The position numbers and the translations under genes were made by a program. This document shows, piece after piece, positions 1 to 64,000 of a stretch of 64,000 bases of DNA (position 1 is its first letter; each line of letters starts with the position of its first letter). Under the pieces are notes generated by a model, which worked only from the letters and a program-made list of their open reading frames with translations, did not search any database and was not told the DNA's origin. This DNA comes from Pseudomonadota bacterium (GTDB taxonomy: Bacteria; Campylobacterota; Campylobacteria; Campylobacterales; Sulfurospirillaceae): positions 1-64,000 of the forward strand of contig JAGDMU010000002.1 of NCBI GenBank assembly GCA_017860615.1, written 5' to 3'.

Positions 1-130
1 TTATGGTAATGAACTTGAACGCTAATCCCCAACTTTGGGCCGTTCTCTTTATCCCCGTTCTCTCAAACGAGGACGAAATTATATATCTATCCTCCTTAAT
101 CCTAGGTTAAATTCATCTGGAAAATTGTAT
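1..130. other. Left-edge intergenic stretch, no gene recognised
   Basis: Lies downstream of the pseudopilin gene on the minus strand. No reading frame with a plausible start and ribosome site continues into it on either strand. A GGAGG occurs on the minus strand near position 93 but no ATG follows at useful distance. CGTTCTCT is repeated twice at about 41-62. Nothing else is supported. Confidence 0.4.
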
Positions 131-757
131 TTAATAATTTTGAGCAGAAATGTAAGTGTAACCTGTTTCTTTTGTAACTGTAATAGTGACATTCCCATCA
201 GGATTAACGAGTGTAATATTGCAATCATTAGCAAGCAAGATATTTGAATAAGGACCAGTATAGACATCTAAATAAGGCCGACCTATATTATCAAAGGCAA
301 TAGTACGATAGGCACCACCTATTACACATGTACCATTTACAGCTGTTATACCATATTTTTTTGTCAAATTAACGAGCGAATCATCAGGTATGGCAGCAAC
401 TGCTGTTACCCCATCTCCAATTGTTTTACCTGTTAGTGGATCAACTGCTTCCTCATTCAAGTTAGAATTTCCTTGTTTATTTTCATCTCGAAAAACTTCA
501 TAATAATGAATGACTTCTCCTAAAATTGTAGTGTGTGGAAATCTTATTTGCCATCTTTTTTCATACCACGTCGCATCATTTGGATCAAATTTATCATCCA
601 TCATAGCAAGGTGCTGAGTATAGCGTATGTGGCTAACGACTTGGTCGGCGGCTTCACGCAAGGGATTGCGTTGAAAGCTTGAAGAGACAAAATAAGATAA
701 AATACCTACGATAACAATGACAAACACCAGTTCAAGCATTGTAAACGCTTTTTTCAT
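131..757 (-). CDS. Type II secretion/type IV pilus-like pseudopilin
   Basis: Encodes 208 residues with a class III (prepilin-like) N terminus: a short basic leader MKKA, then FTMLE with Glu at +5, then a hydrophobic helix to about residue 24. The residue before the cleavage point is Ala rather than the usual Gly. The remaining ~180 residues form a soluble periplasmic domain with two cysteines (about residues 143 and 178) that could form a disulphide. Such proteins are minor pilins or secretion pseudopilins processed by a prepilin peptidase at the inner membrane. The start is ATG with an AGAGGA ribosome site just upstream. It sits alone, separated from the next minus-strand gene by a hairpin. 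No assembly ATPase or secretin lies in the window, so the system it serves is unknown. Confidence 0.75.
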   Translation of the reverse strand: MKKAFTMLELVFVIVIVGILSYFVSSSFQRNPLREAADQVVSHIRYTQHLAMMDDKFDPNDATWYEKRWQIRFPHTTILGEVIHYYEVFRDENKQGNSNLNEEAVDPLTGKTIGDGVTAVAAIPDDSLVNLTKKYGITAVNGTCVIGGAYRTIAFDNIGRPYLDVYTGPYSNILLANDCNITLVNPDGNVTITVTKETGYTYISAQNY

Positions 758-796
758 CTTATCCTCTTTTTAATTGAACTCACTGATTAATTCTCA

Positions 797-819
797 AATT
801 TTGAGCTAAGCTCAAAATT
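797..819 (-). terminator. Hairpin between the GT39-like gene and the pseudopilin gene
   Basis: Perfect 10-bp inverted repeat AATTTTGAGC / GCTCAAAATT around a TAA loop. It lies downstream of the minus-strand operon that ends at 873 and just upstream of the pseudopilin start. The AT-rich arms end in short A/T runs. A transcription terminator is likely; an operator for the pseudopilin gene is the alternative. Confidence 0.45.
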
Positions 820-858
820 AGGTCTTCAGCAGACAGCTCTTGCGACTGGTCACTCTTA

Positions 859-875
859 TGAGACCTCTGGTCTCA
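859..875 (-). terminator. Short hairpin overlapping the GT39-like stop codon
   Basis: Perfect 7-bp inverted repeat TGAGACC-TCT-GGTCTCA covering the TGA stop at 873-875. There is no T-tract on the minus strand after it, so it may protect the 3' end or work with the stronger hairpin at 797-819. Confidence 0.3.
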
Positions 876-2063
876 ATTAACTCTGTAAAGATAGAAAGTT
901 TTGACAACTTTACCATAATAGGCTATGTCAATCTGCTCATATCCTTCTTCTATCTCTTTATAAGTTGTAAGCTTGTAGTCGCCTCCACGTTCTATGGTAT
1001 AGAACTTAAGTCTAAGTGCCATTTTATCATCTTTTGTCATAACTTTTGTGATGCCTTTAGACTTGAGTGCATCAGCTAACTCTTTAGCAATGTCATAGTT
1101 GATAGCAAAATGCTTTGATGGCTCATCCATTACCGCATACAAGGGTTTATGGAAAAAACTTAACAGGGTGTTGGCAAAAAGTGCAATAAGCACAATAGCA
1201 AAAAAGAGTGTATGCAGTTTTCTAAAAGCTGGAAGTCTTACACGATAACTATTGAAAAAGACTTTAACCATCAGCGGAACGGAAAGTACAACAAAAGGGG
1301 CGAAATCTTCAAGTAAAAGTCTCTGTCGCAAAGAGAGCAATAATGAAACGACCAATGAGAAGAAGGAGATGTACCATAAAAGGTTCTTTTCTTCTTTAAT
1401 GAGAATGCGGTACATCGCATAGACAAAGTATAAAAATAGAAGGGGTGAAAAGACAATGGCATAAACACCTAATGTATCCACAAAATAACCCTTAGGCTTT
1501 CCGCCCGTATCAAAACCATACAGATACATCGAAGCGCTAAATAAAATAAGGGTTAAGATCAAAAGATCGGTTTTGCGCTGAAAGAGTGCGTATATAAAAA
1601 GAGCTATGAAAAAAATACCAAAAGAGTTATCAATAAAAAGTGCAACGATCAAGACTAAATGTGAGGCAACTTTATACTCTTTAAGATAGAGATAGGTAAA
1701 TAAAAGACTGAAAAAGATAACAACGATACCACTGTTAACCAATAATGCGACACCATTAACCCCTGGTAAAAGGGCATAAATGGCAACCGATACGATACGA
1801 TCAACCCGTTTTTTGAGAAAAAGTTTGCCAATTTTATAAAGTAAAATGATGGAAGCTAGGTGAAAAAGAATAAATGGTAAGCGCAGCGCAAAATCATTTT
1901 GCCCTAAAAGTTGCGTTGAATAGAACGCAAGATAATGAACAAACGTGCTTCCATTGAAGAAAGTATTTGCCTCATCATAACTAATCGAAATACTTTGTGT
2001 TCCATACGTCAGCAAAACACCGCTTAAAATAATGATGAGAAATAGAAAAAGTCTCTCTCTCAT
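873..2063 (-). CDS. GT39/ArnT-like polytopic membrane protein, putative glycosyltransferase
   Basis: Encodes 396 residues, mostly hydrophobic, with roughly ten membrane segments and a soluble C-terminal domain of about 90 residues. An acidic motif SYDEA after the first membrane segment (about residues 28-32) resembles the catalytic loop of ArnT/PMT-type GT-C enzymes, which use polyprenyl-linked sugars on the periplasmic face. The ATG overlaps the TGA of the upstream amidotransferase gene by 4 bp, so the two are translationally coupled. The acceptor cannot be read from sequence. The family call is from layout and one motif only; a membrane protein of unknown function remains possible. Confidence 0.55.
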   Translation of the reverse strand: MRERLFLFLIIILSGVLLTYGTQSISISYDEANTFFNGSTFVHYLAFYSTQLLGQNDFALRLPFILFHLASIILLYKIGKLFLKKRVDRIVSVAIYALLPGVNGVALLVNSGIVVIFFSLLFTYLYLKEYKVASHLVLIVALFIDNSFGIFFIALFIYALFQRKTDLLILTLILFSASMYLYGFDTGGKPKGYFVDTLGVYAIVFSPLLFLYFVYAMYRILIKEEKNLLWYISFFSLVVSLLLSLRQRLLLEDFAPFVVLSVPLMVKVFFNSYRVRLPAFRKLHTLFFAIVLIALFANTLLSFFHKPLYAVMDEPSKHFAINYDIAKELADALKSKGITKVMTKDDKMALRLKFYTIERGGDYKLTTYKEIEEGYEQIDIAYYGKVVKTFYLYRVN

Positions 2064-2629
2064 AGTTTTAGGAAGTTATTTAAGATAGCATGTCCATGTT
2101 CACTTAAGATGGACTCTGGGTGAAATTGAACGCCGTAGATTTGTTTATCTTTGATTTGCAATGCCATAATTTCATGGTCATCTGTGCTGTACGCTGTTGG
2201 AATCACAACATCAGGAAGCCCTTCTTGCTCTACTGTCAACGAGTGGTAACGTGTTGTCGTAAAGGTTTCAGGTAGCCCATCAAAAAGGCAACTGTTATGA
2301 AGTTGTTTCGTTGTAGATGTTTTGCCGTGCATCATGCGTTTAGCACGTACGACTTTACCGCCAAAGGCTTGTCCTATGGCTTGATGCCCTAGACAAATGC
2401 CTAAAATAGGAATTTTACCGCCAAAATGTTTGATCACTTCTAAGCTCACACCTGCTTCATTTGGTGTAGCAGGACCAGGGGAAATGATAATTTTATCAGG
2501 ATGTAACGCTTCGATCTCTTCGATACTCAATTCATCATTGCGGATGACTTTCAGATCAGCGCCAAGCTCTAAGCAGTACTGAACGATATTGTAAGTAAAA
2601 CTATCGTAATTGTCTATCATTAAAACCAT
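2060..2629 (-). CDS. Anthranilate/aminodeoxychorismate synthase glutamine amidotransferase subunit (TrpG/PabA)
   Basis: A 189-residue class I glutamine amidotransferase. It starts MVLMIDNYDSFTYN, typical of the family, and has the nucleophile elbow GICLGH (Cys near residue 79) and the His-Glu pair in FHPES near the C terminus. It releases ammonia from glutamine for a chorismate-amidating partner (TrpE or PabB). No partner lies in the window, so tryptophan and folate roles cannot be separated. It follows the citX-citG gene after a 54-bp gap and overlaps the next gene by 4 bp, so it may have its own promoter or be read through from the citrate operon. Confidence 0.85.
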   Translation of the reverse strand: MVLMIDNYDSFTYNIVQYCLELGADLKVIRNDELSIEEIEALHPDKIIISPGPATPNEAGVSLEVIKHFGGKIPILGICLGHQAIGQAFGGKVVRAKRMMHGKTSTTKQLHNSCLFDGLPETFTTTRYHSLTVEQEGLPDVVIPTAYSTDDHEIMALQIKDKQIYGVQFHPESILSEHGHAILNNFLKL

Positions 2630-2683
2630 AAGTGTTGTTCCATTTGAAATAAGCTAGGTTTAATAATCATAACACGCTTTTGC

Positions 2684-4030
2684 TTAAGAATTAACTATCT
2701 GAGCCAGTAACCACGTCATTGCCAAAAGATCAGCACTGCCTCCTGGAGAGAGATTTTTAGAGATCATATCTGTATCAAAGTCATTTAAAAGTGCATCTAA
2801 GGTTTTCATTTGACTTTTGAGAAGCAAAAGTTCACGCGCTTTTTTTTTCGCGTAATTGAGCCCTTCAATGCCACCTCTTGACCATAAAGTACTATCATCT
2901 AAAATGGAAATGAGTAAAAGCAGTGTTTTTTTCAGAGCTATCTCTTCGCCCTCTTCTTCTTTACATGCCTGATAATAGGGCAAACTCTGTTCAAAAATAA
3001 TTGCAAAACCACTTTGGGCGACTTCGCGAATACCCGCACTTCCTGTCTCATAAAAAAAACGCGCACCTGCACTGTTCGGTTTTATATGTAAAAGATCGTC
3101 TTCAACAAGATTGCAACAGAGTGCTTGCATTTGTGATTGTAAGTTTTGAGCAGACAAACTTTGAGTGCTTCCTTTTAAACGTCCAATGGCACCACATAAG
3201 ACAGCCAAACAGAAGATCATTCCTTTGTGGGTGTTGACTCCAGAGGTTGCCTTAAACATCGCTTTTTCACAGGCAATACCAACTTCACGCACTCTTACAA
3301 AACTCTGCTTTGCATCCTCATTAGCATACCTTTGCGCTGTTTCGACAAACTCTACTACAAAAGGTTTGATGGCACTTATGCTCGCATAAAAAGTATAAAT
3401 GTCCATATCGTGGTGCGCACCACTGTTCGCAAGGTCAACCAGTCCTGGTTTGGGAGTAAGTTCGACTTCCGTTTTCATAGCACGTTCACACCATAAAGCA
3501 ATAGAATTGGTAAAAGCGTGTTTCTCAACTAAGCTTTTGATCTGTGAATTTAATTCTGTATAGGGGTGCTTTTGAGTTCTTGCACAGAGCTGTGCTTCAT
3601 CTTCACACACAAAGCATTTGCGTTTTGAAAGCCCTAGTGTACTACGTGAAAGGATAACGCCAGAAACATCCAGCACATCAATATCCATCAAACGCCCAAG
3701 AGGATGGGTGTTTTCGAGTTTACATGTCAAGACTTTCAGTCTCTTAGCCTCTGCTTTACAGGCAAAGAGCGCCTCAGCTCCTGTTGAAACCATTTTACGT
3801 TCACAATCAAGCAATACAATCCCCTCTTCTTCTAACAGAGACACTATAGCTTCATAGGCTATTTCATGCACTACAACGGCTTCATGTGACAGTTTTATAG
3901 AACTAGGGATATTTATTGAAAGGGAGATAAGAGATGCCAAAGGGTAGCGGCTTAAAAGCTCTTTTTGCTTGAAAGCACGCTCTTCTTTGGCTTGTAAAAT
4001 AGCGTCTAACGATGTTGGTTTTCCTATCAT
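2684..4030 (-). CDS. citXG: CitX-CitG fusion: citrate lyase prosthetic-group transferase and triphosphoribosyl-dephospho-CoA synthase
   Basis: A 448-residue protein joining two citrate lyase maturation enzymes. Residues ~1-170 resemble CitX, which transfers the phosphoribosyl-dephospho-CoA arm to the CitD acyl carrier subunit; HPLGRLMDIDV fits the family's G-R-x-x-D-x-D signature. Residues ~175-448 resemble CitG, which makes 2'-(5''-triphosphoribosyl)-3'-dephospho-CoA from ATP and dephospho-CoA; the stretches LTPKPGLVD and LSPGGSADLLA are typical. The two functions are separate genes in many bacteria and fused in others. The ATG directly abuts the citF stop, giving a tight operon. No frameshift or missing block was seen, so both halves are probably active. 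Confidence 0.88.
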   Translation of the reverse strand: MIGKPTSLDAILQAKEERAFKQKELLSRYPLASLISLSINIPSSIKLSHEAVVVHEIAYEAIVSLLEEEGIVLLDCERKMVSTGAEALFACKAEAKRLKVLTCKLENTHPLGRLMDIDVLDVSGVILSRSTLGLSKRKCFVCEDEAQLCARTQKHPYTELNSQIKSLVEKHAFTNSIALWCERAMKTEVELTPKPGLVDLANSGAHHDMDIYTFYASISAIKPFVVEFVETAQRYANEDAKQSFVRVREVGIACEKAMFKATSGVNTHKGMIFCLAVLCGAIGRLKGSTQSLSAQNLQSQMQALCCNLVEDDLLHIKPNSAGARFFYETGSAGIREVAQSGFAIIFEQSLPYYQACKEEEGEEIALKKTLLLLISILDDSTLWSRGGIEGLNYAKKKARELLLLKSQMKTLDALLNDFDTDMISKNLSPGGSADLLAMTWLLAQIVNS

Positions 4031-5530
4031 TTATGCGAGTTGACGCACGACATCAATGATGGAGCCATCACGATAACGAATGACGGCAACGACTTTGTCG
4101 GTATATTTGATCTCAGCAGGCTCTCCACACAGCGCAATGGCACGCTCATAAAGCTCTTGCATCTCTACAATCTGAAGCCCTGCTTTTTTAAGGCGTGCTT
4201 TAAGCTCCACATTTTTAGGATTGACCGCAATGCCTTGATCAGTTACAACAACATCCACGGTTGAACCAGGTGTAACGATAGTGTTAACTCGTTTCGTCAC
4301 CGTTGGAAGGCGTCCGCGGGTAAGTGGAGCTACAATAATGGAGAGCTTTGCTTCCGCTGCTGTGTCACTGTGACCTCCTGAAGCGCCTCGTAAAAAGCCT
4401 TTTGAGCCTGTGATGACGTTGACGTTAAAGTCAAGATCGACTTCAAGAGCACTTAAAACAACTATGTCAAGTTGTTTGATGGAAGCACCTTTGGAGCTTG
4501 GATTGGCATATTCGTTGGCACTAATTTCGATATGGTTTTTGTTTTCACCCAACGATTTTGCGGCAAATTCATCAAAACTTTGGACATCTAAAAGCGTTTT
4601 AATGAGACCTCGTTTGAGCATATACACCATCGTACCTGTAATGCCGCCCAGTCCAAAACTAGCGTGAATGCCCTTCTCTTCCATCTTTTCACTCAAAAAG
4701 ACGGTTGTTGCCAAAGATGCGCCACCCGTTCCTGTTTGAATGCTAAAGCCCTCTTTGAAAAGTCCTGAATGCTCGATGAGTTTCGCTGTATGACTGGCGA
4801 GTAAAAGCTCTTTAGGATTGGTCGTCATACGGGTTTCACCTGCACCGATTTTGGAAGGATCCCCCACCTCATCAACGAGGACAACCGCATCAACTTGGTC
4901 TTGATGCAAGCTTGCAGGCACGTTAGGGTACTCTTCTAAAGACTCCGTTAGAACCACAACATAATCCGCATACTGCGCATCGATCATCGCGTAGCCTAAA
5001 GAGCCACATTTTGAGCGTCCTGAGTAACCGTTGGCATTGCCAAACGCGTCGCACACGGGCACACCTAAAAAGGCAACATCGATTTTGAGCTCACCCGATT
5101 GGATCAGATGTACACGTCCACCGTGTGAGTGAATCTGAACAGGCTTCTCCATCAACCCTTTGGAGATCGCTTCGCCCAGTTTACTTCTAAGCCCTGATGT
5201 ATAAATCTCTGTAACCACACCATTTTTGATATGCTCCACAATAGGATCGTGCACGGAAGCGAGAGAACTTGAAGCTAATCTAAGGTTTTTAAAGCCCATC
5301 TTAGCGATAACATTCATCACGTTATTGATAAGTAGGTCACCTCCGCGAAAAGCATGATGAAAAGAGATGGTCATCCCATCTTTGAGACCTGAGCGTTTTA
5401 TGGCTTCTTCAATACTCTCACAAAGCTTCGCGCGTCGATCTTCACCTTTAGCTTTCTCTTTCGCCCTAAAAAAAGGTGCATTAACAGACGTTAGGTCTTC
5501 TACTTTAAATTGTTTTTCAATATCTTTCAT
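4031..5530 (-). CDS. citF: Citrate lyase alpha subunit (citrate CoA/ACP transferase)
   Basis: A 499-residue protein of the usual CitF length. CitF swaps acetyl on the acyl carrier subunit CitD for citrate, giving citryl-ACP for cleavage by CitE. The N-terminal half carries SFHHAFRGGD and SHGGRVHLI, the C-terminal half GTGGASLA and GSKGFLRGASGGH, as in CitF and related CoA transferases. The ATG overlaps the citE stop by 4 bp. It acts in the cytoplasm in fermentative citrate breakdown to acetate and oxaloacetate. Confidence 0.93.
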   Translation of the reverse strand: MKDIEKQFKVEDLTSVNAPFFRAKEKAKGEDRRAKLCESIEEAIKRSGLKDGMTISFHHAFRGGDLLINNVMNVIAKMGFKNLRLASSSLASVHDPIVEHIKNGVVTEIYTSGLRSKLGEAISKGLMEKPVQIHSHGGRVHLIQSGELKIDVAFLGVPVCDAFGNANGYSGRSKCGSLGYAMIDAQYADYVVVLTESLEEYPNVPASLHQDQVDAVVLVDEVGDPSKIGAGETRMTTNPKELLLASHTAKLIEHSGLFKEGFSIQTGTGGASLATTVFLSEKMEEKGIHASFGLGGITGTMVYMLKRGLIKTLLDVQSFDEFAAKSLGENKNHIEISANEYANPSSKGASIKQLDIVVLSALEVDLDFNVNVITGSKGFLRGASGGHSDTAAEAKLSIIVAPLTRGRLPTVTKRVNTIVTPGSTVDVVVTDQGIAVNPKNVELKARLKKAGLQIVEMQELYERAIALCGEPAEIKYTDKVVAVIRYRDGSIIDVVRQLA

Positions 5531-6414
5531 TGCTCTTCTCCTAAAACACCTGAGGCTTTCGCTAAATCAATAATCCACTCTGCTCTTAAAATAATAGGCG
5601 CATCGACCATTTTACCATCGAGTGAAATAACACCAAGACCTCTCTCTTTCGCATCTTTAGCAGCTTCAAGTACCTCTATCGCCCAGTTGATGTCTTTTTG
5701 GCGTGGCTCAAACGCTTTGTGGAGCCATGGAATTTGTGTCGGGTTAATGAGTGATTTACCATCAAAACCAAGCCCCTTGATGTACTCTACTTCGTGCATA
5801 AAGCCCTCTTTGTCTTTGACATCGGAAAAGACAGAGTCAAATGCACCAATTTTTGCAGCACGCGCAGCGAGCAAGATTTGGTTACGTGCTGCCATCAGTT
5901 CAAGTCCCTCTTTGGTACGTTGGGTATGAAGGTCGCGTACAAAGTCTTCCGCACCTAGGGCAATGCCCATCATGCGCTTAGAACATCGTGCGATATCGAC
6001 AGCATTGACCACACCAAGCGCACTTTCAATCGCCGCTAAGAGTAGGGTTTTTTTCTCGCGTCCAATGCGATTTTCAATATCTGCAATCTCTTGTTCCATC
6101 TCCAACACGTCATCGACTGTATCGGTTTTCGGAAGACGGATGATGTCCACACCTGCACGGATGACCGCCTCTAAGTCTAAAAGACCAAACGGAGAGTTGA
6201 GAGGATTGACACGTACTGCCGTTTCGATATTTTTGTAGGTAAAGTGTTGTAACGCGTGAAAAACCATCATGCGTGCAGAGTCTTTTTCGCTCAAAGCCAC
6301 AGAGTCTTCTAAGTCAAACATGACGGTGTCAGGTTTATAGATAAACGCATTACAGACCATGCCGGTGTTGGAACCTGGCACAAAAAGCATACTTCTTCGT
6401 AATTTTTGTTTCAT
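5527..6414 (-). CDS. citE: Citrate lyase beta subunit (citryl-ACP lyase)
   Basis: A 295-residue CitE/HpcH-family lyase that splits citryl-ACP into acetyl-ACP and oxaloacetate. The N terminus RRSMLFVPGSN, the Arg in AVRVNPLNS, the Glu in AIESALGV and the Asp in GAEDFVRDL match conserved positions of the TIM-barrel family that binds Mg2+ and substrate. The ATG at 6414 overlaps the citD stop by 4 bp and is preferred to a TTG five codons upstream, because every junction in this operon is an ATGA overlap. Confidence 0.93.
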   Translation of the reverse strand: MKQKLRRSMLFVPGSNTGMVCNAFIYKPDTVMFDLEDSVALSEKDSARMMVFHALQHFTYKNIETAVRVNPLNSPFGLLDLEAVIRAGVDIIRLPKTDTVDDVLEMEQEIADIENRIGREKKTLLLAAIESALGVVNAVDIARCSKRMMGIALGAEDFVRDLHTQRTKEGLELMAARNQILLAARAAKIGAFDSVFSDVKDKEGFMHEVEYIKGLGFDGKSLINPTQIPWLHKAFEPRQKDINWAIEVLEAAKDAKERGLGVISLDGKMVDAPIILRAEWIIDLAKASGVLGEEQ

Positions 6415-6710
6415 GATAATGCACTCCAATTGGGCTGAGTCTCAGAAGATGCCCTTAAAATAGCCGTTTGAACGCGTGCTTTAATGACGTAATCCAGCGC
6501 TCCTTTGTCTTGAACGATGAGTTTGACACCGTCCACCTTCATCGCCATCGCCGTCTCTAAAATAAGAGCTCGGATCGCATCACCGTAAATCTCTTCTACC
6601 GTGCTCTCCAACTCAATTTCAATGCCCTTTGCATCCACAGGAATCACGCGTACAAACGCATCACTTGACTCCAGTGTTCCTGCATGGGCAGTCTCTAGCT
6701 TTTTGCTCAT
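6411..6710 (-). CDS. citD: Citrate lyase gamma subunit (acyl carrier protein)
   Basis: A 99-residue acyl carrier subunit. GTLESSD near the N terminus matches the site where CitX attaches the phosphoribosyl-dephospho-CoA arm; Ser15 is the likely attachment residue. It shuttles acetyl and citryl groups between CitF and CitE. Both ends overlap neighbours by 4 bp, which fits the stoichiometric complex these subunits form. Confidence 0.92.
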   Translation of the reverse strand: MSKKLETAHAGTLESSDAFVRVIPVDAKGIEIELESTVEEIYGDAIRALILETAMAMKVDGVKLIVQDKGALDYVIKARVQTAILRASSETQPNWSALS

Positions 6711-7726
6711 TTTGCTTCCTCTTTAGACATCATTTTTTCAATCAACGCATACGTTGTTGGAGGTACCAATGGGAAGATATCTTCCAAACGATTTTGTTGC
6801 ATCAATTTTCTGACTCTCGAAGCCGAAATTGGCTCACCACCATACTCAATGCGCCCTAACACAACCACTTCAATGGGTGGAAATTCACTAGGGCGTGCAA
6901 GTAGTTTTTTCATCTGCTGATTATACTCGTTTGTCACGACACATAAAGGTTCTTCTCCCACAAATCGGTGCGTAATGCCCAATTGTGGGGCTAAATGATT
7001 TCTAAAGATATTGAGATCAAGCTCCGTATAGAGTGAATCAATTTGACGTTTGTCCTTAATAAAATAGGTCGGAAACGTCGCTTTAGAGATAATATAGTCC
7101 GAACCCTCATGTATCGTGAGGTTTTCAAGATCTGCCAAGCCTTCACGAATGAGCTTGTAACGATCTTTATAACTAAAAAAGGAGGCATCCTCCTTCACCA
7201 AAAACAGATGCACCCAGTGCGACCTTTCACAGGCTTGTTCTACCAAATAACGGTGCCCCAAGGTAAAAGGATTACAGTTCATCACGATACTGCCAACCAC
7301 ATCACCCGTATGTTTATACTTTCGTAATCGTTTCTTGTAAAGATCAATATTGTAGCTGTTCTCCATCAAAATGACTTGATGATTTGCCTGCTCAATATAC
7401 TTAAACCCGCACGACTCAAAAACCTCCTCGTAGTTTGGTTTGGTAAACAAAAAAAGATCATGGCGTCCTTCACGAAACGCCACTTTCAAAAGCTCACTCA
7501 TAAGACTGAGTGCCAAGCCTTCTCCACGCATAGACTCATCCAAAGCGATGTTTTTTAATACACGTCCACTCAGTCCGCCACACGCTACGATGCGATCATC
7601 CTCTTTGGCGATCACAAAAATTTCCACATCCTCCGACATTTCAAGATCAACACTCTCTAAAAAATCCCTCACTTTCTGCCATCGCACGACGCTGGTGTGT
7701 GGCACTTCAGAGAAGATAAAACTCAT
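6707..7726 (-). CDS. citC: [Citrate (pro-3S)-lyase] ligase (acetate:citrate lyase ligase)
   Basis: A 339-residue protein that activates citrate lyase by acetylating its prosthetic group with ATP and acetate. Residues ~1-130 form a GNAT-like domain (the segment LDESMRGEGLALSLM resembles an acetyl-CoA loop). Residues ~140-335 form a nucleotidyltransferase domain with NPFTLGHRYLVE (HxGH-like motif, here TLGHR) and ISASRVRKL near the C terminus (ISSTxxR-like). It is the first enzyme gene of the cit block, overlapping citD and the upstream permease gene by 4 bp each. Confidence 0.92.
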   Translation of the reverse strand: MSFIFSEVPHTSVVRWQKVRDFLESVDLEMSEDVEIFVIAKEDDRIVACGGLSGRVLKNIALDESMRGEGLALSLMSELLKVAFREGRHDLFLFTKPNYEEVFESCGFKYIEQANHQVILMENSYNIDLYKKRLRKYKHTGDVVGSIVMNCNPFTLGHRYLVEQACERSHWVHLFLVKEDASFFSYKDRYKLIREGLADLENLTIHEGSDYIISKATFPTYFIKDKRQIDSLYTELDLNIFRNHLAPQLGITHRFVGEEPLCVVTNEYNQQMKKLLARPSEFPPIEVVVLGRIEYGGEPISASRVRKLMQQNRLEDIFPLVPPTTYALIEKMMSKEEAK

Positions 7727-8778
7727 CTGCCCTCTTTGGGGCGAAGGTATTTGACAAAAACAGGTGCTACACTCATCACCAAAAACATTCGCACAATGTG
7801 ATGAAGGGCAACATAGGGTAAATTTGCTCCAACAATGATCGCAATCAAATTCATCTCCGACTGACCACCAGGGGAAAAGGCTAAAAGAATCGAGATCAGT
7901 GGGAAATCGATCATCTTAGAAACAACAAAGACAAACAAAGCTGAAATCATCGCTAAAATCATAAAATATCCCAATGTTTGCGCTAAAATTTTTGCGATTT
8001 CCTTAGCGGTAACACCGACAAAGACAAACCCTACAGTCGTTCCAAGAATAAGCTGAATGAGCTTAATGACCTCATTGGGAGGACGAGAATGTACCATACC
8101 CGAACCATACACTATCGCACCTAAGAGCATTGGTCCTAGCATGGTTCCCCCTGGAATTTTAAGCTTTAAAGCACCCCACCATCCCACAAGAGCACATACG
8201 GTTAAAATGACCATATCATGTGGATCACTCTGTAAAAGCGGTTGGGTAATGCTAACTCTGCCATCCAAAGAGACATGAGAAATAGCTTGAATAATAAAAG
8301 GGAGGGTAAAAACGATGCACAATAGCCGAACCGATTGGGTCATTGTCACCTTATAAACATTGGCACCCATGGCTTCCGCCAATGTGATCATCTCCAAAAG
8401 ACCGCCTGGCATGGAGCTAAAATAGGCGGTCATCTTATCGAACTTGAGCCACTTCCAATAATAAATCATCCCGCAAAACGTGATAATAAGGACAAACGGT
8501 AAAATCAGAACAATGCTTGAAACAAAGTCTCCTAAATAGTGTAAAATCGTAGGATTAAAGGCACTACCAATGGTAATACCAAGTACAGCACGTGCAGGAG
8601 CAGAAAATATTTTAGGCGATTTAAGGGGAATTTGGGGAAAACGACTGGCAATGGCAATAGCAACAATAGCACCTAAAAGCCATGGCAATGGTACCTTGAT
8701 AAAAGAGAAAAGTATGGCTCCTAGAGTCCCTATAAAAAGCGATGCTACTACAGGTAAAAAGCCTTTAAGCCATTGCAT
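7723..8778 (-). CDS. AbrB-family integral membrane protein, candidate citrate-associated permease
   Basis: A 351-residue hydrophobic protein with about ten membrane segments in two repeated halves, as in the AbrB/YjgA-like family once labelled ammonia monooxygenase. SMPGGLLEMITLAEAMGA and FSPGGQSEMNLIAI are the matching loop motifs of the two halves. It is the first gene of the cit operon, coupled to citC by 4 bp, where other citrate fermenters often carry CitS or CitT. From position, a transporter for citrate or a product such as acetate is plausible, but family substrates are poorly known. Confidence 0.7.
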   Translation of the reverse strand: MQWLKGFLPVVASLFIGTLGAILFSFIKVPLPWLLGAIVAIAIASRFPQIPLKSPKIFSAPARAVLGITIGSAFNPTILHYLGDFVSSIVLILPFVLIITFCGMIYYWKWLKFDKMTAYFSSMPGGLLEMITLAEAMGANVYKVTMTQSVRLLCIVFTLPFIIQAISHVSLDGRVSITQPLLQSDPHDMVILTVCALVGWWGALKLKIPGGTMLGPMLLGAIVYGSGMVHSRPPNEVIKLIQLILGTTVGFVFVGVTAKEIAKILAQTLGYFMILAMISALFVFVVSKMIDFPLISILLAFSPGGQSEMNLIAIIVGANLPYVALHHIVRMFLVMSVAPVFVKYLRPKEGR

Positions 8779-8994
8779 TGAACATCCATTAAATGATCTT
8801 TGTAAGTCATGGCAATGATACCTTTTTTTTCATTAAGAATAACTAAGATGTAATAAGCTCAAACGTGGCTATTTATGGGCATTTTGTGCATAAAGATTGC
8901 CAAAGTTAAAAGGAGCTTTTTTGTTTTTAAAATAGGGGTATTTTTAATAAAAATTCAGTAAACTTAAAAAGAAACCTATCGTAGAGGACTATCT
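8779..8994. promoter_or_regulatory. Divergent promoter region between the cit operon and citAB
   Basis: A 216-bp AT-rich region between outward-facing genes. It contains an interrupted palindrome ATTTTTA-A-TAAAAAT at 8940-8954, about 40 bp before the kinase start, and the word ATTTTGTGCA at 8881-8890, which recurs in the tctC/hybrid-kinase divergent region at 14295-14304. The ribosome site GAGGA precedes the kinase ATG. Control by the adjacent CitB-type regulator is inferred from position. Confidence 0.45.
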
Positions 8995-10581
8995 ATGCAA
9001 AACGTTAAAAAAACATCCTTCTTACATGAAGGATTATTGCTTAAAATACTCATTTTTTCCACTATGTTGGTTTTAGCAACTCTCTTTACGTTTACACTTT
9101 TTTTAGGGCATATTTTAAAAGAATTGATGGAGGAACAGATAGGTCAACGTGCCCTTGCCATCTCAAAAACGATCTCTTTAATACCAGAAGTCATCGAGTT
9201 GGTTGAACAAAAAGATCCCGATGGCAAACTAAGCCTGATGATTACCTCCCTTCAAAAATCCATCGATGCGAGGTTCATCGTCATTGGGGATCAAGACTCT
9301 ATCCGCCTGACACACCCCAATCAAGATCTCATTGGCGAACGTATGATGGGTGATGATAATGACAAAGCCCTTAAAGAGGGACTTTACTACACCTCAAAAG
9401 CCACAGGTACACTTGGACCTTCTATCAGAGGAAAATCTCCCATATTTGGGAAAAATGGTGACATCGTAGGGATTGTTTCGGTGGGGTATTTGGAAGAGAA
9501 CGTTCGGAAGATCATTACAGAGAGGCATCAACAATTTCTTATCTATTTTTATGGCGCTATGATTTTGACCGTTATCATGGCTTTCATCCTCTCACAAAAA
9601 ATCAAAAGTTCTCTTTTAGGCTATGAACCCCAAGAGATCAGCCGCCTCTTTTTAGAAAAAGAAGCCATTTTAAATGCTGTCAAAGAGGCGATCATTGCGA
9701 CCAATACCGAAGGTGAAATGACTTTGTGTAATGAAGTGGCAAAAAGTTATTTTTTCTTGAGTGAAACAACGAAACATCCACCTCTTGGATTAGAAAAATA
9801 CCTCCTCACCTGCAAAGAGATGAAAGATGTCACGATTGAGATTCATGGAGAGGATTACATCTGCAATCTCTCACCCATTAGCCATGAAGGAAAAACCATC
9901 GGTATGGTGGCAAGTTGTCGTAAAAAAGATGAGATTGATGCGCTTGTTTGGGAACTTACCCGTGTGAAACAATACTCTGAACGCCTTCGAGAAAAAAAAC
10001 ATGAATTCTCCAATCTTTTGCATCTTATCTCTGGGTATATTCAAATTGGTGAATACGATAAAGCCATCGCACTGATCTCAGAAGACCATCTCCCCGATGA
10101 AAAAATCATAGAGCAGTTTCAAAGCGTCATCCATGACCCTATTGTCGCTTCGATTTTTATAGGAAAGTACTACTTTGCTTTTGAAAAAGGAGTGAAAGTG
10201 ATTTTGGATGAAAACAGTTCCATTCAACAAAGCATTGATCCTTCAATCTCTAAGCATCTTTTAACTATTTTGGGAAACATCATCAACAATGCTATTGATG
10301 CAGCCAAACTCTCTGAGAAAAAAGAGGTTATTTTATTTGCAACTGACATTGGCAACGACTTGATCTTTGAAATTGAAGATTCAGGAGAAGGAATTGATTC
10401 GACGATGAATGAAAAAATCTTCGATAAAGGCTTCACGACAAAAGGAGAACTGCACAGCGGATACGGCCTCTTTTTTGTCAAAAGCACCTTAGAATGGCTA
10501 GGAGGATTTATCTCTTTCGGCAAAGGAAATTATGGTACTATTGCGAGCATTCATATTCCTAAAGGCGGACGTAATGATTAA
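8995..10581 (+). CDS. citA: CitA/DcuS-family sensor histidine kinase
   Basis: A 528-residue membrane sensor: membrane segment at ~18-42, periplasmic PAS-like (sCache) domain at ~45-178, second membrane segment at ~182-200, cytoplasmic PAS at ~220-310, a dimerisation helix with phosphorylatable His336 in KKHEFSNLLHLI, and an ATPase domain with NNAIDAA (N box), EDSGEGI and SGYGLFF (G boxes). The ligand domain keeps R104 and H107 (IRLTHPN) and SIRGKSP with R145, matching carboxylate-binding positions of CitA and DcuS. Its location between citrate lyase and tricarboxylate transport genes favours citrate or another tri/dicarboxylate as ligand. It overlaps its response regulator by 8 bp. Confidence 0.87.
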   Translation: MQNVKKTSFLHEGLLLKILIFSTMLVLATLFTFTLFLGHILKELMEEQIGQRALAISKTISLIPEVIELVEQKDPDGKLSLMITSLQKSIDARFIVIGDQDSIRLTHPNQDLIGERMMGDDNDKALKEGLYYTSKATGTLGPSIRGKSPIFGKNGDIVGIVSVGYLEENVRKIITERHQQFLIYFYGAMILTVIMAFILSQKIKSSLLGYEPQEISRLFLEKEAILNAVKEAIIATNTEGEMTLCNEVAKSYFFLSETTKHPPLGLEKYLLTCKEMKDVTIEIHGEDYICNLSPISHEGKTIGMVASCRKKDEIDALVWELTRVKQYSERLREKKHEFSNLLHLISGYIQIGEYDKAIALISEDHLPDEKIIEQFQSVIHDPIVASIFIGKYYFAFEKGVKVILDENSSIQQSIDPSISKHLLTILGNIINNAIDAAKLSEKKEVILFATDIGNDLIFEIEDSGEGIDSTMNEKIFDKGFTTKGELHSGYGLFFVKSTLEWLGGFISFGKGNYGTIASIHIPKGGRND

Positions 10582-11260
10582 AGTTTTGATTGCTGAGGAT
10601 GATCCAAGAATTGCACTTTTGCATCAAAATATGGTGGAAAAAATTGCAGGCTTTGAAGTCGTCGCTATCGCAAATACCATCAATGAACTCAAAGAGTATA
10701 ATGAACTTATGAATCCCGATCTACTGCTTTTAGATGTCTATTTTCCTGATGGAAATGGTATTGATTTTTTAGGATGGATGCGAAACAATGCCATTTACAC
10801 CGATGTTATCTTAATCACCGCAGCTAAAGAGATGGCATCACTCGAAAAGTCTTTACGTTATGGCGTTTTTGACTATTTGATTAAACCGATTATGTTTTAC
10901 AGATTTTCCGCTTCCTTACAAAAATTTCGGGACTATAAAGAGAAGGTTACGACCAAAGAAGAGCTCTCGCAAAGCAAAGTCGATGAATTTTTTAATAAAA
11001 CCATGCAGACAAATAAACCCTTACATGTAGGACTGCCTAAAGGGGTGGATGGTATTACGCTTGAAAAGATTTTAAGTGCCTTGCATCAGAATGAAGCCTT
11101 TTGCTCAGCGAGCGAAATTGCTGAAGCACTGGGCATTAACCGTACAACATCGCGTAGATATTTGGAGTATTTGGTTTCTATGAGTAAAGTTGAAGTGGAC
11201 TCTTTGTATGGATCAGTCGGTCGTCCTGAGCGTAAATACAGGCTCAAGACGACTGATTAA
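10574..11260 (+). CDS. citB: CitB/DcuR-family response regulator
   Basis: A 228-residue regulator. Residues 1-~120 form a receiver domain with the acidic pocket AEDD (residues 7-10), phospho-acceptor Asp54 in LLLLDVYFPDG, and Lys in DYLIKPI. The C-terminal ~70 residues contain a helix-turn-helix (SASEIAEALGINRTTSRRYL) as in CitB/DcuR. The start MIKVLIAEDD at 10574 is chosen; an upstream TTG in the same frame lies inside the kinase gene. Expected targets are the divergent cit and tct operons on either side, inferred from position. Confidence 0.88.
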   Translation: MIKVLIAEDDPRIALLHQNMVEKIAGFEVVAIANTINELKEYNELMNPDLLLLDVYFPDGNGIDFLGWMRNNAIYTDVILITAAKEMASLEKSLRYGVFDYLIKPIMFYRFSASLQKFRDYKEKVTTKEELSQSKVDEFFNKTMQTNKPLHVGLPKGVDGITLEKILSALHQNEAFCSASEIAEALGINRTTSRRYLEYLVSMSKVEVDSLYGSVGRPERKYRLKTTD

Positions 11261-11268
11261 ACGCTATA

Positions 11269-12774
11269 TTATTTTCCTAAAGCATATTTTTTTGAGATTA
11301 TTTTAGCGATCATCGGTACAAAAAGGATGAAGAGTGTCATTCCCCAAAGAACTGCGTTGATGGTTCCTTGAAAGAAAATACCAATCTCACCACCACTGAT
11401 TGCAAAACCACGGCGTAAGTTGTCTTCCATGATTTTCCCCAAAACAAAGCCCAAAATAACCGTTGCCATCGAAAAATGCAATTTGCGTAGGAAGTACCCC
11501 AATACACCTAAAATGATCGAGAGCAAAAGTGCAAAGGTACTAAAGTTGACCGAGTAAACACCCACAAAAGCAAGTACGGTGACACATGGAACCAATAACC
11601 AATATGGCACTTGCAAAATCTTCGTAAAGATTTTTACCAATGGAAGGTTAATGACCAAGAGCATAATGTTACCCACATACATCGAAGCAATTAAACCCCA
11701 TACTAAAAGTGGCTGTTCCACAAAGAGCATAGGACCAGGGTTAACGTTGTAAAGCATTAAAGCACCCAGTAAAACCGCTGTGGTTCCGCTTCCTGGAACA
11801 CCAAGGGTTAACATAGGAATCATCGCACCACCTGCACATGCGTTATTGGCAGATTCAGGCGCAGCAACACCTCTGATGTCACCTTTGCCAAAGGTACCCT
11901 CTTTATCGGAAATTTTTTGCGCAATGGTGTATGAAACCGCACTCGCAATAGACGCACCAGTTCCAGGTAAAACACCTACAATAAAGCCAATGATGGAAGA
12001 GCGAAGCATTGTCCACTTACAGTACATGATCTCTTTCATCGTAACATAAACACGTGTCACTTTTGGCATCTCAAAATCTTCACTGCTGTGGTGTTCTAAC
12101 ATCAACATCACTTCACTGACCGCAAAAAATCCTACGATAACGATCAAAAACTCAAAACCATCGTAGAGTTCTGCTTCACCAAACGTAAAGCGAAGTACAC
12201 CCGTAGTGGCATCAACACCAACAACGCCGATAAGAAGACCTATAACAACACCCACCAAACTTTTTATAGGGTTGGAGCCCATAAGCGCTGAGATGGTAGC
12301 GAAAGCAAACACCATCAGAACAAAATACTCGGAAGGTCCAAAATGAATCGCAATACTTGCAAGCATAGGCGCAAAAAATGTCAAACCTACAATAGAAATC
12401 GATCCACCAATAAATGAAGCGATACCTGAGATCGCAAGGGCTGGACCTGCAAAGCCTTTTTGTGCCATAGGGTAACCATCAAGACACGTAAAAACGGCTC
12501 CAGCATCACCAGGGACGTTAAGTAAAATACTCGAAATTCTTCCACCGAACTCAGCGCCATAATAGATGCCCGCAAGCATAATTAAGGAAGAATCCACAGG
12601 TAAACCCATCGTATAACAAATAGGCAGCAAAATCGCTACACCATTAATGGGTCCAAGTCCAGGAAGTGCTCCAAAGAGTGTTCCAAGGGTTGTTCCAAGA
12701 AGGACTAAGAAAAGATTGGTTGGTTGAAAAACAACCCCAAAACCTGTTCCCAAAAGGGATAAAATCTCCATCAT
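11269..12774 (-). CDS. tctA: Tripartite tricarboxylate transporter, large membrane subunit
   Basis: A 501-residue TctA-family permease with about 12 membrane segments. Typical family stretches are GALPGLGPINGVAILLP near residue 35 and GVLPGTGASIASAVSY around residue 270. It forms the transport channel with TctB and takes substrate from the periplasmic binding protein TctC using an ion gradient. The ATG overlaps the tctB stop by 4 bp. The gene ends only 9 bp from the convergent citB stop. Confidence 0.92.
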   Translation of the reverse strand: MMEILSLLGTGFGVVFQPTNLFLVLLGTTLGTLFGALPGLGPINGVAILLPICYTMGLPVDSSLIMLAGIYYGAEFGGRISSILLNVPGDAGAVFTCLDGYPMAQKGFAGPALAISGIASFIGGSISIVGLTFFAPMLASIAIHFGPSEYFVLMVFAFATISALMGSNPIKSLVGVVIGLLIGVVGVDATTGVLRFTFGEAELYDGFEFLIVIVGFFAVSEVMLMLEHHSSEDFEMPKVTRVYVTMKEIMYCKWTMLRSSIIGFIVGVLPGTGASIASAVSYTIAQKISDKEGTFGKGDIRGVAAPESANNACAGGAMIPMLTLGVPGSGTTAVLLGALMLYNVNPGPMLFVEQPLLVWGLIASMYVGNIMLLVINLPLVKIFTKILQVPYWLLVPCVTVLAFVGVYSVNFSTFALLLSIILGVLGYFLRKLHFSMATVILGFVLGKIMEDNLRRGFAISGGEIGIFFQGTINAVLWGMTLFILFVPMIAKIISKKYALGK

Positions 12775-13220
12775 GAAGCACCTCCTAAAAGCCCACTAAA
12801 GAGTGTACCCATTGGCAGTGCAACATCTAGTAAGACACCAAAGAGCACATAAACCGAAAGGCTTACACCAATGGCTGAACCTAAAGCCTGTTTGGTTGTG
12901 CCTTTGAAAATGCGAGACATAAAGAAGACCAACAATGCCGTTGCGAGCAAAAAGCCTAGGAAATTGAAACTAAGCGCATACACAATCAATAAAAGAACAA
13001 TTAAAACCGTATTGAGCATTGTTTTTGACTGTGGGAAATGCGCACCTTCTGGTTTTGCGATAATAATCAAAGATAAAGCACTCAATAGAACACCCAAAAC
13101 CACAGGAAACGTTTTTGGACCTAGAGGATCATACGAAAAAGGAACTACCATAGAGAGTCCCCCGTAGATAACATATATCCCTAATAACAGGAGAAAAACT
13201 CCAAATAGTCTGTCTATCAT
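12771..13220 (-). CDS. tctB: Tripartite tricarboxylate transporter, small membrane subunit
   Basis: A 149-residue protein with four predicted membrane helices, the usual size and layout of TctB. It pairs with TctA in the inner membrane. It overlaps tctC and tctA by 4 bp each. TctB proteins vary widely, so the call depends on length, topology and position between tctC and tctA. Confidence 0.88.
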   Translation of the reverse strand: MIDRLFGVFLLLLGIYVIYGGLSMVVPFSYDPLGPKTFPVVLGVLLSALSLIIIAKPEGAHFPQSKTMLNTVLIVLLLIVYALSFNFLGFLLATALLVFFMSRIFKGTTKQALGSAIGVSLSVYVLFGVLLDVALPMGTLFSGLLGGAS

Positions 13221-14197
13221 TGGATAAGTCCTGCTTCTTGTGCAAGTGCTTTAAATTTCTTCTCCTCTTCTTGCATAAATGTTTGATACTCTTTGCCTAC
13301 GAGTGTAAATGGATAAAGACCTCTCAGTTCTCTCTCTTTAGCAAACTCTTCGGTTTGGGATAGTTTTTTGAATTTATCGACCCAATAGTTGTACTGCTCA
13401 TCAGTAACCTTTGGTCCAACATAAAAGCCTCTCCAAATTCTCCATACAGCATCATATCCTTGCTCTTTTGCGGTTGGGATGTTCGCCATCTGACCAGGAA
13501 GTCTCTCATCGGAGAGAATGGCAAGCACTTTGTATTTACCAGAAGAGAGTTGACCTGAAAACTCTGCGATGTCACCTGGATAGATTTGAATGTGATTGCC
13601 TAAAAGTGCTGTCAAAGCTTCTCCACCACCTTCAAAAGCAACGTATTTCATATCTTTAGGATTGATACCTGCAAGCTTAGCGATGATAGCCGCCTTCATC
13701 CAGTCTTGAGAGCCAATGGAGCCACCAGAACCCAACGCAAAACCTTTAGGATTCGCTTTAAGATCCACTATCATTTCTGATAATGTGTTCCACTTTGCAT
13801 CTGCTCTAACGATAACTGCTCCATAATCTGCACCTACTGCCGCAACCCATTTCACAGAATCAACCGTATAGTTCGCACCAAACTTACCTTGCGCAATGTT
13901 CAGTGCTGAGCCTGTACTCGCGGCAACGATCATCTCAGCATCATTGGAGCGTTGACCGATCACATGGTTATACGCAACTGCACCCACACCGCCAGGCATA
14001 AAGTTAACGGTCATAGGCTTTGCAATCGTCTTAGAAGCACTAAAGGAATTGGATGCAAGTCTACACGTAAGATCAAATCCACCACCTGGTTTTGCAGGGG
14101 CTAAACAGACTGGCTTGCTCACTTCAAACGCATTTAAAGCACTACTAAGCGCAACAATAGCTGCTAGACTTGTTACCAAACGAAACGATTTACTCAT
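13217..14197 (-). CDS. tctC: Tripartite tricarboxylate transporter substrate-binding protein
   Basis: A 326-residue periplasmic binding protein. It has a signal peptide (basic MSKSFR, a hydrophobic core, likely cleavage near residue 23 after LNA) and TctC/Bug features: PAKPGGGFDLTCRL near the N terminus and FMPGGVGAVAYNHV after residue 65. It delivers tri- or dicarboxylates to TctAB. It is first in the tctCBA operon and divergent from the hybrid kinase gene, whose ligand domain may sense related compounds. The next gene's overlap of 4 bp shows translational coupling. Confidence 0.9.
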   Translation of the reverse strand: MSKSFRLVTSLAAIVALSSALNAFEVSKPVCLAPAKPGGGFDLTCRLASNSFSASKTIAKPMTVNFMPGGVGAVAYNHVIGQRSNDAEMIVAASTGSALNIAQGKFGANYTVDSVKWVAAVGADYGAVIVRADAKWNTLSEMIVDLKANPKGFALGSGGSIGSQDWMKAAIIAKLAGINPKDMKYVAFEGGGEALTALLGNHIQIYPGDIAEFSGQLSSGKYKVLAILSDERLPGQMANIPTAKEQGYDAVWRIWRGFYVGPKVTDEQYNYWVDKFKKLSQTEEFAKERELRGLYPFTLVGKEYQTFMQEEEKKFKALAQEAGLIQ

Positions 14198-14488
14198 AAT
14201 GACTCCCTTTTTGGTTTATTTATACACATCGTATCACTTTTTTCTTCTTCTAATCAAGAAAAAAACGATTAGATGTTTTTTTAGTATTTTGGCTATTTTG
14301 TGCACGGCAAACAGTGTTTCATTTCGTTACATTATGATCTTAAAACCATCGAAGAACTATATTTTCCATACTTTTCACTTATAATTTTTTTTATAAAGAA
14401 TCATTTAATAGAATTTCGTGTTAATTCAAAAAGGATTAAAGAAGATAGCGTTATACTCATTTTTCTAACACGCTCAAAGGGTTCGCCA
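14198..14488. promoter_or_regulatory. Divergent promoter region between tctCBA and the hybrid kinase gene
   Basis: A 291-bp AT-rich region without genes. It holds the inverted repeat TCTAATC-N11-GATTAGA at 14249-14273, about 50 bp upstream of tctC, and ATTTTGTGCA at 14295-14304, shared with the cit/citAB divergent region. The inverted repeat has operator-like geometry. The upstream part of the long open frame that begins at 14300 is treated as non-coding. Confidence 0.4.
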
Positions 14489-17400
14489 ATGATGAGAAGA
14501 TGGGCATTTGTTTTTGCACTCTCAACGATACTTTTTTCCCCGATATCAGCCTTGGCAGCTCCTGCAAAACAGACGCTTGTTTATAGCCAAGTATCCTTAG
14601 AACCCTTCTTATTTACCAATCATCAGTCTTCTTCTGGTTTGATCGTTGATTATCTTCACCTTTTAGAAACAAAGATCAATGTCGCATTCGTTTATCGTTA
14701 CTATCCTGAGAATTTGAATGGTATTCTTCAAGCATTCGATGCAAAAGCATTTGACATCCTTCCAGGACTCATAGGAGTGAATGATCCGCTGCATGACGTT
14801 ATGACAAAACCACTTTTTTATTTTAACCTCGTTTTAGCAGGACATAAATCCAATACGTTAATCACGGATCTTGACGAAGTCTCTAAAGAAGATCTCCTCG
14901 TCGCTGTTGTAGCAGACTCATCGGTACAAAAATACCTACACCAAAATTATCCAACGATTAAAACCTATTTGGTTAAAAGCATACAAGAGGGATTGATTGC
15001 CGTTGAGCACAAAAAAGTAGATCTGCTTGTCGACACAGCCCCTACAGTAGGATATGCCCTTCAAAACAGTGGACTTTTAAATGTCAAAATCGTAGGCATT
15101 CTTAAAGATCAATTCAAGCTTATTCTAGCGCTGCATGATAAGACTTTGCTACCACAGATCAATCAAGGCATTGATGCCATTAGTGACGCAGAAAAAGACA
15201 AACTGTATAAACGATACATCAAAGTGGAGATTAAAGAAAAAGTGGACTATTCTTTGGCGATGAAGATCACGACCATTGGATTTTTCCTTTTTATTGGGTT
15301 TGGATTGTGGCTTGCGACACTCAAACATGAGATTCGTAAACGCAAACTCGCTGAAGCCAAAGTCACCTTTGCCAATCAACGCCTTCAGAGGGCAGCAGAA
15401 GAGCTCAAAATCGCTATGGCAAAAACAGCCAATGCCCATCAAGCTAAAAGCCAATTTTTAGCCAATATGAGCCATGAGATTAGAACGCCGATGAATACTA
15501 TCATTGGAATGACAGAGCTTATTCTACGTAAAGAACTCCCTGAAAAAGAGCGTCATTACCTAACAAAAGTGGATGAGGCAGCGCACCATCTTTTAGGTAT
15601 CATCAATGATATTTTGGATTTTTCCAAAATAGAAGCTAACAGAATTCAACTCGAAGCGATCCCTTTTCAGCTTGAAGAACTTATTGTCTCCGTAAGCGAC
15701 CTTGTCAGTATGAAAGCTCAACAAAAGGGCTTAGAGCTGCTCATTGATATAGGCAATGTCACAGCACATCGTTACCGTGGTGATCCATTGCGTCTCAAAC
15801 AGATTTTACTAAACCTCCTCTCCAATGCTATAAAGTTTACACCTAAAGGTGAAGTGGTTATACGACTTCGTGCGCTTGAAGAGAACAATGGTATTCAAAA
15901 AATTCGCTTTGAGATCAAGGATACAGGCATTGGCATCACCCCTGAACAGCAAGAGGGACTTTTTAATGCCTTCTCCCAAGCCGATATGTCCACGACGCGT
16001 AACTATGGAGGTACGGGGCTTGGTCTTACCATCGCACAAGGTCTTGTACTTATGATGGGTGGAGAAATTCAGTGTGAAAGTGTTTATGGTGAAGGAAGTA
16101 CGTTTTGGTTTGAAATTCCTTTGCACGTTGATGCCTCATATACTGCTCCAACACAAATGTTAATGACCAAGGCACTTAAAGTTCTTATCGTTGATGACAA
16201 CGAAACGGCACTTGAGATCTTCTCCGAAATGCTTTTCCACTTTGGCGTCGGATGTGTTACGTGCCAAAGCGCAAAAGATGCGCTGGAGCTTCTGAATAAT
16301 GGTCTTGAAGTAGATGTTGCTATTATTGATTGGAAGATGGAAGGGATGGATGGCATTACCCTCTTCCAACTGATCGAACAACGATACGGTGCGCAAGTTG
16401 CTTCCATTATGATGGTTACAGCGTACGATAAAGAAGAGCTTCTCGCCACATTAGGGGTCAATCAGCCCTACGCCGTACTGGTTAAACCACTAACTGCTTC
16501 AACCCTCTTTGATACGCTTATAAGTATGTATGGGCATAAGCGTTTAGTGGAGCCTTTGCAGCATACCCATGAAACAGACATTATCCAATCGTTAGAGGGC
16601 ATCACTGTTTTACTGGTAGAAGACAATGAGAGCAATCAAATTGTCGCTACTGAAATCCTTAATGAAGCAGGTATCATCGTTTATATTGCCCCAAATGGGC
16701 AAGAAGCGCTGGAGTGGCTTCAAGAAAACCCACATCCTGATTTGATTTTGATGGACTGTCAAATGCCTATCTTAGATGGGTTTGAAGCGACCCGTAAAAT
16801 TCGAGAAGAACTCAAACTAACACTTCCCATCGTAGCCATGACTGCCAATGTTATGAAAGGCGATGAAGAGAAATGCTACGCGGCTGGAATGAACGGCTAT
16901 GTACCAAAGCCTGTTGATGCGCGAAAACTGCTTCATGAAATCGCACGCTTTTGCCATAAAGCAGCACCGCAATCCCACCATGAGACTTCAGAGGCTTTTG
17001 CCCTTGAAGGCATCAACAGCCTTCAAGCCATCCATAGACTTGGTGGCAATGCAAAACTCTACCGCCAACTGCTTAAAACCTTTGCCAAAGAGCAAGTACG
17101 TTTTATCCAAGAGTATCGTAACTATGTTGTGGAAAATGACCTTCAAGGAGCAAAACGATTATGCCACACGCTTAAAGGTATCTCTGGAACACTGGGGATG
17201 GAAGAGCTATGTGCACTAGCAAGCCAAGCCGAACGCGCACAACATCCTATTGACAATGATGCCCCACTCCTTGAAGCCATTGACATTAAAATCCGCTCCT
17301 TAAGTGCCATTATTCAAGCACTTGCCAACCCCATTGAACCGTTTGAGGCCTTTACGTCCATTGAGCAAAAGAGACTGGAAAAATTGGTGGAAAAACTCAA

Positions 17401-17563
17401 AAGCTCTGACGCTACAGCACTGGATGATGCGATGATTTTAACACAATCGACCGATGTAAAACTCCTCGAAGCGTTTGAGCAGATTAAAGCCTTTGAATTT
17501 GAAAATGCTATTGCTATTATTGAGACATTTATTCATGAAATCCCATCCCAAAAGGTAGACTAA
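14489..17563 (+). CDS. BvgS-like hybrid sensor kinase with periplasmic solute-binding domain, two receivers and HPt
   Basis: A 1024-residue protein from the ATG at 14489, with AAAGGG 7 bp upstream and a signal-like hydrophobic N terminus. Order: periplasmic SBP_bac_3-like domain (~30-250), membrane segment (~257-277), coiled linker, HisKA with His329 in FLANMSHEIRTPMN, ATPase with NLLSNAIKF and GGTGLGLTIA, receiver 1 (VDDNE; Asp in IIDWKM near 613), receiver 2 (VEDNESN; Asp in LMDCQMP near 755), and HPt with LCHTLKG (His near 893). This is a complete multistep phosphorelay. It is divergent from tctCBA and is followed after 5 bp by an HD-GYP response regulator, its likely output. The ligand is unknown; an amino acid or carboxylate is plausible. 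Confidence 0.88.
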   Translation: MMRRWAFVFALSTILFSPISALAAPAKQTLVYSQVSLEPFLFTNHQSSSGLIVDYLHLLETKINVAFVYRYYPENLNGILQAFDAKAFDILPGLIGVNDPLHDVMTKPLFYFNLVLAGHKSNTLITDLDEVSKEDLLVAVVADSSVQKYLHQNYPTIKTYLVKSIQEGLIAVEHKKVDLLVDTAPTVGYALQNSGLLNVKIVGILKDQFKLILALHDKTLLPQINQGIDAISDAEKDKLYKRYIKVEIKEKVDYSLAMKITTIGFFLFIGFGLWLATLKHEIRKRKLAEAKVTFANQRLQRAAEELKIAMAKTANAHQAKSQFLANMSHEIRTPMNTIIGMTELILRKELPEKERHYLTKVDEAAHHLLGIINDILDFSKIEANRIQLEAIPFQLEELIVSVSDLVSMKAQQKGLELLIDIGNVTAHRYRGDPLRLKQILLNLLSNAIKFTPKGEVVIRLRALEENNGIQKIRFEIKDTGIGITPEQQEGLFNAFSQADMSTTRNYGGTGLGLTIAQGLVLMMGGEIQCESVYGEGSTFWFEIPLHVDASYTAPTQMLMTKALKVLIVDDNETALEIFSEMLFHFGVGCVTCQSAKDALELLNNGLEVDVAIIDWKMEGMDGITLFQLIEQRYGAQVASIMMVTAYDKEELLATLGVNQPYAVLVKPLTASTLFDTLISMYGHKRLVEPLQHTHETDIIQSLEGITVLLVEDNESNQIVATEILNEAGIIVYIAPNGQEALEWLQENPHPDLILMDCQMPILDGFEATRKIREELKLTLPIVAMTANVMKGDEEKCYAAGMNGYVPKPVDARKLLHEIARFCHKAAPQSHHETSEAFALEGINSLQAIHRLGGNAKLYRQLLKTFAKEQVRFIQEYRNYVVENDLQGAKRLCHTLKGISGTLGMEELCALASQAERAQHPIDNDAPLLEAIDIKIRSLSAIIQALANPIEPFEAFTSIEQKRLEKLVEKLKSSDATALDDAMILTQSTDVKLLEAFEQIKAFEFENAIAIIETFIHEIPSQKVD

Positions 17564-17568
17564 ATCCT

Positions 17569-18597
17569 ATGGAAACCATTCTTATTGTTGATGATACGCC
17601 TGAAAATTTGATGGTTCTGAGTGAAATTCTCAAACCTTTTTACAAAGTGAAAGTAGCAAACAATGGCAACAAAGCGCTTAACCTTATTGCTTCAGGAGAT
17701 ATGCCCGATCTCATTTTACTTGACATTATGATGCCAGAAATTAGTGGTTATGAAGTGTGCAAAAAACTCAAAAAAGATCCTCTCACACGCAACATTCCCA
17801 TCATCTTTGTTACAGCGCTTACAGACTGTGAAGATGAAGCTATTGGGCTAGGATTGGGGGCTGTTGATTACATCACGAAACCTGTACATGCATCCATCGT
17901 GTTAGCACGCGTCAATACACAAATGACATTGCTTCAGTATCAGCGAAATTTAGAGCAAAAGCTCGAAGAGCGCACCGAAGAGATAGTCCTTACCCGTATG
18001 GAGGTGATTCGACAACTGGGGCGTGCGGCTGAGTATAAAGACAATGAAACAGGTACTCACATCTTGCGTATGAGCGCTTATACCAAAATTATTTCTAAAA
18101 AAATTGGCTTGGATAATGTCAGAGCTGAGCTTATCTTTCTTTCTGCACCAATGCATGATATCGGCAAGATTGGAACACCCGACCACATTTTACGCAAACA
18201 TGGAGAGTTAAACCCTGAGGAGTGGGAAATTGTCAAAGCGCACCCTTTGCAAGGGGCAGAGATCATTGGCAATCATCAATCCGCCCTACTTCAAACGGCG
18301 CGTGTTGTAGCGCTTACACACCATGAGCGCTTTGACGGTACGGGTTATCCTTATGGTATTAAAGGATTTGATATTCCTCTCGCTGGGCGCATTGTCGCCA
18401 TTGCCGATGTCTTTGATGCCCTAACATCCCAGCGTCCTTATAAAGAGCCTTGGAACTTAGATCGAGCCGTTGAGTATCTTGTCGCGCAAAAAGGGAAGCA
18501 TTTTGATCCTGAGCTTGTCGATGCATTTTTAGCGTGCATGGATGAGATCAAAGAGGTTATGGCAAAGTTCCACGATGAGCCAGAAACACACCTTTAG
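17569..18597 (+). CDS. Response regulator with HD-GYP c-di-GMP phosphodiesterase domain
   Basis: A 342-residue protein. Residues ~1-120 form a receiver domain (VDDTPEN; phospho-Asp in LILLDIMMPE near residue 53), followed by a coiled-coil linker and an HD-GYP domain at ~145-330 with HDIGKIGTPDHIL, the HD pair, HHERFDGTGYP and the typical AGRIVAIADVFDALTS. HD-GYP enzymes hydrolyse c-di-GMP. It begins 5 bp after the hybrid kinase stop, so phosphorelay from that kinase to this phosphodiesterase is the simplest reading. Confidence 0.9.
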   Translation: METILIVDDTPENLMVLSEILKPFYKVKVANNGNKALNLIASGDMPDLILLDIMMPEISGYEVCKKLKKDPLTRNIPIIFVTALTDCEDEAIGLGLGAVDYITKPVHASIVLARVNTQMTLLQYQRNLEQKLEERTEEIVLTRMEVIRQLGRAAEYKDNETGTHILRMSAYTKIISKKIGLDNVRAELIFLSAPMHDIGKIGTPDHILRKHGELNPEEWEIVKAHPLQGAEIIGNHQSALLQTARVVALTHHERFDGTGYPYGIKGFDIPLAGRIVAIADVFDALTSQRPYKEPWNLDRAVEYLVAQKGKHFDPELVDAFLACMDEIKEVMAKFHDEPETHL

Positions 18598-18601
18598 GAA
18601 A

Positions 18602-19795
18602 CTACGGGCGTAAAGAGTATTGCAATCTTGCAGCAAAGTAGAGTGTTGCAACAACGATCAATGCTAAAAGCCCTAAAAAGATATGCCATCCAAGATAATG
18701 ATAAAAAACACCTGGAGCAAAGGTACCAATTGTTCCACCTGCATAATAAAACGAAAGATAGAGTCCATTGGAGATAGCGCGTTTTTCATGCGCTAGTTTG
18801 CTAATAAGCCCTGAGGCAACCGAATGGATAATGAAAAAGCCTGCACAAAAGACAAACATTCCTCCAAACATCACCATATAGTCGTTAATATGAAAAATCT
18901 GTAAGCCCGCTACGTAGGTTAAGATACCGAAAATAATGGTTTTGCTCTCATTTCCAAAAAGGCGAATCATCCACAAAATACGAATCGAAATGATAAAACC
19001 GATGATATACCCTGCATACATCATACCTACTTTGCCATATCCCATCGTAGAACTAATATTTTTAAGCTGAAAAGGGATGAAATTCAGCAGTGCTTGAAAC
19101 ACAAAGAAGATAAAAAACATCATAACGTAGATATTAAAAAAAGTCTTATTTTTGAGGACATCCATCACTTGAGAAAGTTTAGGTTTGACAAAGTCCACTT
19201 TAACCTCTTCACTTAAAAAGCTTAAGGCGCCAAACATCACAATCAGCGCAATGCCTAAAAGCACAAAAAAGAGTCTCCAACCAAAAAAATCACTGAGCAA
19301 TCCTGAGAGTAATCGCCCGATAAAACCGCCTAATATAGTCGCACCGATGTAATACCCAATGGCTTGTTGTACCTTCTCTTTAGGCGTAATAAAACTGATG
19401 TAACTCATAAGCGAAGTAAGCACTGCTGGAATTAAAAGCCCCTGCAAGGCACGAATGGCTAAAAGGACAGGATAGGTATCGCTCCATGCGAAGCAAAGCT
19501 CTAAAATACCCAGCATGAGAACAGCGTTTCTCAAAAAGAGTTTAGACGAAAAGGTTTCTAAGATGTAGCCATAAAAAATCGGCGCAAAACCAAGGGGTAG
19601 CATAATGACCGTTGTAAAAATGACCGCTTCAAAACGACTAAGGCTAAACTCTTTTTCAAAAAGGGGTTGGATGGGTTGTACCGCATAAAGTGTACAGAGC
19701 GTTAAAATCGTACAGGTGTAAATAATGAGGAGTTGATGGTGGGAGAGGAAATGAGCAAGGGAGCTTTCGCTCCCAAGTCTATTTGTCGGAGTCAA
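18602..19795 (-). CDS. MFS transporter (12 membrane segments, YnfM-like)
   Basis: A 397-residue major facilitator with about 12 membrane helices. The arrangement VQPIQPLFEKEF in helix 1 and LRALQGLL-like IRALQGLLIPAV in helix 4 resembles the YnfM/drug-efflux group. The only workable start is TTG at 19795, preceded by GGGA and overlapping the phosphoribosyltransferase gene by 17 bp. It is the last gene of the mqnE operon. Export of a drug or metabolite is likely; the substrate cannot be named. Confidence 0.78.
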   Translation of the reverse strand: MTPTNRLGSESSLAHFLSHHQLLIIYTCTILTLCTLYAVQPIQPLFEKEFSLSRFEAVIFTTVIMLPLGFAPIFYGYILETFSSKLFLRNAVLMLGILELCFAWSDTYPVLLAIRALQGLLIPAVLTSLMSYISFITPKEKVQQAIGYYIGATILGGFIGRLLSGLLSDFFGWRLFFVLLGIALIVMFGALSFLSEEVKVDFVKPKLSQVMDVLKNKTFFNIYVMMFFIFFVFQALLNFIPFQLKNISSTMGYGKVGMMYAGYIIGFIISIRILWMIRLFGNESKTIIFGILTYVAGLQIFHINDYMVMFGGMFVFCAGFFIIHSVASGLISKLAHEKRAISNGLYLSFYYAGGTIGTFAPGVFYHYLGWHIFLGLLALIVVATLYFAARLQYSLRP

Positions 19796-20228
19796 TCTGA
19801 AAGTCCCAAAAGAACTCTATCCATTCCGTTGCTTCACGAGCCGCAAAATCAGGGCGAAGCAGTGCTTTTTCTTTGTAAAATACCGAAGCGATTTTAAAAT
19901 CCACCTCAGGGTATTTTTGACCCAAAACACGCTCGATCTCAATCATCGTCTCGCCACTGTCGATAATATCATCGACAATAACCACACGTTTTGCTTTGCT
20001 TAAATCTGGGATATTAAAAATGTTGATGGTATCAAGCTTACGTGTCTCTTCGTAATGAATCGAATTGATAGAGTAAAGTGCTCTCATCTCCAACGCTTCT
20101 GCTAAAAAATGACCTAACGTCATACCACCACGAGCCACTGCTAAAATAACATCAGGATTATAAGGCTTGATCTCTTTTGCAAGGGTGTTCACATCTTCTT
20201 TAAATTCTTCATAACTGTAGTAACGCAA
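19779..20228 (-). CDS. Purine-type phosphoribosyltransferase
   Basis: A 149-residue type I phosphoribosyltransferase. VVIVDDIIDSGETM (about residues 73-86) is the PRPP-binding loop. Early residues VILAVARGGMTLG fit the loop before the hood domain. It joins a purine base to PRPP. The adjacent upstream gene is a purine permease, so salvage of xanthine, guanine or hypoxanthine is likely. The start is TTG at 20228, 1 bp after the permease stop, with GGAAGGA in the permease 3' end as ribosome site. Confidence 0.82.
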   Translation of the reverse strand: MRYYSYEEFKEDVNTLAKEIKPYNPDVILAVARGGMTLGHFLAEALEMRALYSINSIHYEETRKLDTINIFNIPDLSKAKRVVIVDDIIDSGETMIEIERVLGQKYPEVDFKIASVFYKEKALLRPDFAAREATEWIEFFWDFQIDSDK

Positions 20229-20229
20229 A

Positions 20230-21519
20230 TTAATGTCCTTCCTGTACGATAAATACGATTAAACTGACAAATGTCAGAAACAAAATTCCAAAGTTAATAT
20301 CTTTGAACTCTTTTTTAATGAACTTAATCAACACATAAGAGATCAAACCAAAAGCCAAACCATTCGTAATCGAAAAGGTTAAAGGCATCATGATAACAAT
20401 CAAAAAGGTTGAAACCGCAATAGCTGTGTCTTTAAAATTGATATGAGAAAGCTCGCCAAACATCAAAACACCAACCATCACCAAAACAGGATAGATCGCG
20501 TTTTCAGGAATTGCTTTAAACAACGGCATCATAAAAAGAGTAAGAATAAAACAAAGTCCTGTTACCACAGCAGTTAAACCTGTTCTTCCACCCTCTTCAA
20601 CACCCGCAGCACTTTCGATAAATGCTGTTGTGGTTGAAACACCAACAACCGCACACATGGTACTGGCAAGCGCATCAATTTCCAATGTTTTTTGAAGTTC
20701 TTTTCCATCATCTTTAAACAAACCTGCACGGTACCCAACACCTGCCAATGTTCCCAATGAATCAAATAAATCGGTAATCAAAAAAGTAATAATGACAGGG
20801 AAAAGAGAGAGTGTTAATGCACTTTTAATATCAAGTTCAAGTGCAATCGGACTGACCGAAGCTGGCATAGAGAAAAACTCTGTTGGATACGGAGCAATAC
20901 CGACAACCCATGCCACAACAGCCGTTGTGACCACCGCTAAAATGAACGCGCCTTTAAGTTTCCATGAATAAAAGGCAAAAACTAAAACAAGTCCTAAAAC
21001 ACCAAGGAGTACACTTGGATTTTTAAAGTTACCAACACCCACTAAAACCGCAGGATTGGCGATGACCATACCCATACTTTTAAGACCAATAAACGCGATG
21101 AAAGAGCCAATACCCGCACTAATCGCACGTCTAAGATCGTGTGGCACACTCTTCATAATCCACACCCGAAGTGGGGTTAACGAGAGAATGAGAAAAAGAA
21201 GTCCTGAGAGAAAAACAACGCCAAGAGCGGTTTGCCAAGGCACTTTCATACCAAGCACCAAGCCAAATGTAAAGTAGGCGTTAAGTCCCATGCCTACACT
21301 CATCGCAATCGGCGTATTCGCCCAAAGACCATTGAGAATGGAAGAAAAAATAGTGATCAAAGCTGTTGCTGTGATCAAAGCCTCCATGGGCATACCTGTT
21401 TTGCTCATAATAATGGCATTCACAGGTACGATATACATCATGGTCAAGAATGTCGTAAAACCAGCGGTTAGCTCTGTTTTGACCGTCGTACCATTTTTTT
21501 CAAGTTTGAAAAAATCCAA
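20230..21519 (-). CDS. AzgA/PbuG-type purine permease (NCS2 superfamily)
   Basis: A 429-residue permease with 12-14 membrane segments. GMGLNAYFTFGLVLG (about residues 75-90) and FIESAAGVEEGGRTGLTAVV (around 300) are typical of adenine/guanine/hypoxanthine permeases. The start is TTG at 21519 with AAAGGA 7 bp upstream. It follows mqnE by 19 bp and precedes the phosphoribosyltransferase by 1 bp, so uptake or recapture of purine bases is coupled to their conversion to nucleotides. Confidence 0.88.
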   Translation of the reverse strand: MDFFKLEKNGTTVKTELTAGFTTFLTMMYIVPVNAIIMSKTGMPMEALITATALITIFSSILNGLWANTPIAMSVGMGLNAYFTFGLVLGMKVPWQTALGVVFLSGLLFLILSLTPLRVWIMKSVPHDLRRAISAGIGSFIAFIGLKSMGMVIANPAVLVGVGNFKNPSVLLGVLGLVLVFAFYSWKLKGAFILAVVTTAVVAWVVGIAPYPTEFFSMPASVSPIALELDIKSALTLSLFPVIITFLITDLFDSLGTLAGVGYRAGLFKDDGKELQKTLEIDALASTMCAVVGVSTTTAFIESAAGVEEGGRTGLTAVVTGLCFILTLFMMPLFKAIPENAIYPVLVMVGVLMFGELSHINFKDTAIAVSTFLIVIMMPLTFSITNGLAFGLISYVLIKFIKKEFKDINFGILFLTFVSLIVFIVQEGH

Positions 21520-21538
21520 GGTTTATCCTTTTACAAAA

Positions 21539-22603
21539 TTAATATGTTTTGAGTTCGTTGTAGAGGCTATCGCGTTCTACGGCAGTAAAGCCACTCGTTT
21601 CAATGAGTTCTAAAATACTCTGTAATCCAAGCCCTTTAGCGCTATTTGCACCCGCTGCCGATTGGATTGCTTCAGCTTCAATGGTGCCATCAAGATCATC
21701 CGCGCCATACTCTTGTGCGACAAGTGCTAAATTGATCGTTGATGTTGCCCAATAGGCTTTGATGTGTTTAATATTATCGAGCATTAAACGGCTGATGGCA
21801 AATGTTTTGAGAATTTCGGTTGAACTTAAAAAGTCTTCTACTTTGAGGTAGTTGTTATCACGTTGATAGACAAGAGGGATGAATGCGTTAAAACCGTTTG
21901 TGCGGTCTTGTAAATCACGAAGCCTGAGCATATGATCGATGCGGTGTTCACGTTTTTCAACATGACCAAAAAGCATCGTCGCATTGGATTCACGACCACG
22001 TTTGTGCCAGAGTTCATGGATGTGCAACCACTCCTGTGAACTTACTTTGCCTTTACAGACATATTCGCGCACTTTTTCGTCAAAAATCTCAGCGCCACCA
22101 CCAGGCATCGAATCTACCCCATACTCGATCATCTTATCGATGACCTCATCAAAACTGAGCTTGTACTCGGTTGCCAAAAAATTAATCTCAGCTGCGGTCA
22201 ATGCTTTAACATGTAAATTAGGAAAACGCGCTTTAATTTTCGAGAAAATCTCCAAGTACCACTCCAGCCCTGTTGCAGGATTATGAGCAGAAACCACATG
22301 CACTTCGGTAATGTGATTGTTTTTAACGGAGTTGTCTAAGATCGCTAAGATCTCTTCGTGGCTCATGGTATAAGGGTTGGGATTTTTACGGTTGGCTGAG
22401 AAAGCGCAGAATTTACAGATGTCTTTGCAGATGTTTGTGGGATTGATATGTCGGTTGACATTGAAAAAGACTTTATTGCCGTGAAGGGAACGCCTTCTTT
22501 GATTGGCGTATTTACCTAAGGTAAAGAGGTCCAGATCGTAAAGTGCTATGCCATCTTCTAGGCTTAGTCGTTCATTGTTTTCAAGTTTTTCTATAAGAGT
22601 CAT
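21539..22603 (-). CDS. mqnE: Aminofutalosine synthase (radical SAM, menaquinone biosynthesis)
   Basis: A 354-residue radical SAM enzyme. CKDICKFCAF (around residue 59-68) is the CX3CX2C cluster-binding motif, and MPGGGAEIFDEKVR is characteristic of MqnE. It makes aminofutalosine from a chorismate-derived enolpyruvyl benzoate and S-adenosylmethionine in the futalosine menaquinone route used by Campylobacterota. MqnC, which shares the fold, usually differs in these segments. It is the promoter-proximal gene of an operon with purine salvage genes, which is notable since the pathway later releases a purine base. Confidence 0.92.
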   Translation of the reverse strand: MTLIEKLENNERLSLEDGIALYDLDLFTLGKYANQRRRSLHGNKVFFNVNRHINPTNICKDICKFCAFSANRKNPNPYTMSHEEILAILDNSVKNNHITEVHVVSAHNPATGLEWYLEIFSKIKARFPNLHVKALTAAEINFLATEYKLSFDEVIDKMIEYGVDSMPGGGAEIFDEKVREYVCKGKVSSQEWLHIHELWHKRGRESNATMLFGHVEKREHRIDHMLRLRDLQDRTNGFNAFIPLVYQRDNNYLKVEDFLSSTEILKTFAISRLMLDNIKHIKAYWATSTINLALVAQEYGADDLDGTIEAEAIQSAAGANSAKGLGLQSILELIETSGFTAVERDSLYNELKTY

Positions 22604-22682
22604 GAATTACTTTCAGAAAGAAATAAGAGCAGATTTTAGCAATTTTTTTTATAAAGAGAGGTTAAAGTATTTTTATATCTTT

Positions 22683-22691
22683 AGGTATAAT
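22683..22691 (+). promoter_or_regulatory. Probable promoter (-10 TATAAT) for the DUF350 gene
   Basis: A perfect TATAAT at 22686-22691 in an AT-rich stretch, 18 bp before the ATG at 22710. The distance allows a short leader containing the AGAAAGG ribosome site. No clear -35 is visible, which is common in Campylobacterota. Confidence 0.5.
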
Positions 22692-22709
22692 TAAAAGAAA
22701 GGCTATACC

Positions 22710-23114
22710 ATGATTTTTCACTATTTTCTCTCATTTGGATTTTTCCTCTTAACGTCACTTGCTGTATTGGCACTCTTCTTCTTCCTCTACGCAAAAGTCA
22801 CACCGTACGATGACTACAAAATGATTTTTGAGGAAAACAACACCGCAGCAGCACTTGGTTTTGGAGGAGCCATACTAGGGCTTTGTATTCCTCTTTACAG
22901 CGCACTTGTCAACTCCATCTCTTACCTTGATTTTGCCACATGGGCAATCATTGCGATGGTTGTTCAGCTTCTGTTTGCGTTTGGTATGACACGCTTAGGT
23001 GGTAAATTTTCTGTTGAAAAGCATATGAATAATGGCGATGTTGCCGTAGGCATTTTAATGGCATTTATGTCGATTGCCATTGGTTTACTCAACGCTGGGT
23101 CAATGAGTTATTAA
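22710..23114 (+). CDS. DUF350 (YjfL-like) membrane protein
   Basis: A 134-residue protein with four hydrophobic helices and the family's ENNTAAALGFGGAILGL stretch (about residues 45-61). DUF350 proteins are small inner-membrane proteins of unknown biochemical role. It stands alone between mqnE (divergent) and trpB (convergent), with its own promoter and a shared bidirectional terminator. Confidence 0.85.
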   Translation: MIFHYFLSFGFFLLTSLAVLALFFFLYAKVTPYDDYKMIFEENNTAAALGFGGAILGLCIPLYSALVNSISYLDFATWAIIAMVVQLLFAFGMTRLGGKFSVEKHMNNGDVAVGILMAFMSIAIGLLNAGSMSY

Positions 23115-23124
23115 CATTTTTAAA

Positions 23125-23155
23125 TCACGAAGAGGCGATCACAACCTCTTCGTGA
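23125..23155. terminator. Bidirectional rho-independent terminator between the DUF350 gene and trpB
   Basis: Perfect 11-bp stem TCACGAAGAGG / CCTCTTCGTGA with a 9-nt loop. On the plus strand ATCTTTTTT follows; on the minus strand the complement of an A-rich run (TTTAAAAATG) follows. It lies in the 46-bp gap between convergent genes and serves both. Confidence 0.85.
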
Positions 23156-23160
23156 ATCTT

Positions 23161-24372
23161 TTACATGTAATCTTCTGGTTTATAATTTTCCACCACAAAA
23201 TCAATATCTTTATCCCCTCTTCCACTGAGATTTACCAAGATAGACTCATACGGTTTTTCTTTCGCTAACTTCATCGCAAATGCCACGGCATGGGCACTTT
23301 CAAGTGCTGGGATGATGCCTTCATAATGGCTAAGATCGTAAAAGGCTTGAATCGTTTCTGCATCATTGGCGATGCCAACTTTGGTGCGAGAAATAGAGTT
23401 AAGATACGCGTGCTCTGGTCCAACTGATGGGTAGTCTAAGCCACTCGCCACAGAATGAACGGCTGCTGGTTCACCTTTGTCATCTTTAAGCATAATGGAA
23501 TTAAAGCCATGCAGTATGCCTTCACTGCCATAGGTAAGACTCGCTGCATGTTCGCCCAGTTTCGTTCCCTTTCCACCAGGTTCGACCCCGTACATCTCGC
23601 ACGGATCATCGATGAACGCAGAGAAAAGTCCCATAGCATTGCTTCCACCACCGACACAGGCGACCAAGTTGTCAGGAAGATTGCCTGTCATTTCTAAGAA
23701 CTGCTCTCTGGCTTCAATGCCTACGACACTTTGAAAGTCACGTACCATTTTAGGAAATGGATGAGGCCCAACAACAGAGCCGATACAGTAAATGCTGTTT
23801 TCTGGATCTTTCAAATACGCCACAAATGCCGAATCTACGGCTTCTTTAAGCGTTCGAGCGCCAAAACTAACAGGAACCACTTTGGCACCAAGTACACGCA
23901 TACGCACCACATTGGGATGCTCTTTGGCGATGTCCACTTCACCCATATGAATCTCACACTCAAGCCCAAAGTACGCCGCAGCCGTAGCAAGTGCTACACC
24001 GTGTTGCCCTGCTCCCGTTTCGGCGATGAGTTTTTTCTTGCCCAAATATTTGGCTAACAGTGCTTCACCCATACAGTGGTTCAGTTTGTGCGCACCTGTG
24101 TGGTTCAAATCTTCACGTTTGAGGTAAATACGAGCGCCGCCAACATATTCACTCAGGCGTTTCGCATAATACACAGGTGTCGGACGACCTTGGTAATGTT
24201 TGCGAATATCGCGAAGTTCACGAATAAAATTGTGCGAATTACCAATGGTTAAGTACGCCTCTTCAATTTTCTTAAACTGCTCTACAAGTTCAGGTGGTAA
24301 AAAAGCTCCACCAAATTTTCCAAAATAACCATTCGCATCAGGGAAAGCTCTCAAATACGGTTTTTGCATCAT
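23161..24372 (-). CDS. trpB: Tryptophan synthase beta chain
   Basis: A 403-residue PLP enzyme of normal TrpB length. [12 protein letters not shown] carries the PLP-binding Lys (about residue 90), ETGAGQHG is the loop after it, and [10 protein letters not shown] binds the PLP phosphate. It condenses indole with serine. trpA and other trp genes are absent from the window, so the gene is separate from any trp operon. The start is ATG at 24372 or the next codon; AAAGGA precedes it. A 14-bp palindrome lies in the divergent promoter region. Confidence 0.92.
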
Positions 24373-24380
24373 CTTTTTCC

Positions 24381-24453
24381 TTTACATGTAAAGCTCTTTG
24401 GTCACAACTTCATCACACGTTTTGGTTACAACCAAGCACTTTTTTTGTATTAT
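24381..24453. promoter_or_regulatory. trpB/glnD divergent region with two palindromes and a glnD -10
   Basis: Contains TTTACATGTAAA at 24381-24392 (perfect 12-bp palindrome), TTGGTTACAACCAA at 24422-24435 (perfect 14-bp palindrome) and TATTAT at 24448-24453 with an upstream TG, a probable extended -10 for glnD. The 14-bp palindrome is placed to act as an operator for either gene; the regulator is unknown. Confidence 0.45.
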
Positions 24454-24486
24454 ATCTCAGATCAATTATGAATATAGGGAAACTCT

Positions 24487-27012
24487 ATGGAAATCGAAGA
24501 AATTATTGAAGACCTTATTGACAAAAATGCCGATGATTTTGAAATATCAAAGCTGATTAAAGAGCATATTAAGAGTTATCTAGGCTCACTCAATGAAATC
24601 TTCGTCGAAAATCAAGGTAAAGACTTCCTCGTCAAACACGCCAAAAAGATTGACCAATTCATCATTCTCATTTACAAATACACCCTGCGCAAGTACTTCG
24701 GTAACTACATGCCATTTGTCAACTCCATTCCTGTGGTGCTTGTGGGTATGGGAAGTTATGGCAGAGAAGAGCTGTGTGTTTACTCTGACATTGACCTTAT
24801 GGTTGTTTACAAAGCCGTACCAGGGTATAACATCGAACCCATGATCCAATCCATGCTTTACCTTGCGTGGGATGCAGGTATCAAATTGGGGCATCGTACC
24901 CATAAACTTGAAGAGTTAGTCCCTGCTAGTAACCAAGACCTTACCATTAAGACCGCCATGTTAGAGTCTCGCTTTTTATGCGGTTCTAAACTGTTATGGA
25001 TGGAGACGGAGCGTGAAATTCTCAAAATCCAAAAATGGCAAAAAAAAGAGGTCATCGCGCAAATCGTTGCAGCCAATGAAGAGAGACGTGCCAAGCATCC
25101 GATGAGTATGGAGCCGAACATCAAAGAAGGTGTGGGAGGACTAAGAGACGCCAATACCCTCTCATGGATCTGTAAAATTCTCTTTGGCAGCATTCGCATC
25201 AGAGACCGTGTGCCTGAGATCATTAATGAGGAAGAGTATAGAGAATTTAGAAGCTCTTTAGAGTTTTTATACCGTGTACGTTCAGCCCTACACCTCAGTG
25301 CCAAGAAAAAACAAGATGTACTGAACCTTGAGTTTATTCCCGATGTAGCCCAAAAACTAGGCTTCCAGAACAAAATTCTAAAAAATGCACAAATGCAACT
25401 CGCCTCTCGCACCATGGCTTCCATGCACACGATTGACGTTACCTGTAAAATCTTCATGCGTAAACTGACCGCCTCCATACTTGCCCATCCTACACGCTTA
25501 GCTGAGCTTAAAAAAGGACGCATTGAAAAAGGGCTCTATGTTGTTGATGACTGTGTCTTTGCATCGCTCAAAAAGCCAAGCCCAAACCTCAGCGTGGTGT
25601 TAGAACAGCTCCAACAATTTGACGACCCTAGGCTTAGTTTTGACATCAGCTATGTGAGTTACATCAAAAATTGCCACTATACGTCGCATAACTCAAAAAA
25701 AATCTATAAAAAATTCCGTGCGCTGCTGTTTCAACCCAATCTTTACGCACTTTTTAGCCTTTTGTACGAAGCCTCTTTGTTGCAACAACTCATCAAACCA
25801 TTTCGTCAAATCCTCAACCTTGCGCAATTTGATGGCTACCATAAGCTGCCTGTGGACATTCATTCGTTGCACACACTCTACCATTTAGAAAACATCAAAG
25901 AGCCGTTTATCAAATCTTTGTTTGATGACCTTTGTCCAGAAGGAAGAGCGCTCATGAAATTGGTCGTATTCATCCATGACATCGGGAAAGGACGCAAGGG
26001 TGACCACAGCGAACTAGGCGCAAAAATCTTTAGAGCTTACGCCATGAAACTCGAGTTTTCAGAACAAGCCATTGAGACAGGCATCACACTGATTAAGTAC
26101 CATACCTTGATGAGCAATACCGCTAACCGTGAAGACATTTACGACGAAAAAGTGGTCTTGGCGTTTATCTCAAAACTGCAAAGCCCACAGATTTTGAAAA
26201 TGCTCTACATCCTCACCTATGCTGACACCAACGCGGTTAATGACAACATTTACACAGGCTTTATCGCAAAGCTCCTTCGTGAGTTTTACAACTACAGCCT
26301 TGAAATGTTTGACAAAGAAGAGCTGATCGATGAGACAACCAAGCGTCTGCGTAAAGAGAACAGCCTTAAGAAGAGTCCTGAGTTTTTAGAGCTCTCCAAA
26401 GCACTTCAGAAAAAAACACTCTCTGTGCAGTCCAACTTCTTTTTCTTGAAGCAAAAGCCAAGTGCGATTGTCCAAATTGTTAAAGAAGCAGATGAAACAC
26501 GCGAAGATCACTACAGCTACAAGATCAACAATGACTCGCATCTAAGCATTACCGTTATTCGGGGTAAGAGTTTTAACATCGGTTACCTGTTAGGAAAACT
26601 CTCCTACTTAGACCTTGTTCAAATGGATATTTACAAACTTTTTGATGGTAAAAAATACTTCCAAATTGACTTTAATGAAAAGGTCACAGAGAATGATATT
26701 GAGCTTATCTGTGAGCTTATCGACAACTCGTTTGATATGAGCAAAAAGGTTACGCTCAAAAAGCCGACTATCCTCAAAGGAGAGATCGACATCAACTGTG
26801 AACACTCTAAGTCCTACGCACTGATGCATGTCAATACCAAGAACCAACACGGTCTTATGGCGTACTTTATGAGTGTGTTTGATGAACATGGCATTGACAT
26901 TGCAATGGCGAAGATTCAGACCATTAAGAACCGAACGAGAAACCTGCTTTTAATCGAAAAGACAGTCGGTTTATGTAACAATGGAGAAGATATTTTAGAT
27001 TATTTTTACTAA
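24487..27012 (+). CDS. glnD: [Protein-PII] uridylyltransferase / uridylyl-removing enzyme
   Basis: An 841-residue GlnD. GMGSYGREELCVYSDIDL (about residues 87-104) is the nucleotidyltransferase motif with the catalytic Asp pair. VVFIHDIGKGRKGDHSELG (about 493-511) is the HD domain for deuridylylation. The C-terminal ~180 residues hold two ACT-like regions that sense glutamine. It links the nitrogen state to PII and glutamine synthetase control. glmS follows after 13 bp, so a glutamine sensor and a glutamine-consuming enzyme share an operon. Confidence 0.9.
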   Translation: MEIEEIIEDLIDKNADDFEISKLIKEHIKSYLGSLNEIFVENQGKDFLVKHAKKIDQFIILIYKYTLRKYFGNYMPFVNSIPVVLVGMGSYGREELCVYSDIDLMVVYKAVPGYNIEPMIQSMLYLAWDAGIKLGHRTHKLEELVPASNQDLTIKTAMLESRFLCGSKLLWMETEREILKIQKWQKKEVIAQIVAANEERRAKHPMSMEPNIKEGVGGLRDANTLSWICKILFGSIRIRDRVPEIINEEEYREFRSSLEFLYRVRSALHLSAKKKQDVLNLEFIPDVAQKLGFQNKILKNAQMQLASRTMASMHTIDVTCKIFMRKLTASILAHPTRLAELKKGRIEKGLYVVDDCVFASLKKPSPNLSVVLEQLQQFDDPRLSFDISYVSYIKNCHYTSHNSKKIYKKFRALLFQPNLYALFSLLYEASLLQQLIKPFRQILNLAQFDGYHKLPVDIHSLHTLYHLENIKEPFIKSLFDDLCPEGRALMKLVVFIHDIGKGRKGDHSELGAKIFRAYAMKLEFSEQAIETGITLIKYHTLMSNTANREDIYDEKVVLAFISKLQSPQILKMLYILTYADTNAVNDNIYTGFIAKLLREFYNYSLEMFDKEELIDETTKRLRKENSLKKSPEFLELSKALQKKTLSVQSNFFFLKQKPSAIVQIVKEADETREDHYSYKINNDSHLSITVIRGKSFNIGYLLGKLSYLDLVQMDIYKLFDGKKYFQIDFNEKVTENDIELICELIDNSFDMSKKVTLKKPTILKGEIDINCEHSKSYALMHVNTKNQHGLMAYFMSVFDEHGIDIAMAKIQTIKNRTRNLLLIEKTVGLCNNGEDILDYFY

Positions 27013-27025
27013 AAAGGTAACGTAT

Positions 27026-28837
27026 ATGTGTGGAATTGTTGGCTATATTGGAACCAAAGAAAAACGCAATTTTTTAATTAGTGGACTGAAAGAACTTGAA
27101 TATCGTGGGTATGACTCAGCAGGTATTGCTGTACTCAAAGATGGAGACATTACTTCATTTAAAGCCACAGGAAAACTCTCTAACTTGGACCATAAAGTTG
27201 AAAACTTTAGCTCTTCGGGTTTTGGAGTAGGCATCGGTCACACCAGATGGGCGACACACGGCAAGCCAACCGAAGCCAATGCTCATCCACACTGGGGTGA
27301 ATTTTCCTACATTATCCACAATGGCATCATTGAAAATTATAAAGAGATCAAAGATGAACTTCTCAAAGATGGCGTGAAATTTTTAAGCCAAACCGACACG
27401 GAAGTTGCGGTTCACCTTTTTGAAAAAAATGTACGAGAATTGGGTGATTGTTTTAAAGCGTTTGAAAAAACCATCGCTTCATTGCATGGCGCCTATGCGA
27501 TTTTACTCATTACCAAAAAAGAGCCTGATGTTATTTTCTTTGCTAAAAATGCTGTTCCCTTACTTCTGGGCAAAAGCAGTGAAGGCGAAGTCTTTTTTAG
27601 CTCTTCAGATGCCCCACTTATTGGACTTGTTAAAGAGGTCGTTTACCTCGAAGATGGCGAGTATGGTTGGGCAAAAGACAAAGAGATTACCCTTTTGAAA
27701 AACAATGTCGCACAACATCTTGATTTTAAACCTCTTACGCACGATAAACTCTCCGCTCAAAAAGATGGTTATCGCTATTTTATGGAAAAAGAGATTTACG
27801 AGCAATCACTCGTTGTCGCAGAAACACTTATGGGACGCATTAAAGAGAACTCTGTTGTTTTAGATGAACTCTCTTCGCTTTATCTTTCCAACATTGATGC
27901 CATTAAAATCTGTGCATGTGGTACAAGCTATCACGCAGCGCTTAGTGCGTGCTATATGTTTGAACGTTTAGCGAAAATTCGCACCAACGTTGAAATTGCC
28001 AGTGAGTTTCGCTACAAAGAACCCCTGTTAGATGCCAAAACCTTATTTATCGTTATCTCCCAGAGTGGTGAAACCGCTGATACCCTCGAAGCCCTTAAAA
28101 TGGCAAAACGTGGCGGTATGCAAACCCTTGCCATTTGTAATGTGGACAACTCTTCTATCGTGAGAACTGCGGATATGACCATCCTCACACGAGCTGGCAT
28201 TGAAAAAGGTGTGGCAAGTACCAAAGCGTTTGCAACGCAAGTCATTACCCTTTGGCTTTTAACACTCTTTATCGGTGAGCAAAAAGGAAATATCGATGAG
28301 AAAACCCTACAGAGTGAAATTGCAGCACTCTTGCATATTCCTCTTGTTTTAAAAGTCAATGAAAACACACATGAGAAAATTCGCCGCCTCTCCAAACGTT
28401 ACTTGCACGGGCATGGTTTCTTCTTCATCGGTCGCGACCTTTTCTACCCACTTGCCCTTGAAGGAGCGCTGAAGCTTAAAGAGATCAGCTACCTTCATGC
28501 TGAGGGCTACCCAGCAGGCGAGATGAAACATGGCCCCATCGCGCTTGCCGATAGTGAACTTTTCACCATCGCACTCATGCCTAAAAATCTTCTGTATGAC
28601 AAAATGAAAAGCAACGTTGAAGAGCTAGGAGCAAGGGATTCTACCCTTCTTATCATTAGTCCAGAGCCATTTGAGTTAGCCGATGATTTTATCAAAACAA
28701 AACCCCATACACACATGATGGGTGAGTTTTTTGAAATGATGCTCATCACGCAGCTCCTTGCCTTAGAAATTTCGATTCGTCTAGGAAATGATGTTGATAT
28801 GCCACGAAACTTAGCCAAAAGTGTGACTGTAGAATAA
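27026..28837 (+). CDS. glmS: Glutamine:fructose-6-phosphate aminotransferase (isomerising)
   Basis: A 603-residue GlmS of full length. It starts MCGIVGYIG, with Cys2 the glutaminase nucleophile after Met removal, and has ELEYRGYDSAGI and GHTRWATHG. Two SIS domains follow (CGTSYHAAL, SQSGETADT, STKAFATQ), and the C terminus PRNLAKSVTVE is the family tail that closes the active site. It makes glucosamine-6-phosphate for peptidoglycan and lipopolysaccharide. No ribozyme precedes it; the gap to glnD is only 13 bp. Confidence 0.96.
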   Translation: MCGIVGYIGTKEKRNFLISGLKELEYRGYDSAGIAVLKDGDITSFKATGKLSNLDHKVENFSSSGFGVGIGHTRWATHGKPTEANAHPHWGEFSYIIHNGIIENYKEIKDELLKDGVKFLSQTDTEVAVHLFEKNVRELGDCFKAFEKTIASLHGAYAILLITKKEPDVIFFAKNAVPLLLGKSSEGEVFFSSSDAPLIGLVKEVVYLEDGEYGWAKDKEITLLKNNVAQHLDFKPLTHDKLSAQKDGYRYFMEKEIYEQSLVVAETLMGRIKENSVVLDELSSLYLSNIDAIKICACGTSYHAALSACYMFERLAKIRTNVEIASEFRYKEPLLDAKTLFIVISQSGETADTLEALKMAKRGGMQTLAICNVDNSSIVRTADMTILTRAGIEKGVASTKAFATQVITLWLLTLFIGEQKGNIDEKTLQSEIAALLHIPLVLKVNENTHEKIRRLSKRYLHGHGFFFIGRDLFYPLALEGALKLKEISYLHAEGYPAGEMKHGPIALADSELFTIALMPKNLLYDKMKSNVEELGARDSTLLIISPEPFELADDFIKTKPHTHMMGEFFEMMLITQLLALEISIRLGNDVDMPRNLAKSVTVE

Positions 28838-28858
28838 TTTTACCTATAAGGAAGTGTA

Positions 28859-30688
28859 ATGCAAAAAAAGCTCTCTTTGGTCATTGTAGGAACCATTTTT
28901 ATCTCTTTTATGATTCTTATGGTGATTTTAGCGTTTTCGATTCGAGACCTTGGAATTAAAAATGCCGAAGAGAAGGCTCAAATTATCGCCGATTTAGTGC
29001 AAGATGGACTTTCTGCGCATATGCTCAGCGGAACCATGGATCAAAGAGAATTTTTCCTCAATAAAATCAGTACTGCAAAAGGGGTACAAGCCCTTTGGGT
29101 TGTTCGTAGTGAGTCGGTCATTAAACAATTTGGCAAGGGTTTCAACAATGAAATCGCACGCGATACCATTGATGAAGAGACACTCAAGTCTGGTCTTGTG
29201 CATAAAAATAATGAAGAGAGTTCCCATAGTGCAAAGTTGCGTATTACCACTCCCTACATCGCAAAAGAGCACGGAACACCCAACTGTATGCAATGTCATC
29301 ATGCCAAAGAAGGTGAAGTACTCGGAGCCATTAGCATCGTTTTTGATATCAGTGAAGTACGAACTAACGGTATTTTAACCTCCCTTGGTATTTTGCTCCT
29401 TTCTATTTTCATTATGCTTTTTGTCTTTATCATCATTAACCGTTCAATGAAGCCGCTCATGGAACTTTTCAACTCCATTACGTTTGTCATGAATAAAGCA
29501 CAAGAGGGCGATTACAGCCGACGTGTACGTTTTAGTGGAAGCGATAAAGAGTGCCATAATGTTATGTTTTGGATCAACTCGCTTTTAGAGAAATTGGAAA
29601 ACACCCTAAACGATATCGAGGTGACCGTAAAGAAATTTTTAGCTCTCGCTCCAAACCAGCAACCCGATCTTCTACTCGATGCGCAAGCTATCGTCCATGA
29701 GCTTTCTGACATTTATCAGTTTAAACGTACCATCGAGTTTGATGAAGACAAAGAGCAAGTTTACAGACGTATTGGCTCTATTTTACAGCACGATTTAGGA
29801 CTGAAAGACTTTGTCCTCATTGAATCGGGTAAAGATGCGATTAACCCAACGATTGTGTTTGATGCTTCTTCCCACAAACGCACCGTTGATCCAACCTGTC
29901 GAGCACTTCGTACCAAGCAAGCGGTCTATTCTGATCAATTTAGAAACATCTGTGAGTCCTGTGAATCTTGTGCACATCATCTCTGTATTCCTTATCTTAT
30001 CAGTAATGACTTCGAGATATTGCTGAGCATTTGGACACAAACGCCAGAAGAGCTAAGCTTTACAAAAGAACAGCTTCCTAAAATTCAAAATTATATTGAT
30101 GCAGCACGTCCAGAGCTTGTGAGTAAAAATCTCACTGAAATTCTAAAAATCTCTTCCACTACCGATGCGCTCACAGGTCTTTACAACCGAAAATACCTCG
30201 ATGAATACATCGAAAAAGCACTTTCTCAAGCAAAGCGCAATGGTATCGTTTATGGTATCTTGATGATTGACATCGACTTTTTCAAAATGGTCAATGACAC
30301 CTACGGACACGATGTGGGCGATAAAGCGATCAAGGTGCTTGCAACGGTACTGAAAGAGAACATCAGAGAAGCCGATACCGCATTTCGTTTTGGAGGCGAA
30401 GAGTTTTTGGTACTCTTATACGAATGCGAAGAAGCGATGGTTTCAAACATTGCAGAGAAAATTCGTCTGGCATTTGAAAAATCATCCATTCAGTCCAATA
30501 ATGGCTCAACCTTTTACAAAACACTCAGCGTTGGCGCATCGATCTTCCCGAAAGATTCTGACTCATTGTGGAAATGTATTAAATTTGCAGATATCGCACT
30601 TTACAATGCAAAAGATAGCGGTCGTAATTGTGTTAAACGCTTTGATGCTTCTATGGTTGAATCCCAAGAACTCAAAAGCGATTTTTAA
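28859..30688 (+). CDS. Membrane diguanylate cyclase with periplasmic haem-c motif and cytoplasmic cysteine cluster
   Basis: A 609-residue protein: membrane helix at ~7-27, periplasmic domain at ~30-170 holding C143-x2-C146-H147 (CMQCH, a covalent haem-c site), second membrane helix at ~172-194, HAMP-like segment, a GAF-like region with Cys347 and C365-x2-C368-x2-C371-x4-C376, and a GGDEF domain with FGGEEF (512-516). The active-site motif is intact, so c-di-GMP synthesis is expected. The periplasmic part resembles Tll0287/DUF3365-type haem sensor domains. The cysteine group could bind a metal or Fe-S cluster, giving two redox inputs; that is inference. It follows glmS by 21 bp. Confidence 0.82.
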   Translation: MQKKLSLVIVGTIFISFMILMVILAFSIRDLGIKNAEEKAQIIADLVQDGLSAHMLSGTMDQREFFLNKISTAKGVQALWVVRSESVIKQFGKGFNNEIARDTIDEETLKSGLVHKNNEESSHSAKLRITTPYIAKEHGTPNCMQCHHAKEGEVLGAISIVFDISEVRTNGILTSLGILLLSIFIMLFVFIIINRSMKPLMELFNSITFVMNKAQEGDYSRRVRFSGSDKECHNVMFWINSLLEKLENTLNDIEVTVKKFLALAPNQQPDLLLDAQAIVHELSDIYQFKRTIEFDEDKEQVYRRIGSILQHDLGLKDFVLIESGKDAINPTIVFDASSHKRTVDPTCRALRTKQAVYSDQFRNICESCESCAHHLCIPYLISNDFEILLSIWTQTPEELSFTKEQLPKIQNYIDAARPELVSKNLTEILKISSTTDALTGLYNRKYLDEYIEKALSQAKRNGIVYGILMIDIDFFKMVNDTYGHDVGDKAIKVLATVLKENIREADTAFRFGGEEFLVLLYECEEAMVSNIAEKIRLAFEKSSIQSNNGSTFYKTLSVGASIFPKDSDSLWKCIKFADIALYNAKDSGRNCVKRFDASMVESQELKSDF

Positions 30689-30693
30689 AGGCA

Positions 30694-31569
30694 ATGATGA
30701 AATTTTACCGTGTGTATGTTGAGCTCACCAATATCTGTGGGCTCGCATGTAGCTTTTGCCCTCCTAAAACGCTTCCAACGCACAGTATGGCACTTCCTTT
30801 TTTTGAGCAAGTTTTGGATCAACTCAGCCCTTACACCAAAGAAGTTGCATACCATATGGGAGGCGATCCGCTAAGCCTTTCAAATCTTGAAGCGTATTTG
30901 GATGTGAGCTTCAAAAAACACTTTAAAGTGATGCTCACGACCAGTGGTTACTACTTAAACAAACACGATCTTCACACGCTGTTGCATCCCGCTATTAAGC
31001 AAGTAAACATCTCACTTAACAGCTACAACAAAAACAGTATGCCGCTCTCTTTTGAGGCATATATGGAGCCTATCATTCAGTTCTGCAAACTTAAACTGGA
31101 AAAGAATCGAGATCTTTTTATCAACCTCCGTTTATGGAATATGGATGAAGAACAGAGTGAAAAAGCCTTTAATGAGAAGCTCTTTGCCTACCTTGAACAA
31201 GCATTTCACACCTCTTTAAATGTTACGAAAATTTACGATGAAAAACCTCGCTCAATTCGCTTGAGCGAAAAAATACTGCTTCATTTTGATAACTACTTTG
31301 AGTGGCCTACCCTGACTTCAGATCACCACTCTCATGGCACCTGTTTAGGACTTTCATCTCATTTTGGAATTCTAGCAAACGGTACAGTGGTGCCGTGTTG
31401 TTTGGATAAAGATGGGGTGATGGAGCTTGGAAATTTACATACCAGCACACTGGAAAATATTTTAAATACAGCAAGAACACAAGCCATCATTGAGGGATTT
31501 AAGCGCCATAAAGCCATCGAGTCTTTATGCCAAAAATGTCACTATAAACACCGTTTTAAGGAGAATTAA
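30694..31569 (+). CDS. Radical SAM/SPASM-like protein of unknown substrate
   Basis: A 291-residue protein with NICGLACSFC (about residues 13-22), the CX3CX2C motif for the radical SAM 4Fe-4S cluster. The C-terminal part has cysteines in HGTCLG, VVPCCLD and LCQKCHYKH, as in SPASM-type auxiliary cluster domains. It starts 5 bp after the diguanylate cyclase and its stop overlaps the ATG of a HIT-family gene by 1 bp. No peptide substrate gene was seen nearby. Function unknown. Confidence 0.75.
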   Translation: MMKFYRVYVELTNICGLACSFCPPKTLPTHSMALPFFEQVLDQLSPYTKEVAYHMGGDPLSLSNLEAYLDVSFKKHFKVMLTTSGYYLNKHDLHTLLHPAIKQVNISLNSYNKNSMPLSFEAYMEPIIQFCKLKLEKNRDLFINLRLWNMDEEQSEKAFNEKLFAYLEQAFHTSLNVTKIYDEKPRSIRLSEKILLHFDNYFEWPTLTSDHHSHGTCLGLSSHFGILANGTVVPCCLDKDGVMELGNLHTSTLENILNTARTQAIIEGFKRHKAIESLCQKCHYKHRFKEN

Positions 31570-31940
31570 TGTCAGAAAAATTGTATGAAAATGCGTACTT
31601 CTATATTGAGAAAGAAAATGCGATGATCCCATGGGTCAAAATTTTTACAAAAACCCCCTATAAAGAGCTAAGCGATTGCGATCCTGACACACAAGCAGCA
31701 ATTCTCAAAGTAATGCTCATTGTCGAAGAGACCATGCGTTTTTACTACAACCCAAAAAAGATTAATATCGCAATGTTTGGCAATTATGTTCCGCATCTGC
31801 ACATTCATGTGATGGCACGTTTTGAAGAGGATTCTCACTTTCCTGAATCCATGTGGGGTATTAAACAGCGCGATGGAGAGCTTCATCTTCCTAGTTTTGA
31901 GAACTTTGTTACTATTTTACAAAGCAAGTTGGCGATATAG
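31569..31940 (+). CDS. HIT-family nucleotide-binding protein
   Basis: A 123-residue protein with the histidine triad HLHIHVMAR (about residues 77-85). HIT proteins hydrolyse or transfer nucleotides, often dinucleoside polyphosphates or AMP-amides. The start ATG shares one base with the stop of the radical SAM gene, so the two are coupled. The substrate is unknown. Confidence 0.85.
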   Translation: MSEKLYENAYFYIEKENAMIPWVKIFTKTPYKELSDCDPDTQAAILKVMLIVEETMRFYYNPKKINIAMFGNYVPHLHIHVMARFEEDSHFPESMWGIKQRDGELHLPSFENFVTILQSKLAI

Positions 31941-32018
31941 TAACGTTTTTGGGTAAATTTTAATCTCCCTTTTGATAAGCTTTTTGGAAAAATTTTAAAA
32001 AAAATATAAAGATAACGA

Positions 32019-33335
32019 ATGAAAAAAGTGTTTCTGGCTCTTGGTTTTTTACTTTCAACGTACGCATTTAGCGCAAATCTACATTACACTCTTATAAAAA
32101 AGGAAAGCGGCAAAGAGGGCAGCACCCTTCTCATTGTGGGAGGTATTCATGGTGACGAACCTGGAGGCTATTTTGCACCGATGCTTTTATCGAAATACTA
32201 TAAAATTGAAAGTGGCAATCTTTGGATTGTTCCAAACCTCAACTTCGATAGTATCGTCAAAAACTCCCGTGGCATTAACGGCGATATGAACCGTAAATTT
32301 GCCAAGATTGAGCCTAAAGATAAAGACTTTGACACTGTCACAGAGATTAAAAAGCTTATTCTTCATCCCAAAGTTGACTTAACGCTCAATCTTCATGATG
32401 GTCAAGGCTTCTACCGTGATCGCCAAATCGATAAAAACTTCAACCCAAAAGCATGGGGGCAAGCTACCATCATTGATCAGCAACAAATTGCAAGTGCCAA
32501 ATATGGTAATCTTGCGGAGATCGCTAAAAAGGTGAATCAAGAGACCAACGTTGACCTTATCGAAGACGTGCATGAGTTTAATGTCAAAAATACTAATACC
32601 AAGGCTCAAGACAAGGCAATGCAACAAAGTTTGACCTATTTTTCCATTACAAACAACAAGCCCGCTTTTGCCATTGAGACAAGTAAAAACATTACAGAAC
32701 TTTCACCTAAGGTCTTTTATCAACTCAAAACCATTGAAAAATTTATGAATGTAATGAACATCAAATTTTCACGTTCATTTGAGCTGAGTGAAGAGAATAT
32801 TAAAAAGCTTCTGAGCGATGATGGTATGTTAGAGATTCCTCCAACTAAAATCACGCTTGATCTTGCAACACTAAAGCCTTATATCAAATTCTTCCCCATG
32901 AGTAAAGACAAATTGGTCTATAATAGTAACAACCCTTTGGTCGCTGTTATTAAAGATAAAGATGAATACAAAATTATGAACGGCAATATCCTTGTTTCCA
33001 AGCTAAAGCCTGATTTCATAGAGTTTGAAAACTCTCTTTCCAGTATTAATCTATCCATTGACGGTAAAAAAAGCAGTGCAAAAATCGGCTCACTTATCAG
33101 TGCAAAAAACAGCTTTCAAATCGATCCAATCAATGGGTATCGTATCAATATTATCGGTTATTCAAAAAGCGGTGTTGGAAGTGAAGGCGGCATCAAAGTT
33201 GAACCAAAAGATTTTATCAAAAGCTATGCTATTGATAAAGATGAAACGACCTATATGGTACAATTTTATAAAGATAAAAAGTTTTGCGGTATGGTCAACA
33301 TTAAATTTGAAGATGAAAAAAAAAGTAAAAAATAG
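32019..33335 (+). CDS. M99-family peptidoglycan DL-carboxypeptidase (Csd4/Pgp1-like)
   Basis: A 438-residue secreted zinc peptidase, the same length as Helicobacter pylori Csd4 as I recall it. Signal peptide at ~1-19 (MKKVFLALGFLLSTYAFSA). GGIHGDEPGG (His and Glu zinc ligands near residues 45-48) and LTLNLHDGQG (third ligand His near 126) define the site; GINGDMNRKF is the substrate-binding Arg region. The C-terminal half holds the accessory domains seen in Csd4. These enzymes trim tripeptide stems to dipeptides in the periplasm and set helical cell shape in Helicobacter and Campylobacter. A 78-bp gap with a TATAAA precedes it. Confidence 0.88.
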   Translation: MKKVFLALGFLLSTYAFSANLHYTLIKKESGKEGSTLLIVGGIHGDEPGGYFAPMLLSKYYKIESGNLWIVPNLNFDSIVKNSRGINGDMNRKFAKIEPKDKDFDTVTEIKKLILHPKVDLTLNLHDGQGFYRDRQIDKNFNPKAWGQATIIDQQQIASAKYGNLAEIAKKVNQETNVDLIEDVHEFNVKNTNTKAQDKAMQQSLTYFSITNNKPAFAIETSKNITELSPKVFYQLKTIEKFMNVMNIKFSRSFELSEENIKKLLSDDGMLEIPPTKITLDLATLKPYIKFFPMSKDKLVYNSNNPLVAVIKDKDEYKIMNGNILVSKLKPDFIEFENSLSSINLSIDGKKSSAKIGSLISAKNSFQIDPINGYRINIIGYSKSGVGSEGGIKVEPKDFIKSYAIDKDETTYMVQFYKDKKFCGMVNIKFEDEKKSKK

Positions 33336-33385
33336 CCTTTTCGCCTTTTAAACAATCAATTATCAGTAAAATCAAGGAGCGCCGT

Positions 33386-34618
33386 GTGAGTACCTTTGTG
33401 GGTAGACAACCGATTTTTGACAAAGAGGGTGTATGCTTTGGGTATGAGCTCCTTTACCGCTCATGCGACATCAACAATGTAGCGACGTTCCAAGATAATG
33501 CTAAAGCCTCTGCACGTGTTATCGTTAACCTCATTCACAATATCGGACTTACCCCTATTATAGGGCATAAGATAGGCTATATCAATGTCGATGAAACCAT
33601 GCTCTTTAGCGATGCCATTTTACTGCTTCCCAAGGAACATTTTAGATTTGAGATTTTAGAGCACACGAAAGTCTCTTTAGCGCTTTATGAACGCATCAAA
33701 CACCTTCATACGCTGGGCTACCGTTTCTCTTTGGATGATTTTGATTGCAGCGATACGATGATCAAATATTATGAACCTCTTTTCCCCTATATTGAGATCA
33801 TCAAAGTGGACATTCAAGCGATTGGAACAACGCATCTTGGAGCGGCCATTGATAAACTTAAAAAATACACGATTCCTCTTTTGGCAGAAAAAATAGAGAC
33901 GCATGAAGAGTATGAAATATGCTCAAAACTCGATTTTCAATTTTTTCAAGGCTACTTTTTTGAAAGACCTGTGATTTTAAGTGGGAAAAAAATCGAGCCC
34001 AATACTGTCAATGCGCTTAGACTTATCAACTGTATTCAAGAAAATAACGATGTTGCTTACATCTCTCACAAATTTGCGACCTGCCCCGATTTGGTTTATA
34101 ACCTTTTGCGCCATGTTAACTCTGGAGCGTATCATTTTAAACAAAAAATTACCTCTATTAAGCAAATGGTACTGCTATTGGGACCTCAAAAAATTATCTC
34201 ATGGCTTGGGCTTTTTCTCTATGGTATGCCGCAAAATCGTCCCTTTGGAGCTGAAATTTTCAACAATGCCAAATTCCGCGCTAAAGTGATGGAAGAGTTA
34301 GCCCTTACATGCAATAAACCTGAACTTGCCAATAAAGCCTTTTTAACAGGAAGCCTCTCTTTAATTGATGCTTATCTCAACATTACAATGCTTGAATTTT
34401 TAAACAATGTGCATCTAGACGATGAGATCAAAACGGCCTTGCTCTTTCGTGAAGGCTTTTTAGGAGAGCTACTTTACATTGCCACAGAGATGAATCACTC
34501 CAATGATACAGATGCGACCATCAAAAAACTGGGGCACTATCCATGTTTTAGCACGGAACAGCTCTACGATGCTTGCACCAAAGCAACCATTTTTGTTGAA
34601 GAGACCGAAAATCATTAG
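33386..34618 (+). CDS. EAL-HDOD signalling protein (YuxH-like)
   Basis: A 410-residue protein: N-terminal EAL-like domain (~1-200) beginning FVGRQPIFDKEG, C-terminal HDOD domain (~205-400). The EAL signature is degenerate (YELLYR in place of EALLR), so c-di-GMP hydrolysis is doubtful and binding or protein contact is more likely. The start is GTG at 33386 with AAGGAG upstream. It is followed 15 bp later by the selenoprotein gene, perhaps in one transcript ending at the terminator at 34880-34902. Confidence 0.85.
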   Translation: MSTFVGRQPIFDKEGVCFGYELLYRSCDINNVATFQDNAKASARVIVNLIHNIGLTPIIGHKIGYINVDETMLFSDAILLLPKEHFRFEILEHTKVSLALYERIKHLHTLGYRFSLDDFDCSDTMIKYYEPLFPYIEIIKVDIQAIGTTHLGAAIDKLKKYTIPLLAEKIETHEEYEICSKLDFQFFQGYFFERPVILSGKKIEPNTVNALRLINCIQENNDVAYISHKFATCPDLVYNLLRHVNSGAYHFKQKITSIKQMVLLLGPQKIISWLGLFLYGMPQNRPFGAEIFNNAKFRAKVMEELALTCNKPELANKAFLTGSLSLIDAYLNITMLEFLNNVHLDDEIKTALLFREGFLGELLYIATEMNHSNDTDATIKKLGHYPCFSTEQLYDACTKATIFVEETENH

Positions 34619-34633
34619 AACCAAGGAGTTTGT

Positions 34634-34879
34634 ATGAATGTCGTTATTTTTTATTGTACCCGTTGAGGATATATGCCACGAGCTTTCCGTGCGAAAGATG
34701 AAATTTTAAGTGCATATCCTCATGCGAACGTATCACTGAGCCCAAAAATGGGTGGATTTTTTGATGTCATGGTTGATGAGAAGATTCTTTTCTCTAAAAC
34801 AGAGAAAATTGGTACACCCATAGAGCGCTTTCCTGAGAGCGGAGAGATTATTGCATTGCTTCAAAAAGCAGGTTATTAG
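34634..34879 (+). CDS. SelW-like (Rdx family) selenoprotein with in-frame UGA
   Basis: An 81-residue protein if TGA at 34664-34666 is read as selenocysteine. The ATG at 34634 follows AAGGAG by 6 bp. Residues 1-16 read MNVVIFYCTRUGYMPR, giving the CxxU redox motif of the Rdx/SelW family. The rest fits the family: a segment like SPKMGGFFDVMVD and the C-terminal RFPESGEII. Standard gene calling would start at the ATG at 34673 and lose the redox motif. A hairpin that fits the bacterial SECIS rule follows the UGA. Rdx proteins have a thioredoxin-like fold; the physiological partner is unknown. It ends in its own terminator. Confidence 0.87.
34664..34697 (+). promoter_or_regulatory. UGA selenocysteine codon and candidate bSECIS hairpin
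   Basis: UGA at 34664-34666. Downstream CTTTC (34683-34687) and GAAAG (34693-34697) pair around the loop CGTGC. The loop begins 21 nt after the UGA and has G in its second position, matching the published bacterial SECIS pattern as I know it. A competing fold pairs GC(C)ACG with CGTGC around AGCTTTC. No folding energy was computed. Confidence 0.65.
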
Positions 34880-34902
34880 CCTTTGCATGTCACATGTAAA
34901 GG
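34880..34902 (+). terminator. Rho-independent terminator after the selenoprotein gene
   Basis: CCTTTGCATGT and ACATGTAAAGG pair over 11 positions with one G-T wobble, starting one base after the TAG stop. TTTTCATATTTTTTT follows directly. The stem contains the ACATGT word seen in other palindromes of the window. Confidence 0.75.
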
Positions 34903-34929
34903 TTTTCATATTTTTTTAAAAGGTTCATA

Positions 34930-36489
34930 GTGGGCTATTTTACGAGCTTTTTTGTGCGACTAGCCTATTTTATAGAGGCTTCTTCACGCTATCATCGTGT
35001 TAAAGAATTTTGCAGAACACTCTTAGAGTATCAACACTCAAGGCTCAAATTTTATTTCGATATTTTTATGGTCGTGCTTGTTGTCATCAGTGTTCTTTTC
35101 TTACTCTATGAAGTTAAACATCCTGATGGGCATCCTTATCTAGACGCATTTGTTCAGTTTTCATTGATTGTGTTCATCATTGAATACTTACTACGTTTTT
35201 GGATCTATTCCGATAGCCATAAACTCTTTTTAGAACGCTACGACTATGCCATTAACAACAACCTCCCTTTTTCACTAGGGCACACCCTCTGGGCTATTTT
35301 GAAGAAAAAAGTGGAGTATATTATCTCTCCACTTGCGATTATTGATCTGCTTGCCATCTTGCCAAGCTACCGCCCACTTCGTTTTTTACGTATTTTTTTA
35401 CTCTTTAGGATTTTTAAACTTTTTCGTTATGCCAGAAGTATGAAAACGTTTACCGCCATCATTACGGAAAAGAAATTTGAACTCTTTACCTTGGCCATTT
35501 TTGCAAGCTTTGTTATTTTTACAGGCAGCTCTGCTATTTATATCTTTGAAACACACCAAAACCCTAAAATAAACACTCTCTTTGACGCAGTCTATTGGGC
35601 AATTGTTACGATGGGAACGGTAGGCTATGGCGATATTGTGCCTGTCACCACAGAGGGCATGGTGGTTGCCATGATCCTAATTATTTTGGGTGTCGCAACA
35701 CTTGCTTTTTTAACCTCTATCATTGTCTCCTCTTTTCAAAACAAACTTATCGAACTTAAAGAGAGTCGTCTCTTTTCAGAAGTGGACAAACTGGAAAACT
35801 ACATTGTCATTTGTGGCTATGGACGTGTTGGCGAAGTGGTTGCAAAGATGTTACACGAAGATGGCTATAAGCTGGTTATTATCGATAACGATGATGAAAA
35901 GATAAAGCTAGCACAACAACGTGGACTCATTGGCATTGTTGCCGATGCTTCAAAGAGCCGTATTTTAGGGGAACTTGGTGTTGGTAAGAGGGCATCACAG
36001 ATTATTTGTGCCACCAACAGCGATGAGCTCAATGTCTTTATCACGCTTACTGCTCGAAGCCTCAGCAAACAGATTATTATTATTGCACGGGTGATCAAAA
36101 ATACCCATAAACGAAAGTACTTTTTAGCAGGTGCAAACTACGCATTTAGTGCCGATGAAACCATCGGACTTATGGGAGCACAGTATATTACACAACCCAT
36201 TTCGTATACCGCTCTTGATGAAATGCTCACCGAAAATACAGGTGTCATTTTCGATATGCTCCCAATACATGAACATGCTTATTTTGTTGGACAACCCCTT
36301 GAAGCACTTGAACTTAAAGAAAAACGGCTCATGCTTTTTGGTATTTTGCGAAAAGAGGCTACGCCTTCATTTCAGTTCAATCCAAGTCCTAATTTTATAC
36401 TCCAAATGCATGATATTCTTATTATTATGGGGCGTAAACACCACATCAATGTACTGCGAAAACAGAATGACAAAGGAGTCATGCGATGA
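34930..36489 (+). CDS. Voltage-gated-type K+ channel with cytoplasmic RCK (TrkA-N) domain
   Basis: A 519-residue channel with six membrane segments: S1 near residue 40, a basic S4-like helix RPLRFLRIFLLFRIFKLFR (about 140-158), and the pore with TVGYGD (230-235), the K+ selectivity filter. The C-terminal part begins with IVICGYGRVGEVVAKML (~295-311), a Rossmann RCK domain binding nucleotides, and ends with a TrkA-C-like region. The start is GTG with AAAAGG upstream. Its stop overlaps the ATG of a second RCK protein by 4 bp, so the pair is probably made together. Confidence 0.88.
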   Translation: MGYFTSFFVRLAYFIEASSRYHRVKEFCRTLLEYQHSRLKFYFDIFMVVLVVISVLFLLYEVKHPDGHPYLDAFVQFSLIVFIIEYLLRFWIYSDSHKLFLERYDYAINNNLPFSLGHTLWAILKKKVEYIISPLAIIDLLAILPSYRPLRFLRIFLLFRIFKLFRYARSMKTFTAIITEKKFELFTLAIFASFVIFTGSSAIYIFETHQNPKINTLFDAVYWAIVTMGTVGYGDIVPVTTEGMVVAMILIILGVATLAFLTSIIVSSFQNKLIELKESRLFSEVDKLENYIVICGYGRVGEVVAKMLHEDGYKLVIIDNDDEKIKLAQQRGLIGIVADASKSRILGELGVGKRASQIICATNSDELNVFITLTARSLSKQIIIIARVIKNTHKRKYFLAGANYAFSADETIGLMGAQYITQPISYTALDEMLTENTGVIFDMLPIHEHAYFVGQPLEALELKEKRLMLFGILRKEATPSFQFNPSPNFILQMHDILIIMGRKHHINVLRKQNDKGVMR

Positions 36490-37181
36490 GGGAAAGCAAA
36501 ATTCTCCTTTTTGGCTTTAGCCGATCTGCTATTGAAATTGGAGCGAGATTGCAAGCACAAGGGTTAGCATTTACCTGCATCGATAGTGATGCAAGCTTAC
36601 TGCCTAAAGCAAAGAAACTGGGATTTGAACTGCTCATTACAGACTACAGTGATGACGATACCCTTTTGAGTCTGGGTATTGGAGAAGATGTCAGATTTGT
36701 CTTTACCCTCTTTGATGAAGATGTCCAGAATGTCTTTTTAACACTCTCCATCAGAGCTCTGGATTCAAAAGTACAAATTGTCTCTACCACGCACACCAAA
36801 GATGCCATTCATAAGCTTGAAATTGCAGGCGCGAGCACCATTTTAGACCCATATCAGATTTGTGGAAAACGCATTTACAAACTCATCACACAGCCTGAGA
36901 TTATGCAGGTGATTGATGCGACTATTTTTGGTGAAGAAGATATTAATATGGAGCAAATCACGATTACAGCGCACTCTGCGTTAAATGGCTTGCTACTCAA
37001 TGAATGCTATCCGACAGAGAAGTACAATATGCTCTTAATTGGCCTACACGATAAAGAACTTAAAAAAGAGTTTATCTTTATCACAGAAGGGCACAACCAT
37101 AAATTAGATCATGGCGATATTTTGGTTGTTATTGGCAAAAGCGCTGAAATTGAGCGCTTTAAAATGGATTTTAGTCTATAA
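36486..37181 (+). CDS. Stand-alone TrkA-N/TrkA-C (RCK) regulatory protein
   Basis: A 231-residue cytoplasmic protein with an N-terminal Rossmann fold starting ILLFGFSRSAIEIGARL (the glycine motif is partly replaced by Ser) and a C-terminal TrkA-C domain (~150-228). It is coupled by 4 bp to the channel gene. RCK proteins gate K+ channels in response to nucleotides, so it may form mixed gating rings with the channel. Its TAA stop is formed by the end of the inverted-repeat element at 37179-37451, so the C terminus may be shorter than ancestral. Confidence 0.82.
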   Translation: MRESKILLFGFSRSAIEIGARLQAQGLAFTCIDSDASLLPKAKKLGFELLITDYSDDDTLLSLGIGEDVRFVFTLFDEDVQNVFLTLSIRALDSKVQIVSTTHTKDAIHKLEIAGASTILDPYQICGKRIYKLITQPEIMQVIDATIFGEEDINMEQITITAHSALNGLLLNECYPTEKYNMLLIGLHDKELKKEFIFITEGHNHKLDHGDILVVIGKSAEIERFKMDFSL

Positions 37182-37451
37182 CTGACCTTACGCACTATTT
37201 ACAACTTTGCACAAAATAAAAAAGTATTAGATGCTAGGCAGATTTTTGAGTCATAGCTAAAGCTATGGCGATTAAATCTAACGACGCAGATGATATTTTT
37301 TTATTTTGCCCTTACGGGGTGAGTTTTCATCAATGCATAGGCGTTGTTAAAATGACTTTGATTTGGCTTTAGCCAAACCTTTGTCACTTTGCCTAGCCTC
37401 TACATTAATAAAAACTCATGCAAAATTGTAAATAGTGCGTAAGGTCAGTTA
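37179..37451. mobile_element. MITE-like inverted-repeat element, copy 1 (273 bp)
   Basis: The ends form a 33-bp terminal inverted repeat with one mismatch, starting TAACTGACCTTACGCACTAT on both strands; homology between the ends continues loosely to about 62 bp (TAGATGCTAGGCA versus TAGAGGCTAGGCA). The outermost TA on each side could be a TA target duplication as made by Tc1/mariner/IS630-type transposases. There is no coding capacity. Inside are CATAGCT-AA-AGCTATG and TTTGGCT-TT-AGCCAAA hairpins. It lies between convergent genes and supplies both stop codons. A shorter, related copy lies at 55329-55509. It fills the only gene-free stretch here. Confidence 0.75.
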
Positions 37452-38360
37452 CAAAAGCGGAACGATTAAAAAGAGTGTGCCCACACACGCCAATGTTTCC
37501 AGTGTTGTGATCGATGCCATTAAAGAGACATCGCCTCCAAGCTCACGTGCCAATATATGGGAAGACGTCGCTGTTGGCATGGATGCAAAAATAATCGCAA
37601 TACTTAAACTCATACCTACAAGTCCAAACAGATGCGATAAGCCATAAGCAACCATAGGAAATATAACCAATTTCGCAACCGTTGAAACCACCAACTCTTT
37701 TTTAGCATCTTTGAGATACTTAAGCTCCAGCCCCACACCGACCGATAACAATCCCATAGGAAGTGCCGCATGACTGACAATAGAAATGCTTTTTAAGATA
37801 AATATCGGCATCTCGATGCCACTGGCATTGATAAGTCCCCCAATAGCACAGGCGCCAATTAAAGGGTTTTTAATAATGGTTTTAAAAAAAGAGATAAGTG
37901 AAAACTTTCCATCACGCAGATAAATAGCAAAAACGGAGATACAGAGGATGTTGATGAATGGAATAGCAAATGCCATGACAATAGCCGCTAAAACTAAGCC
38001 TTTATCACCATAGACTGCATTGACGAGCGCTAAGAGAACATAGGTATTAAAACGAATCCCGCCTTGAACGATAGACGTAAACGCTCTATTGTCAAAATGA
38101 AGAATGAGATTGAGTAAAATGAGGATGACGAGAATGATAAAAATACCGCTGAGCGATGTGAAAACAAGGTTAACCGTATGGGTCAGATCGATTTTAGCAA
38201 CCGCTAACTCATACACTAAAAGACAAGGCATTAAGACATAGTAGGTAAACTTATCCATCTTTGGCCAAAAGTCAGTCGAAGGAAATTTTGCATGTTTAAA
38301 CGCATAACCTGCAAAAATAATCAAACAAATTGGTAAAAGCGCATTCAGTACATAGCTCAT
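37449..38360 (-). CDS. AEC-family (auxin efflux carrier-like) transporter
   Basis: A 303-residue protein with ten membrane segments in two five-helix halves. The AEC family exports or imports organic anions such as malate or malonate; the substrate here is unknown. The TAA stop (37449-37451) is created by the end of the inverted-repeat element. It starts 2 bp after the SUI1-like gene and so belongs to the ABC-F operon on the minus strand. Confidence 0.82.
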   Translation of the reverse strand: MSYVLNALLPICLIIFAGYAFKHAKFPSTDFWPKMDKFTYYVLMPCLLVYELAVAKIDLTHTVNLVFTSLSGIFIILVILILLNLILHFDNRAFTSIVQGGIRFNTYVLLALVNAVYGDKGLVLAAIVMAFAIPFINILCISVFAIYLRDGKFSLISFFKTIIKNPLIGACAIGGLINASGIEMPIFILKSISIVSHAALPMGLLSVGVGLELKYLKDAKKELVVSTVAKLVIFPMVAYGLSHLFGLVGMSLSIAIIFASMPTATSSHILARELGGDVSLMASITTLETLACVGTLFLIVPLL

Positions 38361-38362
38361 GC

Positions 38363-38701
38363 TTATCCCTTAAATCGAAATGCCTCGGCCACTAAAATAC
38401 TTTTGAGTTTTTCGCGACACTCCCCTTGAAACTCCATCCACTCTTCTTTACATGTACCGCCACTACCCAGTTTCTTTTTGACCACAGAGCAGAGTTTTGT
38501 AAGTGCCTCTTTTTCAAGAAAAAAAGGGCCTACGATAGAGACAGGTTTTCCTTGGCGCTTTTCCATCTTGAGAACTAAAAAGTGCTTTGCAGGAAGTTTG
38601 ATCTCGACTGTTTTAGAGGAAGGTTTATCTTCCTCTAACTGCCATCCACTACTGCTATCGAGTGCAGACCCTAGTGCAAATGGGGCTTTTTTATCTGCCA
38701 T
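38363..38701 (-). CDS. SUI1/eIF1-like translation factor (YciH family)
   Basis: A 112-residue protein starting MADKKAPFALGS at 38701. The second half carries the SUI1 pattern: KKKLGSGGTCKEEWMEFQGECREKL matches the KLGSGGT...EFQGDHREK core in order and spacing. Bacterial YciH resembles eIF1 and affects start-site selection, though its cellular role is uncertain. The start overlaps the 3' end of the ABC-F gene by 11 bp, and an upstream in-frame start inside that gene is rejected for lack of a better ribosome site. Confidence 0.85.
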   Translation of the reverse strand: MADKKAPFALGSALDSSSGWQLEEDKPSSKTVEIKLPAKHFLVLKMEKRQGKPVSIVGPFFLEKEALTKLCSVVKKKLGSGGTCKEEWMEFQGECREKLKSILVAEAFRFKG

Positions 38702-40286
38702 ACGTCTCTCTAAAGGCTTCATAATCACCTTTAAAATCAATCACAGTGCCATCAGGATGTAGCTCAATAATACGGTTTGCAAACGCATCGATAAGCTCTC
38801 TATCGTGAGTCACACAGATAACATTACCAGGGAATTTAAACAGCCCCTCACCAAGAGCGATAATTGCTTCAAGATCAAGGTGATTGTCTGGCTCATCCAG
38901 TACTAAGAAGTTACCTTTTTGAAGCATCATCTTAGAGAGCATCATACGGTGTTTTTCACCACCGCTGAGCTGGCTAACACTTTTCTTTTGCTCTTCACCT
39001 GAGAAAAGCATACGACCTAAACACTTTCTGATTTCATCCAAGTCTTTTTTCTCATCGTACTGTTGTAACCACTCAAAGAGTTGAAAATCGCCTGTGATCA
39101 TATCGGTTGTGTTTTGAGGGAAATAGCTCGACGTGATTGTAGCACCCCATTTAACACTTCCCGTATCCGCATCCAGTTGTTCCATAAGAATGTTACACAG
39201 AGTCGTTTTACCGACACCATTGTGTCCAATGAGTGCGATTTTTTCACCTTTTTCAACTTTAAAGCTGATGTTATGAAGTACTTTTTGATCCCCATAACTT
39301 TTTTCAATACCTTCAACTTCCAACACTTCGTTACCAATGTCACGTCCCATTCGAAAAACGATGCTTGGATCACGGCGTGAAGAGGTTTGAATGTCTGCGA
39401 TGTCTAGTTTCTCAAGTCTTTTTTGACGAGAAGTTGCTTGTTTCGCTTTAGAAGCATTGGCAGAGAAGCGTCTTACAAAGGCTTCGAGTTCATCTTTCTC
39501 TTTAAGTTTCTTATCTCTGTCCATCTCTTGTTGTTTTGCGATTAGATTTGCAGCCATGTACCATTCATCATAGTTACCCGTAAACTCACGAATTTTCTTA
39601 AAATCAACATCAAGAATGTTCGTAACAACCGAGTTAAGGAAGTGTCTATCATGCGAGATAACAACCATGGTGCCTTCATGGCGAATGAGTTGCTCTTCTA
39701 ACCAAGAGATTGCTTCAAGGTCTAGGTTGTTGGTAGGCTCATCGAGGAAGAGAACGTCTGGTTTTGGGTAAAGCACTTGTGCAAGCAAAATTTTAAACTT
39801 ATCGCCACCCGTTAGTTCGCTCATCAAGCTATCTTGTTCAGAAACCGCAAAACCTAAAGAAGCCAAAATTTTCTCAATATTTACTTCTACTTCATAGGTT
39901 GGATCTTCTTCGGCACAGATGATTTCAAGCTCCGCTAAACGATCATTGACTTTTTCGTCCGAAAAGTCACCCGTAACATACAACTCTTCTTTCTCTTTGA
40001 TAGCATCAAAAAGTCTTTTATTGCCGTACATTACGGCATCTTTGAGTGTAAAATCTTCAAAAGCGTATTGATTTTGATTTAACACGCCAACACGTAAACC
40101 ATTTTCAATCGAAATGTTTCCACTGGTTGGCTCAATTTGTCTTGATAAAATTTTCAAAAAGGTTGTCTTACCTGCGCCATTGGCACCAATAAGTCCGTAA
40201 CGTTTACCTTTATCCAGTTTAAGGTTGATATTTTCAAATAAAAGCTGATGCGAAAAACGCATTGTTAGGTTGTTAACTTCGACCAT
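38691..40286 (-). CDS. ABC-F ATPase, YbiT type (ribosome-associated)
   Basis: A 531-residue soluble protein with two ABC domains and no membrane segments. Domain 1: GANGAGKTT, LTGGDKFK and LFLDEPTNNLD. Domain 2: GHNGVGKTT, LSGGEKHRMML and LVLDEPDNHLD. A charged linker (~240-300) joins them, as in ABC-F factors that bind the ribosomal E site. Length and motif variants fit YbiT more than EttA or Uup. It heads an operon with the SUI1-like factor, joining two translation-related genes. Confidence 0.88.
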   Translation of the reverse strand: MVEVNNLTMRFSHQLLFENINLKLDKGKRYGLIGANGAGKTTFLKILSRQIEPTSGNISIENGLRVGVLNQNQYAFEDFTLKDAVMYGNKRLFDAIKEKEELYVTGDFSDEKVNDRLAELEIICAEEDPTYEVEVNIEKILASLGFAVSEQDSLMSELTGGDKFKILLAQVLYPKPDVLFLDEPTNNLDLEAISWLEEQLIRHEGTMVVISHDRHFLNSVVTNILDVDFKKIREFTGNYDEWYMAANLIAKQQEMDRDKKLKEKDELEAFVRRFSANASKAKQATSRQKRLEKLDIADIQTSSRRDPSIVFRMGRDIGNEVLEVEGIEKSYGDQKVLHNISFKVEKGEKIALIGHNGVGKTTLCNILMEQLDADTGSVKWGATITSSYFPQNTTDMITGDFQLFEWLQQYDEKKDLDEIRKCLGRMLFSGEEQKKSVSQLSGGEKHRMMLSKMMLQKGNFLVLDEPDNHLDLEAIIALGEGLFKFPGNVICVTHDRELIDAFANRIIELHPDGTVIDFKGDYEAFRETYGR

Positions 40287-40407
40287 AATATAGATTCTCT
40301 CTTTGTTTTTCGCGGATTATACCATTATGTATCTTGTTTCAAAATTTACCTTTACCTCTAGGTCCCCCAATGGTGTAAAAAAATCTTGCTATTTTTAGTT
40401 TAAAAAA

Positions 40408-40416
40408 TGTTACAAT
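40408..40416 (+). promoter_or_regulatory. Probable extended -10 for the GGDEF-EAL gene
   Basis: TG-T-TACAAT at 40408-40416, in an AT-rich context and 33 bp before the GTG start, which has AAAGGA upstream. Same TGNTACAAT form as at 60030-60038. Confidence 0.45.
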
Positions 40417-40449
40417 TAAAATGTACGACCCTTTTTAAAGGATATTTTC

Positions 40450-42741
40450 GTGGCAATTTTAAAGAAAAACATTTGGCTTATTTTTTATGTTTTAACACTT
40501 ACTGCTACGATTTTATTTCTGAGTGCTTCTTACCTTAAATGGGAAAGCACCTACCTCAAATATCAAACATCCCAAGAAAACATTGTCGAACTCATGGCAA
40601 ATGCCACACACTCCTTGTTTGATACCCAAGAGCGGTTAATGGACATTTTGGGTGTTACCATTCTTGAAGATCGTCACCATCAATACGACACTCAAAGTAT
40701 TGAAAAACACTCAAACTCTTTACTCCAAAACCCTGATGTTATCGCATTTGGAGTAACAACACCTGAGGGAGAGTTTATCTTTGCAAGTTCACACAAAGAC
40801 CCTAAACAAATTACCAGTCTACTGAAACAACCAGAGAGTCGCGAATCTTTTATGGAAGCTCTCTCCACACATGGAATGGTTTTTGGTCGTACCTATTTTT
40901 CACAACCTTTGCAAAAATGGGGAATGCCTATTCGTAAGACGGTTCGTGATGAAGAAGGAAAGCCACTTTTTGTAATGACCACACTTCTGCGTCTTACCAG
41001 CACATTTGATACCCTTATGAATACCATTCACCACCGTCAAAACCTTGTGGTCTCTGTCATTCGCGATACGGATTTATACCAGCAATACAACTCGGAAGGA
41101 AAACATGACTATGCCAAAACGTACCAAAGCCCCTTTCCCAAGAAGGTAATGGATCGAGTCTATACCATCATTTTTGACACCTATGGACTCACACCCCAAG
41201 AACTCAAACGCGATGAACCACTCGTCTCTTTTGGTTACACGCATGAGGATGGTGTCCGCTATCTCGCGTCTCTTAAATACAATAAAACCTATAAACTCTG
41301 GATCATTGTTCATACTTACCTTGATACCATCATCAAAGATTTTCTCCAAAGCCTTGCGCTTTACGTTACAGCCTTTATTGTTTCTGGAGCCATTTTTTTC
41401 TTTCTTTTTCGCCTCATTGCAAATGCTGAAGACAAACGCAGAAGTGATTTAATTCAACAAGCAACGCATGACCAACTTACAACACTTCCAAATCGTAGTT
41501 ATCTGCATCAAAACATTTTTCATTGGGCATACAAAAATGCGCCTCCTTTTAGCCTTTTTTATGTCGATATGGATCATTTTAAAAATATCAATGATAGCTT
41601 TGGTCATCAATTTGGCGACTACGTCTTAGTGGAAATCACGAAAAGACTGCGTGCCTTAACGCCGCCTCATTCATTGATTATCCGCTATGGGGGAGATGAA
41701 TTTGTCCTTGTGACACGTTTACATGAGCATAAAGAGCTTCTGAATTTTGCCTCACGCCTTATTGATGCCCTTTCGCGCCCCTACAATGTCAATGAGCTTC
41801 ACTTCAATATTGGAGCAAGTGTTGGGATTGCCATCTACCCTGAACACGGAGAAAACTTTGACATGCTGCTTCGTGCTTCAGATATTGCACTTTATGAATC
41901 TAAAAAAGTGAAAAATAGTGCCCATATTTTTGCCAGCGAGATGCAAGAAGGGTTTTTAAAGAATGTTAAAATAGAACAAGCCCTTCGCAAAGCGATCAAT
42001 CAGCATGAACTCTTTATGGTGTATCAACCCCAAATCGACACTCAAGGCTGTGTGTACGGTGTTGAAGCACTTTTGAGATGGAACAGCCCTACTTTAGGCA
42101 ATGTTGCACCTAACCATTTTATTCCTTTAGCAGAGGCTTCAGGTCTTATGCCAAAAATAGGACGTTTTATCATTGAAACAGCGTGCCGTGAGATTAAAGA
42201 ACTTCACCTCAACCTAGAATATGCTTTTCAAATCTCTATCAACATCTCCGTACGCCAGTTTATGGATCCTGGTTTTTTAGAGCACTTACTTGAAACCGTA
42301 GATAAAACACAGATGCATCGCCTTGCGATTACACTGGAGGTGACTGAAAACCTTTTCATTGAAGACATGCACTATATTTTGCCACTGTTACACCAAATTA
42401 GAGAACTAGGTATCCAAATTTCAATGGATGACTTTGGGACAGGATATTCCTCTTTGAGTATGTTGCGAAAACTTCCTATTGATGAGCTAAAAATCGATAA
42501 AAGCTTCGTGGATGAAATTTTTAGCGATGAAGCTTCTGCTAAAATGGTTCAAAATATCATTGCTATTGGTAAAAATTTTGGAATGCATATTCTGGCAGAA
42601 GGCGTCGAAACCAAAGAGCAAAAAGAGATTCTAACCACCTTTGGATGCGATCGTTTCCAAGGCTATTACTTCGCAAAACCTCTTCCCAAAGAAGAACTTT
42701 TGAGCTTTTTAAAAAAACAAACATTTACAGATAAATCTTAA
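40450..42741 (+). CDS. Membrane GGDEF-EAL protein, c-di-GMP phosphodiesterase/cyclase
   Basis: A 763-residue protein: membrane helix at ~8-26, periplasmic Cache-like sensor to ~295, second helix at ~297-318, GGDEF domain (~335-490) with intact YGGDEF, and EAL domain (~505-755) with VEALLRW, DDFGTGYSSL and the late EGVETKEQ. Both catalytic motifs are complete, so either activity is possible. The start is GTG. A strong hairpin terminator follows at 42789-42812. Confidence 0.9.
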   Translation: MAILKKNIWLIFYVLTLTATILFLSASYLKWESTYLKYQTSQENIVELMANATHSLFDTQERLMDILGVTILEDRHHQYDTQSIEKHSNSLLQNPDVIAFGVTTPEGEFIFASSHKDPKQITSLLKQPESRESFMEALSTHGMVFGRTYFSQPLQKWGMPIRKTVRDEEGKPLFVMTTLLRLTSTFDTLMNTIHHRQNLVVSVIRDTDLYQQYNSEGKHDYAKTYQSPFPKKVMDRVYTIIFDTYGLTPQELKRDEPLVSFGYTHEDGVRYLASLKYNKTYKLWIIVHTYLDTIIKDFLQSLALYVTAFIVSGAIFFFLFRLIANAEDKRRSDLIQQATHDQLTTLPNRSYLHQNIFHWAYKNAPPFSLFYVDMDHFKNINDSFGHQFGDYVLVEITKRLRALTPPHSLIIRYGGDEFVLVTRLHEHKELLNFASRLIDALSRPYNVNELHFNIGASVGIAIYPEHGENFDMLLRASDIALYESKKVKNSAHIFASEMQEGFLKNVKIEQALRKAINQHELFMVYQPQIDTQGCVYGVEALLRWNSPTLGNVAPNHFIPLAEASGLMPKIGRFIIETACREIKELHLNLEYAFQISINISVRQFMDPGFLEHLLETVDKTQMHRLAITLEVTENLFIEDMHYILPLLHQIRELGIQISMDDFGTGYSSLSMLRKLPIDELKIDKSFVDEIFSDEASAKMVQNIIAIGKNFGMHILAEGVETKEQKEILTTFGCDRFQGYYFAKPLPKEELLSFLKKQTFTDKS

Positions 42742-42788
42742 TTCTCCCATCGCTTCAAATAAAAAAGAAAACTTTTAGAAAAACAAGC

Positions 42789-42812
42789 GCATCATTATTG
42801 GAATGATGATGC
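42789..42812 (+). terminator. Terminator after the GGDEF-EAL gene
   Basis: GCATCATTATT and AATGATGATGC pair along the stem with one wobble, leaving a very small loop, and CTAAATTTTTAAA follows. It separates the GGDEF-EAL gene from the hydrogenase promoter. Confidence 0.7.
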
Positions 42813-42840
42813 CTAAATTTTTAAATAAACTATAAATTTT

Positions 42841-42880
42841 TAGACTAAGCTATTTTCATGCTATACAGTTAATATATAAT
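42841..42880 (+). promoter_or_regulatory. hyf operon promoter with shared Hyf/AOR motif
   Basis: TAGACT at 42841-42846, the 17-bp word GCTATTTTCATGCTATA at 42849-42865, then a 9-bp gap and a perfect -10 TATAAT at 42875-42880. The word contains two GCTA repeats 11 bp apart, one helical turn. The same arrangement occurs before the aldehyde oxidoreductase gene. There is no normal -35 at 17 bp from the -10, so an activator bound to the motif is likely. The leader to hyfA is ~110 nt. Confidence 0.7.
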
Positions 42881-42992
42881 TTCTTGTACCAAAGGGCTGA
42901 ATATCATGGTTAAGTCATTTAGCAATGATATAATTTTTAAATTATTGTACTAGATTTATTAATTAAGCAAAACAAATCATAGAGGATAGTCT

Positions 42993-43646
42993 ATGTCTAA
43001 AGTTCATAAATTCGTTATTACGAATCCAGACCTCTGCATTGCATGTAACGCCTGTGTCAAAACATGCGTTAAACATGCCTACATACGGGGAAAACTCTCC
43101 AAAAAAAGACTTGATGTGCTCTCTTTAGAGAGTGGGAAAATGCCTAACCAATGCCGTCAATGCGATGATGCACCGTGTGCTAATGTGTGCCCAACGGGTG
43201 CCCTTCGTATTGCGAATTCTTGTGTTGAGCTGTGTGAAGAGATTTGTATCGGTTGTAAACTCTGCACCATTGCCTGTCCTTATGGGGCGATTAACATCGA
43301 TGCGGAATTTCCTCCTTCTATTATAGATGAAGTGGAGCGGCACTTAGAAGCGGGTTGCATCAGCGGGCTCAAAAGTATTGCCATCAAATGTGATATGTGT
43401 GTTGGCATCGAAAGTGGACCTGCGTGTGTGAGCGTTTGCCCAACAGGAGCATTGGTCATGATTGACCCAGTTCTAGGCGAATGCAAATTCGGTAAAAAAA
43501 TCAAAGGCGATATGGCACCTTTTTTAAAATCGGTTGTGCCTCATATTACCATTGAAAATATTCCTGCACCTGAGGTTAAAAAACCAAAAGAGCCTAAACC
43601 TGCTCCAACGGCTGAAACACCAGAAACCAACAAAGAGGAAGCATAA
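42993..43646 (+). CDS. hyfA: Hydrogenase ferredoxin-like subunit (HyfA/HycB type)
   Basis: A 217-residue electron-transfer protein with four 4Fe-4S motifs: CIACNACVKTC, CRQCDDAPCANVC, CIGCKLCTIAC and CDMCVG-x7-CVSVC. The last ~35 residues are Pro/Lys/Glu-rich. In formate hydrogenlyases this subunit takes electrons from formate dehydrogenase. No formate dehydrogenase gene lies in or beside the operon, so another donor such as ferredoxin may dock here. The start ATG has AGAGGA upstream; the stop overlaps hyfB by 1 bp. Confidence 0.88.
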   Translation: MSKVHKFVITNPDLCIACNACVKTCVKHAYIRGKLSKKRLDVLSLESGKMPNQCRQCDDAPCANVCPTGALRIANSCVELCEEICIGCKLCTIACPYGAINIDAEFPPSIIDEVERHLEAGCISGLKSIAIKCDMCVGIESGPACVSVCPTGALVMIDPVLGECKFGKKIKGDMAPFLKSVVPHITIENIPAPEVKKPKEPKPAPTAETPETNKEEA

Positions 43647-45586
43647 TGCAAACCATATATACTCTATTTTTGTTAACCTCACTTCTTTCACTTGCACTCT
43701 ATAAAAAACCGCTTCTTGCCCAAAGAATAGGATTTGGTTTAGCAAGTCTCATCTCGCTTTATGCGGCAGTTTTTTTCTTCTCTAGCCTTGATGAGATACT
43801 GATTTGGAAATTACCTGGTAATTTTATCAGTTTGCCTCTCTTTAGGCTTGATGCTATTGGAATGTTCTTTAGCTTTTTGGTGAGTTTAATTGCTTTTGCG
43901 GTTTCACTTTTTAGCTTTGATTATGCAAAATTCTATGAGAAAAAAGCCAATTTAGCAGTTTTTGCTTCACTCTTTAACGCTTTTATTCTCTCCATGCTCT
44001 TAGTCATTGCAAGCGATAATGTCTTCTCTTTTATGCTCTTATGGGAAGTGATGACACTTATTTCTGCACTTCTGATTTTAATCAATGATGGAGAAGGCGC
44101 TTCCAAAAATGTGATGATTTATCTAGGCGTTGCCCAAATTGGAGCATTTTGTTTGATGGTTGCGTTGATTATTATGGCAAGTATTGCAGGTACTTTTGAG
44201 TTTAGCAAATTTGCAGATCTAAACATTGGTTTTGGTATGAGCATAACACTCTTCACCTTACTGCTTGTCGGTCTTGGCTCTAAAGCAGGTATGTTTCCAT
44301 TCCATGTTTGGTTGCCTATCGCGTATTGCCAATGCCCTTCAAACGCTTCAGCACTGATGAGTGGTGTTATGATTAAAGTAGCACTTTTTGCTTTTATCAA
44401 ATTTTCACTTCTTTTACCACAGTTTGCTTGGTTTGGATATATTTTACTCTTAGTAGGGGCACTTAGCTGTATTTTCGGCATTATTTATGCACTCGCTTCC
44501 AATGACTACAAAGCCTCTATCGCGTATAGTTCATGTGAAAACGTCGGTATCATCTTTTTAGGACTGGGTGGCGCTTTCTATGGGCTTGGCATTAATTCAC
44601 CTACCATTGCATTGTTAGGTTTTATCGCAGCCTTCTTTCATATTTTAAACCATGCGGTTTTTAAATCACTGCTGTTTATGTTAAGTGGAAATGTCTTTAC
44701 GGCTACAAACACTCGCGATATGGACGCTCTTGGTGGACTCCATAAAAAAATGCCTATCACCTCTATCATCTTTTTTGTTGCTGCCATTTCCATCTGTGCA
44801 TTGCCACCACTCAATGGATTTGCAAGTGAGTGGGTTATTTATAAAACAATGGTTATCGGTGGTATCGATGAGGGTGTTGCATCACGCTTTTTCTTTACCC
44901 TTGGCATTATTGCACTCTCCATCACTGGAGCGATGGCAATCATGGCATTTTCAAAAATGTACGGTTCAATCTTTTTAGGTATTGCTCGCGATACCAAATG
45001 TGTTGAAGAAGCCAAAGAGGTCTCTTTTAGCAGACTATTACCGCTTGGCTTACTCGCAAGTCTTTGTGTGGGCATAGGTGTCTTTATGAATGATGTTATA
45101 GGTGTGCTCTCCAAAGTCGTTCTTACGTTGATACCTCAAACAACGGCTAGTGCTTATGGATTAATCTCCATGCCACTCATTATTATAATCATGCTCTTGT
45201 GTGCGATCATTCCTTTTGTACTTCTTTATCTCTTTAAAGCAAACCATAAAGAGGTGCGCGTTACTGAGCCTTGGGCATGTGGTTTTCTTTACAACAAAAG
45301 TATGCAAATCGGCTCTAACTCTTTTACAGGGGACATCCGAAAAGCCCTTAGTTTCCTCTTGAAACATGAACAAGAGATTAAAATAGATGGATACTTTTCC
45401 AAAGCAGTCTATACGAAAAAAACACATGACCTCTTTTGGGAGAAGCTTTATGCGCCTGTGATTGATTTTGTTATGCTTGTTGCCGATAAGATAGGTATTT
45501 TCCAAAATGGTAGAACCAACCTTTATGCAGGTTATATCTTAATTTATCTTTGTTTGGTACTCATCTTTGGGTATTACTATCTATAA
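43646..45586 (+). CDS. hyfB: Hydrogenase membrane subunit HyfB (NuoL/HycC-like)
   Basis: A 646-residue antiporter-like subunit with about 16 membrane segments. It carries the conserved Glu in LLWEVMTL (about residue 134), Lys in GLGSKAGMFPFHVWLP (about 214) and KASIAYSSCENVG (about 290), which line the proton path in complex I relatives. It is likely a proton- or ion-translocating part of a group 4 hydrogenase. hyfC starts 12 bp later with AGGGAGAAG as ribosome site. Confidence 0.92.
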   Translation: MQTIYTLFLLTSLLSLALYKKPLLAQRIGFGLASLISLYAAVFFFSSLDEILIWKLPGNFISLPLFRLDAIGMFFSFLVSLIAFAVSLFSFDYAKFYEKKANLAVFASLFNAFILSMLLVIASDNVFSFMLLWEVMTLISALLILINDGEGASKNVMIYLGVAQIGAFCLMVALIIMASIAGTFEFSKFADLNIGFGMSITLFTLLLVGLGSKAGMFPFHVWLPIAYCQCPSNASALMSGVMIKVALFAFIKFSLLLPQFAWFGYILLLVGALSCIFGIIYALASNDYKASIAYSSCENVGIIFLGLGGAFYGLGINSPTIALLGFIAAFFHILNHAVFKSLLFMLSGNVFTATNTRDMDALGGLHKKMPITSIIFFVAAISICALPPLNGFASEWVIYKTMVIGGIDEGVASRFFFTLGIIALSITGAMAIMAFSKMYGSIFLGIARDTKCVEEAKEVSFSRLLPLGLLASLCVGIGVFMNDVIGVLSKVVLTLIPQTTASAYGLISMPLIIIIMLLCAIIPFVLLYLFKANHKEVRVTEPWACGFLYNKSMQIGSNSFTGDIRKALSFLLKHEQEIKIDGYFSKAVYTKKTHDLFWEKLYAPVIDFVMLVADKIGIFQNGRTNLYAGYILIYLCLVLIFGYYYL

Positions 45587-45598
45587 AAGGGAGAAGAA

Positions 45599-46525
45599 AT
45601 GGACTTTTTTTATCTATTATTACAACTTGTTTCAGCGATAGTAGTTGCTCCTCTCTTTGATGGAATTTCAAGGAAACTAAGAGCCAAATTTCAATCAAGG
45701 GTAGGACCAAGTATTTTTCAAACCTACCGTGATCTTTTTAAATTGTTAAAACGTGGACGAACCAAGTCACACAGTACCAGTTATATCTATCAAATCTCAC
45801 CTTATGTGCTTTTTGCAAGTGCAGCAGCGATGTTTTGTGTTTTACCGATTGCCTATGGTCCTAGTTCTGTTGCGTTATCACGATTTTCAGACATCTTTAT
45901 CTTGCTCTATTTAGGTGCACTGTTTCGATTTATGTTCATCGTTGCGGGTATTGATACCGCTAACCCTTTTGCGGGAATAAGTGCGAGTAGAGAAGGAACA
46001 CTTGGTTTTTACACCGAAGAGATTGCCGTCATTTGTCTTGTCGTGGTTATGATGGGCACAGGAAGTACCAATTTGGCGTATATCACTAACTTGATACAAG
46101 AGGGAAGTTACGGTTATGCTTTCCCTTCCTTTTCTGTTGCAGCCACAGCCTTTTTATGGGTCATGTATGTTGAGACAGGACGAAAGCCTTATGACTTAGC
46201 AGAAGCGGAACAAGAACTTCAAGAGGGTGTTTTGGGTGAATATTGTGGTAAAGACCTTGCCATCATTGATATAGCAATCTTGCTTAAACAGATGACGATG
46301 TTAGGATTCTTCCTTATCATTTTTGTGCCATGGGCAGGTCTTGTCGCAAATCCAATTTTATCACTCATTCTTTTCTTGGCTGAGATAGGTTTTCTGTATA
46401 TCATGGGCGTTTTTATTGATAACTTTGGACCAAGGTTTACGGTCAACAATGGTATCAAAAGAACGATGCTCTTTGCACTCGCTATTTCATGTACGTCTTT
46501 AGTACTCTATATTATGGGAATATAA
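45599..46525 (+). CDS. hyfC: Hydrogenase membrane anchor HyfC (NuoH/HycD-like)
   Basis: A 308-residue NuoH-family subunit with about eight helices. SRKLRAKFQSRVGPSIFQTY near residue 25 and the loop with ETGRKPYDLAEAEQEL (about 193-208) are typical; the latter matches the charged loop of NuoH/HycD that meets the soluble arm. It anchors the hydrogenase module and forms the entry of the ion path. Confidence 0.92.
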   Translation: MDFFYLLLQLVSAIVVAPLFDGISRKLRAKFQSRVGPSIFQTYRDLFKLLKRGRTKSHSTSYIYQISPYVLFASAAAMFCVLPIAYGPSSVALSRFSDIFILLYLGALFRFMFIVAGIDTANPFAGISASREGTLGFYTEEIAVICLVVVMMGTGSTNLAYITNLIQEGSYGYAFPSFSVAATAFLWVMYVETGRKPYDLAEAEQELQEGVLGEYCGKDLAIIDIAILLKQMTMLGFFLIIFVPWAGLVANPILSLILFLAEIGFLYIMGVFIDNFGPRFTVNNGIKRTMLFALAISCTSLVLYIMGI

Positions 46526-46527
46526 CT

Positions 46528-47181
46528 ATGGCAAATATTAATATTATTGATATCGTTGCAGTGTTAATGATGGTCACGAGTTTTGCGGTATTTGGCTTAC
46601 GTCAATACCGTCATAGTATCCAAGCGTATGCTCTGCAAACGCTTTTATTGGTCAGTATCTTTTTGGCTTTGTATGTTAAATACGGCACACACGAGCTTCT
46701 TATTTGGGCAATCACCGCTTTTGTCATCAAAGTGCTTTTTGTTCCTTTATTTTTACTCAGACTTGTTAAACAACTCAATCTTGTTGTTGAAGATGAGCCA
46801 GTGGGTGGATTTTTTATCTCGCCTGTTGTTGCACTTAGTTTTTCACTTGCCGTTTCCATGATGCTTTACAAAGTATTTATCCATTTTTCACTGTTTCAAG
46901 ATGTCTTGCCACTTTATGCGGCTTCATTTATCTTTATGATGGGCATTTTTGGATTTGTTTTAAGAAACTCTTTTTTGAAACAAATTCTCTCTTACTGTCT
47001 TTTCGAAAATGGAATACACCTAAGCTTAGCGCTTATGGCATATAGCTCACATGAGCTTGTTGAGATTGGTATCTTAACCGATGCTATCTTTGCGGTACTC
47101 ATTATGAGTGTTTTGGCGAAGCGATTTTATGCTGCTTATGGAAGTCTTGATACCTCCAAAGCCGTGAATTTAAGGGGATAA
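46528..47181 (+). CDS. hyfE: Hydrogenase membrane subunit HyfE
   Basis: A 217-residue protein with six to seven membrane segments, of HyfE size. The C-terminal half includes a NuoK-like stretch (LFENGIHLSLALMA). The start ATG at 46528 is 2 bp after the hyfC stop, and a longer frame beginning inside hyfC is rejected. HyfE is present in hydrogenase-4 and absent from E. coli hydrogenase-3, so this operon is of the Hyf type. hyfD was not found. Confidence 0.88.
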   Translation: MANINIIDIVAVLMMVTSFAVFGLRQYRHSIQAYALQTLLLVSIFLALYVKYGTHELLIWAITAFVIKVLFVPLFLLRLVKQLNLVVEDEPVGGFFISPVVALSFSLAVSMMLYKVFIHFSLFQDVLPLYAASFIFMMGIFGFVLRNSFLKQILSYCLFENGIHLSLALMAYSSHELVEIGILTDAIFAVLIMSVLAKRFYAAYGSLDTSKAVNLRG

Positions 47182-47182
47182 A

Positions 47183-48652
47183 ATGGACATTTTAGTATTA
47201 ATACTCACCGTACCTTTTGTTTTTGGTGTGATCATGTTTTTCATGCCACTTCATTTTAAGCTCTTACAAAATTTGCATATCCTTTTAAGCGTGGTTGTTT
47301 CAACCATCTTGCTTAATGCAGTAGGTCAAGTTGTGAATGGAGATGTACTCTCCACGTTTCATAACTATATTTTCTTAGATTCACTAGGCGCTATCTTTTT
47401 ATCATTGATTGCTATTACAGGACTTCTTGTCAATGTCTATGCTACAACGTATATGAAGTGGGAGTTAGAAGATGGCCATGTAAACTTAAAAGAGGTGAAA
47501 AACTACTTTGCGCTCAGTTTCATCTTTACATGGACCATGAGTTTAAGTGTCCTGTGTAACAACATTGCCTTTATGTGGGCAGCGATTGAAGCAACAACGC
47601 TTGCTTCTGTGTTTCTTGTAGCAGTGCATAAAGATAAAAAATCCACAGAAAGTGGTTACAAATACATTGTTTTATGCAGCATTGGTCTAGCATTTGCCCT
47701 GTATGCAACTATTCTGCTCTTCTCCGCAGCCAATGGCAAAATTGATGGTGAAGCGATGCTTTATACCAATCTTCTTGCCAATGCCGCCAATTTAGACAGT
47801 ATGGCTTTAAAACTGGTCTTTATTTTTGCCTTAATCGGTTTTGGAACCAAAGCGGGACTTGCGCCTACACACACATGGTTACCCGATGTTCACGCAGAGG
47901 GACCTGCTCCAACATCTGCCCTACTCTCAGGCGTACTTTTAAAATGTGCTATGTTAGGGCTGATTCGTTACTATGCCATCGTTGCCAACGGCGTTGGTTT
48001 TGATTACGTGCAAAATGTCATGATTATCAGTGGTACACTGACCCTTTTTGTCTCTGCCTTTTTCTTGATTCGCCAACACAACGTTAAGCGTATGTTTGCG
48101 TATCACTCTGTCGCCCATATGGGTGTTATCGCTTTTGGACTCGGTGTGGGTGGTGCAATTGGTCTTTTTGCAGCACTTTTCCACTGTGCAGCGCACTCCT
48201 TTACTAAAGCATTAGCCTTTTGTTCAACAGGCAATATTGCTAGAATTTACGGTACCAAAGATATGACGAAGATGGGTGGCATGATACGCATTGCTCCACT
48301 GACAGCGGTACTTTTTGGTATTGCTATCTGTTCGTTGGTCGGTGTCCCTGGATTTGCAATTTTCGTGAGTGAGTTTCTCATTTTTAAAGCAGCCGCTATG
48401 AGCGAGCAATACTTATTAATGGGCATCTTTGCCGTTGCCTTAGCCATCATTTTTATAGCTGACTTTTCACACTTCTTTTTAGCTTCATTTGGTAAAGTAG
48501 AAGGCAAAGTAGAGCATAACGGCGAAATGAAACTTAGCGAGAATTTACCGTTAATTGCCTTAGCGTTTTTGATTGTAGCCTTTGGTGTATGGCAATTTGA
48601 TTCCTTTGCGTTTCTTTTAAATGAGAGCGTCAAAAATATAATAAAACAATAA
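47183..48652 (+). CDS. hyfF: Hydrogenase membrane subunit HyfF (NuoN/NuoM-like)
   Basis: A 489-residue antiporter-like subunit with about 14 membrane helices. GFGTKAGLAPTHTWLPDVHAE (about 216-236) holds the Lys and His of the ion path, and WAAIEATTLAS (about 133-143) the Glu. With HyfB it gives two antiporter-like subunits, which suggests that H2 evolution is coupled to ion pumping. It starts 1 bp after the hyfE stop with AAGGGG upstream. Confidence 0.92.
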   Translation: MDILVLILTVPFVFGVIMFFMPLHFKLLQNLHILLSVVVSTILLNAVGQVVNGDVLSTFHNYIFLDSLGAIFLSLIAITGLLVNVYATTYMKWELEDGHVNLKEVKNYFALSFIFTWTMSLSVLCNNIAFMWAAIEATTLASVFLVAVHKDKKSTESGYKYIVLCSIGLAFALYATILLFSAANGKIDGEAMLYTNLLANAANLDSMALKLVFIFALIGFGTKAGLAPTHTWLPDVHAEGPAPTSALLSGVLLKCAMLGLIRYYAIVANGVGFDYVQNVMIISGTLTLFVSAFFLIRQHNVKRMFAYHSVAHMGVIAFGLGVGGAIGLFAALFHCAAHSFTKALAFCSTGNIARIYGTKDMTKMGGMIRIAPLTAVLFGIAICSLVGVPGFAIFVSEFLIFKAAAMSEQYLLMGIFAVALAIIFIADFSHFFLASFGKVEGKVEHNGEMKLSENLPLIALAFLIVAFGVWQFDSFAFLLNESVKNIIKQ

Positions 48653-48664
48653 TTAGGAATTCCA

Positions 48665-50404
48665 ATGAAATGCGATAAATTTATAGAAGCTCTAGGAACA
48701 AGAGTAAAAATTTTAGAAGTCACGAGGCAATGCGAAGATCAAGTCACCGCTTTGGTGGAACTAAACGATCTTCCTGAAGCCGTTCGCTTTTTGTATTACG
48801 ATATGGGTGGTTATCTGACAACCATGATCCCCAATGATGAGAGAAGCATTAACAAACACTATGCCCTTTACTACGCCATTTCCATGGAAGGCGGTAAAAT
48901 GTTTGAGGGAGATGAAATAGCACAAGATGAAAAGTGCTTTGTTACGGTTAAGGTACTTATCTCTCCTGATAGCCTTACCTATCCTTCTGTTACACCATTG
49001 GTACCTGCATGTGTCTGGTATGAAAGAGAAGCCTACGATATGTTTGGACTCATTGCAGAGGGCTTGCCTGATAAAAGACGTTTGGTGCTCAGTGATGATT
49101 GGCCAGATAATCTTTTCCCTCTTAGAAAAGATGCGATGGATTACCGTTACCGCCCTGATATGAAAGATCATTATATGGAGCCTGAATATGACTTTCTAAA
49201 ACCTGAAGGCTCAGGCATTATTGATGTGCCTTTAGGACCTTTGCATATTACGGCTGATGAACCAGGTCACTTTAGACTTTTTTGTGATGGTGATACTATC
49301 ATCGATGCCGATTATAGACTCTTTTACCAACACAGAGGTATGGAAAAACTGGCTGAAAATCGTATGAACTACGACCAAATGGGTTATTTGGCGGAACGAG
49401 TATGCGGTATTTGTGGTTATGCCCATGCGATTGCATGTATTGAAGCGGCTGAAAAAGCAATCAACTTAGAAATCCCTGCGCGTGCACAAGCGATTCGTGT
49501 TATCTGTTCAGAGATTGAGCGTCTTCATAGCCATTTGCTCAACATCGGACTTGCATGTGAAGTAACAGGTAACTACAACGCGTTCATGCACATTTTTAGA
49601 ATTCGTGAATACTCTATGAAACTCGCAGAACTGGTTACGGGTGGACGAAAAACCTATGGTAACGTTGTTATGGGTGGACTCAGACGCGATATCACTGGTG
49701 TTGAGATTAAAGAGAGTCTTAGAATCTTACAAATCATCGAAACACAAGTCGATGAAGTCTGGGATGCGGTCATGGATGACAAACGTCAAATGAGCCGTTG
49801 GAAGGGTGTGGGTATTCTTGATAAACAAGTAGCGCGTGACTTCTCTCCTGTTGGTCCAAACATCAGAGGAAGTGGCATCAAACGTGATACACGTTATGAC
49901 CACCCATACGACTTTTTCAAACAGATTCAGTTTGATGTAGCCGTTGTGGAAGGTGGCGATGTTTTTGCAAGAGAGATGGTACGTTATATGGAGCTTAAAA
50001 GCTCTGTTTCTATCATTCGCCAATGTTTTGAACTCATGCCTCAAACGGCTATTATTGTTGATCCAACATTCCATGTCAAACCTGAAAACTACGCTTTGGC
50101 GTATGTGGAAGCTCCAAGAGGTGATAATGTTCACTGGATTATGCAAGGTAGTGCGCAAAAGGTATTTCGTTGGAGATGTAGGGCTGCAACCTATAACAAC
50201 TGGCCAAGCCTTCGTTTCCAGTTCCGTGGAAACAATCTTGCCGATGCTGCACTTATCGTGTGTAGCCTAGATCCTTGTTATTCATGTACTGAGCGTGTAA
50301 CGGTTGTCGATATAAAAAGTAAAAAAAGTAAAATTTTGACCAATGCAGATTTGAAAAACTTCGCTAGGACACAAAAAGATAGTCCGCTAAAGGATTTAAG
50401 ATGA
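48665..50404 (+). CDS. hyfG: Group 4 [NiFe]-hydrogenase large subunit (HyfG/HycE-like)
   Basis: A 579-residue protein. Residues ~1-170 are a NuoC-like domain (VCWYEREAYDMFGL). The rest is the catalytic NuoD-like domain: HRGMEKLAE, RVCGICGYAHA with Cys247 and Cys250, and DPCYSCTER with Cys538 and Cys541. These four cysteines bind NiFe; all are Cys, with no selenocysteine. About 36 residues follow TER, fitting the C-terminal extension removed by HycI after nickel insertion. It makes or consumes H2. The stop overlaps hyfH by 4 bp. Confidence 0.94.
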   Translation: MKCDKFIEALGTRVKILEVTRQCEDQVTALVELNDLPEAVRFLYYDMGGYLTTMIPNDERSINKHYALYYAISMEGGKMFEGDEIAQDEKCFVTVKVLISPDSLTYPSVTPLVPACVWYEREAYDMFGLIAEGLPDKRRLVLSDDWPDNLFPLRKDAMDYRYRPDMKDHYMEPEYDFLKPEGSGIIDVPLGPLHITADEPGHFRLFCDGDTIIDADYRLFYQHRGMEKLAENRMNYDQMGYLAERVCGICGYAHAIACIEAAEKAINLEIPARAQAIRVICSEIERLHSHLLNIGLACEVTGNYNAFMHIFRIREYSMKLAELVTGGRKTYGNVVMGGLRRDITGVEIKESLRILQIIETQVDEVWDAVMDDKRQMSRWKGVGILDKQVARDFSPVGPNIRGSGIKRDTRYDHPYDFFKQIQFDVAVVEGGDVFAREMVRYMELKSSVSIIRQCFELMPQTAIIVDPTFHVKPENYALAYVEAPRGDNVHWIMQGSAQKVFRWRCRAATYNNWPSLRFQFRGNNLADAALIVCSLDPCYSCTERVTVVDIKSKKSKILTNADLKNFARTQKDSPLKDLR

Positions 50405-50940
50405 TGAAACTTCTTGATATCAGCAAAAAATACGGTGAAATTACCCATAAATATCCGTTTGAACCCTATAAGGTTTCGGATAATTTTAGAGGAAAACCTG
50501 CTTATATTTTTGATCTGTGCATTGGTTGTGCAGCGTGTGGTATCGCTTGTCCTTCCAATGCTATAACGGTTCAATTTAACGATGATAAAAGTAAGCTTGT
50601 GTGGGAATTTGACTGTGGGCGTTGTATCTTCTGTGGAAGATGTGATGAAGTGTGCCCAACAGGTGCAATTAAACTTAGCGAAGAGTTTGAACTTGCTGTT
50701 AAATTCGATAAATCAGCCCTCATCCAAAGAGGCGAACTGGATACCCAATATTGCACAACATGCAACAAACCTTTTAGCGCCAAAAGACTGGTGAAATATA
50801 GCTTTGAGTGCTTAAGCAAAGCCAATGTCAGTGAAAAAAGGCTTGAAGAGGCTAAAAATTATCTTTGTATGTGTCCTACATGTAAAAAAACTGCCACGGT
50901 AGCAACCTTTACCAGCGGCAAAGAGATGGTGATAGAATGA
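50401..50940 (+). CDS. hyfH: Hydrogenase ferredoxin-like subunit (HyfH/HycF, NuoI-like)
   Basis: A 179-residue protein with two 4Fe-4S motifs, CIGCAACGIACP and CGRCIFCGRCDEVCP, which relay electrons to the small subunit. A C-terminal CTTCNKPF...CMCPTCKK set gives four further cysteines, a likely zinc or iron site as in HycF. It overlaps both neighbours by 4 bp. Confidence 0.92.
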   Translation: MMKLLDISKKYGEITHKYPFEPYKVSDNFRGKPAYIFDLCIGCAACGIACPSNAITVQFNDDKSKLVWEFDCGRCIFCGRCDEVCPTGAIKLSEEFELAVKFDKSALIQRGELDTQYCTTCNKPFSAKRLVKYSFECLSKANVSEKRLEEAKNYLCMCPTCKKTATVATFTSGKEMVIE

Positions 50941-51761
50941 AAACGTATGAAATTCCAAACGAAATCGAACTTGCCAATACGTTAGAGCAAAAACTTGAGC
51001 TTTTAAAACAAATTGGTAGAAGTTTTAGTGTTTTCCGTATCGACTGTGGTAGTTGTAATGGTTGTGAAATTGAGATTTTTGCTGCCATTACACCGCTTTG
51101 GGATCCTGAGCGTTTTGGTTTTAAACTGGTCGCCAACCCTCGTCATGCTGATATCTTACTCTGTACAGGTCCTGTAACACGTCAGATGTACTATCCACTT
51201 CTTCGCGCTTATGAAGCTACACCTGATCCAAAAATTGTTGTAGCACTAGGTGCTTGTGGTGTTACGGGTGGTATCTTCTATGATGCGTATAGCGTTCTCA
51301 GTGGTATCGACAAAATCATCCCTGTTGATGCATACATCCCAGGTTGCCCTCCGCATCCTGCAAGTATCATCTACGGGCTCACAACAGCACTTGGCGTTTT
51401 GGAGCAAAAACTTCAAAAAGTAAGTTTTGAAGAGGAGGGAGATTTGCCTCCACTTGTAGAAGACTCCGTACTTGGCAATACCTTGTTTGAAAGAGATCTA
51501 CTGGTTCAAGCGAAAAGGCTGATGAGCTATGTATTTGGACGAAAACTGTTTGATAAATACATCAAAGCACTTGTTCAAAGTGGCAATACCAAAGATCCAA
51601 AAGCAACTAAAGTCTCTATCACTGAAGCCATACAAACCGAAGAAGATCCACGCTACGCAGAGTGCATGGGTATCTTACACAATGAGATTTATACCCAATA
51701 TGTACTGTGTGAAGAGGAAGATAAAATCGACCTCCATAGAGTTATCTGGGGAGCCAAATAA
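50937..51761 (+). CDS. hyfI: Group 4 hydrogenase small subunit (HyfI/HycG, NuoB-like)
   Basis: A 274-residue NuoB-family subunit holding the cluster nearest the NiFe site: CGSCNGCEIEIF (about residues 37-48), GACGVTGG (about 103-110) and PGCPPHP (about 138-144). It passes electrons between HyfH and HyfG. A ~70-residue C-terminal extension is of usual length for HyfI. The next start (GTG) is the base after its stop. Confidence 0.93.
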   Translation: MKTYEIPNEIELANTLEQKLELLKQIGRSFSVFRIDCGSCNGCEIEIFAAITPLWDPERFGFKLVANPRHADILLCTGPVTRQMYYPLLRAYEATPDPKIVVALGACGVTGGIFYDAYSVLSGIDKIIPVDAYIPGCPPHPASIIYGLTTALGVLEQKLQKVSFEEEGDLPPLVEDSVLGNTLFERDLLVQAKRLMSYVFGRKLFDKYIKALVQSGNTKDPKATKVSITEAIQTEEDPRYAECMGILHNEIYTQYVLCEEEDKIDLHRVIWGAK

Positions 51762-52115
51762 GTGGTAGAAGTTTACAAACTCATCAAAAGACATCTTGAT
51801 GGCGCAAAATCAGGTGATGCAAAGCTTGATCAGATCAAAATTTTCTCTACCTGCATAGGTCATGGCGTTGGAACGATTGATTTTAGTGAGAAAGTTTTAG
51901 AGATTGAGGAAGTTGAATATGAGCAGATTTTACAGCATGGTGGGGAATATCTAAAGTTTAAGATTGGAAATTTGAGTAAATATTTTGAAATCGAAATCTT
52001 TCCCGAACATGCGATGAAACTTTTACCCGAAATGATGGAATGCCCTTTTAAAGAGATACTTATGGGCTTAAAAGAAGGGTATTTGGTTCTTAGAAAAGAT
52101 TTTCAAAACACATAA
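51762..52115 (+). CDS. HycH-like hydrogenase assembly protein
   Basis: A 117-residue protein. IFSTCIGHGVGTIDFSE (about 28-44) resembles the YYSLAIGHHLGVID region of E. coli HycH as I remember it, and its position after the small subunit is the HycH position. HycH is needed for formate hydrogenlyase maturation by an unclear mechanism. The start is GTG directly after the hyfI stop. Confidence 0.75.
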   Translation: MVEVYKLIKRHLDGAKSGDAKLDQIKIFSTCIGHGVGTIDFSEKVLEIEEVEYEQILQHGGEYLKFKIGNLSKYFEIEIFPEHAMKLLPEMMECPFKEILMGLKEGYLVLRKDFQNT

Positions 52116-52132
52116 ATTGTAAGGAATATCAA

Positions 52133-52579
52133 GTGAAAAAAGCACTTTTATGTGTTGGCAATGAACTTAGAGGTGATGATGGCGTTGCTATTGCTGTGGG
52201 GCGACTGGTTGAAGAACAGTTGCCCCAATGGAGAGTCTTCTTTGGTTACGATACCCCAGAAGATGAGTTTGCACACATACGTGCTTATGAACCAGATGTC
52301 ATCGTTGTCGTCGATGCGATGAGTGGTTTTAAAGAGGATAAAATAGAGTTTTTGGATCTCAGTGATGAACGCACCTACATCTACTCTACACACAATCTCC
52401 CGACACCCATTCTTATGAGCTACCTTAGAGATATTTGTACCAAAACCATCTTTTTAGGCATTTGCGTTTTGCTTGAAAATGTCTTACATTTTAGTGAAGG
52501 CTTAAGTGATAGTGCCAAAACTTCAGCCCTTAAAGCACTTGATAAACTCAAAGAGTTTGATGCAATCCTCGATCAATAA
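52133..52579 (+). CDS. hycI: Hydrogenase maturation endopeptidase (HycI/HyaD family)
   Basis: A 148-residue protease. CVGNELRGDDGVA near the N terminus holds the first Asp ligand, VVVVDAMSG (about 61-69) the second, and STHNLP (about 84-89) the His; these bind nickel in the precursor large subunit. It cleaves the HyfG tail after DPCYSCTER. The start is GTG with AAGGA 8 bp upstream. It ends the operon. Confidence 0.9.
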   Translation: MKKALLCVGNELRGDDGVAIAVGRLVEEQLPQWRVFFGYDTPEDEFAHIRAYEPDVIVVVDAMSGFKEDKIEFLDLSDERTYIYSTHNLPTPILMSYLRDICTKTIFLGICVLLENVLHFSEGLSDSAKTSALKALDKLKEFDAILDQ

Positions 52580-52608
52580 GTTAATACCTTTCTAAACGAC
52601 TCTCCAAA

Positions 52609-52644
52609 GAGATGTTTTTGCCTTTTGAAACACAAGAACATCTC
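52609..52644 (+). terminator. Possible hairpin after the hyf operon
   Basis: GAGATGTT (52609-52616) and AACATCTC (52637-52644) pair over 8 bp with a 20-nt loop. No clear U-tract follows closely. It is the best terminator candidate in the 189-bp gap before the glucan synthase gene, which otherwise shows only AT-rich sequence. Confidence 0.3.
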
Positions 52645-52768
52645 CCTCAAAAAAAGAGTGCTTCATTTTTTTAAACAAAGTTGTTGTAAAATCATCTAAC
52701 TTTTTCGCTAAAGGCGTCATAGCTCTATGGCTTGAAAGAGTTTTATCAATTTTTTTCGGAGCATACGC

Positions 52769-55303
52769 TTGAAATACTTCAAATATATCCTACTTTCCCT
52801 CGTTATTACCTCCCTTGTACAAATACTTATATGGACAAGATCGGGTGATCAAATCGTCACATCACCACAAATTGGTGAAAAACTAGAGTCTCTCTCGTAC
52901 ACACCATACCGAGGATTTGAGAAAGCCCCAAAAAGCGATGCTGAAATTGCTCAAGATATGAAAACGATTGAGCAAATTGCACGAAAAGTGAGAACCTATG
53001 CGATTGATGATGCCAAGCGCGTTTTAGTCAATGTCAAAGATACCAAACTTAAAGTTGACGTAGGACTTTGGCTTTCAACCGATAAAGGTGCGAATGAAAC
53101 GGAAATTGAAACCCTTTTTGAACTTACAAAACTTTACAGCCCCAAAATTGCTTCCATCATCGTAGGAAACGAGGTTCTTTTACGTGCTGATCTGACACCT
53201 GAAGAGCTGATGGAGTACATTGATCGTGTTTCAAAACGTACCCGTATTCCTGTGACAACTGCGGAAGTTCAACACGTTTGGCTTACCAACACTGAACTTG
53301 CTCGCCATGTTGACTTTATCAATGTGCATATCCTTCCTTATTGGGAGAAAATTCCTATAGAGAGAACACTCGCTTTTGCGAAAGAGAAATACGATTCTAT
53401 CGCTAAAATGTATCCTAAAAAACCAATTACCATCGGGGAGTTTGGCTGGCCAAGCAGTGGCTACAATAACGAAAAAGCTGAAGCAACTTTAACCAATCAG
53501 ATTGCTGCGATTACAGGCTTTTTAGAGATGGCAAAGGCTGAGAAGTGGAGCTACAATATTGTTGAAGCATTCGATCAACCGTGGAAAGGGGTACACGAAG
53601 GAAGCGTTGGACCGTATTGGGGACTTTTTGATATCAACAAACAACCTAAATTTCACTTTATCAAACAAACCATTATTAACCCTCTCTGGCGCTACCAAAT
53701 GGCAGCATCTGTCTTTTTTGGTATTTTACTCACGTTCTTTGGTCTCAGAAATCAACGCGTAAACTTCGCTCATGCGATCACCTATGCCGCAGCAGCACAA
53801 GCAATGGGTTTTGGTATCGCAATGGCAGCTACGTATCCATTCATCTATTACATGAACTTTGGTATGTGGATTATGTGGACGATGGGAATTATCTTGATGA
53901 TTCCTTTGGTCATCATTACCCTTGCCAAAATCAATGAGCTCTTTAAATGTACACTAGGTATTGCACCTGAGCGTTTAGCACCGCTTAATTTAAAATCTGA
54001 CCATGTGCCCTTTGTTTCGATTCATGTACCTGCTTACAAAGAGCAACCGCATGTTCTTATTGAAACCCTTGACTCCCTAGCACGTATGAAATACACCAAC
54101 TATGAAGTTTTGGTCGTCATTAACAATACCCCAGAAGAGTTTTACTGGCAGCCCATCGAAGAGCACTGTAAAAAGTTGGGTGAAAAATTTGTCTTCTTAA
54201 ACATTACCTGTAAAGGTTTTAAAGCGGGCGCTTTAAATGAAGCACTCAAATACACCCATGAAAAAGCAGAGATTTTAGCGGTTATTGATGCAGACTATGT
54301 TGTTGGTGAAAACTGGCTGATCGATCTCGTTCCACTTTTTGATGATCCTAAAGTTGCCCTTGTTCAAGCACCACAAGATCACCGCGATGGCAAAGAATCG
54401 CTCATCAAGCAAGCAATGAACGCTGAATATGCAGGCTTCTTTGACATCGGTATGGTCGAGCGCAATGAAGAAAATGCGATCGTAGCACATGGAACAATGC
54501 TGATGGCTCGTTTGTCTGCGATGCATGAAGTAGGAGACTGGACAACGTATACCATCGTTGAAGACTCCGAGCTAGGACTTCGTCTTTTTGAAGCGGGATA
54601 TACGGCTCACTATACCAACAGACGTTATGGATGGGGTCTACTTCCAGATACGGTAGAAGCCTTTAGAACACAGCGCCACCGATGGGCATATGGTGCGATT
54701 CAAATCTTGAAAAAACACTGGCGTCATTTTATGCCTTCATCAACCACATTGACACCGTACCAAAAGTACCATTTCGTTGCTGGTTGGTTTTTCTGGCTCT
54801 CAGATGCCTTTGGTGCATTAACTGCCTTTTTAAATATCTTTTGGGTACCCTTTATTATCTTTGTAGGGGTAACCATTCCAACGTTACCACTCACCCTGCC
54901 AATTTTAGTAGCGTTTCTCGTCAACATCTTGCACGCATTTATCTTGTACCATACCAGAGTTAAAATGAGTGTACGAGAAACTATGCTAAGCGCCATTGCC
55001 TCTATGAGTTTACAACTGGTTATTTTTAAAGCGGTTTATGATGGTTTTGTCAAAGATGGTCTGCCGTTTAAACGTACCGAAAAAGGTGGCAATACCAAAA
55101 AAGTAAACAAAAGTCCTATTCGTCATGAGATGATTTTAGCAACCTTGCTTACTATCTCTTTCTTTGCACTTTACTTTACAAACTATACACGTATTACCGA
55201 AATCTACGTTTTTGCCTTCACCCTTTTGATCCAGAGTATTCCTTATTACTCTGCCATTATTCTTCGCATCATCGAACTTCAATCACTTAAACCTAAGAAG
55301 TAG
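52769..55303 (+). CDS. GH17-GT2 membrane protein (NdvB-like beta-glucan synthase/transferase)
   Basis: An 844-residue fusion: membrane helix at ~3-23, GH17-like periplasmic domain (~45-300) with SIIVGNEVLLR (acid/base Glu) and TIGEFGWPSSG (nucleophile Glu), several membrane helices (~310-395), a GT2 domain (~410-650) with VPAYKE, VIDADYVVG (DxD), EDSELGLRLF and RTQRHRWAYG (QxxRW-type), then four more helices. All catalytic motifs are present. Proteobacterial NdvB proteins with this order make and branch or cyclise beta-1,3-glucans. The start is TTG at 52769 with CGGAG upstream. A terminator overlaps the stop. Confidence 0.85.
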   Translation: MKYFKYILLSLVITSLVQILIWTRSGDQIVTSPQIGEKLESLSYTPYRGFEKAPKSDAEIAQDMKTIEQIARKVRTYAIDDAKRVLVNVKDTKLKVDVGLWLSTDKGANETEIETLFELTKLYSPKIASIIVGNEVLLRADLTPEELMEYIDRVSKRTRIPVTTAEVQHVWLTNTELARHVDFINVHILPYWEKIPIERTLAFAKEKYDSIAKMYPKKPITIGEFGWPSSGYNNEKAEATLTNQIAAITGFLEMAKAEKWSYNIVEAFDQPWKGVHEGSVGPYWGLFDINKQPKFHFIKQTIINPLWRYQMAASVFFGILLTFFGLRNQRVNFAHAITYAAAAQAMGFGIAMAATYPFIYYMNFGMWIMWTMGIILMIPLVIITLAKINELFKCTLGIAPERLAPLNLKSDHVPFVSIHVPAYKEQPHVLIETLDSLARMKYTNYEVLVVINNTPEEFYWQPIEEHCKKLGEKFVFLNITCKGFKAGALNEALKYTHEKAEILAVIDADYVVGENWLIDLVPLFDDPKVALVQAPQDHRDGKESLIKQAMNAEYAGFFDIGMVERNEENAIVAHGTMLMARLSAMHEVGDWTTYTIVEDSELGLRLFEAGYTAHYTNRRYGWGLLPDTVEAFRTQRHRWAYGAIQILKKHWRHFMPSSTTLTPYQKYHFVAGWFFWLSDAFGALTAFLNIFWVPFIIFVGVTIPTLPLTLPILVAFLVNILHAFILYHTRVKMSVRETMLSAIASMSLQLVIFKAVYDGFVKDGLPFKRTEKGGNTKKVNKSPIRHEMILATLLTISFFALYFTNYTRITEIYVFAFTLLIQSIPYYSAIILRIIELQSLKPKK

Positions 55304-55323
55304 TGGCGTAATGCCACTTCTTC
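55297..55323 (+). terminator. Terminator overlapping the end of the GH17-GT2 gene
   Basis: GAAG-T-AGTGGC pairs with GCCACT-T-CTTC around GTAAT, a 10-bp stem with one internal T-T mismatch. It includes the TAG stop at 55301-55303. Confidence 0.6.
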
Positions 55324-55328
55324 CTTCA

Positions 55329-55509
55329 TAACTGACCTTACGCACTCTTTACAATGGTGCACACACTAAAAAGGTATTAGATATTAGGCAGATTTTTACA
55401 AAAACTGCGTTTTGCTTATTGCGAATCATCGCTAAACCTTATCACTTAGCCTCACTTCGGCATTGATTAAAGCTTATGTTCAATTATAAAGAGTACATAA
55501 AATCAATTA
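55329..55509. mobile_element. MITE-like inverted-repeat element, copy 2 (181 bp, decayed)
   Basis: The left ~65 bp match copy 1 (shared start TAACTGACCTTACGCACT and later GTATTAGATNTTAGGCAGA), and the right ~65 bp match its other end. About 90 bp of the middle are missing or different. The right terminal repeat pairs with the left, but most of the differences are C-to-T on the repeat strand. The element again starts and ends in TA. It has no coding capacity and lies between the GH17-GT2 terminator and the aldehyde oxidoreductase promoter. Confidence 0.7.
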
Positions 55510-55567
55510 ATTAAATGTGTAAAAAAAGATATGCTAAAAAAGCATGTTTTTGTTTTAATATCTTTCA

Positions 55568-55607
55568 TTGACTTTGCTATTTTCATGCTATAAACTTTCA
55601 ATATTAT
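55568..55607 (+). promoter_or_regulatory. Aldehyde oxidoreductase promoter with shared Hyf/AOR motif
   Basis: TTGACT at 55568-55573, GCTATTTTCATGCTATA at 55576-55592, 9 bp, then TATTAT at 55602-55607. Spacing and sequence match the hyf promoter exactly apart from a few bases. TTGACT-N17-TAAACT is an alternative standard promoter reading. The ATG at 55638 has AAAGGAG upstream. Confidence 0.7.
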
Positions 55608-55637
55608 GGTTGAAACAACCGTATTAAAGGAGTTAAA

Positions 55638-57374
55638 ATGGCTGATTTAGTTTACCGTGTCAACATGACAAACCTTAGTTTTAAAATCGAAGAGGTGCCA
55701 TCTGAATGGTTAGGCCTTGGTGGTCGTGCCTTAACATCCACAATTGTTGCAAAAGAGGTTGATCCAGAGTGTCATCCCTTAGGACCAAACAATAAACTTG
55801 TTTTTGCCCCAGGACTTCTCTCAGGTACCAGTGCTTCCAATAGTGGTCGTAATTCCTGTGGAGCGAAAAGCCCATTAACAGGTGGTATTAAAGAGTCGAA
55901 TGTTGGTGGAACCAGTGCAGGTATTATGTCAAAGCTTGGTGTTAAAGCGTTGATTATTGAAGGTATGCCTCAAAATGAAAATACTTTTTATCAATTACAT
56001 GTCACTAAAAACAATGTTGAATTTATTGAAGTACCTGAACTTGTAGGGCTTGATAATTACGCTGTTTTGGATGCAATGGCTGCAAAATATGACAAAAAAG
56101 TTGCGGTTATGAGCATTGGTCGTGTCGGTGAAATGCGTATGAACCTTGCTAATATCTCTGTCAAAGACCCTGGTGGAAAACTTAGAAGCCATGGACGTGG
56201 AGGCCTCGGTGCTGTTATGGGTTCTAAGAAAATCAAATGTATCACTGTAGATGCAGAAAATTATAAAGAAGTTACCATTGCTGATCCTGAAAAATTCAAA
56301 GAAGCAAGTAAAATCTTCACAAAAGCCCTTCAAGAAAATCCTATCAGTGGAGAAGGGCTACCTGCATTTGGAACCAACGTTCTTGTTAATATCCTTAACG
56401 AAGCGGGTGGTCTTCCAACACGTAACTTTAGAGCTGGAAATTGGGAATTTGCTGAGAATATCTGTGGTGAGACAATGGCAGAAAATATTAAAGCAAGAGG
56501 CGGTAAAACAACGCATGGCTGTCATGCAGGTTGTGTTATCCAATGTTCACAAGTCTATAATGACAAAGATGGTAACTACCTCACGTCTGGCTTTGAATAC
56601 GAAACCATTTGGGCACTTGGAGCAAACTTTGGTATCAAAGATTTAGATTTGATTGCAAAGATGGATGGTCTTATGGATGATTTAGGTGTCGATTCTATCG
56701 AAACGTCTGTTACATTTGGACTTGCCGTTGATGCAGGAATCCTCGCTTATGGCGATGGCGAAAAAGCATATGAGCTCTTATCAAAAGACTTGCCAAATGG
56801 CACGCCAATGGGTCGTATTATCGGAAGTGGTACCCATCTTTTAGGAAAACTTTATGGCTTAGTTCGTGTTCCAACCGTTAAAGGTCAAGGTATTCCTGCA
56901 TATGAACCACGCGCGGTTAAAGGTCAAGGTATTACCTATGCTACCTCAACCATGGGAGCTGATCATACCGCAGGTTACGCAGTTGCTACCAATATTCTTA
57001 ACAGTGGTGGACATGTTGATCCACTCAAAAAAGAGGGACAAGTTGAACTTGCACGTAACCTCCAGATCGCAACAGCTGCTGTTGATAGTACTGGTATGTG
57101 TATCTTTGTTGCGTTCCCTGCCCTTGATGATCCAAAATGTTTACCTGCCCTTGTCGATATGATCAATGCACGCTTTGGTTGTAGCCTCACAATTGATGAT
57201 GTTGTTAATTTGGGTAAAACTATTCTTAAAAGAGAGCATGAATTTAACATCAAAGCGGGTCTTAACAGTGCAGACGATAGACTACCTGAATTTATGAAAT
57301 ACGAAACCCTTCCTCCACACAATGTGGTTTGGGACTTTACAGGTGAGGAAATTGATGAATTCTGGAATTTTTGA
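55638..57374 (+). CDS. aor: Tungsten-dependent aldehyde:ferredoxin oxidoreductase
   Basis: A 578-residue AOR-family enzyme. The N-terminal domain has GLGGRALTS and NSCGAKSPLTGGIKESNVGG, typical of the pterin-binding fold. 4Fe-4S ligands are C295-x3-C299-x3-C303 (GCHAGCVIQC) and Cys488 (STGMCIF). The family oxidises aldehydes to acids, or reduces acids, with ferredoxin at a tungsten-bispterin site. An adjacent MoaD-like protein and a ThiF/MoeB-like protein fit supply of the pterin cofactor. Its promoter shares a motif with the hydrogenase operon. Which aldehyde it uses is unknown; other AOR clades act on glyceraldehyde-3-phosphate or benzoyl-CoA. Confidence 0.9.
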   Translation: MADLVYRVNMTNLSFKIEEVPSEWLGLGGRALTSTIVAKEVDPECHPLGPNNKLVFAPGLLSGTSASNSGRNSCGAKSPLTGGIKESNVGGTSAGIMSKLGVKALIIEGMPQNENTFYQLHVTKNNVEFIEVPELVGLDNYAVLDAMAAKYDKKVAVMSIGRVGEMRMNLANISVKDPGGKLRSHGRGGLGAVMGSKKIKCITVDAENYKEVTIADPEKFKEASKIFTKALQENPISGEGLPAFGTNVLVNILNEAGGLPTRNFRAGNWEFAENICGETMAENIKARGGKTTHGCHAGCVIQCSQVYNDKDGNYLTSGFEYETIWALGANFGIKDLDLIAKMDGLMDDLGVDSIETSVTFGLAVDAGILAYGDGEKAYELLSKDLPNGTPMGRIIGSGTHLLGKLYGLVRVPTVKGQGIPAYEPRAVKGQGITYATSTMGADHTAGYAVATNILNSGGHVDPLKKEGQVELARNLQIATAAVDSTGMCIFVAFPALDDPKCLPALVDMINARFGCSLTIDDVVNLGKTILKREHEFNIKAGLNSADDRLPEFMKYETLPPHNVVWDFTGEEIDEFWNF

Positions 57375-57601
57375 TGCACGTTTTTGTTAAACTCTTTGCT
57401 CAGTACCGAGAAGGTCGCTTTAAGGCTGAGCAAAGAGAATATCCAAACGAGACAACGGCTCAAATGGTAATAGATGCCTTAGAACTTGAGCGCGTATCGC
57501 CTTTGGGCGTTTTAATGGTGAATGGCAGACATGTTGATCCATCATATTGTTTACAAGAGGGTGATGAAATCGCCCTCTTCCCAAAAGTGGGTGGCGGTTA
57601 A
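57374..57601 (+). CDS. MoaD/ThiS-like small sulphur carrier of the tungsten cofactor
   Basis: A 75-residue ubiquitin-like protein ending KVGGG, the C-terminal glycine tail that is adenylated and thiocarboxylated by an E1-like enzyme. It is likely the MoaD supplying sulphur for the AOR pterin. The ATG at 57374 shares one base with the AOR stop (TGATG), and is preferred to a TTG one codon earlier. The ThiF-like gene at 57977 is the likely activating enzyme. Confidence 0.82.
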   Translation: MHVFVKLFAQYREGRFKAEQREYPNETTAQMVIDALELERVSPLGVLMVNGRHVDPSYCLQEGDEIALFPKVGGG

Positions 57602-57873
57602 TGCTCTTTGAGTCCGGAGAGAAGCCTGTAAGATCCAGGTGTTCCTGGGGGTAAAAGAGCAACCCTATCTCCCTCGCGTAACAGTGTCTCTTTAGGCATG
57701 ACGGTATGATTGACAAACACTGCTTCAACATCACTTTGCTTAAGCCCTAAAGAATCGATCAAATCAACAATACATATTTTATCCTCAACAACCCAAGGAG
57801 CATCAACATAAGGTATGCCTTGTTGTTTGAGTTTTTCGCGTAAAAATGAAAAAGCATTGAGTATAATGTGCAT
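57598..57873 (-). CDS. Second ubiquitin-like (MoaD/ThiS-fold) protein without a diglycine tail
   Basis: A 91-residue protein starting MHIILNAFSFLREKL. The beta-grasp pattern ends LREGDRVALLPPGTPG, like MoaD/ThiS, but 12 residues (SYRLLSGLKEH) follow the glycine, so there is no free Gly-Gly end. It converges on the MoaD-like gene with a few bases of stop-codon overlap. Its promoter region carries the third copy of the Hyf/AOR motif. It may bind AOR or act without thiocarboxylation; processing to expose a glycine is another option. The start 30 codons upstream in the same frame is rejected since it runs through the motif. Confidence 0.7.
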   Translation of the reverse strand: MHIILNAFSFLREKLKQQGIPYVDAPWVVEDKICIVDLIDSLGLKQSDVEAVFVNHTVMPKETLLREGDRVALLPPGTPGSYRLLSGLKEH

Positions 57874-57923
57874 GAAATATCCTTCTAATGCATCTAAAAA
57901 CTCTGAATAGCTTATAATAAGTT

Positions 57924-57940
57924 TGTAGCATGAGAATAGC
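57924..57940 (-). promoter_or_regulatory. Third copy of the Hyf/AOR motif, divergent region of the MoaD2-like and ThiF-like genes
   Basis: On the minus strand GCTATTCTCATGCTACA, 15 of 17 bases as in the hyf and aor promoters; both changes are T to C. A TATTAT follows after 4 bp rather than 9. It lies 50 bp upstream of the minus-strand start (57873) and 36 bp upstream of the plus-strand ThiF-like start (57977). Confidence 0.6.
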
Positions 57941-57976
57941 TTATTATGTAGAAAATTATACACTAGGATACAGAAA

Positions 57977-58762
57977 ATGGAACTTTTAACGTTTATAAAA
58001 GAACAAACTATCGATGGATTTCTCCCCCTTAAATCGTCTTATATGGCAATGGAACGCTTTTCATGCACCTTTAGAGAGGTGGAAGCAATGGCTCTTAAAC
58101 ATAACATCACACCCCTACGCTATAAACGTAACCAAAAAACCATCTCTGTTGAAGAGCAATACACTCTTTTTCAATCCACGGTTCTTATCATCGGTTGTGG
58201 AGGGCTTGGTGGGTTTGTCTCTGAAATACTCACTCGCATAGGCGTTGGAACGCTTATTTTATGTGATGGCGATGTGTTTGAAGAACATAATATGAATCGT
58301 CAAAATTTTTCATCACCTAAAACCTTGGGTCGTTTAAAAGCTGAAGTCTTAAAAGAAAAACTCGAAGAAATTAACCCTGCTTTGCAGGTCAGAACCATAA
58401 CAACGTTTTTTGCCCCAGAAAAAGATGCACATCTCATCCATGAAGCCGATGTTATCGTCGATGCACTAGACAATCCCGATCTTAAATGCCTGCTTGCAAG
58501 GCTTTGTTATGAAAAGCAAAAAGCATTTGTGCATGGAGCGATTGCTGGTTATTACAGCCAGTTTGCAACCTCTGCTTTGCTTGAGCCACTCTACGCTCAA
58601 AAAGGCGATGGTGTTGAAAAAAAAGTAGGCAATCCCTCTTTTACCGTCTGCTTTGCAGCCTCAATTCAAAGTACAGAAGTGGTAAAATTGCTTTTAGGAA
58701 AACCTCATCTTCAAACACCTCTTATGGGGGATTTATGGGAGTATGAGCTTATTTCGCTATAA
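57977..58762 (+). CDS. ThiF/MoeB/HesA-family E1-like adenylyltransferase
   Basis: A 261-residue protein. After an N-terminal ~65 residues comes the Rossmann ATP site VLIIGCGGLGGFVSE (about 72-86), DGDVFEEHNMNRQNF (about 98-112) with the catalytic Asp-Arg region, and VDALDNPDLK. It adenylates the C terminus of a ubiquitin-like carrier, most likely the MoaD-like protein at 57374. The zinc-binding CxxC pairs of MoeB are not evident, closer to HesA-type members of AOR clusters. It is divergent from the second ubiquitin-like gene. Confidence 0.85.
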   Translation: MELLTFIKEQTIDGFLPLKSSYMAMERFSCTFREVEAMALKHNITPLRYKRNQKTISVEEQYTLFQSTVLIIGCGGLGGFVSEILTRIGVGTLILCDGDVFEEHNMNRQNFSSPKTLGRLKAEVLKEKLEEINPALQVRTITTFFAPEKDAHLIHEADVIVDALDNPDLKCLLARLCYEKQKAFVHGAIAGYYSQFATSALLEPLYAQKGDGVEKKVGNPSFTVCFAASIQSTEVVKLLLGKPHLQTPLMGDLWEYELISL

Positions 58763-58785
58763 TCGCAAAAAAAACAGGGAATGAA

Positions 58786-60003
58786 ATGCAACGACTCCAA
58801 GACGCTCTTTCCACTTTTCATGCACTCTGTTTAGGAATGATTGTCTCTGCACTACTGATCATTAAGCTCAGTCTGATCCCTACGTATGCCTACTATTTTA
58901 TTTGGCAAAGTACCTTTGTTTTTCTTCTCATTGCCATCGTTTTAAGTATCTATTTCAATAAAAGTAAGCTCTTTGTACTGCTCCTTTTTCCACTCTTTTT
59001 TTCACTCTGTTTGGCTTTTCCAAACACCCTTTTTACAAAGCTCAGTGTTTCGGCTTTTTGGCACATTACCCCTGTTATCACAGCATTAGGTTATCTGTTG
59101 ATTTATGCATTGCAAGAGCGTGGACTTTTTAGCTCTTTTGGAGCATTGCGTACAAGTATCGGTCTTATTATACTGGGCATTGGGTATATAGGACTCAAAT
59201 ACTTCTCTCCTGCGTTACAACAAGCCCTAGATACCCCTATCTTACATGTAAGCCTTCAAGGTCTTGCAAAAGCCAGTGATTTTATTGTGATTATTACGAT
59301 AGTTTCACTACTTTTTGTCTTTTTAATCTCAATGCTTTTTGAGATACAAAGCCAGAAAGCGCCTTTTTGGATGCTTTTTTCTCAGATGATTCCACTTCTT
59401 TTTTTACAAGAAAGTAACCATTTCATTCTCTTCTGTCTTGTGGCTTCATGGATTGCTATTGCTGCTCTTGTTCATGATGCATACCGTATGGCATATATCG
59501 ACACACTCACAGGGGTACCATCTCGTAGAGCGCTGGAAGAACGCTTCTTGCGCTTAGGTTCAAACTATATCATTGCAATGGTTGACATCGACTTCTTTAA
59601 AAAGTTCAACGACAAATTTGGTCATGATATTGGTGATGATGTTTTAAAACTGGTCGCCAAAGAGTTAAGTCATGTCAAAAATGGCGGCAAAGCGTATCGT
59701 TATGGAGGGGAAGAGTTTACCATTCTTTTTAGCGGTAAGAAAAAAGAGGATTGTATCATGGCGCTTGAAGAAATTCGTGAGCATATTTTTAGACGTGGTT
59801 TTGTCATTCGTGATAAAAATCGTCCTGAAAAAGCACCCAAAGAGATACGCGAATCTACCGCTGTTAAAAAAGAGAGACTCTCGGTGAGTATTGGTGTTGC
59901 GATGTCTGGTAAAGGCAAAACGCCACAAGAAATTATTAAACTTGCCGATGACGCTTTATATAAAGCAAAAGAGAGTGGGCGTAACTGTCTCATTTGCTTA
60001 TAA
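58786..60003 (+). CDS. Diguanylate cyclase with multi-helix membrane sensor
   Basis: A 405-residue protein: seven to eight membrane helices (~15-235) and a C-terminal GGDEF domain (~240-405) with YGGEEFTI. The motif is intact. An insertion of ~25 charged residues (the KNRPEKAPKEIRE region) lies between the GGEEF loop and the last beta strand. It starts 23 bp after the ThiF-like gene, with AGGGA upstream; the start MQRLQDAL is chosen over an ATG 5 bp earlier in another frame. Confidence 0.87.
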   Translation: MQRLQDALSTFHALCLGMIVSALLIIKLSLIPTYAYYFIWQSTFVFLLIAIVLSIYFNKSKLFVLLLFPLFFSLCLAFPNTLFTKLSVSAFWHITPVITALGYLLIYALQERGLFSSFGALRTSIGLIILGIGYIGLKYFSPALQQALDTPILHVSLQGLAKASDFIVIITIVSLLFVFLISMLFEIQSQKAPFWMLFSQMIPLLFLQESNHFILFCLVASWIAIAALVHDAYRMAYIDTLTGVPSRRALEERFLRLGSNYIIAMVDIDFFKKFNDKFGHDIGDDVLKLVAKELSHVKNGGKAYRYGGEEFTILFSGKKKEDCIMALEEIREHIFRRGFVIRDKNRPEKAPKEIRESTAVKKERLSVSIGVAMSGKGKTPQEIIKLADDALYKAKESGRNCLICL

Positions 60004-60029
60004 TTTACACATAATCACTTTTTTTAATG

Positions 60030-60038
60030 TGTTACAAT
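60030..60038 (+). promoter_or_regulatory. Probable extended -10 for the first Cys-rich gene
   Basis: TG-T-TACAAT at 60030-60038. It lies over an in-frame ATG at 60037, so that ATG would precede the transcript start and the ATG at 60067 (with AAAGGA upstream) is the real start. Confidence 0.5.
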
Positions 60039-60066
60039 GGATGTAAAATATCCAAAGGATTTCTTC

Positions 60067-60285
60067 ATGAGTAATACAGCCCTTAAATGCTCGTTGTCCG
60101 AATGTAAAGCACGTCTTAAAGCCGTTGAAAACATGAGTTTAGCAGAGCTTGAAGAGTATGCTACTCGTTGCTCGACATGCGGTAATTGGATACTCAAAGA
60201 TGATCCTATTGCCAATGAAACGTACATGAAAGTTTCAACAAAATGGGCAGAAACATTCAATAAATCTCTTTTAGAAAATCCCTAA
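60067..60285 (+). CDS. Small Cys-rich protein, paralogue 1
   Basis: A 72-residue soluble protein with Cys8, Cys13, Cys35 and Cys38 (C-x4-C-x21-C-x2-C), a likely zinc or iron site, and a helical C-terminal half ending in a TKWAETFN segment. The neighbour at 60417 has the same length and spacing. No recognised family. It has its own promoter and AAAGGA ribosome site. Confidence 0.7.
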   Translation: MSNTALKCSLSECKARLKAVENMSLAELEEYATRCSTCGNWILKDDPIANETYMKVSTKWAETFNKSLLENP

Positions 60286-60416
60286 AAACCAAGATTTTAG
60301 TCATATTTTTAGATTAACAGCTTTTTTTTAGTCCTCTTTTGGCTTTTTATAACTACTATATTCCTCGTTATTACCTAATAATGCCTTTTATTTTCTTTCT
60401 CATCACAAGGAATCTA

Positions 60417-60635
60417 ATGAGTCAAAAAAACCTTAAATGTACCAAGAAAGAGTGCCAAAAAAAGTGTGAAGACTTTATTTTCATGAATATAGATCAGCTT
60501 TCAACACAAATCGAACAGTGTGAGGAGTGTAATAGCGGTATTTTTAAAACAAATGCTGTTGCGGCACATACGTACCAGCAAATTGCCCTTCTATGGGCAG
60601 AAGGGCACAATCAAACAATAGGGAAACTTCGTTAA
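60417..60635 (+). CDS. Small Cys-rich protein, paralogue 2
   Basis: A 72-residue protein with Cys8, Cys13, Cys35 and Cys38 aligned to its neighbour, plus Cys17. The C-terminal half includes QIALLWAEGHNQ, similar to KVSTKWAETFN in paralogue 1. The ATG at 60417 follows AAGGA; an earlier in-frame ATG has no ribosome site. The 131-bp gap between the paralogues is AT-rich with no other feature. Function unknown; metal binding inferred. Confidence 0.7.
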   Translation: MSQKNLKCTKKECQKKCEDFIFMNIDQLSTQIEQCEECNSGIFKTNAVAAHTYQQIALLWAEGHNQTIGKLR

Positions 60636-60647
60636 ATGAAGGTTCCC
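60621..60647. terminator. Terminator between paralogue 2 and dapD (convergent)
   Basis: GGGAAACTTC and GAAGGTTCCC pair over 10 positions with one A-G mismatch, loop GTTAAAT. It covers the stop of paralogue 2 and lies in the 21-bp gap before the dapD stop on the other strand. Confidence 0.6.
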
Positions 60648-60656
60648 TACACGAGA

Positions 60657-61874
60657 TTAATGGAGTTCGCTGTTAAGCTTGATCTCACGTTTACTTCGGG
60701 TTGCTACAATCATACCATTGACGCTATTTTGACGGAAATGAATTCCATCTAAGCCTGCTAATTCTAAGCCTTTAAAGAAAACGATCTCTTCTTTACCTGC
60801 TTTTTTGAGTTTCGCTTTTGGATTGGCTTCAATGATTTTGGCAAGTTCAACGCCGCCCACACCGATTTTAGTTCCTTCTAAAATAGCAATACCTGCATCA
60901 ACGATACACCCATTGCCTAAAGGAATACCTGTTACAGAGTTGGCTCCAAGCAGTGTGTTTTCACCAATGCTCACAGGGTTGCCATTGGTTCCACTAAGAA
61001 CACCCAGAATGCTAGCGCCTCCGCCAACATCACTTCCACGTCCAACAACAACCGAAGAACTGATACGTCCTTCGACCATCACAGCACCCGTAGTACCTGC
61101 ATTGAAGTTTACATAACTAGCTCCAGGCATAATGGTAGTACCTGCATGAAGTTGCGCACCCATACGAACTTTACTTGCATCTAAGATACGTGTGTTATCC
61201 GCAGGAATCATATGCGCTAAGAATCGTGGGAATTTATCGACAGATTCGATGAGTGGGTATTCACCCAAAAGTTTCATTTCCACTTCGTGCATTCTAAGCC
61301 ATGCAAGCTCTATAGGTTGCCCCAATGACCATGCCACATTTTCAAGCACGCCAAAGGCACCTGAAAGGTTCAGTGAACGGATTGGTGCTTTGCCAGATGA
61401 AAGGGCATAAAGTTTCAAATAAACCGATTCAGGGCTAAGAGGGGCATCATCCTCAAATAAGAAAACAATACGGTAATCTTTTTTAAGCTTTTCCGTTTGT
61501 GCAATCCAGTCAAGTGTTTTAATCACTTGAACGTTTTTATGCGCTTCGCCGATTGCTTGATTAAGGTATGGGGTAAACGCATTCATTGCATTTTTAACAA
61601 ATTTCTTTTTCACGTCATAAACAAATTCACTGCTCGTAAAATCTACATCAACACCACTCTCTTGGAGTGCTGCTATTAAAATAGCCGCACTGCCGAAGTT
61701 TTCATTCCAGTTAACAACAGGAAACGTTGCTTGTAAAATTTTCTCAGGGCTTAATTGTCCTCTGTCTACTCTAGCGATACCAAAACCAATGGGTTTACGG
61801 TACCCCTCTTGCGCTTCAATCTCTTTGACTAATGCTTTGAAATCTGCTTCATCAATCGTTACACGTAAAGCCAT
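60657..61874 (-). CDS. dapD: Tetrahydrodipicolinate N-succinyltransferase
   Basis: A 405-residue protein starting MALRVTIDEADF. The C-terminal third has left-handed beta-helix hexapeptide repeats (GTTIMPGASYVNFNAGTTGA, then GENTLLGANSVTGIPLG). This long DapD type is common in Campylobacterota and actinobacteria. It succinylates tetrahydrodipicolinate in lysine and diaminopimelate synthesis. The ATG at 61874 with AAAGGAGAAA upstream is chosen over an earlier ATG in the frame. It starts 17 bp after mrp. Confidence 0.9.
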   Translation of the reverse strand: MALRVTIDEADFKALVKEIEAQEGYRKPIGFGIARVDRGQLSPEKILQATFPVVNWNENFGSAAILIAALQESGVDVDFTSSEFVYDVKKKFVKNAMNAFTPYLNQAIGEAHKNVQVIKTLDWIAQTEKLKKDYRIVFLFEDDAPLSPESVYLKLYALSSGKAPIRSLNLSGAFGVLENVAWSLGQPIELAWLRMHEVEMKLLGEYPLIESVDKFPRFLAHMIPADNTRILDASKVRMGAQLHAGTTIMPGASYVNFNAGTTGAVMVEGRISSSVVVGRGSDVGGGASILGVLSGTNGNPVSIGENTLLGANSVTGIPLGNGCIVDAGIAILEGTKIGVGGVELAKIIEANPKAKLKKAGKEEIVFFKGLELAGLDGIHFRQNSVNGMIVATRSKREIKLNSELH

Positions 61875-61891
61875 ATTTTCTCCTTTAATCC

Positions 61892-63022
61892 TTACTTTTT
61901 CACACTTGAACACGCACTTGGTGCACCATTAACACCCATCGTTGGTTGGATGGCTTCGTTGCTCACCCCACCCTCTTCGTTTACTTTTTCAATACATTCC
62001 CAGAGTTTACGAGCAGATGCTTGATAGCGTTTTGCTGTTTCACTTGTTGGATGGAAGAAAGTGACTGGTTTTCCAGCATCTCCTCCTTCTCTAACAGCAG
62101 GTTCAATAGGAATCTCACCAATCACGATGGTTTCAAATTTTTCAGCCAACGGTTTCGTGGTCCCTTTTCCAAAGATATCATACTCTTTATTTGTCTCAGG
62201 ACAGATAAAACCACTCATATTTTCCATAATGCCCGCAATAGGGATATGGAGTTTTTGGAACATGTCCAAGCTTCTTTCCGTATCATCAAGTGCCACTTGT
62301 TGTGGCGTTGTAACACAGATACCTGCGGTTACGGGAACACTTTGCGCCAATGTTAATTGTGCATCACCTGTTCCTGGAGGCATGTCGATAAAAAGAACAT
62401 CTAAATCACTCCATAAGATATCACGAAGTAACTGCTCGATGGCTTTCATGACCATAGCCCCTCTCCAGATGAGTGATTGACCGTTCTCCATTAAGGAACC
62501 CATACTCATCATCTCAACACCATACGCAAGGATTGGTTTTACTTTTTGCCCTACAATTTCAGGATGCGTATCAACCACACCCATCATACGAGGAACGTTT
62601 GGTCCATAGATATCGGCATCAAGTAAACCTACTTTTTTACCCTGACTTGCAAGTGCAATGGCTAAGTTAACCGTTGTGGTTGTTTTACCCACTCCACCTT
62701 TTCCACTGCTTACCATCACAAAGTTTTTAATGTGAGGTGCCATGTTTTTGCCCGATTGTGAGTTGCTTTTCTCCACTGGAGCCTTAGGTTGCTTCACAAC
62801 GATATCCACGCGAGCTGCACCAATAGCTTTAATAGCTTTTTCAATAGAGCCTTTTAATTCGTCAGCCACTTCTTTACTTGAAGAGACGATTTCGGCTTCT
62901 ATATAAACATTATTATCTGAAATATCGATATTTTTAACAAAACCAAATGTCACAATATCTTTCTCAAAACCTGGGTATTTAACGCCACCTAATGCGCTTA
63001 AAACTGCGTCTTTATTTAACAT
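61892..63022 (-). CDS. mrp: Mrp/ApbC-family Fe-S cluster carrier ATPase
   Basis: A 376-residue P-loop ATPase starting MLNKDAVLSAL at 63022. N-terminal DUF59-like domain (~1-75), a linker, then VSSGKGGVGKTTTTVNLA (deviant Walker A, about residues 107-124), GLLDADIYGPNVPRM and IDMPPGTGDAQLT. MENMSGFICPE has the Cys of the usual MENMSxFxCPxC pattern but the second Cys is replaced (PETN), which is unusual because that CxxC pair binds the Fe-S cluster. It delivers clusters to apoproteins, probably including the many Fe-S enzymes here. Confidence 0.88.
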   Translation of the reverse strand: MLNKDAVLSALGGVKYPGFEKDIVTFGFVKNIDISDNNVYIEAEIVSSSKEVADELKGSIEKAIKAIGAARVDIVVKQPKAPVEKSNSQSGKNMAPHIKNFVMVSSGKGGVGKTTTTVNLAIALASQGKKVGLLDADIYGPNVPRMMGVVDTHPEIVGQKVKPILAYGVEMMSMGSLMENGQSLIWRGAMVMKAIEQLLRDILWSDLDVLFIDMPPGTGDAQLTLAQSVPVTAGICVTTPQQVALDDTERSLDMFQKLHIPIAGIMENMSGFICPETNKEYDIFGKGTTKPLAEKFETIVIGEIPIEPAVREGGDAGKPVTFFHPTSETAKRYQASARKLWECIEKVNEEGGVSNEAIQPTMGVNGAPSACSSVKK

Positions 63023-63091
63023 TTTTTTGACCTTTATGCTTAAGTGATGGCGGAATTTAACACAAAAAAGATAAAAAAAAGCTTTCAAAAT

Positions 63092-63098
63092 GTATAAT
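63092..63098 (+). promoter_or_regulatory. Probable -10 for ispDF
   Basis: G-TATAAT: TATAAT at 63093-63098 with TG just before it, in AT-rich sequence without a clear -35. It lies 3 bp after an in-frame ATG (63090), so that ATG would be upstream of the transcript start. Confidence 0.5.
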
Positions 63099-63128
63099 AT
63101 CGTAACACTTCAGAAAAAAGGACAAAAT

Positions 63129-64000
63129 TTGCCCGATTTAGCGCTTGTGATGTTAGGAGCAGGTAGTTCTTCACGATTTAACCAACGTGTTAAAAAGCAG
63201 TGGTTACGCATCGATCAGACTCCTTTATGGCTATATGCCACCCAAAATCTTCAACAGCTTTTTCCTTTTAAGCAAATCATTGTGACAACAACACCCGATG
63301 AGCATTTTTACGCGCAAAAGTTTAGCGATACTATTACCTTTGTAGAGGGTGGTGCTACCAGACAAGAGTCTTTAAAAAATGCCCTCTCGCAGGTAAAAAC
63401 ACCCTATGTTCTTGTCAGTGACATTGCACGCCCCTGTATCGACCAAGCAATGCTTGTACGACTTCTCTCTGAAATGGAAAATAACGATATTGTCGTTCCG
63501 TATCTACCAGTAGTCGATACGGTTGTGTATGAAGAAAGTACCATCAATCGAGATGATGTGAAGCTCATTCAAACACCCCAGCTTTCACGCACGGATATTC
63601 TTCAAAAGGCACTGCAAACATCAACACTCTATACCGATGATAGCAGCGCGATTAAAGCGATGGGTGGAAAAGTCGCTTATGTGCTTGGAAATCCTGAAGC
63701 CAAAAAGCTCACAGGTAAAGAAGATATTGCCTCCATTCCTTGTCTTAAAGCCCCTTCAACCGTTCCCTTTGTTGGTTATGGGTTTGATGTGCACGCTTTT
63801 GAAGAAAGCAAAGTGATGATGCTAGGAGGTGTGGAAGTACACCCAACAACAGGCTTTAAAGCGCACTCTGACGGCGATGTGGCGATTCACGCACTGATTG
63901 ATGCCCTCTTAGGCGCAGCAGGAGCGGGTGACATTGGTGAGCTTTTCCCAGATAATGACCAACGTTATAAAAATATTGATTCAAAACAACTACTTAAGGA
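63129..64000 (+). CDS. ispDF: Bifunctional IspD-IspF (isoprenoid synthesis), 3' end cut by window
   Basis: About 290 residues are visible. Residues 1-~205 are the IspD cytidylyltransferase (LGAGSSSRF, then [17 protein letters not shown] later). From ~212 the IspF domain begins with [27 protein letters not shown] (metal ligands Asp-x-His and the later His) and GDIGELFPD. IspD couples MEP to CTP and IspF makes MEcPP. Fusion of the two is usual in Campylobacterota. The start is TTG at 63129 with AAAAAAGGA 7 bp upstream, placed downstream of the -10 at 63093. Confidence 0.92.

Follow-up and report, generated by a model that had tools for sequence, protein, structure and literature searches.

Does the UGA codon in the putative active site of a short, SelW-like gene of Sulfurospirillum end translation, or is it read as selenocysteine (Sec)? 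The locus lies on the forward strand of a 64,000-nt stretch of DNA (hereafter the window). From an ATG at 34634, the frame reads MNVVIFYCTR-UGA-GYMPRAF… and remains open to the TAG at 34877–34879. A plain ORF caller run on the window reports a 68-aa ORF from ATG 34673, from which the active site is missing. The features of the gene and its surroundings are as follows:

33386–34618, + strand: upstream 410-aa gene, HDOD/EAL-like by inspection, ending 15 nt 5′ of selW
34623–34628, + strand: ribosome binding site AAGGAG, 5 nt upstream of the ATG
34634–34879, + strand: selW-like CDS, 81 residues including U11, stop TAG
34655–34657, + strand: codon of Cys8, the putative resolving Cys of CxxU (C-T-R-U), invariant in an alignment of 22 homologues
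34664–34666, + strand: in-frame UGA, read here as selenocysteine (U11); TGA in homologues spanning the site in frame
34878–34904, + strand: hairpin resembling an intrinsic terminator, immediately 3′ of selW

An AAGGA-type motif is retained ahead of the selW start among the homologues of the genus. The 410-aa gene keeps its place upstream of selW at each of the 18 loci inspected in the genus, and the two genes are likely co-transcribed; a promoter scan at the selW locus gave no signal above chance.

The read-through product matched the Pfam family Rdx (PF10262; 2.6e-18, 66.4 bits, cut-off 22.6) and TIGR02174 (44.8 bits, cut-off 34.2), and scored slightly below the cut-off of 88 for the NCBIfam family NF041051 SelTWH_Campy (9e-24, 83.5). 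The last two are SelT/SelW/SelH models, of which NF041051 was built for (seleno)proteins of the Campylobacter type. C8 and U11 of the CxxU motif (C8-T-R-U11) occupy invariant columns in the alignment of 22 homologues. A structure model built from this alignment (mean pLDDT 88.7) adopts the thioredoxin-like Rdx fold and places the motif directly after the strand formed by residues 2–8. Its best matches among solved folds, found with Foldseek, were the SelW-related structures 2OBK, 2OKA, 2FA8, 3DEX and 2OJL (TM ∼0.8), and the solved relatives returned by sequence search were likewise SelW-related proteins. The closest named loci, those of S. cavolei UCH003 and S. diekertiae JPD-1 among them, belong to Sulfurospirillum, which is therefore the likely genus of the host. 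A family search found no second Rdx gene in the same genome. An earlier, sequence-only reading had proposed this start behind AAGGAG, the frame through the TGA to 34879, and a Rdx/SelW-like protein with CxxU as its redox motif, and had predicted that a normal annotation would begin at 34673 and lose the active site; all of this is borne out by the sequence, the ORF call, the family profiles, the invariant C8 and U11, the homologue alignment and the fold.

We then asked how selW and its TGA are conserved. Within the genus, selW was present in 18 of 24 genomes, with TGA at the site in all of them; across the order, 81 of 399 genomes had a selW match. Among the matches listed, every in-frame match spanning the site carried one TGA, always at CxxU, and this TGA is common to several families of the order. 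Upstream of it, mean variability at the three codon positions was 0.15/0.14/0.41, third positions being ∼3 times as variable as first and second ones, while the non-coding stretch ahead of the ATG gave 0.42/0.34/0.47. The sequence upstream of the TGA is thus conserved as protein, and the homologues do not show the plain stop without upstream conservation that the sequence-only reading had named as evidence against itself. Individual loci differed in other ways. One genome (G361, L086) has two selW copies ∼0.4 kb apart and another (G303, L106) a second, more diverged copy ∼16 kb away, with one TGA in each copy. In a one-contig genome with selA (G012, L039/L040), selW is split around residues 52–68 by an apparent frameshift, which could be real or a sequencing error.

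Downstream of the UGA, the transcript can form a compact stem-loop of the kind that directs Sec insertion in bacteria (bSECIS):

34683–34697, + strand: bSECIS apical stem-loop CUUUC/CGUGC/GAAAG, all 5 pairs present in each of 55 distinct TGA-bearing sequences

It consists of CTTTC (34683–34687), the loop CGTGC (34688–34692) and GAAAG (34693–34697). The sequence-only reading had described this hairpin as lying 21 nt after the UGA, within the bacterial distance rule; the hairpin and its compliance with the rule hold, but the 21 nt reach from the UGA to the loop, and the stem already begins 16 nt after the UGA. Published bSECIS rules ask for a loop 16–37 nt past the UGA and 3–9 nt long, a stem of at least 4 bp, a G in the first two loop positions and an MFE ≤ −7.5 (PMC13188914). 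Here, the loop lies at 21 nt, comprises 5 nt and starts with CG, the stem has 5 bp, and the 61-nt fold reaches −14.6 kcal/mol. The hairpin also agrees with the one published for epsilonproteobacterial SelW (PMC4607533).

Crucially, all five pairs occurred at an identical offset from the UGA in the 55 sequences, with compensatory changes, and a G stood within the first two loop positions in each of them. The inner three pairs vary in type: the third, for example, is U-A, G-C, C-G, A-U or U-G, and the fifth C-G, G-C, A-U or U-A. When codons were swapped for synonymous ones at observed usage (1000 draws), a mean of 6.8 and a maximum of 15 complete helices were obtained, compared with the 55 observed. 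As this null preserves the proteins and not the relatedness of the sequences, the excess demonstrates selection on the RNA and carries no exact probability. In slid registers, 45–70% of positions paired, versus 100% in the true register. Taken together, upstream codons conserved in frame, a conserved TGA and a covarying hairpin mean that this gene with an in-frame UGA is not a product of chance.

These observations bear directly on the least improbable of the alternatives, in which translation does end at the UGA and the working protein is a 68-aa Rdx fragment that lacks the active site. The in-frame ATG at 34673, from which the ORF caller starts, is compatible with it. However, beyond the genus the Met of GYMPRA gives way to K, R or L (NYKP, NYRP, NYLP) in most relatives, so that no such start exists in them, and neither the protein-like conservation of the codons 5′ of the UGA nor the compensated hairpin 3′ of it fits a genuine stop. 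We therefore regard a translated fragment as very unlikely.

In this species, the apical hairpin can be embedded in a longer structure:

34664–34722, + strand: longer stem in which UGAGGAUAU pairs with AUAUCCUCA around the apical hairpin (MFE −14.6 kcal/mol, z −1.85)

The lower stem is near-perfect and takes in the UGA itself, with 8 of 8 outer pairs here and fewer in relatives. We rejected it as a part of the SECIS, since other members of the genus preserve it only in part and the z-score is a modest one. That the longer stem, in which the UGA pairs with 34720–34722, acts atop the conserved apical hairpin as a species-specific brake or enhancer of Sec insertion seems improbable.

Decoding a UGA as Sec requires dedicated machinery, and the sequence-only reading had suggested searching the genome for selA, selB, selC and selD, a lack of selB or selC being the other finding that would have spoken against it. 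All were found: selA (533.6 bits), selB (299.2) and selD (362.7) scored above curated cut-offs, as did a tRNA-Sec on contig 18 (55.2 bits), which ARAGORN also reported as tRNA-SeC with anticodon tca. On contig 28, selA adjoins selB, and selD lies on the same contig. The genome further contains two formate dehydrogenase alpha subunit frames (L115 on contig 7, L116 on contig 28) with one in-frame TGA each. These are probable further selenoproteins, and SelW is thus unlikely to be the only protein that the Sec system serves. Three genomes (G002, G003, G017) keep the Sec machinery without a selW match, indicating that selW is dispensable.

Across the order, selA co-occurred with selW in 75 of the 81 selW genomes (Fisher p 3e-19, in a test that ignores shared ancestry) and was not found in the other six. 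In G018, G023, G313 and G341, missing contigs are the likely cause, because tRNA-Sec is still present; G313 also has selB above the cut-off. For G282, a Campylobacter-type genome, family searches found no selA, selD or tRNA-Sec and no selB match above the cut-off; a weaker selB match, a shorter frame of ∼400 residues, is probably another elongation factor. The selW of this genome (L109) has a frameshift immediately 5′ of the TGA and a broken outer hairpin pair. Finally, selA, selB, selD and tRNA-Sec were not found in the Sulfurospirillum sp. UBA2217 MAG (G014), 99% complete by estimate, whose selW (L036/L045) has the TGA and a frame and hairpin that appear intact. Either the Sec trait was lost recently in this lineage or the assembly has a gap.

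The decay seen in G282, with its frameshift, broken pair and lack of detectable machinery, lends some plausibility to the idea that the gene in the window is likewise a decaying pseudogene, in which a Cys codon mutated to TGA. Here, however, the frame is intact, synonymous change prevails upstream of the TGA, the TGA is shared by homologues in several families of the order and the host genome has the Sec machinery, and we give this explanation hardly any credence. Insertion of a different amino acid at the UGA, through misreading as Trp or Cys without SelB, could be entertained in view of the intact frame of G014, but it is just as implausible given the covarying SECIS hairpin, the association with selA and a Spirochaetota homologue (L050) with Cys (TGC) at the Sec position.

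We conclude that the segment almost certainly encodes a SelW-like selenoprotein (Rdx family, thioredoxin-like fold) with a SelB-decoded UGA, which would act as a small cytosolic selenol/thiol oxidoreductase. At the level of sequence, the frame, the family, the conserved TGA, the covarying hairpin and a complete Sec machinery are all in place, and SelB-dependent decoding follows from these parts together with what is established about bacterial Sec insertion. In the proposed mechanism, SelA and SelD would make Sec-tRNA(Sec), and SelB carrying it would bind the stem-loop at 34683–34697 and decode the UGA at 34664 as Sec. Judging from the family, Sec11 would then attack a disulfide or peroxide, and Cys8 would resolve the resulting Se–S bond. 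The gene is presumably expressed in this species.

Compared with solved Cys-containing relatives (3DEX, 2FA8, 2OBK, 2P0G), the protein has the same fold (TM ∼0.8) and a CxxC/CxxU site, but it shares only ∼22–30% identity with them and differs in its recoding; the aligned 3DEX has Cys where U11 stands here. Mouse SelW (2NPB) is likewise a thioredoxin-like Rdx protein with CxxU, although identity is 25%. Eukaryotic SECIS elements are located in the 3′ UTR. The nearest known system is Campylobacter jejuni SelW (CJnc60/selW; NF041051), with the same length (80–81 aa), CxxU position and apical hairpin register, and a gene that is often unannotated. Differences lie in the sequence: identity to a Campylobacter-type homologue (L053) is ∼41%, CTRUGY here corresponds to CNLUNY there, and CUUUC/GAAAG to CUGCA/UGCAG. 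C. jejuni SelW was listed as early as 2005 (PMC1242214), and in 2015 epsilonproteobacterial SelW genes, with a matching 5/6-bp hairpin, were reported as overlooked by annotation (PMC4607533). For the C. jejuni protein, readthrough to full length has been shown by Ribo-seq, with footprints and a peak of termination where the full-length frame ends, and by mass spectrometry, which detected peptides past the Sec site (PMC11955535).

The selW described here is thus an ordinary member of a kind already described in Epsilonproteobacteria. Its active-site Sec is written as a UGA 'stop', which makes the gene easy for gene finders to miss; the hidden gene is confirmed, and standard annotation may drop the active site of selW. 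What becomes of selW once the Sec machinery is lost can be read from natural controls such as G282 and perhaps G014, and over the whole bacterial order the SelW SECIS hairpin has been retained with compensatory changes.
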